35,599 nucleotides of DNA from Bacillota bacterium (GTDB lineage: Bacteria; Armatimonadota; HRBIN16), in the NCBI GenBank assembly GCA_023511455.1, contig JAIMBJ010000033.1, positions 1 through 35,599 on the forward strand. Direction: 5' to 3'. The position numbers were made by a program, and so were the translations under genes. Below are positions 1 through 35,599 of this stretch, piece by piece. The notes beneath the pieces were generated by a model, which had not been told where the DNA came from, did no database searches, and saw only the letters and a list, made by a program, of their open reading frames with translations. Each line of letters starts with the position of its first letter. Position 1 is the stretch's first letter.

Positions 1-78
1 TCAAGGCATTTTTGCGGGGGTCGGCGGGAAACTTTTGAAAAAATCTTCTGGCGGAGGTGGTGGTTTGCCCTCACCCCC

Positions 79-1002
79 TCACAGCTCCCTCCCCGTCATC
101 CGCCGGTACGCCTCGCGATACTTTTCCGCAGTCCTCTGCACCACGTCGGGGGGGAGCTCGGGGGCGGGAGGCGTCTTGTCCCAGCCGGTGCTCTCCAGCC
201 AGTCGCGCACGTACTGCTTGTCGAAGCTGGGTTGTGAGCGTCCGGGCACATAATCATCCACCGCCCAGAAGCGCGACGAGTCGGGCGTGAGCACCTCGTC
301 GATGAGCAGTGTCTGCCCGTCTCTCTCCCCGAACTCGAACTTGGTATCGGCGATGATGATGCCCTTCCGCACCGCCTCGTCCCGCGCGAAGCGGTAGATT
401 TCCACGCTCAGCCGAGCCAGCTCCCGCGCCACTGCACCGACCATCTGCACCGCTTGCTCCAGACTGATATTCTCATCATGCCCTGTCTCGGCTTTGGTGG
501 CGGGGGTGAAGATGGGTTCCTCCAGTCGGTCGCTTTCGCGCAGCCGGGCGGGCAGGGCGATGCCGTGCAAAGTCACCGGCTTCTCGCTGCCGCCTGCCTG
601 CACATACTCCTTCCACAGCGAGCCTGCCAGATACCCGCGCACCACGCACTCGATGGGATAGGGCTTCGCCTTCACCACCAGCATGGAACGACCGTTCAGC
701 ATCTCGCGCACGTGCGCGTCCACCTGCCCCCCCGCCGCAGTAACCGCTTCGGCGATGACATCTATCTCTGCGCTGATGAGATGGTTGGGCACCAGCTGCC
801 GCGTGCGCTCGAACCAGTACAAAGAGAGCTGAGTCAGCACGCGCCCTTTGTCGGGGATGCCGTTGGGAAGCACCACGTCGAAGGCGGAGATGCGGTCTGT
901 TGCCACAATCAGCAGTTTATCGCCCAGGTCATAGATGTCGCGCACTTTGCCACGCTTCGGCTCTGACAGCCCGAGGATTTGCGTGCAGGTGACTGTTGTC
1001 AT
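79..1002 (-). CDS. purC: SAICAR synthase (phosphoribosylaminoimidazole-succinocarboxamide synthase)
   Basis: This cytoplasmic enzyme of de novo purine synthesis joins CAIR and aspartate using ATP to make SAICAR. The 307-residue protein begins with the family nucleotide-binding region: [19 protein letters not shown] (residues about 16-34) followed by [19 protein letters not shown], both typical of SAICAR synthase. Further family signatures are [19 protein letters not shown] (about 111-129) and [14 protein letters not shown] (about 233-246). The length matches the roughly 300-residue (yeast ADE1-like) form. The ATG start is the only one that keeps the N-terminal strand. The gene is divergent from the FG-GAP gene, sharing a short gap, and no other purine gene is visible. 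The family assignment is secure. Confidence 0.96.
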
Positions 1003-1073
1003 GGGTGCGTTCTCCTTCGTTCACGCAGGATAATATGACCACTGTTCACGAAACCCTTTTCAGGGGTGATTTC

Positions 1074-2393
1074 ATGCAAGGTCGCAGCATCCCGAATTAC
1101 CCGAGCAACCCTTTCGTCATCAAGATGGAGATTCCTGCGCCGCAGGACAGCGCGGGCGGGCTGATTGTTGCCGACCTGGACGCCGACGGGCGCATGGACT
1201 ATCTGGTCACCGTACCCAGACACGTCGCGGCGTACCGCTGGGACGGCAGGAAGCTCTGGGTGCTGAAGGTCGATGTGCGCGTAGGGGGCTCTGCCGAGTC
1301 GGAAGGGTTGCCCGGACATCACGGCGCCGGCGTGCAGGCAGGCGATATCGACGGCGACAAACGCACCGAGGTGCTCTTTCTGGACAACAACAGCACCCTG
1401 CACGTGGTAGGTGGGAGCTCTGGCAAGACTTTGTGGACAGTGAAGATACCCGTGCCCGAGGGCGCGGAACGGTGGGAACATCTGGCACTCGCAAACCTGC
1501 GCGGCAAGGGCGACCGCGACCTCGTGCTGCAAGCGACCAACGCCAAAGGCTACCGCATGGGCAGGTACGTGGCAGCGTTCGCGCTGGAATCGCTTCGCAA
1601 AGGCGAGGTGCAGCCGCTCTGGCAGGTGGATAACTTCCTTGCCTGTGCGCACAATGGGCTGCGCGTGGCAGACGTTAACGGTGACGGCAGAGACGAAATC
1701 CTCAGCGGCTGCATCCTCGCGCCAGATGGCAAGGAGCTCTTTCGCCTGAACGACCTGCGCGGGCACATCGACAGCGTCTTCATCGCCGACGTACAGCCCG
1801 ACCGCAAGGGACTGGAGGTCGTCGCGCTGGAAGAGGGCGCGAACCGGGTGTTCCTGTTCCACGCGGAGGGGCTAATCTGGGCGGTGGACCACAAGCGACA
1901 GGAACCGCAGAACGCCGCCATCGGGCGTTTTGACCCCACGCGCAAAGGACTGCAAATCTGGTGCCGCAGCCGCTACGATACCCACCAGAAGCCCTGGGTG
2001 CTGGACGCCGACGGCAAAGTGATTGCGGACTATGAGCTGAGCAAGGTCGCCCCCGCCGACTGGACGGAGAAGGGCATCGAGGTGATTCACGCCATCCACT
2101 GGGACGGCACGGGCAGGCAACACCTTGCCGCGAAGGAGCGGCATGAGTCGGGAGATGTGGCGGTCATCGACGCCATGACGGGACGCTTCATCGCCCGCTT
2201 CCCCGAGCGCGCGGACCGGCTGTATGTGGCGGATGTGGTGGGCGATTGGCGCGAGGAGCTGATTGTGCTGGCAGGCAGTGAACTGCACATCTATCAGAAC
2301 ACCGCGCCGAATCCCAACCCGAACCGCCCCCGCCTGTGGACGAACCCGGTGTATCGACGCACAAAGGCGGTATGGAACTACTATTCGCCCTGA
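1074..2393 (+). CDS. FG-GAP/VCBS-type beta-propeller protein, carbohydrate cluster
   Basis: The protein is made of repeated Asp-rich calcium-binding loops of the FG-GAP/VCBS type: DLDADGRMD, DIDGDKRTE and DVNGDGRDE lie in successive blades, as does GRFDPTRKGLQIW further on. The arrangement, including GLPGHHGAGVQAGDIDGD, recalls the propeller of PL11 rhamnogalacturonan lyases, but at about 439 residues it is shorter and I cannot assign lyase activity. I chose the ATG at 1074 because AGGGGTG lies 6 nt upstream; an ATG at 1035 with GCAGGA upstream is also possible, and a TTG at 996 would overlap purC. No signal peptide is visible from either start, which is odd for this fold. It heads a plus-strand run with the ThuA-like and rhamnosidase-like genes (22 and 30 bp gaps). 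Confidence 0.75.
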   Translation: MQGRSIPNYPSNPFVIKMEIPAPQDSAGGLIVADLDADGRMDYLVTVPRHVAAYRWDGRKLWVLKVDVRVGGSAESEGLPGHHGAGVQAGDIDGDKRTEVLFLDNNSTLHVVGGSSGKTLWTVKIPVPEGAERWEHLALANLRGKGDRDLVLQATNAKGYRMGRYVAAFALESLRKGEVQPLWQVDNFLACAHNGLRVADVNGDGRDEILSGCILAPDGKELFRLNDLRGHIDSVFIADVQPDRKGLEVVALEEGANRVFLFHAEGLIWAVDHKRQEPQNAAIGRFDPTRKGLQIWCRSRYDTHQKPWVLDADGKVIADYELSKVAPADWTEKGIEVIHAIHWDGTGRQHLAAKERHESGDVAVIDAMTGRFIARFPERADRLYVADVVGDWREELIVLAGSELHIYQNTAPNPNPNRPRLWTNPVYRRTKAVWNYYSP

Positions 2394-2415
2394 AAGGTGC
2401 GAGGAGGTGTCTGCC

Positions 2416-3159
2416 ATGAGCAAAGCTTTGCTGGGCGCGTGGCTATTGCTTTGCCTGTTCATCAGCAACGAGGGAGGAACACAGAAAATGCACACGAACC
2501 CGCCGATTCGAGTGCTTATTGTCACCGGTGGGCACGACTTTGAGCGCGAACCGTTCTTCGAGATGTTCCGCAGTTTCGAGGGGATAACGTACGAAGAGGT
2601 ACAGCACCCCCATGCGCACGCACGCCTCACGCCGGAAGCCGGTAAGCAGTACGACGTTATCGTTCTCTACGACATGTGGCAACCCATCAGCGAGGAGAGC
2701 AAAGAGGCGTTCGTCAAACTGCTGAGGGCAGGTAAGGGACTGGTCGCGCTGCACCACAGCCTCGCCAGTTACCAGACCTGGGATGAGTACCGCCGTATCA
2801 TCGGCGGGAAGTGGCACATGGAAAAATGGAAGCAAAACGGCACTGAGCGCCCCCCATCCACTTTTCAACATGATGTACAATTTAAAGTGCATGTGGTCGA
2901 TCCCAGACACCCTGTGACCAGAGGGATAGCCGATTTCGATATCCGCGACGAAACCTACGGCAACTTCGAAGTGCTGCCGAAGGTCAAACCGCTGCTGACC
3001 ACCGACGAACCAACCAGCAATCGGGTCATCGCGTGGGCACACACGTACGGCAGGTCGCGCGTGGTCTACATCCAGCTGGGGCACGACCATTACGCTTATG
3101 AGAACCCCAGCTACCGTCGGTTGGTGTGGCAGGCTATCCGCTGGGTGGCGGGCAGGTAA
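2416..3159 (+). CDS. secreted ThuA-like domain protein
   Basis: A 247-residue ThuA-like protein (PF06283 family, class I glutamine amidotransferase-like fold). The core starts with IRVLIVTGGHDFEREPFF and continues with YDVIVLYDMW and GKGLVALHHSLASY, the typical strand-plus-histidine pattern, and ends with VVYIQLGHDHYAYENPSYR. Relatives include putative sugar-processing or trehalose-utilization proteins and domains attached to glycosidases; the biochemical role is not settled. The start at 2416 follows GGAGG with suitable spacing and gives a signal peptide (Lys, then a hydrophobic LLGAWLLLCLFI), so export is likely. An upstream in-frame extension to 2263 overlaps the previous gene and is not credible. 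It probably lies in one operon with the FG-GAP and GH106-like genes. Confidence 0.85.
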   Translation: MSKALLGAWLLLCLFISNEGGTQKMHTNPPIRVLIVTGGHDFEREPFFEMFRSFEGITYEEVQHPHAHARLTPEAGKQYDVIVLYDMWQPISEESKEAFVKLLRAGKGLVALHHSLASYQTWDEYRRIIGGKWHMEKWKQNGTERPPSTFQHDVQFKVHVVDPRHPVTRGIADFDIRDETYGNFEVLPKVKPLLTTDEPTSNRVIAWAHTYGRSRVVYIQLGHDHYAYENPSYRRLVWQAIRWVAGR

Positions 3160-3189
3160 CAGCAACGCTCGAGGCGAGGTAACAAGCCG

Positions 3190-6100
3190 ATGGGTTTGAG
3201 AAAATCTTTCCGCAATCCGGGCATGGAATACCGCGGCGCGCCGTTCTGGTCGTGGAACGACCGGCTGGAGGACGCCGAGCTGCTGCGCCAGATCGACAGC
3301 ATGATGCAGGCGGGGATGGGAGGCTTTTTCATGCACTCCCGCGCCGGGCTGCTGACCGAATACATGTCGAAAGAGTGGATGCAGCGCATCCGCACCTGCG
3401 TCAATGCCGCCAGAGAGCGGGGAATGCTGGCGTGGTTGTATGACGAGGACCGCTGGCCTTCCGGCTTCGCGGGGGGCGACGTGCCTGCCATGCACCCTTC
3501 CTTTCGCGCCAAGCACATCACCTGGCTGCAGGGTGAGGCAGCGCGTTCCGAAGAGGCAAATACGCTGGCAGTCTACTCCTGTGTGTTTCGGGATGGGCAC
3601 CTGCGCGACTTCCAGCCTCTTCGCACGGGGGAAAGCGTGCCAGCCGGGCGTGAGGTCTTGCGCTTCGTGTGGCGGTATGACCCACCCAGCCCCTGGTATA
3701 ACGGCGGCACCTATCTGGATACCCTCAATCCCGAGGCGGTGGCGGCTTTCCTGAAACACACCTACGACGCCTACGCCCGCGAGGTAGGCGAGGAGTTCGG
3801 TAAAGCGGTGCCCGGAATCTTCACAGACGAGCCGCACTTCGGCAAGTTCTTCCAGCCGGATAAACTTCCTTACACAGAACGACTGCCCGAGGCGTTTGAA
3901 GCCGCGTACGGCTATCCCCTTGCCGAAGCTCTGCCCGCACTGTTCTTTGACACTCCCGATGCCACCGCACATCGCTACCGTTTCTATCGCCTTGTGACGC
4001 AGATGTTCGTGCAGAGCTTTGGTAAACAGCTATACGACTGGTGCGAGGCGCATGGCATTCACCTCACAGGGCACTATCTGCTGGAAGACACGTTTCACGA
4101 CCAGATTTCTGCCATCGGCGCAGCCATGCCCCTGTACGAGTACATGCAGTCTCCCGGCATCGATCATCTGGGCAGGCGGTTGCCGGACGCCCTGCTGGCA
4201 AGGCAGGTCTCCAGCGTGGCGCGGCAGATGGGCAGGCGGCGCGTGCTGTGCGAAACCTACGGCTGCTCGGGCTGGAACATCTCGTTTGCCGAGCAGAAAT
4301 GGATTGCCGATAACCTGTTCGTGCAGGGTGTAACCTACATGAACCAGCACCTCGCGCTCTACTCCATGTGGGGCGGACGCAAGCGTGATTTCCCGCCTTC
4401 TATCTTCTACCAGCAACCCTGGTGGAAGCACTACCGCTACCTCTCCGACTACATGGCGCGGGTGACGCTGATGCTGCAATCGGGCACGCCGTGCAGTGAA
4501 CTGCTGGTACTGCATACCATCGGGTCGGGATGGGCAACCTTTCGCCCGGACGACCAGCAACAATGCGCCCGCTACGGAGAGGCGTGTATGCGCGTGAGTA
4601 CCTGGCTGAACGAGATGCAGCATGACCACGACTTCGGCGACGAGCTCATCATGCAGAAGCACGCTCGTGTGGAGGGCGACTACCTGCGCATCGGACAGGC
4701 GCTTTATCGCCTGATAGTGATACCGCCCGCGCTGACTCTGGCGCGCTCTACCGTGCAGCTGTTGCGCGAGTGGCTGGATGCTGGTGGACGGGTTATCACG
4801 GTGGGCGAAGTGGCTTCGCAGATAGAGGGCGTTCCCGCCGCCGACCAGCTCGCCGCGCTCTGGAACCACCCCAGCGTGGTGCGCCTCCCGGAGGACTTCG
4901 CCGCGCTGCAGGAAACGGTGGATGCCCTTCTCCGCCCGATGGTGCGCGTCACCTACCCCAACGGCAACATCTGCCGTTCGGTATATGCCCGCGTGGTGCG
5001 CCGCGATGACGGCGCGCTGGTGGTGTTCCTGGTGAACCGCGCGTTGAACGATGACCAGGGCGAGCTCATCGTACAGGTGAACGGTGATGGACACCTGAGC
5101 CAGTGGAAGGCGGAAACGGGAGAAATCATCACCCTGCCGACGGATAAAACCGCCGAAGGCATGAAGCGGTGCAGCCTGCCGCTTGGCGCGGCACAGTCGT
5201 ACCTGCTGATGCTGGATGGACAGGCAGGCTCCACCTACGAACGCAGAAAGCATCCCGCCATGCAGATAAACCTGGACGGCAACTACCGCGTGGAACGCAC
5301 CGAACCGAACGTCCTGCTGCTGGACTACGCGACGCTCACCCTGCCCGGGCAGCCGCCAACCGAACGGTTGCCCATGTGGAAACTGCACCTGCGCCTTGCG
5401 GAGCATCTGGGCATCGACCCCGACCTGCATAACGGCGGGGTTTCCCTCTGGAAGCGCGAGCGGGAGCGCCAGTCGCCTCCCAAAACCTGCGACGTGGTGC
5501 TGACCTACACCTTCGAGAGCCGCATCCAACCGAAGACGCCGGTCACGCTGGTGGTGGAAAAGCCGGAGTACAGCCGCTTCGTGGTCAACGGCATGGAGAT
5601 AGACAACACCGACAGGGGCTGGTGGCTGGACATCGGCTTCCGAAAGCTGGACATCTCCGGCACTATTCGCCCCGGTGCGAACGTCATCGAACAGCATCTC
5701 CACTTTGTGGAAGGGCTGACGCTGGAACCCATCATGATACTGGGGGATTTCGGGGTATCGCCGACGAAAGACAACCGGCAGTTCGTGCTGGACGAGGAGC
5801 CGTCGATGATTACGCTGGAAGACTGGTGCCCCCAGGGGTATCCGTTCTACTGCGGTTCCATGCGCTTCACGTGGCGGATACATCTGCCCGGCGAGTCACA
5901 GCGTATCGTGCTGGAGTGCCAGAAGCCGCATGCCCCCGTTTGTAGCGTGCATGTGAACGGGCAGTACGCGGGGTTGCTGGCGTGGCATCCGTACGAGGTG
6001 GACATCACCGACCTCGTGCATGAGGGGGAAAACGAAATCACGGTGGAGGTGTTCACCAGTCCGCGCAACCTGCTGGGACCGCTGCATCACCAGCAGGACG

Positions 6101-6213
6101 AGCTGTACGGCGTGGGACCGGAGAGCTTCACCGCAGGTGAGCAGTGGACGGACGAGTACCGTTTCGTGCCGTACGGGTTGCTGACGCCACCGCGCATCGT
6201 CATTTACGAGTGA
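3190..6213 (+). CDS. GH106-like alpha-L-rhamnosidase
   Basis: A 1007-residue protein resembling glycoside hydrolase family 106 (PF17132), which releases alpha-L-rhamnose from plant polysaccharides and glycosides. Typical features are APFWSWNDRLEDAELLRQI near the N-terminus, GMGGFFMHSRAGLLTEYMS, and GMLAWLYDEDRWPSGFAGG (about residues 78-96). Later come IFTDEPHF and an acidic/aromatic barrel section (CETYGCSGWN). The C-terminal third contains GH2-like jelly-roll sugar-binding segments (VHVNGQYAGLLAWHPYEVD, near 925). Length agrees with the family. No clear signal peptide is seen, so the enzyme may act on imported oligosaccharides. The neighbouring propeller and ThuA-like genes suggest a polysaccharide-utilisation cluster. 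Substrate specificity cannot be fixed from sequence. Confidence 0.85.
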   Translation: MGLRKSFRNPGMEYRGAPFWSWNDRLEDAELLRQIDSMMQAGMGGFFMHSRAGLLTEYMSKEWMQRIRTCVNAARERGMLAWLYDEDRWPSGFAGGDVPAMHPSFRAKHITWLQGEAARSEEANTLAVYSCVFRDGHLRDFQPLRTGESVPAGREVLRFVWRYDPPSPWYNGGTYLDTLNPEAVAAFLKHTYDAYAREVGEEFGKAVPGIFTDEPHFGKFFQPDKLPYTERLPEAFEAAYGYPLAEALPALFFDTPDATAHRYRFYRLVTQMFVQSFGKQLYDWCEAHGIHLTGHYLLEDTFHDQISAIGAAMPLYEYMQSPGIDHLGRRLPDALLARQVSSVARQMGRRRVLCETYGCSGWNISFAEQKWIADNLFVQGVTYMNQHLALYSMWGGRKRDFPPSIFYQQPWWKHYRYLSDYMARVTLMLQSGTPCSELLVLHTIGSGWATFRPDDQQQCARYGEACMRVSTWLNEMQHDHDFGDELIMQKHARVEGDYLRIGQALYRLIVIPPALTLARSTVQLLREWLDAGGRVITVGEVASQIEGVPAADQLAALWNHPSVVRLPEDFAALQETVDALLRPMVRVTYPNGNICRSVYARVVRRDDGALVVFLVNRALNDDQGELIVQVNGDGHLSQWKAETGEIITLPTDKTAEGMKRCSLPLGAAQSYLLMLDGQAGSTYERRKHPAMQINLDGNYRVERTEPNVLLLDYATLTLPGQPPTERLPMWKLHLRLAEHLGIDPDLHNGGVSLWKRERERQSPPKTCDVVLTYTFESRIQPKTPVTLVVEKPEYSRFVVNGMEIDNTDRGWWLDIGFRKLDISGTIRPGANVIEQHLHFVEGLTLEPIMILGDFGVSPTKDNRQFVLDEEPSMITLEDWCPQGYPFYCGSMRFTWRIHLPGESQRIVLECQKPHAPVCSVHVNGQYAGLLAWHPYEVDITDLVHEGENEITVEVFTSPRNLLGPLHHQQDELYGVGPESFTAGEQWTDEYRFVPYGLLTPPRIVIYE

Positions 6214-6291
6214 AAAGCCACCGGCGCGCGGGTTAGGCGTGGTGGACCCTTTGCCCTGCACAAGGCGTCGCTGTGAACTCATCCGCCGCGC

Positions 6292-6441
6292 TCAGCCACG
6301 CGGTGCCCGCTGCCCCAATCAAGGCGGCACCGAGGCAATGGCGTGTATCTCCCACGCGGTGCCCACCGTGCGCTGCAGCGCAGACACCGCTTTGGCGAAC
6401 GCCGCGCCTGGCGCCACAGAAGGGTAACCCGCCGTCCAGCC
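6292..6441. repeat. direct repeat, left copy flanking hicBA
   Basis: About 150 bp closely matching 7090-7240 in the same orientation. A block of about 38 bp around 6338-6375 is identical. The pair brackets the hicBA module. Inside each copy a short sub-repeat around CACGCGGTGCCC occurs twice, about 55 bp apart. No convincing protein is encoded; short open frames on both strands diverge in frame between copies. Confidence 0.8.
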
Positions 6442-6508
6442 CGCATCCGCCCACGATAACACCAGATTCGTCACCCGGCTGGCAAGCGAACTTTCCGGGC
6501 GATGCTGA

Positions 6509-6537
6509 TTGAACTCCTCCCATACTTATGGCATAAT
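6509..6537 (+). promoter_or_regulatory. sigma70-type promoter for hicBA
   Basis: TTGAAC (6509-6514) and CATAAT (6532-6537) are separated by 17 bp, placing a transcription start near 6544, about 33 bp before the hicB start. The elements match the consensus at 4/6 and 5/6 positions. No clear operator palindrome was found beside it. Confidence 0.6.
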
Positions 6538-6576
6538 AACATTGCAGAGGCCGGATTGACTGGGGGCAAAGCAATC

Positions 6577-6774
6577 ATGCAAACCGTCAAATATGTCTAC
6601 TGGCAAGAGGAAGGAATGTGGTTAGGCTATCTGGAGGAGTTTCCCGACTACTGGACGCAGGGGGAAACCAGAGAGGAGCTGGAAGAAAACTTGCGCGACC
6701 TGTATCACGACCTGATGAGCGGTGAGATACCGAGCGTCCGCAGGGTGGCTGAGATGGAATTAGCGCAGGGATAG
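6577..6774 (+). CDS. hicB: HicB-like antitoxin
   Basis: A 65-residue HicB-type antitoxin core. The sequence shows the partial RNase H-like fold of the family: YVYWQEEGMWLGYLEEFPD, then TQGETREELEENLRDLYHD. It should neutralise the HicA toxin encoded 8 bp downstream. No C-terminal DNA-binding (ribbon-helix-helix or HTH) domain is present, so this is the short HicB form, and autoregulation is less certain. The start at 6577 follows GGGGG and fits the family N-terminus; a 25-codon upstream extension begins inside the promoter and is rejected. The antitoxin-first order differs from the classic hicAB order but is common. Confidence 0.88.
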   Translation: MQTVKYVYWQEEGMWLGYLEEFPDYWTQGETREELEENLRDLYHDLMSGEIPSVRRVAEMELAQG

Positions 6775-6782
6775 GACGCGCC

Positions 6783-6974
6783 GTGAAGCGAAGCGATTTG
6801 ATACGCGAAATACAAGAAATGGGGTGTGTCCTTGTGCGGCATGGACACAAGCACGATTGGTATCAGAACCCGAGAACGAAGATATCTCAACCAGTACCTC
6901 GCCACCAGGAGATTAGCAACGTCCTGGCGAAACGCATTCTCAAAATGCTCAGCGATGATGCCCCGCGTAGCTAA
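6783..6974 (+). CDS. hicA: HicA-type mRNA interferase toxin
   Basis: A 63-residue HicA toxin, a double-stranded RNA-binding-like ribonuclease that cleaves mRNA when free of HicB. The diagnostic motif RHGHKHDWYQNP (about residues 19-30) contains the catalytic His, followed by the conserved PVPRHQEISNVLAKRILKML. The GTG start at 6783 lies 8 bp after hicB, so the two are co-transcribed. Length and motifs are complete, so the toxin looks intact. The pair sits between two direct repeats, which may reflect how the module arrived or how it can be lost. Confidence 0.92.
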   Translation: MKRSDLIREIQEMGCVLVRHGHKHDWYQNPRTKISQPVPRHQEISNVLAKRILKMLSDDAPRS

Positions 6975-7089
6975 CGCCCCCAAAGGAGCCCCGCGCCCGC
7001 GAGCCAAAGAGGATGATACGACTCAACGACCACAAGCCAGAGAACTGCCTTATGCCCTGCCCCGCCGCGTGTGGGGTCCTCGCCGGCAT

Positions 7090-7240
7090 TCAGCCATGCG
7101 GTGCCCACTGCCCCAATCAACCGTGGTAGGGAGGCGATGGCGTGTATCTCCCACGCGGTGCCCACCGTGCGCTGGAGCGCAGACACTGCTTTGGCGAACG
7201 CGGCGCCCGGCGCTGCAGAAGGGTCACCCGCCGTCCAGCC
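7090..7240. repeat. direct repeat, right copy flanking hicBA
   Basis: Second copy of the element at 6292-6441, offset 798 bp with a one-base length difference and scattered substitutions. Upstream similarity fades gradually, a shared TGCCCTGC lying roughly 40 bp before each copy. The remaining bases from 7241 to 7364 hold no gene that I can support. Confidence 0.8.
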
Positions 7241-7364
7241 TGCCTCAAACGACGGATGAGCTGGCAGCTGATGCTAAGACCGCATTGTTGGCTCCAGACG
7301 ATCACATCCCTTGTGGATTTGTCAAGGTTTTTTGCGACCGTTTGTGAAGAATGGATGAAGTGTG

Positions 7365-8117
7365 CTACTGCGTTTCACCCCCGTCGATCTGCCTCACCTG
7401 CGCGAAGCGGGACAGGAACGGCTCGCCCAGCGCGGCTTCGAACTGCTGCAGCCACCCGCGGATGTAGCCCTCGTCCAGATGGGGGTTCTTCAGCCAGATG
7501 CGTCGGCAATCCTCGATGTCGCGTGGACGCCCGGCAATCACTTTGTGGATAATCACGTCCTCGGGCGAGGCGAAGCAGACCTCCGTCGCGCCAAACGGCA
7601 CGCGCCGCACGCGCCGCAGCGCCTCCTGCTCATAAGCCGATTGCGCAAAGATGACGTCAATGCGTATCCCGCTGGCTTCGTCGCGGCAGGGCAAAACCAT
7701 CGTGCGTCTCACAAAGGCTTCAGCATCCTCCACCAGCACCTGCCAGCCCAGTGCGCGCACCGCTTCCAGCACCACTGGCAGACCCTCTGGGGCGACCCCA
7801 ACGGTCACGTCCACATCCGCCGTGAGGCGCGGCTCTCCGTACAACAACACCGCCTGTCCGCCAATCACCATGTAGGCGATCGAGCGGGCATCGAACTCTC
7901 GTGCCATCTTCTCCAGCAGGTCGCGAAACATGAAACACCTCACCAGTCGGGTTTTGCGCGAGACGTCCTCCAGCGGGTCTATCGGAGGATATGCTCCCAT
8001 TTGCCGCGCGTGCTGGTATAACGCCTCGTAAAGGCGCAGGTTTCGGTCAATATCCGCCGCCTCCCGACGGATGTACTCTGCTTCCCAGCGGCGCCAGTGC
8101 GCGCGGTCGGCAATCAT
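7365..8117 (-). CDS. nucleotidyltransferase-fold protein with N-terminal extension
   Basis: A 250-residue protein with a minimal nucleotidyltransferase fold, as in AbiEii/MenT-like and related uncharacterised families. The motif is YMVIGGQAVLLYGEPRLTAD then VDVTV, giving the Gly-Gly and the metal-binding Asp pair (about residues 83-108). The later part SPEDVIIHKVIAGRPRDIEDCRRI is typical of these proteins. The first ~70 residues form a separate charged helical region (WRRWEAEYIRREAADID, then PPIDPLEDVSRK) that in relatives may be a small stand-alone protein. The gene follows gatB by 15 bp and is probably co-transcribed with it. Function is unknown; a toxin-like or RNA-modifying role is a family-based possibility only. 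Confidence 0.72.
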   Translation of the reverse strand: MIADRAHWRRWEAEYIRREAADIDRNLRLYEALYQHARQMGAYPPIDPLEDVSRKTRLVRCFMFRDLLEKMAREFDARSIAYMVIGGQAVLLYGEPRLTADVDVTVGVAPEGLPVVLEAVRALGWQVLVEDAEAFVRRTMVLPCRDEASGIRIDVIFAQSAYEQEALRRVRRVPFGATEVCFASPEDVIIHKVIAGRPRDIEDCRRIWLKNPHLDEGYIRGWLQQFEAALGEPFLSRFAQVRQIDGGETQ

Positions 8118-8132
8118 CGCGCAGTCCCTCTG

Positions 8133-9584
8133 CTACTCCAGCTGGACGCCCAGCGCCTCGGCGATGAGGCGGCGCACCTCGTTGGGGTTGGCGCGCCCGC
8201 GGCTCAGCTTCATCACCTGCCCCACGAGGAACTGCAGCGTCTGCAGTTTGCCGTTGCGCACCTTCTCGGCAGCGTCGGGGTTCTCATCGATGGCTTGCTG
8301 CACCCACGCGGTAAGCTGGTCGATGTCGCTGACCTGTGTCAACCCCTTCGCCTGCACCACCTGCGACGGCTCCGCCCCTGTCTGGAACACCTCCTCCAGC
8401 ACCTGCTTGGCGACGCTGCCCGTGATGGTGCCCTTGTGCACCAGCCCGATGAGGTCGCGCAGGTGTTTGGGCTGCACCTTGCAGTCGCGGATGTTTTCAA
8501 TGCCAGCGGCGTTCATCAGGCGGGCGAGGTCGCCGTTCATCCAGTTCGCCACTGCCTTCGGCTCCGCGCCCAGTTGCACCACCTCCTCGAAGTAGTCCGC
8601 CGTGGCGCGGTCTTCCGCCAGCAGGGTGGCATCGTACTCCGGCAGGGTGTACTGCTCCATGAAACGCTGACGCTTCGCCAGCGGCAGCTCGGGCAGGGAG
8701 GCGCGCACCTGCTCGATCCACTCCTCGCTGAACTGCACCGGCACGAGGTCGGGTTCGGGGAAGTAGCGGTAATCCTGCTCGTACTCTTTACTGCGCATGG
8801 GGAAGCTCTCGCCGCGCTCGTCGTTCCAGCCGCGCGTCTCCTGCACCACCTTGCCCCCTGATTCCAGCACGCGGATGTGTCGCTGAATCTCGTACTCGAT
8901 GCCCCGCTGCACCGCGCGGAAGGAGTTCAGGTTCTTTAACTCGGTCTTGACGCCAAAGGTGTCGCTGCCTTTGGGGCGCACCGACAGGTTGGGTTCGCAG
9001 CGCAGGCTGCCCTGCTCCATCCGCCCGTCGCACACGCCCAGATACAACAGCACACTGCGCAACGTCTGCAGGTAGGCACGCGCTTCCTCTGCGCTGTGCA
9101 TGTCGGGGGGGAACTCGGTGACAATCTCCATCAGCGGCACGCCGCTGCGGTTGTAGTCCACCGCGCTCTCACCGGTGGGCAGATGGAATAGTTTGCCCGT
9201 GTCCTCCTCCAGATGCACGCGCCGGATACGCACCCGCACGATGCGCCCGCCCACCGGCACGTCCAGCCATCCCCGCTTGCCGATCGGCGTGTCGCCATAT
9301 TGCGAAATCTGGTAGTTCTTGGGCAGGTCGGGATAGAAGTAGTTCTTGCGGTGGAAGACAGAGGTCATCGAGATTTCGCAGTTCAGCGCCAGCGCAGTGC
9401 GCAACACCATCTCCACCGCCTTTTTGTTCATCACCGGCAGGGAACCGGGCATCCCCGTGCAAACTGGACAGCACCGGGTGTTCGGCTCGCCCCCGAAGGC
9501 GTTGGCACAGGAACAGAACATCTTGCTCTCGGTCAACAGCTCGGCGTGCACCTCCATGCCGATGCAGGCTTCCCACTCCGCCAT
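8133..9584 (-). CDS. gatB: aspartyl/glutamyl-tRNA amidotransferase subunit B
   Basis: GatB is the kinase/tRNA-binding subunit of GatCAB, which converts Glu-tRNA(Gln) and Asp-tRNA(Asn) to the amide forms. The N-terminus [19 protein letters not shown], the metal-site CSCANAF...[16 protein letters not shown], and [13 protein letters not shown] are all classical. The family signature appears as [14 protein letters not shown], with small changes from the common EGSLRCDANVSVRP. The C-terminal GatB/YqeY domain ends in [23 protein letters not shown] place the start at ATG 9584 because GGAGG lies 8 nt upstream; the GTG at 9599 overlaps that Shine-Dalgarno sequence. The resulting 483 residues fit the family. 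gatA and gatC are not in the window. Confidence 0.96.
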
Positions 9585-9693
9585 CAACACAACCTCCACA
9601 GGACGTTTGTCGCACTATTGTTGCGACTGGTTACACTGCGCTACCCGCTCAGGGAGAGTGCCCATCGGCTGACTACCACGCAAACTGTCCTTT

Positions 9694-9767
9694 GTCATGC
9701 TGATCGCCAGCGAAGCATCTCATCTGTCACCGCAAGAACCGAGATTCTTCGCTCCGCTCAGAATGAC
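9694..9767. repeat. palindromic dispersed repeat, copy 1
   Basis: The left arm begins GTCATGCTGA and has GCGAAGCATCT; the right arm has AGATTCTTCGC and ends CTCAGAATGAC, so the arms can pair as a long imperfect hairpin. Elements with these arm sequences are widespread non-coding repeats in several bacterial phyla. It lies upstream of gatB, outside coding sequence. Confidence 0.75.
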
Positions 9768-9780
9768 AGAGAAACCCTTT

Positions 9781-9871
9781 GTCATGCTGAGCATCAGCGA
9801 AGCATCTCGTCCTCTGTTACCGTGAGCGCACACGAAGGGGCTCGGAGATTCTTCGCTTCGCTCAGAATGAC
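9781..9871. repeat. palindromic dispersed repeat, copy 2
   Basis: A second copy in the same orientation, 13 bp after the first. The outer arms (GTCATGCTGAGC and GCTCAGAATGAC) are nearly the same as in copy 1, while the central loop is longer and different. From 9872 to 10234 I see no gene or further structure that I can support. Confidence 0.75.
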
Positions 9872-10234
9872 AAGGAGGTTCGTTCAGAACCCATCCTGTG
9901 TGCGTATCTGGCTGTAGACCGCTGGCGCGCTCTCCCACTGCGTAGCCGTTATATTGTATCAGAAAAGAGGGGTTGTGTGTAAGCACCTTCCGATTGCTCC
10001 GCTGGCTGGAGAAGGCAGCCTCCGAAGCGGGCGCGAAATGGGTGGTAGTTGGCATTGGTAAGAAAGAAGACCTGCTAAATATCCAGCTCGGTTCTCGACC
10101 TTATCCGTCCACCCATCCCTTCCTGAACCCCCTCAGAGGAATCCGCCCTGGAATGCCGAACTGTTCTCTATCTCAACGGCACTTGCCTGTGGATACCACA
10201 CACGGCGGCAGCGGGGCGACAATATCGTCAAAAC

Positions 10235-12853
10235 ATGACCATCTCACGCACCCATCCGATAGTGGCGGTGATTCTCGCGGCGGGGCGCGGCACGCGCATG
10301 AAAGCGTCCCACCTGCCGAAAGTGTGTTTTCCCATTGCGGGCGTGCCTGCCATCGCGCGGGCGGTCGAGGCGTACGTGCGCTGCGGCATCCGGACGCACT
10401 GCGTGGTGGTGGGACAGGGGGCGGAAGCCATCATGGGCGTGCTGAAAGACCTGCCCGGACAGCGCATCTACGCCCATCAGCCCGAGCCTCGGGGCACGGG
10501 ACACGCCACCCGCGTGGCAGTCGACCTGTTGCGGTCGCTGGGCTACACCGGCGACGTGCTGGTAGTGGCAGGCGACAAGGTGATCGAGGAAGCCTTCCTC
10601 GCGCGGCTGATAGACACCTTCTACTCGACCCGCGCCGACCTCGCCTTCGCGGTGGGTAGCGTTTCGGACTTCCCCACCTCGGGGCGCGTGGTGCGCGATG
10701 CGGGGGGCAGGGTTTGCGCCATCGTGGAGGTGTTTGACCTCGCGCGGGCGCAGGTATTGCGTTCGCTGCGGGAAGCCGCGCACAACGCTCCTCTCACCGC
10801 CGAGCAGGCAAGGCGCCTCGTCGCCCATGCGTTCCCGCAGGAGAAGAAGGCGGCACGTGCGCTGGGTGAACTCTGGCAGGATATCGAGCGTGGCGAGGTT
10901 ATCCCGCTCGAACGGATACCTCAAGAGGACGGGGTTCGCGCCGGGCTCGCCGTTCTGCCAGTGGAACAGGTGGAAACCGCGCAGGAAGCGAATCTGTCGG
11001 TCTATCTGTTCCGCGCCCCCCTGCTCTACGATGCGCTCGGCAGATTGTCCGCCGATAACGCGCAGGGCGAGGAGTATCTCACTGACATCGTGGCGTTGCT
11101 GGCGCAGCGCGGGGCGAACATCCAGACCGTGCCGGTCGCCTATCCCGAAGAGGCGATGGCGTTCAACACCCCCGAAGAGCTGCAGGCTATCGAGCGATAC
11201 CTCACCACCCGCGGCGGGGTGCAGGTGCAGGAACCGGTGCGCGGGGTGCGCATCGTCAGCCAGTGGCTTGCCGCGTTGGAGGGGGGCGATACGGATATCC
11301 TGCGCCTGCTGCGCGAGACCTACGGGGGAGACGATGCCACCGCGGAGAGCAAGCGTCGCCGTCTGCTGGCGTTGCTGGCCCTGCACCTGCAACGTTTTGG
11401 TGACCAGCCGGTGGTGATAGCGCGCGCACCGGGCAGGGTGAACATCATGGGCAGGCACATCGACCATCAGGGCGGGCACGTCAACATGATTGCCATCGAC
11501 CGCGACGTGCACGTGGTGGTGGGCTTGCGTTCGGACCGGCAGGTGCACCTGCAGAACCTGCGTCCGAAAGAGTTTTCGCCGCGGGAGTTCTCGCTGGATG
11601 ACCTGTTGCAGGGTTATCAGCCGGGCGCGTGGGTGGAGTTTGTGAACAGCGCGGCGGTGCTACAGGCGGCGGCAGCCTCCCGCGGCGAATGGTCGCAGTA
11701 CGTCAAAGCCGCCTGCGCCCGTTTGCAGGCGCATTTCGCCGACTTCCGCCTGCCCGGTTTCAACCTGAGCGCGGACGGAGATGTGCCCATCGGCGCGGGG
11801 CTGAGCTCCTCGTCGGCGGTGGTGGTGGCGACGATGGAAGCGCTACTGCACCTGAACCAGTTTGCCCTGCCGCCGGAGCAGTTCGTGGATTTGTGCGGGG
11901 AAGCTGAGTGGTATGTGGGCACGCGCGGGGGCGCTGGCGACCACGCGGCGATGAAATTCGCACAGCGCGACGCCGTCGTGACCATGCGCTTTTTCCCGTT
12001 TCAGGTGATGGGAACCACCCCCTTCCCCAAAGGTTATCGCTTCCTGGTGTGCCATTCGCACCAGCAGGCGAAGAAGACCGCCGGTGCACGCGACCAGTTT
12101 AATCACCGCGTGGCGTGCTACCATCTGGGCAGAGAGTGGCTGAAGCACACCTTCCCACACCTTGCGCCGCGCATCGAGCATCTTCGCGATGTGAACACCG
12201 AGCAGCTGGGCATCCCGCTTGCCGGGCTCTACCGCCTGCTGAGCCACCTGCCGGAGCTTGTTGAGAGACAGGAGATACTGGAACGCCTGCCCGCCGAGCG
12301 CGTCCTGCCCTACCTGAATACGCATGACGAGAAACTGAACCGCTATCCCCTGCGTGCGGTGGTGCTGTTCGGGCTGGCAGAGTGCGAGCGCAGCCGCCGC
12401 ACCGCCGCAGTGTTGCGCGATGGGCAACTGCACACCTTCGGGCTGTGGATGAACTGCTCACACGACGGCGACCGTGTCGCCCGCTGGAACCAGGACGGCA
12501 GTGAGTACCAGCCGTTCCAGATGGACTACTCCGACTCCGCCCTGCAAAGCCTGTCCCGGCAGGCGGAGCGTCACGCTGGGCACGCCGACCTGGCACTGCA
12601 ACCGGGCGCGTACGCCTGCAGCACCCCCGAGATCGACTGGATGGTGGATGTGACCCTGCAGGTGCCCGGCGTGCTGGGCGCGCAGATACTGGGCGCAGGG
12701 CTAGGAGGCTGTATCCTGGTGCTGGTGCGTGAAGACGCCTGCGACGCCGTGCAACACGCGCTCATCGACCGCTACTACGCGCCGCGCGGGCTGGAACCGG
12801 ACATGTTCGTGTGCCAGCCTGTAGCGGGCAGTGGTATCATCGCCACCCAGTAG
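10235..12853 (+). CDS. GlmU-like nucleotidyltransferase fused to GHMP sugar kinase
   Basis: An 872-residue fusion. Residues 1-330 are a GT-A nucleotidyltransferase: LAAGRGTRM (14-22), PK at 28-29, QPEPRGTGHA (82-91) and the metal Asp in VAGDK (D114), closest in style to GlmU-type uridylyltransferases but without hexapeptide repeats. Residues about 385-872 are a galactokinase-family GHMP kinase: GRVNIMGRHIDHQGG (400-414), the phosphate loop VPIGAGLSSSSA (517-528), catalytic-base candidate D569 in GGAGDHAAM, and LGAGLGGCILVLV near the C-terminus. Such an enzyme could phosphorylate a free sugar at C1 and convert it to a nucleotide sugar, as FKP does for fucose. The usual GEHTD sugar-binding motif is GRHID here, so galactose is not the assured substrate. 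The ATG start has only a weak upstream ribosome site. Confidence 0.88.
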   Translation: MTISRTHPIVAVILAAGRGTRMKASHLPKVCFPIAGVPAIARAVEAYVRCGIRTHCVVVGQGAEAIMGVLKDLPGQRIYAHQPEPRGTGHATRVAVDLLRSLGYTGDVLVVAGDKVIEEAFLARLIDTFYSTRADLAFAVGSVSDFPTSGRVVRDAGGRVCAIVEVFDLARAQVLRSLREAAHNAPLTAEQARRLVAHAFPQEKKAARALGELWQDIERGEVIPLERIPQEDGVRAGLAVLPVEQVETAQEANLSVYLFRAPLLYDALGRLSADNAQGEEYLTDIVALLAQRGANIQTVPVAYPEEAMAFNTPEELQAIERYLTTRGGVQVQEPVRGVRIVSQWLAALEGGDTDILRLLRETYGGDDATAESKRRRLLALLALHLQRFGDQPVVIARAPGRVNIMGRHIDHQGGHVNMIAIDRDVHVVVGLRSDRQVHLQNLRPKEFSPREFSLDDLLQGYQPGAWVEFVNSAAVLQAAAASRGEWSQYVKAACARLQAHFADFRLPGFNLSADGDVPIGAGLSSSSAVVVATMEALLHLNQFALPPEQFVDLCGEAEWYVGTRGGAGDHAAMKFAQRDAVVTMRFFPFQVMGTTPFPKGYRFLVCHSHQQAKKTAGARDQFNHRVACYHLGREWLKHTFPHLAPRIEHLRDVNTEQLGIPLAGLYRLLSHLPELVERQEILERLPAERVLPYLNTHDEKLNRYPLRAVVLFGLAECERSRRTAAVLRDGQLHTFGLWMNCSHDGDRVARWNQDGSEYQPFQMDYSDSALQSLSRQAERHAGHADLALQPGAYACSTPEIDWMVDVTLQVPGVLGAQILGAGLGGCILVLVREDACDAVQHALIDRYYAPRGLEPDMFVCQPVAGSGIIATQ

Positions 12854-12917
12854 ACGACCATTCCCCTGTTTCAATGGACAAACCGCTGGCATCGTCACCA
12901 CACGCTGAGGAGGGAGA

Positions 12918-12950
12918 ATGAAAACGTTTACATTATTAAAAACGGGTTAA
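12918..12950 (+). other. possible 10-codon leader ORF overlapping a LacI operator
   Basis: ATG at 12918 follows a strong Shine-Dalgarno-like GAGGAGGGAG and opens a frame encoding MKTFTLLKTG before TAA at 12948-12950. The LacI-type operator at 12919-12932 lies within it. It may be a leader peptide, the leftover start of a lost gene, or chance. I have no evidence of translation. Confidence 0.25.
12919..12932. promoter_or_regulatory. LacI-family operator, distal (O1)
   Basis: TGAAAACGTTTACA is a 14-bp palindrome with one mismatch, centred on the CG typical of LacI/GalR operators. It shares the AAACGTTT core with the proximal operator, and the two centres are 120 bp apart. Confidence 0.7.
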
Positions 12951-13006
12951 TCAAAATATCTTAATAGAAGACGGTCGTTCAGTGTCTGTTTTTTGCACTC
13001 TAGTGC

Positions 13007-13035
13007 TTGCTATTTTCTGAAGGAACTGGTATACT
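13007..13035 (+). promoter_or_regulatory. promoter of the LacI-family regulator gene
   Basis: TTGCTA (13007-13012) and TATACT (13030-13035) are spaced by 17 bp, and TG at 13027-13028 gives an extended -10 element. Transcription should start near 13042, inside the proximal operator, so bound repressor would block it. Confidence 0.75.
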
Positions 13036-13038
13036 CGA

Positions 13039-13052
13039 TGCAAACGTTTCCA
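13039..13052. promoter_or_regulatory. LacI-family operator, proximal (O2)
   Basis: TGCAAACGTTTCCA is a 14-bp palindrome with one mismatch, centred on CG. It covers the predicted transcription start of the regulator gene immediately downstream, which points to autorepression. Confidence 0.8.
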
Positions 13053-13075
13053 TTCCATCAGGGAGTGTGAACGGC

Positions 13076-14161
13076 GTGCAACGCGCAGACATCACAACAA
13101 TTGCACGTGAACTGGGCATATCGGTTGCCACGGTGCATCGCGCTCTGCACAACAGCGGCAGTGTGAGCGAAAGCACGCGCCGTCGTGTCCTGGAAACCGC
13201 GCAACGTGTCGGCTACCGCCCCAACCGCATTGCTCAGGAACTACGGGCACGTAAAACGTTCACCATTGGCGTCACTTTCACCGGTATATCCAGCGCGTTC
13301 TATGCGAGCATTCTGGATGGGGTAGAGGAGGCCGCCCATCAGGCTGGATACAGCGTGCTTCTCAGCTGCTCACACGACGACCCCGTCAAAGAGCGAGAAC
13401 AGATCGAACTGCTGCTGGAGAAGCGCGTTGCAGGCATCATCCTGTCCCCAGCCGACCCATCGGCCAGTGCCTCCTACTATTCAGGACTCATTGAGGAAGG
13501 CGTTCGTCTGGTCTTCGTCGGGCGATACGTGCCGGGCGTGCCAGGCGATTCGGTGGAAACCAACAATTCACTTGGCGGTTACCTGGTGGGCAAACACCTG
13601 GCTGGTTTGGGAAGGCAGCGTATCGGTATCGTGACCACGATCGCCCCGAAACGTCAATACACGTATGTACTGGAGCGTATCGCCGGATGCCAGCAAGCTT
13701 TGCAAGAACACGGGTTGTCCGCAACGATTATCGGAGAGGACTTTGAGGAGCGGTTGCCCCTGCCCCGATTCGCTTACAAGGCAGTACGGGATTACCTGCG
13801 AAAAGGGGGAGCGGTCGACGCTGTTTTTGCGCTGAACGACGACTTAGCCTATGGAGCGATTAACGCCCTGTTCGATGCAGGCTATCGGGTGCCGGAGGAC
13901 GTGTCGGTGGTCGGCTTTAACGACGAGGCGATGAGTGAATTCTTCCGCCCCGCCTTGACCACCGTTCGTTCGGCACTTCGAGAACTCGGCATCCAAGCGG
14001 TGCACCTGCTTCTGGAGCGTATCGCCGCCACGGAGTCGCCCACGCTGGGCAGGCGCGTACTCATCGAGCCGCAGCTGGTTGTGCGTGAGTCCTGCGGGGC
14101 GAAATCTCGTGGTGTCGAAGCCAACCACCTACACCCAAGAAAGGAGGACCTCACACCATGA
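13076..14161 (+). CDS. LacI/GalR-family transcriptional regulator
   Basis: A 361-residue repressor-type protein. The N-terminal HTH reads [20 protein letters not shown], followed by the hinge region [17 protein letters not shown] that contacts the minor groove. The rest is a periplasmic-binding-protein-like effector domain ([50 protein letters not shown]). I place the start at GTG 13076, about 10 nt after GGGAG; an in-frame TTG at 13007 lies in the -35 element and cannot be used. Two operators of the right type precede the gene, so it is probably autoregulated. Its stop overlaps the start of the prepilin-like gene (ATGA), and a Shine-Dalgarno sequence for that gene lies in its 3' end. The effector is unknown, probably a sugar. 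Confidence 0.9.
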
Positions 14162-14865
14162 AGCACACCCGAGCGTTCACCCTGATTGAGCTGCTGGTGG
14201 TCATCGCGATTATCGCGATACTGGCAGCCATCCTGTTCCCCGTCTTTGCACGGGCGCGCGAGAAGGCACGGGCGACCGCCTGCCTCTCCAACGTGAAGCA
14301 GATTGCGACGGGGATTATGATTTACATTCAGGATTACGACGAGACCTACCCCGCCGCGTGCAACATCTCCAGAGCCTTCAACACCCAGTGGCCCCAGTTG
14401 CGCACCCTCATCCAGCCGTATGTGAAGAACGACGCCATCTGGTTCTGCCCGTCCGAACCGCGCCCCAGCGTGTGGGAGCAGGACGGCTTTAGCCAGGGAG
14501 ACCCCTCGTTCAGGGGAGCAGGCACCTCCTACGCCTATAAGTCGCGCCTGACGACAGACTGCCCGCCCGGTACTCCTGCCAACTGCCGCGGCAATCTCGC
14601 AGGGGTTCCGCAAGCCGCTCTCGAAAACCCAGCCCAAATCTGGCTGTTCTGGGACGCTGACTCCGACTACAGTCGCCACACCGACCAGTCGCGCACCGGC
14701 TACTTGGGTAGTCCGGATTGCCGATGGCAGGGTGGTACCAAGGGGCAAATGGCTGCTTACGCCGACGGTCACGCTAAGCTGACGCTGGGCATCCCCCGTC
14801 CACAGTGGTACGAGAACATGGCGCTGGACGGAAAAAACTACGTTCCCTTCGCGGGTTGTCCGTAA
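14158..14865 (+). CDS. DUF1559-type prepilin-like protein
   Basis: A 235-residue protein with a type IV pilin/type II secretion pseudopilin N-terminus: a short basic leader (MKHTRA), then [20 protein letters not shown] with the conserved Glu at +5 after the expected prepilin peptidase cut. Next comes [19 protein letters not shown], typical of the DUF1559 (PF07596) proteins that are heavily expanded in Planctomycetes and Armatimonadota. Near the end is the DGHAKLTL motif characteristic of the family. The product should be processed by a prepilin peptidase and displayed on the cell envelope; its role is unknown. Translation is probably coupled to the LacI gene through the ATGA overlap, with AAAGGAGG upstream. 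Confidence 0.9.
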
Positions 14866-14920
14866 AGCAGGTCGGGGTGGGGATGGCTCCCCACCCCTCC
14901 TCGACGGTGGAGGTAGAATC

Positions 14921-15760
14921 ATGAAGAGGTCACGCTTTCGGTTTGTTCATCTGAGCGACACCCACATTCAGCCCGAACTGGGTGCGCCACAAGCCTGGCA
15001 AAAAGCCATCCGGTCGATAAACGCCCTCCAGCCGTCGCCTGCTTTCGTGACCACAGGGGGCGATTTGGTGATGGATGCGCAAGCGGTAGACCGCGCCAGA
15101 GCGATACTGCAGTTCCGTCTGTTTCGTGAGGGCATAGACCGACTGAGGGTGCCGGTGTATCACACTTTTGGCAATCGCGATGCCTACGGATGGAGGCGCG
15201 ATGACGCCGCTGACAACCTGCCCGGCTTCGGCAAACAGATGTTCCAGCGCATGCTGGGACAACGAGAGACCTACCTGTCTTTTGATTACCTGCACTGGCA
15301 CTTCGTGATTCTGGACAGTATTCGCTACAACCCGCCCGCAGACTGGGTGGCGGAGATCGACGAGCAACAGCTGGAATGGCTGAGCCGCGACCTCGCTCGA
15401 GTGGGCAAGCAGCGACCGATTGTCCTTATCACTCACGTGCCTCTGTTCACTATTTTCCCCCAGTACGACGCAGGCACGACGGTTGCTCCCAGCGAGAAAA
15501 TCATTGTGCGCAACGCGAAGGAAGTGCGCAGTCTCTACAAAGATTACAACGTGCGGGCAGTACTGCAGGGGCATACCCATGTGGTGGAGGAATGCACCTA
15601 CACGGGAACACGCTACATCACCTCCGGCGCTGTGTGCGGAGAATGGTGGCGCGGACCGCGCAGCGGAGTGCATCCCGAAGGTTTCGTCGTCCTCGATTGC
15701 GACGGAGAGGATTTGAAGTGGCAGTACGTCTCCTACGGCTGGAAGGCGCAGACAGGCTAA
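14921..15760 (+). CDS. calcineurin-like metallophosphoesterase
   Basis: A 279-residue metallophosphoesterase (PF00149). The metal-binding motifs appear in order: DTH (D13, H15), GGD (residues 46-48), GNRD (84-87), LITHVPLF and QGHTHVVEE. The family usually has GNH(D/E); here the His is Arg, which may alter catalysis. No signal peptide is seen, so the protein is likely cytoplasmic. A good ribosome site (GGTGGAGG) precedes the ATG. It lies 55 bp after the prepilin-like gene and may share its LacI-controlled transcript. The substrate (nucleotide, phosphodiester or protein phosphate) cannot be read from sequence. Confidence 0.88.
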   Translation: MKRSRFRFVHLSDTHIQPELGAPQAWQKAIRSINALQPSPAFVTTGGDLVMDAQAVDRARAILQFRLFREGIDRLRVPVYHTFGNRDAYGWRRDDAADNLPGFGKQMFQRMLGQRETYLSFDYLHWHFVILDSIRYNPPADWVAEIDEQQLEWLSRDLARVGKQRPIVLITHVPLFTIFPQYDAGTTVAPSEKIIVRNAKEVRSLYKDYNVRAVLQGHTHVVEECTYTGTRYITSGAVCGEWWRGPRSGVHPEGFVVLDCDGEDLKWQYVSYGWKAQTG

Positions 15761-15824
15761 GCTCCTTCATATAAGGGAACCTCCGAAGATGTTGCCACAG
15801 TGCTGGATAAGCCGCGCCTCAGCC

Positions 15825-18800
15825 TCATTCGCTCCTGATCCAGTCTATCTCCACCTCGGTGTTGGCGGCAGAGCCGGGATCGAGACGGATGGCAGTAATC
15901 GTCTGCCCGCGCCAGAGCGGGTGCTCCCCAACGGGCAGAGTCACCTCGTGCCACTCGCCGTCCAGCGGTAACTCGAACCGTATCACCTTGCTTTCGTCAA
16001 AGCCGGGCGAGCTAAGGGTTGTCCAGTAGAACTGTGCTCCTCCTCCACCCGTGCCGCGCAGGCGGATGCGGATATAGCGGATAGAGTCGCCGTCCAGCCG
16101 GCACAGCGGGCGCACCATATAAGGGTCGCTGCCAGTGGAGCGAGCCAGCAGTGAGCCGCGCCGAACCTGCAACGGATCGAGGTCGTTAGCGGGTTCCCAG
16201 CCTTCGGTGTCCTCTTCGAACTCGAACCTGAGCTCCGTCATGATGCGGGGGAAGGCGGGTATGTTCGCCCTCTGCACACTGCGAACTTCCACCGAGACCT
16301 CCGCGTCCGTCGCCAGCCATAACACCAGCGCACGGTGCGCCTGCGAGTACTTCCAGCAGCTTTCCGCACGAGATTCGGGAGTCAGACGCTGTACCTCTAG
16401 CAAAGGTTGTCCCTGCAACAGCACGTGCGCCGGACGAGATACACCGCTTATCAACAGGTTGCCGCGCTCGCCTTTCGGGTGGCGCAGCACCACGCGCAGG
16501 GTATCACCCGACTCGGTTGCCTGTATTTTCGCGGCGCGACTGCTGATGCGGATACCGCTGGAAAGGCGCAGAGTTCTCGGCTCTTCCTCACGCCCCAGAA
16601 AGTGATAGACGTTTTTGAGTATCTGCCGCGGTGGGAAGTCCCAGGCGGCGCGCACGTCGGTAATGGTGTGGTAGCTGTCTGGCCAGAGGGTGATGTTCTT
16701 GCCAGACGTGGACTGCTGATACATCGCGCTGCGCGTGATGCCCAAAGCAACCTGCTTCCACAGCGCGGGGGCAGTCCTGTCGGTTTCGCACAGTTTGATG
16801 AGTGCGTAAGCATAACGCAAACCGTTCCACTGCACGATGTTGCCAAACCAGCTGCCCACATACCACGTGGCCCCGAAAACAGGGATAGACCCATAGCGCA
16901 TCCAGGGCTTGCCCGGCGCGTTCCACACGTACACAAAGGGCAATCCTGCCCGTGCCCACCGGCGCGCCTCCGCCAGCCAGCGTGGGTCACCGCTGAACCA
17001 GTAGCCCTCGATATAAGCGTCGATGGCATCGGCGGCAGCGAGGATGTCGGGGGTATGCACTGGCACCTCCCACACTTGCGCTGCGCGGGGGATGGTGAAA
17101 CGGCGCAGCAACTCCAGCGTCTTCGCCCCGGCGCGATACGCCTCCACACTGCCAGAGATGCGGGCGTAGCGCAGAATCTCGTATGCGTTGCGGGCGCAGG
17201 TGCCTGCCTCCACCGCGTCGGGCGGTCCCAGCAGGTGATAGTCAAAGCCTTTGAACACGCCGGTGTCGCGCCGGTCGGCGTCGAAGCCCCAGGAGCCGTC
17301 CGGGTTCTGGGACTGCATCAGCTCCAGTGCCCGAGAACGCAGGAAAGACAGGGTGTTCGCGGTATCACCGTGCTCGAACTGCATGTCCTCCGCCTGCGGA
17401 ATACCTACCATGCTCACTCGAGATTGAGTCCTTTCTACCATCGCGCGCCACGCTGAGGCTTCAGGATGGTTCGGCAAGATGGTGAGTGCCTTCAGCAGGT
17501 CATACACATAGTCCAGCCGAAAAGCCGGGCGCGACCAGATTGCCGGTCCGCCCTGAAACGGCAGCCAGCCTTCCTCGTCCGAAACCCACAACGAGTCGGT
17601 ATACGCCTTCATACTCCATGCAATCTGCCTCAGGTCATCACCCTGCGGGGCAGGTAACGGTGGGTCTGGGCGGAAGTGTGCAAACCAGGCGTCCACCACA
17701 CTCAGCGCGTCCCTCGCCTGCGGGTTGACATAGATTATCGCGTGCAGACGGAGAGGGGCGTTCGGGGAAACGCGGAACGGCTTTTCGGCGGTCAGGCGGT
17801 TCTCACCTAAGCCCGCAGGCACGTTAGGCGCAATAAGACCTAATCGATGGGTTGCCGTGCCCTTCAGTCGGTCGGGTACGGCAAATACTGGCTGCGAGCG
17901 GTCTTGCCCTTTCGCCCATTGGTCATACATGTTCCACAATAGTCCCACTGTAGCCAGTGGCGTTTTCACCCCCATGGCAGGTATAGAGACTTTGTGCGGA
18001 TGAGGCACGAAGCGAATCCGGTCGGGGTGGTCGCTGGCAATGTCCAGGTCGCTGCTGCTCACTTCCTCAGGGGCAAGCCACTCCAGACCTGGAAGGATGG
18101 CTTCCTGTTTCGCGTCGGCGGTGCTGCCGTCGCCAACCAGTAGCATCGGGCCCTCGAAGGAGAGTATCTCGCGCGGGCGGTTGGGTACGCAGGCGTATTC
18201 CACTCGCAGTGTGTGCGCATTCAGGGCTTGCAGGATAAGCGTGAAGGTCCAGCGTGCGCCTGCGCGGTCACTGACGCTGCCCGATAGCGTTACCGGAGCC
18301 TTTGGGCTTCGCCTGGCGGGCGCACTATAACGCGCGAAGAGCCGTTGCACCGAGCCGTCAGGCAGTTTCACGACGACGCTGCCTAAGTGCGGCAGCCGCG
18401 CCGCCACCCGATTTCCCACGCGCAGCTCGGCAATCGTGCGGTCGGAGCCGGGCCGAATCCACAGCGCACCCGCCACCCGTTGCGCTGAACGGTGGAGGGC
18501 ATCGGTAACGATAAGCGTGCTGGTGGCGTTTTGCAGCGAGGTCTCCGGCGTGCGCATAGCGCAATGCACCTGCCACTCTCCTGGTCGCCTGCCCACCTGT
18601 AACTTCCATCGCACTACCGCCTTCCGTCCGGGGGCAATCGGTGTCACCGTCTGCGTGTCGCTACCCACGATAGTGAGGGGAGAACCAGGAGGCAAGGTAC
18701 AGCGCAGCTCCACCCCTTCCGCGATAGCCACACCACGATTATGCACCGTCGCCACAATCTCGGCGGTTCCACCGGGTGCAACCATCGCGGGCTTCATCAG

Positions 18801-19694
18801 CACGCTCTGCAGCTCCACTCGTGGTATAAGCGGGAAGGTTTCTTCTACCCGCTCATTGCCATCGGTAGCGGTTAGATGTAAAGTGGATGGCTGTAACGTG
18901 CCTTGCACCCGCCATCGATAGGTCACACCGTCCCCCGGCGCAATCGGGCGCGCAGCAGGCACGCGCAGCGGCTGCACCTGCCATCCTTCAGGGGCGCGCA
19001 CCGCCGCCTGCACCGGTTGTGAGGGGGTATCGCCAGCATTGGTCACCGAAAAGGTGAACATGCCTGCGCTGGAAGGAGCGGCTGTATCGGGGTAAAAGTG
19101 CATCTTCTCGAACTGCAACACCGCCCCCACACGCTCCACATATTCCATATCGTCTACAATCAGCACGGCGGGACCACCCGTTAACCGAACGCCCACATGC
19201 ACCCACTTTACCTTCGGGTTGTCGGTGAAGTCGTAGACCAGCTTGCCCTGATGCCAGCGACCGTCGCCCGCACGCTGCAGGGGGATGCGGTAGATAGCGC
19301 GGGCGGAGCCTGTATCTTCGAAGGGGCGCGCGCTCATCGGGATGACCTGAACGCTCACCTCGGCGTTGGGCGATGCCGAAACCAGCCTGTACCAGAAGAG
19401 AATACCCCCTTTGCGCTCGGCGAGCATCTTGCCCTGTTGACCATTGTCGGGCATCCAGTCGCGGTTCAAACCGATTTCCGGCGGCACGTTTGGTGCGACA
19501 CCGCGTTCGAAGCGCAGGGCGTACTTGCCAGAATGGGCATCGGTGGTCACAGTTACCGTCTCTCCCAGCAGTTGCCAGTCGACGGGTCTGCCCTGCGCGT
19601 CGAGGATTTCGAACCCGCCGTTGGTCACGGGATTTTGCGCGAAGCACAGCGTGCAGCCAATCATGAACAGAACAAGCACAAGCGTTCGGGACAT
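15825..19694 (-). CDS. large secreted multidomain protein with CARDB-like and toroid-like regions
   Basis: A 1289-residue exported protein. A signal peptide is clear (SRTLVLVLFMIGCTLCFA then Q). Residues about 20-190 form a carbohydrate-binding-module-like beta domain beginning NPVTNGGFEILDAQGRPVDW. Two CARDB/NPCBM-associated-type immunoglobulin-like domains follow (about 195-290 and 295-400). Residues about 680-1060 are Trp- and Gly-rich helical repeats (NPDGSWGFDADRR, AGTCARNAYEILRYARISG) suggesting an alpha/alpha-toroid as in glycosidases, lyases and terpene cyclases. The last ~125 residues look like another CBM (FEFEEDTEGWEPANDLDPL). An AGGAGGGAG ribosome site precedes the ATG. Activity is unknown; polysaccharide binding or cleavage is an inference. 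The gene is divergent from leuS. Confidence 0.75.
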   Translation of the reverse strand: MSRTLVLVLFMIGCTLCFAQNPVTNGGFEILDAQGRPVDWQLLGETVTVTTDAHSGKYALRFERGVAPNVPPEIGLNRDWMPDNGQQGKMLAERKGGILFWYRLVSASPNAEVSVQVIPMSARPFEDTGSARAIYRIPLQRAGDGRWHQGKLVYDFTDNPKVKWVHVGVRLTGGPAVLIVDDMEYVERVGAVLQFEKMHFYPDTAAPSSAGMFTFSVTNAGDTPSQPVQAAVRAPEGWQVQPLRVPAARPIAPGDGVTYRWRVQGTLQPSTLHLTATDGNERVEETFPLIPRVELQSVLMKPAMVAPGGTAEIVATVHNRGVAIAEGVELRCTLPPGSPLTIVGSDTQTVTPIAPGRKAVVRWKLQVGRRPGEWQVHCAMRTPETSLQNATSTLIVTDALHRSAQRVAGALWIRPGSDRTIAELRVGNRVAARLPHLGSVVVKLPDGSVQRLFARYSAPARRSPKAPVTLSGSVSDRAGARWTFTLILQALNAHTLRVEYACVPNRPREILSFEGPMLLVGDGSTADAKQEAILPGLEWLAPEEVSSSDLDIASDHPDRIRFVPHPHKVSIPAMGVKTPLATVGLLWNMYDQWAKGQDRSQPVFAVPDRLKGTATHRLGLIAPNVPAGLGENRLTAEKPFRVSPNAPLRLHAIIYVNPQARDALSVVDAWFAHFRPDPPLPAPQGDDLRQIAWSMKAYTDSLWVSDEEGWLPFQGGPAIWSRPAFRLDYVYDLLKALTILPNHPEASAWRAMVERTQSRVSMVGIPQAEDMQFEHGDTANTLSFLRSRALELMQSQNPDGSWGFDADRRDTGVFKGFDYHLLGPPDAVEAGTCARNAYEILRYARISGSVEAYRAGAKTLELLRRFTIPRAAQVWEVPVHTPDILAAADAIDAYIEGYWFSGDPRWLAEARRWARAGLPFVYVWNAPGKPWMRYGSIPVFGATWYVGSWFGNIVQWNGLRYAYALIKLCETDRTAPALWKQVALGITRSAMYQQSTSGKNITLWPDSYHTITDVRAAWDFPPRQILKNVYHFLGREEEPRTLRLSSGIRISSRAAKIQATESGDTLRVVLRHPKGERGNLLISGVSRPAHVLLQGQPLLEVQRLTPESRAESCWKYSQAHRALVLWLATDAEVSVEVRSVQRANIPAFPRIMTELRFEFEEDTEGWEPANDLDPLQVRRGSLLARSTGSDPYMVRPLCRLDGDSIRYIRIRLRGTGGGGAQFYWTTLSSPGFDESKVIRFELPLDGEWHEVTLPVGEHPLWRGQTITAIRLDPGSAANTEVEIDWIRSE

Positions 19695-19758
19695 CTTTGC
19701 ACTCCCTCCTATTCACTGCATTACATACCTTCTTAGCCTGATGCCAGCCCTCCTGCCC

Positions 19759-19788
19759 TTGCAAAGCCCCCGTGCCTCACGTTATACT
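19759..19788 (+). promoter_or_regulatory. promoter of leuS
   Basis: TTGCAA (19759-19764) and TATACT (19783-19788) are 18 bp apart, placing a start near 19795, about 30 bp before the leuS ATG. No T-box-like leader fits in so short a leader. Confidence 0.6.
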
Positions 19789-19824
19789 GATACTACTGTG
19801 ACGCTCGGCAACGGGGGGTCTCTG

Positions 19825-22332
19825 ATGGAAGAGAAATACCAGCCACAACAGATAGAACAAAAATGGCAAAAACGCTGGCAGGAAGCGCAGCTGTTTCGGG
19901 CAGAGGACTTCAGCCCAAAACCGAAACTGTATGCTCTGGACTTTTTCCCCTATCCTTCGGGAGATGGGCTATCGGTCGGTCACTGTCGCAACTACATTCC
20001 CACCGATGCCTTCTGCCGCTACAAACACATGAAGGGCTTTAACGTGCTGCACCCGATGGGCTGGGATGCGTTCGGTCTACCCGCTGAAAACGAAGCCATT
20101 CGCAAGCGTTCCCATCCCAGCAAGACGGTGCCACGCTACATCGCCAACTACAAGCGGCAAATGAATATGATAGGCATCTCTTACGACTGGAGCCGCGAGA
20201 TTAACTCCAGCTCGCCGGATTACTATAAGTGGACGCAATGGTTCTTCCTGCTGCTTTACAAGCGTGGGCTGGCATATCGCTCCACCGCCCCTGCCAACTG
20301 GTGCCCCTCCTGCAAGACGGTGCTGGCGAACGAAGAGGTGGAAGGCGGCGCGTGCTGGCGGTGTGGCAGCATGGTGGAGAAGCGCGACCTGCCCCAGTGG
20401 TTCTTCAAAATTACCGATTACGCCGAGCGGTTGCTGAATGATCTGGAGCTGATTAACTGGCCCGAAGGCATCAAGATGATGCAGCGCAACTGGATCGGGC
20501 GCAGCGAGGGCGTGGAGTTCGAGATGCAGGTCGCTGATGCGCAGGGCAAGCCGTCGGGCAAATCCTTCCGCGTGTTCACCACGCGAGTGGACACCACCTT
20601 CGGCATGTCCTTTGCGGTGCTGGCACCGGAGCATCCGCTGGTGCGCGAGATGACCACACCCGACCGCCGTGAAGAGGTGGAGGCATATATCGCCCGCAGC
20701 CAGCGCGAGACGGAGATCGAACGCCTGTCCACCGAGCGCGTGCGCGATGGCGTGTTTACCGGAGCCTACGCCATCAACCCCGTGAACGGTCAACTGGTGC
20801 CCATCTTCATTGCCGACTACGTGCTGATGGGCTACGGCACGGGCGCGATTATGGCGGTACCAGCGCATGATGAGCGTGACTTTGACTTCGCCAAACGCTA
20901 CGGACTGCCCATTCCGGTGGTCATCGCCCCGCCCGGCTGGAACGGCGAACCTCTGGAGCAGGCATACACCGGCGAGGGCACGATGGTCAATAGCGGCGAA
21001 TTCAGCGGGTTGCCCAGCGAAGAAGGCAAAAAACGCATCGCCGACTGGATGGAAGAGCGAGGCATCGGCAAGCGGCGCGTCAACTACCGCCTGCGCGACT
21101 GGCTGATTAGCCGACAGCGTTACTGGGGCGCGCCCATCCCCATCATCCACTGCCCAAAGTGCGGCGAAGTAGCGGTGCCGGAAGACCAGCTGCCCGTGCT
21201 GCTGCCCGACGTGGAACATTACGAGCCAACCGGTACTGGCAAGTCCCCATTGGCGAACATCCCGGAGTTCGTGAACACCTCCTGCCCGCAGTGTGGGGGA
21301 GCCGCTGAGCGCGAGACCGACACGATGGGCGGTTTCGCCTGTTCGTCGTGGTACTTCCTGCGCTTCGCCAGCCCGCACGAGACCGACCGCCCCTTCAACC
21401 CGGACGCGGTGCGTTACTGGCTACCAGTGGACGTGTATGTGGGTGGTGCCGAGCACGCAGTGATGCACCTGCTGTATGCCCGCTTCTGGGTGAAAGTGAT
21501 GTACGACGCCGGGCTGGTGCACTTCGTCGAGCCGTTCATGACCCTGCGCAATCAGGGTATGGTGCTGGCACCTGACCCCGACACCCCCGACGTGATGGTG
21601 AAGATGTCCAAGTCGAAGGGCAACGTGGTCACGCCCGATGCGGTAGTAGAGAAGCACGGCGCGGATACCCTGCGCCTGTATGAGCTGTTCGTTGCCCCCT
21701 TTGACCAGGCGATTGAGTGGCGCGAGGAGGGCGTCAGCGGCGCGAACCGCTTCCTGCACCGCGTGTGGCGGCTGGTGCTGGACGCCATCCCGCACTATCA
21801 CCGCGACTGGAAAGAGAAGCTGCAGGGGGCGGAGCTGAGCGCGGACGAACGCAAACTGCGCCGCAAGACGCACCAGACCATTAAGAAGGTGGGTGAGGAT
21901 ATCGAGGAGTTTCGCTTTAACACTGCCGTCGCAGCGGTGATGGAGTGGGTCAACCTGATGTACGATCTGAAGGACTCGCTGATAGACTCACCCGCTTTCA
22001 GCGAGGCGATACACTCGCTGATACTGGTGCTGGCGCCGTTTACGCCGCACATTGCAGACGAGCTGTGGGAGCGGCTGGGCTACGAAGGCTTCACCTACAA
22101 TCAGCCCTACCCTGAGTACGATGAGGCGGTTGCCGCGGCGGAGGAGCTGAACATCGTGGTGCAGGTCAACGGCAAGCTGCGCGACGTGCTGGTGGTGCCA
22201 GTAGACACCCCGCAGGAGGAGCTGGAGCGGCTTGCCCTTTCCAGCCCGAAGGTGCAGCAGTTCACCAACGGCAAAACGGTGAAGAAGGTGATTGTGGTAC
22301 CGAACAAGCTGGTGAACGTGGTGGTGGGATAA
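19825..22332 (+). CDS. leuS: leucyl-tRNA synthetase
   Basis: A class I synthetase charging tRNA-Leu, 835 residues, in the normal size range. The N-terminus has DFFPYPSGDGLSVGHCRNY, with the HIGH-equivalent written SVGH, followed by HPMGWDAFGLPAENEAI. The CP1 editing domain is present (TRVDTTFGMSFAVLAPEHP, and YGTGAIMAVPAHDERDFDF), so mischarged tRNA should be hydrolysed. The KMSKS loop is VKMSKSKGNVVTPD, and the C-terminal domain ends in VVQVNGKLRDVLVVP. I start at ATG 19825 after an ACGGGGGG ribosome site; a longer frame reaching 19444 runs back over the divergent gene and is not used. Zinc-binding pairs WCPSC and CWRC are also visible. Confidence 0.97.
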   Translation: MEEKYQPQQIEQKWQKRWQEAQLFRAEDFSPKPKLYALDFFPYPSGDGLSVGHCRNYIPTDAFCRYKHMKGFNVLHPMGWDAFGLPAENEAIRKRSHPSKTVPRYIANYKRQMNMIGISYDWSREINSSSPDYYKWTQWFFLLLYKRGLAYRSTAPANWCPSCKTVLANEEVEGGACWRCGSMVEKRDLPQWFFKITDYAERLLNDLELINWPEGIKMMQRNWIGRSEGVEFEMQVADAQGKPSGKSFRVFTTRVDTTFGMSFAVLAPEHPLVREMTTPDRREEVEAYIARSQRETEIERLSTERVRDGVFTGAYAINPVNGQLVPIFIADYVLMGYGTGAIMAVPAHDERDFDFAKRYGLPIPVVIAPPGWNGEPLEQAYTGEGTMVNSGEFSGLPSEEGKKRIADWMEERGIGKRRVNYRLRDWLISRQRYWGAPIPIIHCPKCGEVAVPEDQLPVLLPDVEHYEPTGTGKSPLANIPEFVNTSCPQCGGAAERETDTMGGFACSSWYFLRFASPHETDRPFNPDAVRYWLPVDVYVGGAEHAVMHLLYARFWVKVMYDAGLVHFVEPFMTLRNQGMVLAPDPDTPDVMVKMSKSKGNVVTPDAVVEKHGADTLRLYELFVAPFDQAIEWREEGVSGANRFLHRVWRLVLDAIPHYHRDWKEKLQGAELSADERKLRRKTHQTIKKVGEDIEEFRFNTAVAAVMEWVNLMYDLKDSLIDSPAFSEAIHSLILVLAPFTPHIADELWERLGYEGFTYNQPYPEYDEAVAAAEELNIVVQVNGKLRDVLVVPVDTPQEELERLALSSPKVQQFTNGKTVKKVIVVPNKLVNVVVG

Positions 22333-22380
22333 GAAAGCCGTGCCGGCAGGCGACGGGTTCTCTGGCACCCTGAGCCGGTC

Positions 22381-23517
22381 TCATGCCTTGATATACCGCC
22401 GCATATAGCTTCTTTGCCGATATTCCGCCACCAGCTTCGGGTCTATCGGATAGTTGCCGTATTTGCGCGCCGCCTCCACCATCGCCACGTAGTTCTCCGG
22501 CTTGACGGCAGGGTGGATAGAGTTACTGGACGCCAGAATGTGTCCCCCGCCCGGCGAAGCTTTGGCGATAGTCTCTTTGACCGCTTCTTCTACCTCCTCG
22601 CGTGTGCCCTGCGTCAACACCATTGAGCAATCCACATTCCCGATGACCGCGATACGGTCGCCGTAACGTGCTTTCACCTCTCCGATGTCCATGTCCGCCA
22701 GCGGCTCGATGGGGTCGATGGCGTCGATACCGGCTTCCACCATCATATCCATAATAGACCAGATGTTGCCGTCGGTATGCTTGGTGTAGGGTACACCCAT
22801 CTCATGGGCGGCATCGATACTGCGCTTCAGGTAAGGCAAAATAAACTCGCGGAAATGCGCCGGGCTCATCATCAAGCCGTGCGCGGTGGCATAATCATCG
22901 CCTGAGACGATAGCGTCCGCACCTTCGCGGATAGCGCGGCGCATCAGGCGTATTTTGTAGTCCATCACCATCTCTGCCAGCGTGTGCGCCAGGTCGGGGT
23001 CATCGAAGTAGTCCACCAATAGATTCTCCATACCCCCGCGCAGGTAGTGAGGAAACTCGAAGCCGTCGTGCGTCAGGAAGACGATGGCTTTGCGCCCTTT
23101 GAACCGCTGCACCGCCTCGCGCAGGGAACGCAGGCGATGCGGGGCATCGGGGTCGGGAGGGGTATAGTGCTTGAGGTCTTCCCGGGAGCGAATGGGGCCC
23201 TCAATCGGGTAAGGGATGCCGAAGTCGGTAACGCCCCATACAATCCCCCATTCGTCGCGCACAATCTGCTGCGTGCCTTCCACAATGGTGCGTCCCCGCC
23301 AGACCACCTCCGATTGCTGTGCCGAACCGAGCAGCTGCATTTGCATGTCCTCGAAGATGGTGATACCGTCCAGATGGTCCATCTCCGCAAGGTCTTCCAG
23401 CGACTTTGCCCCGACTGCGGAAAGGGTCGGCTCGTTCACAATGAGTTCCCACAGGGGGACCCTGTCGGGTTCCCCCTGGCGCAGCAAGGCAGTCATGAAA
23501 CGCTCATAGCTGTTCAT
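22381..23517 (-). CDS. uroporphyrinogen decarboxylase-family protein (URO-D-like)
   Basis: A 378-residue member of the URO-D superfamily (PF01208), which includes HemE and corrinoid-dependent methyltransferases such as MtaA. The beginning SYERFMTALLRQGEPDRVPL is typical of the non-HemE branch, as are GADAIVSGDDYATAHGLMMS, YTKHTDGNIWSIMDMMVEA and GGGHILASSNSIHPAVKPEN. The His-x-Cys zinc site of MtaA-type enzymes is replaced by HTD, so a zinc-thiolate role is doubtful. ATG 23517 is chosen because GGAGG lies 5 nt upstream; a GTG two codons earlier overlaps that site. The gene ends a compact operon and overlaps the preceding mini-ORF by ATGA. The substrate is unknown. Confidence 0.85.
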   Translation of the reverse strand: MNSYERFMTALLRQGEPDRVPLWELIVNEPTLSAVGAKSLEDLAEMDHLDGITIFEDMQMQLLGSAQQSEVVWRGRTIVEGTQQIVRDEWGIVWGVTDFGIPYPIEGPIRSREDLKHYTPPDPDAPHRLRSLREAVQRFKGRKAIVFLTHDGFEFPHYLRGGMENLLVDYFDDPDLAHTLAEMVMDYKIRLMRRAIREGADAIVSGDDYATAHGLMMSPAHFREFILPYLKRSIDAAHEMGVPYTKHTDGNIWSIMDMMVEAGIDAIDPIEPLADMDIGEVKARYGDRIAVIGNVDCSMVLTQGTREEVEEAVKETIAKASPGGGHILASSNSIHPAVKPENYVAMVEAARKYGNYPIDPKLVAEYRQRSYMRRYIKA

Positions 23518-23609
23518 GTACACCTCCTGCAGGAGCGGATGCCCTCATGAGTTAACATGTGCACAGTCTCCTGCCACAGGTCAAACAGGCGAATATCCTG
23601 CTTCTCCAT
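23514..23609 (-). CDS. 31-codon mini-ORF with CxxC, between nitroreductase and UroD-like genes
   Basis: This small frame starts with ATG at 23609, 5 nt after AGGAGG formed by the end of the nitroreductase gene, and stops at TGA 23514-23516, which overlaps the ATG of the UroD-like gene (ATGA). It begins MEKQDIRLFDLWQETV and ends GIRSCRRCT, so it has a CRRC pair. The tight fit at both ends (2 nt after the previous stop, 4-nt overlap with the next start) suggests real translation and coupling to the UroD gene. I do not recognise a family. It could instead be only a translational coupler whose peptide has no function. Confidence 0.5.
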   Translation of the reverse strand: MEKQDIRLFDLWQETVHMLTHEGIRSCRRCT

Positions 23610-23611
23610 CG

Positions 23612-24139
23612 CTACCTCCTCAGCTGTTCGTTGTGTATCAGTTCATCCAGTGAACGGCGAGGGCGCGGTGCAGGATGCTCTGCCGGATACGCAATGGGCA
23701 ATATCGCGGCAGGCTGCAACGGTGGTTCTGCTCCAATAATTCTGGCGACAGCCTCATCATCGAATGCCCCTATCCAGCAGCTGCTGAGACCCAGCGCCGC
23801 TGCCGCGAGGTGGGCATAGGTGCAGGCGATAGTGGCGTCCTGCATACAATAGAGATGCTCTCCCCGCCGTCCATAGGCGTGGCTATTGCGCAGCGGGTTC
23901 GCCACGAAAACCAGCACCACGGGCGCGTCTTCGATGAACGTCTGGTCATGCGAGGCACGCGCCAGCTGGCGGATACGCTCGTGGTCGCGCACCAGCACGA
24001 CCTCATACGCCTGCAGATTACCCGCCGAGGGCGCACTGTTGATTGCCTCGAGAATCTGCCGCAGTTTCTCTTCCTCAATCGGTTTACGTTCGTAGGCGCG
24101 CACCGAACGCCGTTGCTTCAGAACTTCAAAGAACTCCAT
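23612..24139 (-). CDS. nitroreductase-family protein
   Basis: A 175-residue FMN-dependent nitroreductase-like protein (PF00881), acting in the cytoplasm with NAD(P)H. The N-terminus MEFFEVLKQRRSVRAYERKP contains the FMN phosphate-binding Arg-Arg-Ser-Val-Arg; APSAGNLQAYEVVLVRD supplies the flavin-contacting loop, and AALGLSSCWIGAFDDEAV is the typical second half. The start follows GGAGGAGGAAAAAGAG. It is 15 bp downstream of one UroD-like gene and upstream of another, so it may reduce or activate a partner or substrate in the same pathway. The natural substrate is unknown. Confidence 0.92.
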   Translation of the reverse strand: MEFFEVLKQRRSVRAYERKPIEEEKLRQILEAINSAPSAGNLQAYEVVLVRDHERIRQLARASHDQTFIEDAPVVLVFVANPLRNSHAYGRRGEHLYCMQDATIACTYAHLAAAALGLSSCWIGAFDDEAVARIIGAEPPLQPAAILPIAYPAEHPAPRPRRSLDELIHNEQLRR

Positions 24140-24154
24140 CTCTTTTTCCTCCTC

Positions 24155-25327
24155 CTATACATACCGTCCATACTCTTTGCCTGTCTCATACATCGCCCAA
24201 AGGTTCTCCAGAGGAGTACCCGGCGCGAGGTTGTTGCCCTCACGCAGGATGAATTTACCACCTTCCATCACACCGCTTTGCAGGATACGGATGGTCTCTT
24301 CGCGCACCTGTTCCGGCTTGCCGTGATGCAACAGGGGAACCGCCGGACCTCCCAGCAATTCCACATCCGGACCCAAATCGCGCCTCGCCTTGCCCAGATC
24401 GATGGGGAATCCGGTGTCGATGGAGCACACGTTCAGCCTGTCACGCAGGAAGACCAGATGGCGTTGCACGTCCCCGCACAGGTGGATGCCTATCGGCTGG
24501 CTGGGGTCTTCCATCAGCTCTTGCTTGAGGCGCACGTGGAACGGGTAAACCATCTCCTCGTACATGCGTGTGCTTAACAGTTCGATGCTGTCGTCTGCAA
24601 AGCCCCAGCCTCCCGATACCTTCTCGGGCTGCCCGAAGTAACGCCGGTAGGCTTTGATGCGAGTGATAATGGCGGTGGTGACGAAATCCAGCAGCTGCAG
24701 GGCATAGTCGGAGTCTTCGATGAGGTCCCCCGCGAACTGGGATGCGCCCCGCAGGTTGCAGCAGATGGTCATTGGGCCGTCTGTGCCCATGCCTGTTGGC
24801 GTCACGGAGGCGATGGGTTTGCCATACATCGTCCAGCCCTCGTCCTGCTTGCGCTTCATGTATTCGTAGAACTCCCAGTTGCGCGCCATTAACCCTCCGG
24901 TAAAGGGGTCGGGAATGCCTTTGTCAAACAGCAGGTTTTTCTTATCACCCACCAGCAAAGGTTCCACATCGGGTACCTGGTCGGGGTAGTAGCGGACAGC
25001 ACAACCCAGCCACGCCGCCTCGTACACGTTCTGAAAGTCCACATAAACATCCCAACCCTTCTGCGGCATGCCCATTTCGGTATCCTGCGGCACGTGGTGG
25101 CGTACCCAGTAGATGTGCTCCACCTGCCGCTCTAGCATCAGCTGCGGGTCGTGGAAGTACTGCTCGAAAGTGATGCCGCGCGGGTTAGATTCTGGCATCC
25201 ACATGGTAAAGCGCGGGTTGATGCCCCAGATGATAGGCACGCGCACGGGCTTCCCCGTGCGATAAGCCTCCCATACTTGCTGCACCTCCGCGTTATGCGC
25301 TTCGAAATCGATGGTATGCACGGACAT
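24155..25327 (-). CDS. uroporphyrinogen decarboxylase-family protein, zinc-site type
   Basis: A 390-residue URO-D superfamily protein, first gene of the minus-strand operon. The sequence PVRVPIIWGINPRFTMWMPE near the start and QPIGIHLCGDVQRHLVFLRD (about residues 290-310) fit the methyltransferase-like branch; the His-x-Cys in IHLCGD matches the first half of the zinc site seen in MtaA/MtbA-type methyltransferases. The expected distal Cys is not obvious (REGNNLAPGTPLENLWAM). ATG 25327 follows GGAGG with 8 nt spacing. Together with the second, divergent UroD-like gene, a nitroreductase and a mini-ORF, it may form a demethylation or small-molecule conversion pathway. No corrinoid protein gene is adjacent. 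Confidence 0.85.
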   Translation of the reverse strand: MSVHTIDFEAHNAEVQQVWEAYRTGKPVRVPIIWGINPRFTMWMPESNPRGITFEQYFHDPQLMLERQVEHIYWVRHHVPQDTEMGMPQKGWDVYVDFQNVYEAAWLGCAVRYYPDQVPDVEPLLVGDKKNLLFDKGIPDPFTGGLMARNWEFYEYMKRKQDEGWTMYGKPIASVTPTGMGTDGPMTICCNLRGASQFAGDLIEDSDYALQLLDFVTTAIITRIKAYRRYFGQPEKVSGGWGFADDSIELLSTRMYEEMVYPFHVRLKQELMEDPSQPIGIHLCGDVQRHLVFLRDRLNVCSIDTGFPIDLGKARRDLGPDVELLGGPAVPLLHHGKPEQVREETIRILQSGVMEGGKFILREGNNLAPGTPLENLWAMYETGKEYGRYV

Positions 25328-25526
25328 CTCCTGTGCCTCCGCAGGTTTTCATTGTACTTCACTTAGATACCGCGGCTGCGTTTGCCTGCGTTGTATCGGG
25401 CAAAGGTTGACAGGAGGCAGGTGTCTAAGAGTCCGAATGGGTTCCGCGCGTTCCCGTAACCTGCGGCGGGCATCGAGCGTCTTAATTGTGCATCACATCC
25501 GCCGCGGCGGAAAGCGGGAGAGCACG

Positions 25527-26147
25527 TTGGCGAATCTGGGAGCGATAGCGTTGTCGCACTCGTCCGGTACGGTGAACACAGCCGACGCCGACCACCAGGT
25601 AATCGAGCGATTCCTGGCGGGCGACGCCAGTGCGTTCGAGGAACTGTACCACCGGTACCAACCTTATGTATACAACATCGTGAACGGCATTATTCAAAAC
25701 GCCGACGACGCGCGGGATGTGACGCAGGATGTTTTCTTGCAAGTGTACGACTCATTGCCCGCCTTTCGGGGCGGTTCCGCATTCTCCACGTGGTTGTACC
25801 GGGTGGCGGTGAACGCAGCCATCACGCACGTACGCAAAGAAAAACGCCACCCTCACATCCCGCTGGACGCGCTGCGCGAGTTTCGCGCCGACATCGACGC
25901 CGAGCCGGAGCAACAGGCAACCCGCATGGAAACACAGCAGGCGGTGCAGGAGATGCTGGCGCAGCTGCCGGAGCAACAGCGGGCGGTGCTGGTGTTGCGC
26001 TATTTTCAGGAGCTGTCGTTAGAGGAGATGGCAGAGGTGCTGAACTGTTCGGTGGCGGCGGTGAAGGTTCGGTTGCATCGGGCACGCAACAGCTTTCGCC
26101 GACTGTTCCAGAAGCGACATCCTCAGGAGGATGGCGGTAACCGATGA
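25527..26147 (+). CDS. ECF-type RNA polymerase sigma factor
   Basis: A roughly 206-residue ECF sigma factor. Region 2 reads FEELYHRYQPYVYNIVNGII then ADDARDVTQDVFLQVYDSL and STWLYRVAVNAAITHVRKEK; region 4 reads LPEQQRAVLVLRYFQELSLEEM then LNCSVAAVKVRLHRARNSFR, a complete HTH. No region 1.1 or 3 is present. The start is uncertain: the TTG at 25527 follows GGGAGAG, while a longer frame to 25311 crosses the divergent UroD-like gene start. The gene overlaps the anti-sigma gene by ATGA, implying coupled translation. Promoters it controls are unknown; autoregulation is usual for the family. Confidence 0.92.
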   Translation: MANLGAIALSHSSGTVNTADADHQVIERFLAGDASAFEELYHRYQPYVYNIVNGIIQNADDARDVTQDVFLQVYDSLPAFRGGSAFSTWLYRVAVNAAITHVRKEKRHPHIPLDALREFRADIDAEPEQQATRMETQQAVQEMLAQLPEQQRAVLVLRYFQELSLEEMAEVLNCSVAAVKVRLHRARNSFRRLFQKRHPQEDGGNR

Positions 26148-26986
26148 AGTGTGCGCTGATTCGCTGGTGGATGGAAGAATACATCGACGGGACGCTACAG
26201 GGTAGACGCCTGCAGTGGATGGAAAAACACCTGCAGGAATGCTCTGCGTGTGCGCAGGAGCTGGCGTGGCATCGCTCGCTGCGAGATGCGTTGAAGCCAG
26301 AGATTCTCTCCGCACCGCCGCAGGATATGTGGCAGGACTTCCAGCGCAGGCTCGCCGAACGCGGTCAACCCACGCGCACATTCCGCCCTGCATGGTGGCA
26401 GTGGGGTACGGCTGCCGCTGCGGCGGCGTGTGTTCTGGTGCTGGGCATTGTATGGTGGAATAGTCAGCCTTCGGTCTACGAGGCGGTAGCTCCTGTGCAG
26501 CAGTCAGATACGCAGAACGTTGCCTCGAGCGCACCACAGGCAGGGATGAAGGCGACCGAAAGAGTAGAGGCTTCAGTCCCTCCTGCGCCCGCGCTCGCGA
26601 TGGGTTCGCCTGCCGTAAGGTCGGCGGGCAAGATGCAGGCGACACCGACGAAACGCCCAGTTCCTTCGCTAGTGCATAACGCCGCGCGACCGCTGGCACA
26701 GGCGGACCGGGTAGTCCCGCTGCCTGCGCCGCAGCCTGTTGCCAGCCTGGCGTATGCGGAGGTGCGCAACGAGCAGGGTGAGCTGGTCGCTAAGGTGGTC
26801 CTGCAGACAACATACGATGAAAACGGACAACCCACAGCCGTACAGATAGAATGCGAGTCCCCAACAGCAGTGGAGGTGGAAAGTAATGAGCAACCGATGG
26901 ATAGCTCTTATCATAGCGACGACGCTCGCGGTTCCGCTGGCAGCCCAGCCCCGACAGCCGGAACCCGTCCGGGCTTATCAGATTGA
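26144..26986 (+). CDS. zinc-finger anti-sigma factor, membrane-anchored
   Basis: A 280-residue anti-sigma factor. The N-terminal ZAS zinc domain has HLQECSAC (H29, C33, C36: His-x3-Cys-x2-Cys), matching zf-HC2, which binds and holds the ECF sigma encoded just before it. One transmembrane helix spans about residues 87-105 (WGTAAAAAACVLVLGIVWW), and the Ala/Pro-rich C-terminal half should lie outside the membrane as a sensor or protease target. The gene overlaps the sigma gene by 4 nt. Its last 101 nt overlap the next gene in another frame, unusually long for a real overlap; the final ~34 residues may be dispensable. Confidence 0.9.
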   Translation: MKCALIRWWMEEYIDGTLQGRRLQWMEKHLQECSACAQELAWHRSLRDALKPEILSAPPQDMWQDFQRRLAERGQPTRTFRPAWWQWGTAAAAAACVLVLGIVWWNSQPSVYEAVAPVQQSDTQNVASSAPQAGMKATERVEASVPPAPALAMGSPAVRSAGKMQATPTKRPVPSLVHNAARPLAQADRVVPLPAPQPVASLAYAEVRNEQGELVAKVVLQTTYDENGQPTAVQIECESPTAVEVESNEQPMDSSYHSDDARGSAGSPAPTAGTRPGLSD

Positions 26987-27755
26987 AGCGGTCAACCGCG
27001 ATGTGCGTGAGATTCTGGATGACCTGTTCCAGAAGGCGGGCAAGCAGTATGTGATCGAGCCGGGCGTGCAGGGAACCGTCACCCTGCGCATCGCCACCGA
27101 CTCGTTTGAGGAGGCGCTGAACCGCGTGCTGCAGAGCGCAGGTCTGGTCTGCCAGGTGGAACGGTCGCAGGCGCTACAGGGACGTCTGGTGGAGACCTAC
27201 GTGGTGCGCGCGCGTCCGGGAATGCAAGCCATCGCCCCGCTGATGATGCAGGCACCGGTGGACGTGCTGTCGCGACCGGTGAACCTGGTAGCCAGCACTA
27301 GGCTGCGCAACGTGCTGACCATGCTCTCGCAACAGACGGGCGTGCCGATTGTGGCGGCGCGTGAGGTGCCCGACCTGGAGGTAACCCGGCTGGTCTTGAG
27401 CAACGTCACGCTGGGCTACGCGCTCAACGTCATTGCGCAGGCGACGCAAACCCAGTACCAGTTCCAGCCGGATGGCTCGATTCTGCTGGTTCCCGCGCCG
27501 CGCATACAGGTGAAGGGTATGCCCGGCGCGACAGGCGCACGGCAATTCGTGGACCCGTCGACGCAGCGCATGGCAGGCATAGCCAATCGGATGATGAATA
27601 TGCCGCCCTCTGCAGCCGCCAAACAGTTGGGTTCGCCCACGCCGCCGCCTGTCCTGAAATGTTCCTGCGGAGCGGAGCTGCTCCCGTACTGGAACTACTG
27701 CCCGATGTGCGGCAAAAAAATCGACAAATCGCGCCCGGTACCCCCAAAGAGGTAG
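26886..27755 (+). CDS. secreted double-STN domain protein with C-terminal zinc ribbon
   Basis: A 289-residue exported protein. The signal peptide is SNRWIALIIATTLAVPLAAQ. Two secretin/TonB short N-terminal (STN)-like units follow: about 31-85 (VNRDVREILDDLFQKAGKQY) and about 131-206 (STRLRNVLTMLSQQTGVPIV then LGYALNVIAQATQTQYQF). After a low-complexity linker comes a zinc-ribbon, CSCGAELLPYWNYCPMCGKK (about 259-278), rare on a secreted protein. STN domains occur in secretins and TonB receptors that signal to anti-sigma factors, so with the two preceding genes this suggests an envelope-sensing unit, though no secretin barrel is present. The ATG at 26886 follows GGAGGTGGAAAGTA. Overlap with the anti-sigma gene is 101 nt. 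Confidence 0.82.
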   Translation: MSNRWIALIIATTLAVPLAAQPRQPEPVRAYQIEAVNRDVREILDDLFQKAGKQYVIEPGVQGTVTLRIATDSFEEALNRVLQSAGLVCQVERSQALQGRLVETYVVRARPGMQAIAPLMMQAPVDVLSRPVNLVASTRLRNVLTMLSQQTGVPIVAAREVPDLEVTRLVLSNVTLGYALNVIAQATQTQYQFQPDGSILLVPAPRIQVKGMPGATGARQFVDPSTQRMAGIANRMMNMPPSAAAKQLGSPTPPPVLKCSCGAELLPYWNYCPMCGKKIDKSRPVPPKR

Positions 27756-27939
27756 GGGCAGACCTTGTGTCTGCCCGATAACCCACCCTGGTCCGCCCGA
27801 TTCATTGTCCAATAGATCTTGGGCAACCACAAGGGTCGCCCTGCCAAATGGGGGGCAACCACAAGGGTTGCCCCTACCGCGCCGTCGGGATGAATCATGG
27901 AATGGGGCAACCTGTAGGGGCAGACCCCCGTGTCTGCCC
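27756..27939. repeat. cluster of short hairpin repeats (GGGCAGAC / GGGCAACC types)
   Basis: Three or four palindromes lie in the 391-bp gap after the STN gene. GGGCAGAC/GTCTGCCC pairs at 27756-27776 and 27918-27939, and GGGGCAACC/GGTTGCCCC at 27852-27874; an imperfect one lies near 27821-27840. Stems are 8-9 bp. The first begins directly after the stop codon but has no T-run, so it is a weak terminator candidate. These resemble dispersed palindromes of several bacterial genomes. Confidence 0.7.
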
Positions 27940-27952
27940 ACAACGTGCGGTA

Positions 27953-27984
27953 GCATCCCCCTCGTCGCGGTAGCCCCATGCGCC
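27953..27984 (-). repeat. RHS core remnant (module F)
   Basis: A 32-bp stretch matches 32363-32394 inside RHS module C at 30 of 32 positions. In the right minus frame it encodes the RHS core segment AWGYRDEG. No RHS coding sequence continues on either side, so it is an isolated scrap marking the left end of the array. Between 27985 and 28146 I see no gene I can support. Confidence 0.65.
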
Positions 27985-28146
27985 ACTGTAAACACAAGCG
28001 ATCCCCGAGGGCCAGTTTCCTGCCGAGACCCTTGTTTGCGCGCGGAGCCAAAGAGGTCAAAGCCGCGGCGTATGTGTTTTTCGAGTTCCTGCCGGGTCAT
28101 GTCAGCAAATGTCCAGCCCCTCACGATAACGAGTGACTGGCACTGG

Positions 28147-28953
28147 CTACTCTGTTAGAGACGACGAGTCGTTTGGTTTCACGGTTTCAGTGGTACCGAT
28201 GCTATCCCACAAACGCAGCGCTGCTTTCTCCCCCTCCGATTTTGTGCCATAAAAAGCGTAAGCCTTCACCGACGACTTTCCGAAACAGATGGACTGGTAT
28301 ATTGGAGGAGGGGAAAACACTGCCCAGCGATAGATTTTTGCACCTCTGGGCCGCACCGAAACAGTTACAAGGTAAAGGTTATCTGGGAGAGGTGGAGACC
28401 ACCCCTGGACCTCTTGCAGGCGAGGGGAGAGCAACCCCACGTTAGCCCCGTAAATATCGCCATGCCTACGCAGAAGAACTAAAGAGACTTCTCGTGATGA
28501 GGATCTTACAAAAGTTCGGGAAAGAGAGAAAAACGGAGTCGGTATCCAAAAAGCAGCCGCTGGGTTGGCGTCCCATATTACAGCAAGTGCGTAGCCCCGA
28601 AGGTTCTTGCCTGCGGCTGTGCGCAGCTCGTAAGCTTGAATCAACACTGGCAACGCTCTTGCTTGGGGAACTAGAGGTTGTGCGAGATCCCCACTTGACA
28701 GTGGAAGAAGAACATACCAGTACAGAGGCTGGGAACTGCTTCTGGGCTCGTCCGTGAGCTGAGCGTGCCTTTCAGAGGTGCTGGGAGACTGACCGGGCGC
28801 CCCGAAACGGCTACCGACATCGGTGTCCATCGCTATGACTTCGCCAACCTGAGATACGTACCGCCACGACGACAGCAGAAAGGCAAACCCAAACCACGAT
28901 GCAATTGCAGCGTAGAGCCTGGCTTTTGGGGACAGTATGGGTTTGCGTGCCAT
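28147..28953 (-). CDS. membrane-anchored unknown protein, candidate immunity gene of module E
   Basis: A 268-residue protein of no family I recognise. An N-terminal hydrophobic helix lies at about residues 12-32 (AIASWFGFAFLLSSW), so the bulk is probably exported and anchored. The rest includes YWYVLLPLSSGDLAQPLVPQ and DNLYLVTVSVRPRGAKIYRW, consistent with a beta-rich domain, and two Cys-poor segments with many Ser. The ATG follows GGAGGTCGCAC. It lies 62 bp after the tail of the RHS tip module E, with a perfect 11-bp hairpin between them. Its position fits a cognate immunity gene, but nothing proves it. Confidence 0.6.
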   Translation of the reverse strand: MARKPILSPKARLYAAIASWFGFAFLLSSWRYVSQVGEVIAMDTDVGSRFGAPGQSPSTSERHAQLTDEPRSSSQPLYWYVLLPLSSGDLAQPLVPQARALPVLIQAYELRTAAGKNLRGYALAVIWDANPAAAFWIPTPFFSLSRTFVRSSSREVSLVLLRRHGDIYGANVGLLSPRLQEVQGWSPPLPDNLYLVTVSVRPRGAKIYRWAVFSPPPIYQSICFGKSSVKAYAFYGTKSEGEKAALRLWDSIGTTETVKPNDSSSLTE

Positions 28954-28980
28954 GTGCGACCTCCGTGTGTTTTTAAGGTG

Positions 28981-29006
28981 AGCAGCGATGCTCAGGCATC
29001 GCTGCT
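28981..29006. promoter_or_regulatory. perfect 11-bp hairpin between RHS module E and its downstream gene
   Basis: AGCAGCGATGC and GCATCGCTGCT pair perfectly around a TCAG loop. No T-run follows on either strand, so a simple intrinsic terminator is unlikely; attenuation, RNA processing or a protein site are possible. It precedes the ribosome site of the gene starting at 28953. Confidence 0.6.
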
Positions 29007-29015
29007 ATCGCGTGC

Positions 29016-29765
29016 TCACTGAGTCCGGTCAGGCGGGCGATTATCGCCCTCGTTGTGCCATGCCTCCCTAACCTTTTGCACTAACTTACGCAGTCCGTTT
29101 ATCAAGCGGACCGTAGGAGGCAATGTCTTCTCGATAGGGGCTTCAACATAGCGTTTCTTGGCTTCTTTTGCGACCTTCTCTTGCAGGTCTTTCAGATACC
29201 CGCCATCTACAGTGCAGTCGTGCTCTGGGTTATCGCCCGAGTAGCAAGAGTCCCTGCGTCGCTTACCCTGAGCGCGTGCTCGGTCTATCTCTTGGCTCCA
29301 TTCATACATACCCCAAACCGTGAGAGCAGCCCCCACAACTGCAGCTGCGATAGCAACCCAACACCTCCCACTCGGATCCACATGATTAACCGGCTCATGC
29401 TCGCAATATAGATACGGATGCTCACTCAGCACCGCATCCCGCGAGATGAACCGCCCCACCTGCGGGTCGTAATAGCGTGCCCCGACGTGCAACAACCCCG
29501 CATCGCCGTCATCGCGGTAGCCCCATGCCCCCGCAAAGCGATAGGGGTTACAGCTGCTGACCCACTGCGCTGCCGTGTTGCCAAACGCCTCGGTTGTCAA
29601 CGTGCTGGTCAGTGCCTGAAGGCTGTCCACCGTCGCCCGCGTGGTGCCTAACCCGTCTGGCAGCACCACCTCCCCGTTGCGGGCAACCAGAGCGTTGCCG
29701 TAACTGTAGACGCCAGTGACCGCGCCGCCCCGACGTTCCACTATTATCGTATCACCGTCAGGCAC
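29016..29765 (-). CDS. RHS tip module E: truncated RHS core with variable C-terminal tail
   Basis: An RHS repeat-associated core end without the upstream RHS repeats. The core reads YSYGNALVARNGEVVLPDGL then NPYRFAGAWGYRDDGDAGLL, HVGARYYDPQVGRFISRDAV and YLYCEHEPVNHVDPSGR. After the DPSG junction (about 29360) is a variable tail of about 115 residues with a hydrophobic helix (WVAIAAAVVGAALTVWGMY) and a charged helical end with four Cys-free blocks and two Cys near SCYSGDNPEHDC. Homology to RHS begins inside the last codons of the upstream gene, so no proper start or repeats exist and the module is probably silent unless recombined. The 134 bp at 29368-29501 are nearly identical to 35466-35599. 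Confidence 0.85.
   Translation of the reverse strand: MPDGDTIIVERRGGAVTGVYSYGNALVARNGEVVLPDGLGTTRATVDSLQALTSTLTTEAFGNTAAQWVSSCNPYRFAGAWGYRDDGDAGLLHVGARYYDPQVGRFISRDAVLSEHPYLYCEHEPVNHVDPSGRCWVAIAAAVVGAALTVWGMYEWSQEIDRARAQGKRRRDSCYSGDNPEHDCTVDGGYLKDLQEKVAKEAKKRYVEAPIEKTLPPTVRLINGLRKLVQKVREAWHNEGDNRPPDRTQ
29368..29501 (-). repeat. near-identical RHS core block, copy in module E
   Basis: About 134 bp matching 35466-35599 with roughly three mismatches. It covers the core from AGLLHVGARYY to VNHVDPSG. Module B holds the shorter 3' part (34085-34163). Such identity between otherwise different modules gives substrates for homologous recombination that would swap tails. Confidence 0.88.
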
Positions 29766-30712
29766 CTGTTGACAAGTGGCGTGATCATCTCGCCAATATG
29801 GCCCTCTGAAATACCCCCACTCTCAGACCGTAGTAGCTTACGGATGTCCATGCGCTGGATGAATAATCCTTCTAGCGGCTTCTGCCCGGATACTACCTGT
29901 CCTTTGGCATCAAAACGAAATGAATGCCGCCTGCCATCGGCAAAAAAGATGGTACACTGCGCTCCCCTTCTAGGGATAGCCCCTGGCAAAAAAGCTGCTG
30001 CGAACCCCGACCTGCGGGATTGGTCGTCTTTTCGGAAACGGTACGCTACCGGTGAAGGAGTGATGGTGTAACCAACGACCTCGCCATCCGTCCCCCAATC
30101 GTGTCTCATACCAAACCAAATAAGACTCTCGATAGCCACAGTCTGCCTCACCTCTTTCCCTTGCAGCCGGAACCACGGTCCGTGCTTATGCCAGTGATTG
30201 CTATAGAGTAGCGGAGGCACTCCTAAAGCAACGTCATAAGGACTGGCAGTAACGATCACTTGTTCCGTATTTATGCCATCTATTATGTTCACAGCCAGCT
30301 TTTTTTCTCTACTTGTCTCTTGCCCCGCCTTCACACCAACTATCATGCGAAAGGCTTTGTCGGGTACCTCGGTGTCCTCCAGTGGCATCCAGTGGTAGTA
30401 CACAAAGATAATCCTCTTTTGCGCAATTTGGGGGATAGGCATTGTGGACGAAAGAGAGCGATTCAAGTATATCCAAACGGAGAACCCTCCTGCTGTGTCT
30501 TGGGAAGACCGATGGCGTGGAACCATTGCCCTGAGCACGGCATTGCTTAAAGATGACAACTGGGTAGTGCCTAGTCTCGAACTAATAGCAGGCGAATCAT
30601 CCGCAAGCCACGCCCGAAGAATGCGAAACTTTTCTGTGACGCGAGCGGTGAAGAAACATACGACAATGACACCCAATAACACCAAGATGACCAGAATGAC
30701 ACGTTTGACCAT
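29744..30712 (-). CDS. membrane-anchored unknown protein, candidate immunity gene of module D
   Basis: A roughly 322-residue protein without a family I recognise. It starts MVKRVILVILVLLGVIVVCF, one N-terminal transmembrane helix, followed by a large probably external domain with SGFAAAFLPGAIPRRGAQC and a C-terminal beta-rich portion. The ATG at 30712 has GGAGG 5 nt upstream; an earlier in-frame start at 30787 would run into the tail of the preceding module and lacks a ribosome site. It follows the tail of RHS module D by 53 bp, and its 3' end overlaps the RHS core of module E by about 20 bp. A role in immunity is inferred only from position and membrane anchoring. Confidence 0.6.
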   Translation of the reverse strand: MVKRVILVILVLLGVIVVCFFTARVTEKFRILRAWLADDSPAISSRLGTTQLSSLSNAVLRAMVPRHRSSQDTAGGFSVWIYLNRSLSSTMPIPQIAQKRIIFVYYHWMPLEDTEVPDKAFRMIVGVKAGQETSREKKLAVNIIDGINTEQVIVTASPYDVALGVPPLLYSNHWHKHGPWFRLQGKEVRQTVAIESLIWFGMRHDWGTDGEVVGYTITPSPVAYRFRKDDQSRRSGFAAAFLPGAIPRRGAQCTIFFADGRRHSFRFDAKGQVVSGQKPLEGLFIQRMDIRKLLRSESGGISEGHIGEMITPLVNRCLTVIR

Positions 30713-30765
30713 CACTACCTCCACCTCCTCTGGGGCTACGCGATGTTTCTCCCGAGCCCTTTTCG

Positions 30766-31247
30766 TTACTGGTAAACTATATCCCACGAGCGGCGTGCAA
30801 GGTCACGGATGTTCGCAACATCCCCTGGGGATATTCTGTTCATCAATTCGTCTGCGGGCCCCCAATCATCAAGACCTCTTCCCAGCTTCCAATCACGGTA
30901 GGTCATGAGCATATTTTGCCTCGTCTCGGCGTCGAGAAGACTGTTCCGTATATCAACAGCCAAGTGCACTACCGCAGGGACTATCAAAACACCATACACT
31001 ATTTTCTTTGCGACATCGCCATATTCGTAGGCGAAGTCTTTGGCTGACTTCCAAGCGTCTTCCACCCACTTTGGTCAATACCCACTTGGGTCTACCGCGT
31101 TGACCGGGTCATCCTCGCAATACAGATACCGGTTCAACGATAGCGGGCGATAGACATCCCCCAACCACTTGTCCGCGCTCGTCCACCAACCCACCGCTGG
31201 CTCATGGTGGCGTGCCCCGACGTGCAGCAGCCCCGCATCGCCGTCAT
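30766..31247 (-). pseudogene. RHS tip module D, interrupted by an in-frame TGA at the core/tail junction
   Basis: RHS core DGDAGLLHVGARHHEPAVGW, TSADKWLGDVYRPLSLNRYL and YCEDDPVNAVDPSGY runs from 31247 to a TGA at 31075-31077. The same frame then continues as PKWVEDAWKSAKDFAYEYG through a hydrophobic helix (IVYGVLIVPAVVHLAVDI) to a stop at 30766. A single change (TGA for TGG) would restore one reading frame of about 160 residues. The core homology begins at the stop codon of the upstream ankyrin gene. An alternative is that the tail is translated alone from GTG 31065, but no good ribosome site is seen. Confidence 0.75.
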
Positions 31248-31852
31248 TTCTTCCCCTGCGTACCAAGCGCCTCTCTCAACACCTGTTCTATCTGCTGGTA
31301 TTGCTGCCCCTCCTTACTTTTTACAAAGTGGAATGCATCAAAGCCGCGCTGGTCTCTCAAGGTGGGGTCTGCCCTGTAAGCAAGTAGTAATTGCACCATC
31401 TCTACCCTACCATCCCGGCTTGCAATCATCAGAGGCGTCACACCACTGCGGTTGGCGCGATTCACATCTGCACGGTTTTCCAGTAAGATGCGGGCAACCG
31501 CCAGGTGCCCTCCCTCTACTGCGACAAACAATGGGGTTTCTCCATTGCTTCTTGGTAGATTGACGTCAGCACCAGCGCTAAGCAAACTGAGAACAATCAA
31601 AGGATGACCAGCACGGGCTGCCAAAGTCAAAGGGGTGTCTCCATTCGGTAAACGGTAATTCGGAGAAGCTCCCAAGCGCAGCATCGTCTCCGCTGTATTG
31701 AGGTCGCCGCTAACCGCTGCGACACACAGGTAGTGGTTGATGCCGTAGCGCCATGCCCAATACATCAGCACCACAAATAACAGCAGGTTTGCTACAGCAA
31801 AGATCGTTCCGCAACCACCTGTGGTCATCCAAGCGCGTGGATGTCTTCCCAT
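31244..31852 (-). CDS. transmembrane ankyrin-repeat protein, candidate immunity gene of module C
   Basis: A 202-residue protein with an N-terminal membrane helix (GTIFAVANLLLFVVLMYWAW, about residues 14-33) and about five ankyrin repeats: LCVAAVSGDLNTAETMLRLG, NGDTPLTLAARAGHPLIVLS, NGETPLFVAVEGGHLAVARI and SGVTPLMIASRDGRVEMVQL are four of them, and FDAFHFVKSKEG begins a last partial one. Ankyrin repeats bind other proteins, which suits neutralising a toxin tail near the membrane. It starts 24 bp after the tail of RHS module C, and its TGA stop touches the first bases of the RHS core of module D. Ankyrin fold and membrane helix are clear; the immunity role is inference. Confidence 0.8.
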   Translation of the reverse strand: MGRHPRAWMTTGGCGTIFAVANLLLFVVLMYWAWRYGINHYLCVAAVSGDLNTAETMLRLGASPNYRLPNGDTPLTLAARAGHPLIVLSLLSAGADVNLPRSNGETPLFVAVEGGHLAVARILLENRADVNRANRSGVTPLMIASRDGRVEMVQLLLAYRADPTLRDQRGFDAFHFVKSKEGQQYQQIEQVLREALGTQGKK

Positions 31853-31876
31853 ACGACCGCTGTCGCCTCTCTTTCC

Positions 31877-32450
31877 TTACCGGGATGGTCGGACCTTATA
31901 GATCCGCTCGGCCACGTCGCCCACCGCTTGCCCGACATTCCTCATGGCGTCTCGAATGTGCTGATTGCGAACCCTGTTGATGAGGTCCCAATCCACTTTA
32001 TCTGGGTCTTTTGGCTTCCAGTCTTCAAGCATGTCTCGCATCCGATTGGAGGTGTCCCAGTCCACATAAACAATGTAAATCTCCTCAGAAAGTTTGATGC
32101 CGATGAGAGTCCCTGCCACTACGCCGATGCCCTTGCCAACGTTGGACGCATGTTCTTTTGTCCACTCCCATGCCGTTTTCGCCCAGTCTTTGACCCACTG
32201 GGGATATTCCCGCTCGGATCCACGTGGTTGACCAGGTCATCCTCGCAATACAGATACCGGTTCAGCGACAGCGGCTGATACAGGTTGCCCAACCACTTGT
32301 CCGCGCTCGTCCACCGACCTACCGCTAGCTCATAGTAGCGCGCCCCGATATATAGCAGCCCCGCATCCCCATCGTCGCGGTAACCCCATGCGCCCGCAAA
32401 GCGATAGGGGTTGGAACTGTTGCCCCACTGCGCTACCGGGTTACCGATAG
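31877..32450 (-). pseudogene. RHS tip module C, frameshifted at the core/tail junction
   Basis: Minus frame from about 32450 encodes RHS core: SNPYRFAGAWGYRDDGDAGL, LYIGARYYELAVGRWTSADK and YLYCEDDLVNHVDPSGN, reaching DPSG at 32209-32220. The following tail is readable only in another frame: YPQWVKDWAKTAWEWTKEHA, then SNVGKGIGVVAGTLIGIKLS and a charged end, stopping at 31877. Loss of one base near 32200-32209 would explain this. The core belongs to the same subtype as module D (SADKWLG), unlike A, B and E (SRDAVLSEHP). As it stands only the tail could be translated alone, without its core. Confidence 0.78.
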
Positions 32451-32498
32451 ACGCAGGCTTGCTGCAGCACGCGCCAATTTTCTCTGTGGCGTCCGAGC

Positions 32499-33791
32499 CT
32501 ATGCCTGTACTGAATAATACACGGTAAACACAGTGTGGGGTTCACTCCGCGGCAGCCACATCCACGGAACGTCGCTGTATTGCTCCCTTAATTGCCGGAA
32601 CTGAAAATGCAGCCATTCATCAAATCGCGTTCTGCTGTGAGCGGCGTGGAAAGGCTGCAGAATGTATTGCTCCGCTTTTGAACCAATGACACCCCAAACA
32701 TCGGAGAGGCCTCGTGCAATGTTATAGCTACGCAACGCCGCTCCCCTGTCACCAAGCAGGTCATACACCTGACCTAACCTCAGATACGCCCAAGCCCGAT
32801 GCCATTGGGGCAAAACCTCTGCGTGTAATGAGAGTACTCGTGCTGCGCTCAAATAGTCTTTCAAGCGTACATATGATACTGCCCCATAGAACACTACCTC
32901 TAAGTCGCTGCCGTAGAAAGAGAGATAGCGGAGGCACGCGTCGGCGCACTCCTGCAGACTTCCATCTTCATACTGCCGCCTGATAGCCAGTCGGTCAGAC
33001 CAGGCCTGCCGAAGTTGTCGGTCGAGAGCCTCGCAACGAAGATGCAGGAAGTCTTGCCATTGCTTTTCCAACTCTCGCAAGGAGAACCCGGTAGCCCTTG
33101 TCAAAAGCCAATCCATTTGTGGCAGAAACGCAAACAGGGGATAGACCCTCTTCTGCATGAGGTAGATGTCTGCATGTAACCGTTTCCATATCTCTCTGCC
33201 GAACTGCTCGGTTAAGAAGTGGGCGAAGCTTGCCGACAGAGACAGGGGTGCAAACCCATCAAGCACATCATCCAGAGAATACAGGGGTAACTCGTCTGCA
33301 AGCGCAGCTACATCGTAGTAGAAAGTATTATCCTTGAGACGAACCAGATACTCTGCGAACCCAGCCCAGAAGAGAAAATATGCACCGAAGGCGGGAGCCA
33401 GAGCCGTGCGTGCAACCTCGCGGGTTATCGTGAGATGGAAGTGTTGAGAGGATGTAGTATATACAATGCCGCTGGAGTCTGCCAGAACCCCGCGGCGGAA
33501 GCCCAACACAAAGCGTTTCGCACCCCGCAATTGTTCTGGCTCAAGCAGGTAAATGTGCACCGGGGAAGAGATGATGTCTCCAATTGAGCCGGTTATGTGC
33601 TGTAGCACTTGCTCGGCGGCGGCTGCGATGGCGTCAATGTCCAATACGTGCCATGCCCGCTCACTTGCATAGATGTGCGCAGAAGACTCGCGACGATGGT
33701 GTTTGAGGATGGGCTGGTATCGCTTGACAAGATAGCGTGCCCACCACTCATCGAGCATGGGTGTTCGCCTTGCCCTGATTCGCAGCATCAT
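32499..33791 (-). CDS. peptidase MA-like protein with degenerate active site and TPR region
   Basis: A 430-residue protein. The middle resembles the peptidase MA/gluzincin-like family: a helix, ITREVARTALAPAFGAYF, then FWAGFAEYLV where active relatives have HExxH and (W/P)xxEGxAEY. Here the His residues are Arg (REVAR) and the Glu before AEY is Phe, so metal binding and catalysis are probably lost. A later segment SFAHFLTEQFGREIWKRLH and LLTRATGFSLRELEKQWQDF also fit that family. The C-terminal third has a TPR-like helical unit, AWAYLRLGQVYDLLGDRGAA. No signal peptide is visible. It lies 15 bp after RHS module B's tail, with GAGGTGGGG upstream, and may be its immunity partner. The distant family assignment is by eye. 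Confidence 0.55.
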   Translation of the reverse strand: MMLRIRARRTPMLDEWWARYLVKRYQPILKHHRRESSAHIYASERAWHVLDIDAIAAAAEQVLQHITGSIGDIISSPVHIYLLEPEQLRGAKRFVLGFRRGVLADSSGIVYTTSSQHFHLTITREVARTALAPAFGAYFLFWAGFAEYLVRLKDNTFYYDVAALADELPLYSLDDVLDGFAPLSLSASFAHFLTEQFGREIWKRLHADIYLMQKRVYPLFAFLPQMDWLLTRATGFSLRELEKQWQDFLHLRCEALDRQLRQAWSDRLAIRRQYEDGSLQECADACLRYLSFYGSDLEVVFYGAVSYVRLKDYLSAARVLSLHAEVLPQWHRAWAYLRLGQVYDLLGDRGAALRSYNIARGLSDVWGVIGSKAEQYILQPFHAAHSRTRFDEWLHFQFRQLREQYSDVPWMWLPRSEPHTVFTVYYSVQA

Positions 33792-33806
33792 CTATCCCCA
33801 CCTCAC

Positions 33807-34163
33807 TCAGAGCCCTAAATGCCAGATGCCGGGCCGAAGGTTATACAACCACTCGCCAGCTCGCTCATACCACTCTCGTGGTATGTGGTTGTCCACGATA
33901 TAGTCGCCAATCTCCCAGCCCACTACAGCTGCTCCTACTATCGCCCCAGCCTGTCCGAGGCGTCCTATCCATGGTGGTACTGGAGGTAATACGATTTTGA
34001 AGGGAGGGTCGATTTTACCTCCCAGTTTGATAGACCCGAGGTCAATTTCTATTTTGTCAATGATTATCCTACGTCTACCGTCCGGGTCCACCGCATTGAC
34101 CGGCTCGTGCTCGCAGTACAGATACGGATGCTCGCTCAGCACCGCATCCCGCGAGATAAACCG
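33807..34163 (-). CDS. RHS tip module B: short RHS core fragment with variable tail
   Basis: RHS homology begins abruptly at 34163, nine bases after the stop of the upstream lipoprotein gene, with RFISRDAVLSEHPYLYCEHE then PVNAVDPDGR. The tail of about 90 residues runs RRIIIDKIEIDLGSIKLGG, PPFKIVLPPVPPWIGRLG, and a hydrophobic helix (QAGAIVGAAVVGWEIGDYIV), ending at 33807. The reading frame is open through the junction, unlike modules C and D. There is no credible start codon or ribosome site of its own; it is probably a silent tip usable only after recombination with a full RHS gene. Toxic activity of the tail is unknown. Confidence 0.72.
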   Translation of the reverse strand, partial: RFISRDAVLSEHPYLYCEHEPVNAVDPDGRRRIIIDKIEIDLGSIKLGGKIDPPFKIVLPPVPPWIGRLGQAGAIVGAAVVGWEIGDYIVDNHIPREWYERAGEWLYNLRPGIWHLGL

Positions 34164-34171
34164 TCTCCGCG

Positions 34172-34702
34172 TCAGCGAATGCGTATCGTCCTTATGATAC
34201 TATTTATCTCACGCCTCCCCGCCTCCCAATCCGATTCGTAGACATACCAGAAGACGGCAACAATGCTTTTGTCCAGAGGAATCGAAAGCTGCTGCCCCCT
34301 TGTGGTGGGTCTGGAGGGTTGCTCTCGGCGAAACTCCATCACGTGCGCCTCTCTGCCTGCAACCGACGTCTTTGACCTCGCTATCAACCTGGTCCCCTCC
34401 ATTCCCAGCACCGCCTGTTCCAGAAGCACCGCTCCATCGCGTGGGTTGTTGGTGGGCATTGGCTCTTCCGACACCGCGATAAAACGGAAATGCTTGGTGC
34501 CCTTTCCTTTGCGGAACACGAGTTCGCCACGCCTCTGTTCCCAACCGTCGGGTATGGTGATGGACACCCTACCAACTGTGTAGGTTTTCCCTGCAGGCGT
34601 CCCTTTTTTGTTTTGAGCGTGGCTGCAAGCCACAAGAGCAAGGCACAACAGGACTATCCAGTCCTTGGGGCGCCGCGAGGCTTGTTGTTCCAACGTTCTC
34701 AT
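34172..34702 (-). CDS. lipoprotein with DcrB/PsbP-like domain, module A
   Basis: A roughly 176-residue predicted lipoprotein. ATG 34702 has AGGAG 7 nt upstream and gives a signal sequence ending in a lipobox, LALVAC (WIVLLCLALVAC). The mature part starts after the Cys with a charged linker, then YTVGRVSITIPDGWEQRRGE and FRFIAVSEEPMPT, a pattern of the DcrB/PsbP-like (DUF1795-type) fold, ending SDWEAGRREINSIIRTIRIR. A longer start at 34735 overlaps the previous stop by ATGA but lacks its own ribosome site. It follows the membrane protein gene of module A and may be a second immunity protein or an accessory factor. Domain call is moderate. Confidence 0.68.
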   Translation of the reverse strand: MRTLEQQASRRPKDWIVLLCLALVACSHAQNKKGTPAGKTYTVGRVSITIPDGWEQRRGELVFRKGKGTKHFRFIAVSEEPMPTNNPRDGAVLLEQAVLGMEGTRLIARSKTSVAGREAHVMEFRREQPSRPTTRGQQLSIPLDKSIVAVFWYVYESDWEAGRREINSIIRTIRIR

Positions 34703-34731
34703 TTGGCAGCTCCTGTCGTTCACGCTCCGGG

Positions 34732-35163
34732 TCATCCTCTGCGTCTGCGGCGCAGGTCGCGAACGATGTCGTCAACGTTCTCACCCGCGCGGATTCGCTG
34801 CATGGTCGCCTCAAACTCGCGCCATGCGCGTATCTCGCGTAGTCTTTCCGTCAAGTCGTTGTAGCCCAGGATAAAACCGGTGACCGTCACCAGCAACAGG
34901 AACAGATCCATACCAATTTGCACGTGAATGGGCATCTCGACGGGTGACCAAAACGCGCGTACGCGCATCGGCAACAAGGCGGAGCAGCCAAGCCTGAAGC
35001 AATTGCCAACATCGCTAATCAGCATCCCTGTTAAGATGAGTGTGAGCGCCCCACAACACAACACATGCGCATAGAGTCCAAGGCGGACGAGCCTTTCCTG
35101 TGTCGCGGTGTATTTGGACGTTGAACCTTGCGAAAGTCTATCAGATGGTTGCAGCCCGTGCAC
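34732..35163 (-). CDS. small multi-pass membrane protein, candidate immunity gene of module A
   Basis: A 143-residue protein with two hydrophobic helices: about residues 27-50 (LGLYAHVLCCGALTLILTGM) and about 83-100 (IGMDLFLLLVTVTGFILGY), followed by a basic, Arg-rich cytoplasmic-looking end (DDIVRDLRRRRRG). It starts at GTG 35163, 16 bp after the RHS module A tail, with GGAGGTGA upstream. The position and membrane topology match immunity proteins of membrane-acting toxins, but no family is recognised. The stop overlaps a possible upstream start of the lipoprotein gene (ATGA), so the two are probably co-expressed. Confidence 0.6.
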   Translation of the reverse strand: MHGLQPSDRLSQGSTSKYTATQERLVRLGLYAHVLCCGALTLILTGMLISDVGNCFRLGCSALLPMRVRAFWSPVEMPIHVQIGMDLFLLLVTVTGFILGYNDLTERLREIRAWREFEATMQRIRAGENVDDIVRDLRRRRRG

Positions 35164-35179
35164 GTATCCGTCTCACCTC

Positions 35180-35599
35180 CTAGTCCCAGCGGCCGTTCTC
35201 GTCCATGTAGTCCTCCACACGCAGACGGTACTTCACCACAACCTTTACCCCATCAGCCAGGGCGTCCATGCCTCCGATGAAAGTGGTAGCTGCGCCAAAG
35301 GCGGAGCCAAAACCGGGCAGGCCAACCTCGTTCATCAGGTCATCGCCGACCTCACCAGCAAAGTGCTCAATGGGCCATGTATATTCGGGGTCGACACCAA
35401 GATACTCACTGATTTTTCCTGCGAAAGAGCCGATGACCCATATAACGAGCCGTCCCCATATCCTTCCACTCGGATCCACGTGATTAACCGGCTCATGCTC
35501 GCAATACAGATACGGATGCTCGCTCAGCACCGCATCCCGCGAGATGAACCGCCCCACCTGCGGGTCGTAATAGCGTGCCCCGACGTGCAACAACCCCGC
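35180..35599 (-). CDS. RHS tip module A: RHS core end and variable tail, running off the window
   Basis: The frame is open from the right edge, so the gene begins beyond this window. It encodes GLLHVGARYYDPQVGRFISR then DAVLSEHPYLYCEHEPVNHV and DPSGR, followed after about 35465 by a tail of about 94 residues. The tail has a hydrophobic helix (IWGRLVIWVIGSFAGKISEY), DPEYTWPIEHFAGEVGDDLM and a basic end, stopping at 35180. Because it is not cut by a neighbouring gene inside the window, this could be the end of the full-length RHS protein or another truncated tip. A function for the tail is not recognised. Confidence 0.82.
   Translation of the reverse strand, partial: AGLLHVGARYYDPQVGRFISRDAVLSEHPYLYCEHEPVNHVDPSGRIWGRLVIWVIGSFAGKISEYLGVDPEYTWPIEHFAGEVGDDLMNEVGLPGFGSAFGAATTFIGGMDALADGVKVVVKYRLRVEDYMDENGRWD
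35466..35599 (-). repeat. near-identical RHS core block, copy in module A
   Basis: Matches 29368-29501 with about three mismatches and continues past the window edge. Divergence begins just at the DPSG junction, where the tails become unrelated. Confidence 0.88.

Follow-up and report, generated by a model that had tools for sequence, protein, structure and literature searches.

A GlmU-like nucleotidyltransferase fused to a GALK2-like kinase, conserved across at least ten phyla: a candidate one-protein route from free sugar to UDP-sugar

Introduction

Can one bacterial polypeptide take a free sugar through to its UDP-activated form, and if so, which sugar? The question is raised by a gene at 10235-12853 (+) in a 35,599-nucleotide stretch of DNA from a genome bin of the HRBIN16 lineage of Armatimonadota (contig JAIMBJ010000033.1; referred to below as the window). 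The open reading frame starts with ATG, encodes 872 residues without an internal stop and, as indicated by the frame itself, by Pfam, by its relatives and by a structural model, joins an N-terminal GlmU-like uridylyltransferase domain to a C-terminal GHMP sugar-1-kinase domain of the GalK/GALK2 type. The original prediction for this locus was of a single-chain salvage enzyme leading from free sugar to UDP-sugar, with galactose, galacturonate, glucuronate, arabinose and GalNAc as candidate substrates.

Results

Domain layout and predicted structure

The nucleotidyltransferase (NTase) domain comprises residues ~9-326 (10259-11212, +) and is recognized by the motif LAAGRGTRM...K29, by its conserved residues and by its fold matches, and the kinase domain comprises residues ~384-869 (11384-12841, +), with a galactokinase signature, the ATP loop PIGAGLSSSS and the base motif GGAGDH. 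The flexible linker at residues 327-340 (11213-11254, +) is the lowest-confidence stretch between the domains, with pLDDT blocks of 67 and 72, and the codon-position GC bias is equal on either side of the junction. In Pfam, NTP_transf_3 and NTP_transferase match at 11-181 and GalKase_gal_bdg, GHMP_kinases_N and GHMP_kinases_C at 384-848, all exceeding the curated cut-offs; with both kinase domains, the Ser-rich loop and the catalytic Asp, the protein belongs to the GHMP kinase superfamily (PF00288/PF08544/PF10509). The same scan detected no acetyltransferase half of GlmU, that is, no C-terminal left-handed beta-helix. The NCBIfam scan returned matches below cut-off only, including TIGR00131 galactokinase (E 2.8e-46; 158.2 bits against a cut-off of 226.65) and TIGR01173 GlmU (123 bits against 367), and the protein is named by no curated model.

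An AlphaFold2 model of the whole fusion, built with 55 family sequences, has a mean pLDDT of 91.5 and a pTM of 0.67, and consists of two well predicted domains with a low-confidence stretch at about 321-340 between them. In the PDB, this full-length model is closest in fold to human GalNAc kinase (2A2C; E 7e-28, target TM 0.82), with galactokinases next. When modelled alone, the NTase domain reaches a pLDDT of 93.5 and a pTM of 0.90, and its top 36 PDB matches are 36 GlmU chains, with other nucleotidyltransferases coming after them. Together with the best sequence matches, which are GlmU for the NTase and GalNAc kinase and galactokinase for the kinase, these folds bear out the composition that had been predicted, namely a GlmU-like NTase placed ahead of a galactokinase-like kinase. 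The kinase domain is also matched by a distant relative deposited as 'AbGHMP' (PDB 9ulx/9uly; 498 aa), for which no paper was found in the open-licence literature under 9ulx.

A helical insertion of ~75 residues (174-247; 10754-10975, +) lies between the NTase strands of E165 and N253. It is present in 67 of the 80 fusions compared, and is missing in the other 13 and in GlmU. By position it would be near the sugar side of the GlmU-type site, where it may cover the site as a lid or make contact with another domain.

The fusion is a single gene in many phyla

The fusion is a genuine single gene. The same single frame with the same start residue was found in nine of the ten genomes of the genus, at 76-94% identity, the tenth genome, in which no fusion was found, being 80% complete. 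Across the phylum, 55 of 251 genomes contain a relative at E<=1e-40; many of these relatives are full-length fusions at 41-51% identity and others consist of the kinase alone, the open frames of 954 and 3174 aa of kinase-only relatives not being taken as lengths, as the DNA shows kinase genes of ~600 aa. A scan of named genomes gave 373 relatives, which were narrowed to the 79 best distinct loci, and at 74 of these one frame covers more than 90% of the match. The loci are labelled as Armatimonadota, Chloroflexota, Planctomycetota, Lentisphaerota, Verrucomicrobiota, Hydrogenedentota, Calditrichota, KSB1, Sumerlaeota, Spirochaetota, Myxococcota and a Bacillota bin; one of them (L097) is from the cultured strain Oligosphaera ethanolica DSM 24202, and one Asgard archaeon (Sigynarchaeum) also carries the fusion as a single frame. 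The fusion is thus conserved across at least ten phyla. Some of the bin labels may be wrong, since loci labelled as Actinomycetota (L046) and Calditrichota (L112) share near-identical neighbours; the fusion locus of L112 is split into two frames. Plasmid records gave no match to the fusion at E<=1e-30, and no description of the bacterial fusion was found in the open-licence literature.

The search for the same architecture in relatives that the original prediction had proposed was therefore positive, and the pair of genes joined by sequencing that it had named as a possible refutation was not seen: independent genomes, an identical start and an intact single frame rule out an artefact of assembly or annotation. 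A recent join of an ordinary GlmU and an ordinary GalK is also ruled out. The genome of the window also encodes a GlmU and a galactokinase-like protein in separate genes elsewhere, from which the domains of the fusion have diverged, and the fusion is therefore not simply either of them.

Fused and split forms

In another family of the phylum (genomes G036, G049 and G058), the kinase gene is immediately preceded by a separate NTase gene that overlaps its start, and in a further genome (G194) the NTase and kinase matches are in separate frames 72 bp apart. This arrangement as separate but neighbouring genes suggests a shared pathway for the two activities. In a kinase tree of 94 rows, which also contains several kinase-only lineages, the fusions cluster, with three label changes against a shuffled mean of 13.3. 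Across 80 fusions, the distances between pairs of NTase halves correlate with those between the matching kinase halves at r 0.84, the maximum in 1000 permutations being 0.10, which shows that the two halves have travelled together in evolution.

A divergent kinase branch, formed by the kinases of the family with overlapping genes (L030, L032 and L029) and by L033-L036, has NPHSDHQG in place of GRHIDHQG. With a separate overlapping NTase gene upstream in several of its members, this branch probably represents a related pathway that is encoded by two genes and handles a different sugar.

Conserved residues of both active sites

In the NTase domain, R21, K29, Q82, G87, T88, D114, E165 and N311 are invariant in the 80 fusions and N253 is kept in 79, at a median pairwise identity of 34% between the NTase halves (80 sequences). 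These positions align with the residues of GlmU for the nucleotide, the metal and the sugar phosphate. In the kinase domain, R397 (77/80), H408, D410, S524-S527, E558 and D569 (79/80) are kept. The four serines of the phosphate-binding loop PIGAGLSSSS (residues 518-527; 11786-11815, +) are invariant (80/80), and Asp569 (11939-11941, +), the presumed catalytic base, is followed by the equally invariant His570. Catalytic roles have been assigned to the matching Arg and Asp in a structural study of the bifunctional fucose enzyme FKP (PMC11982464). The residues expected for both activities are thus conserved in 77-80 of the 80 sequences, in line with the original description of both sets of motifs as looking intact.

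On alignment, two positions distinguish the family from galactokinases: residue 407 (11453-11455, +) is Arg in 79/80 fusions where galactokinases have the Glu of GEH(I/T)DY, which here reads GRHIDH, and residue 570, after the catalytic Asp, is His in 80/80 where galactokinases have Gln. In galactokinase structures, this Glu presumably contacts the C6 hydroxyl of the sugar. Because Arg replaces it at the presumed contact, plain galactose is an unlikely substrate, and Arg407 would suit a C6 carboxylate, such as that of a HexNAc-uronate or a uronate. A galactokinase-like paralogue in the same genome (L003:1099-2265 (-), contig C43 of G000), which adjoins an alcohol-dehydrogenase-like gene, reads GNHTDYNGG, with Asn at the galactokinase Glu position; this position therefore varies within the superfamily.

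Gene neighbourhoods

The copy in the window has as neighbours genes for GatB, a LacI-type regulator, a DUF1559 pilin and a phosphoesterase, none of which is a sugar-nucleotide gene; past GatB the neighbours differ within the genus, so that nothing about the substrate can be read from them. The intergenic stretch that separates GatB from the fusion contains, at 9689-9872, a pair of short direct repeats (36 nt, 89%; 28 nt, 96%), the translations of which, ILRSAQND and FFASLRMT, resemble dispersed genomic repeats. Elsewhere in the window are a DUF6036/AbiEii-like nucleotidyltransferase (7365-8117, -), a 1007-aa protein that matches an alpha-L-rhamnosidase (GH106) over part of its length (3190-6213, +) and two uroporphyrinogen-decarboxylase/MtaA-like genes (22381-23523, -, and 24155-25327, -); genes similar by eye to the MtaA-like pair occur near other fusion or kinase copies (L120, L124, L125, L129 and L130).

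Direct neighbours of the relatives, defined as same-strand genes no more than about 150 bp away, are more informative. A WbpP/TviC-type UDP-HexNAc(A) 4-epimerase, with WbpP and WbgU among its nearest solved structures, is a direct neighbour in two lineages (L046/L112 and L087/L100), at 16-43 bp. At L069 the direct neighbour is a TviB-type UDP-GlcNAc dehydrogenase, at L089 and L104 it is GlmS and at L044 it is an N-acylglucosamine-2-epimerase-like (AGE-like) gene. NagA is found near a fusion or kinase-only relative in three lineages: as a direct neighbour under the TIGR00221 cut-off (L047), 217 bp away on the opposite strand (L082) and, over that cut-off, downstream of a kinase-only relative (L124). 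The Asgard copy has two WbpP-like matches 1-3 kb away. The genome of the window contains a 57%-identical WbpP-like gene elsewhere, beside glycosyltransferase-like genes, and a single NagA query found no NagA in it. Amino-sugar genes, which were grouped as such after being seen, adjoin about 8-10 of the loci whose neighbours could be read, a minority, and many other fusion loci have unrelated neighbours. The neighbourhoods of the relatives therefore provide moderate evidence for amino-sugar nucleotides.

Discussion

Proposed reactions and substrate

Judged from its sequence, the fusion is very probably a one-chain sugar-1-kinase and nucleotidyltransferase that follows a two-step scheme in some form. 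The C-terminal GHMP kinase would use ATP to phosphorylate C1 of a free hexose-type sugar, and the N-terminal GlmU-like domain would convert the resulting sugar-1-phosphate and UTP to UDP-sugar and PPi, the choice of UTP being drawn solely from the similarity to GlmU. Both reactions and the identity of the sugar are our inferences. The one-protein route from free sugar to UDP-sugar proposed for this locus is strongly supported as a two-domain scheme, by the catalytic residues, by the fused, split and co-evolving forms and by the models, and it stands as a pair of predicted activities.

As to the sugar, we lean towards a HexNAc type, the likeliest substrate being an N-acetylated hexosamine (GalNAc or GlcNAc) or a C6-oxidized form of it, which might come from degraded glycans or cell wall, with the product rejoining the UDP-HexNAc pools on which glycosyltransferases draw. 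We prefer HexNAc to galactose because the nearest folds are those of GlmU and human GalNAc kinase and because amino-sugar genes adjoin the relatives. Among the substrates initially listed, the folds and neighbours thus favour the HexNAc type, represented there by GalNAc, and Arg407 speaks against plain galactose. Arg407 is, however, also at odds with GalNAc kinase, which keeps the Glu. A bolder version, which we regard as quite unlikely, is that the fusion activates an N-acetylhexosaminuronic acid (GalNAcA or GlcNAcA) or another C6-carboxylated amino sugar to UDP-HexNAcA, with Arg407 reading the carboxylate; we know of no salvage route from a free HexNAc-uronate to UDP-HexNAcA in one polypeptide.

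The residue change at position 407 also bears on an unlikely but better placed alternative, in which the same two steps act on plain galacturonate or glucuronate and give UDP-GalA or UDP-GlcA, a route with counterparts in plants and zebrafish. Arg would suit the carboxylate at the presumed C6 contact, the zebrafish enzyme with the same domain order leads from GlcA to UDP-GlcA (PMC3938481), and at L069 the gene comes after those for a UDP-sugar dehydrogenase and an SDR epimerase. That dehydrogenase, however, scores best as TviB, a UDP-GlcNAc dehydrogenase, and not as Ugd, the NagA, GlmS and AGE-like neighbours indicate amino sugars, and the NTase has GlmU and not UDP-sugar pyrophosphorylase as its nearest kin.

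Still less probable is a neutral sugar, with galactose, arabinose or the like converted to UDP-galactose or a similar product: the Pfam galactose-binding signature and the TIGR00131 match (E 2.8e-46) point this way, whereas the galactokinase score is below the curated cut-off (158 against 227 bits), the signature Glu is Arg in 79/80 and the base-motif Gln is His in 80/80, a separate galactokinase-like gene exists in the genome and no Leloir-type genes were recognized among the neighbours. We give least credence to an active kinase with a regulatory or nearly inactive NTase half, which would make the protein a sugar kinase that carries a sensor domain. It would account for the many relatives with the kinase alone, and it recalls the zebrafish analogue, which had kinase but only trace pyrophosphorylase activity (PMC3938481); the ~75-residue insertion could also alter the sugar site. 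The expected NTase residues nevertheless remain invariant in 80 sequences at a median NTase identity of 34%, and the split forms retain an NTase gene that overlaps the kinase gene.

If the proposed activities hold, one-protein sugar salvage would operate in many Planctomycetota, Lentisphaerota, Chloroflexota, Armatimonadota and related bacteria, in which the fusion would be annotated as a partial GlmU or as a galactokinase. Such an enzyme could recycle the amino sugars or uronates of complex glycans. It would also offer one-pot synthesis of UDP-sugars a catalyst ready for use, where an engineered NahK-GlmU fusion has been tried before.

Comparison with known systems

Each half of the fusion has a well known counterpart. 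The uridylyltransferase domain of GlmU resembles the NTase in fold, motifs and residues and provides its closest sequences and structures, but GlmU continues with an acetyltransferase half where the fusion has a kinase, and most fusions contain a ~75-residue insertion that GlmU lacks. Human GALK2 (N-acetylgalactosamine kinase; PDB 2A2C) is the best match for the kinase both by sequence (profile E 3e-50) and by fold, but it has Glu in GEHIDY where the fusion has Arg, and the solved GALK2 has no NTase. The kinase NahK, for its part, is not known to be a GHMP kinase. As cited in PMC12525235, there exist a bifidobacterial NahK acting with a uridylyltransferase, which performs the chemistry proposed here (HexNAc to HexNAc-1-P to UDP-HexNAc), and an engineered NahK-GlmU fusion, which unites these two activities in one protein but unlike the present one is man-made.

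For the order of the two domains, the original comparison was with FKP, the L-fucokinase/GDP-fucose pyrophosphorylase of Bacteroides fragilis (PMC11982464). FKP also has an N-terminal NTase and a C-terminal GHMP sugar-1-kinase in one chain, with an Arg/Asp catalytic pair in the kinase, and also leads from free sugar to NDP-sugar, as is proposed for the fusion. Its NTase half, however, has a beta-helix and uses GTP, whereas the NTase of the fusion is GlmU-like without a beta-helix, and FKP is absent among the best 60 of 82 PDB matches of the fusion profile and among the matches listed for each domain. The parallel lies in the architecture. The closer precedent is zebrafish DrGKUP, a glucuronokinase/putative UDP-GlcA pyrophosphorylase (PMC3938481), in which an NTase of ~260 aa is followed by a GHMP kinase of ~360 aa and for which salvage to a UDP-sugar is likewise proposed. 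DrGKUP is eukaryotic; its authors set its NTase against RmlA/GalU structures and its kinase against plant glucuronokinase, and describe the bacterial and archaeal relatives of its NTase as stand-alone proteins (PMC3938481); this published description sets it apart from the bacterial fusion with its GlmU-like NTase and GALK2-like kinase. In conclusion, FKP and DrGKUP establish the principle of salvage by an NTase followed by a GHMP kinase, and the bacterial GlmU-like/GALK2-like fusion represents, by its architecture and predicted activities, a new and widespread variant of it.
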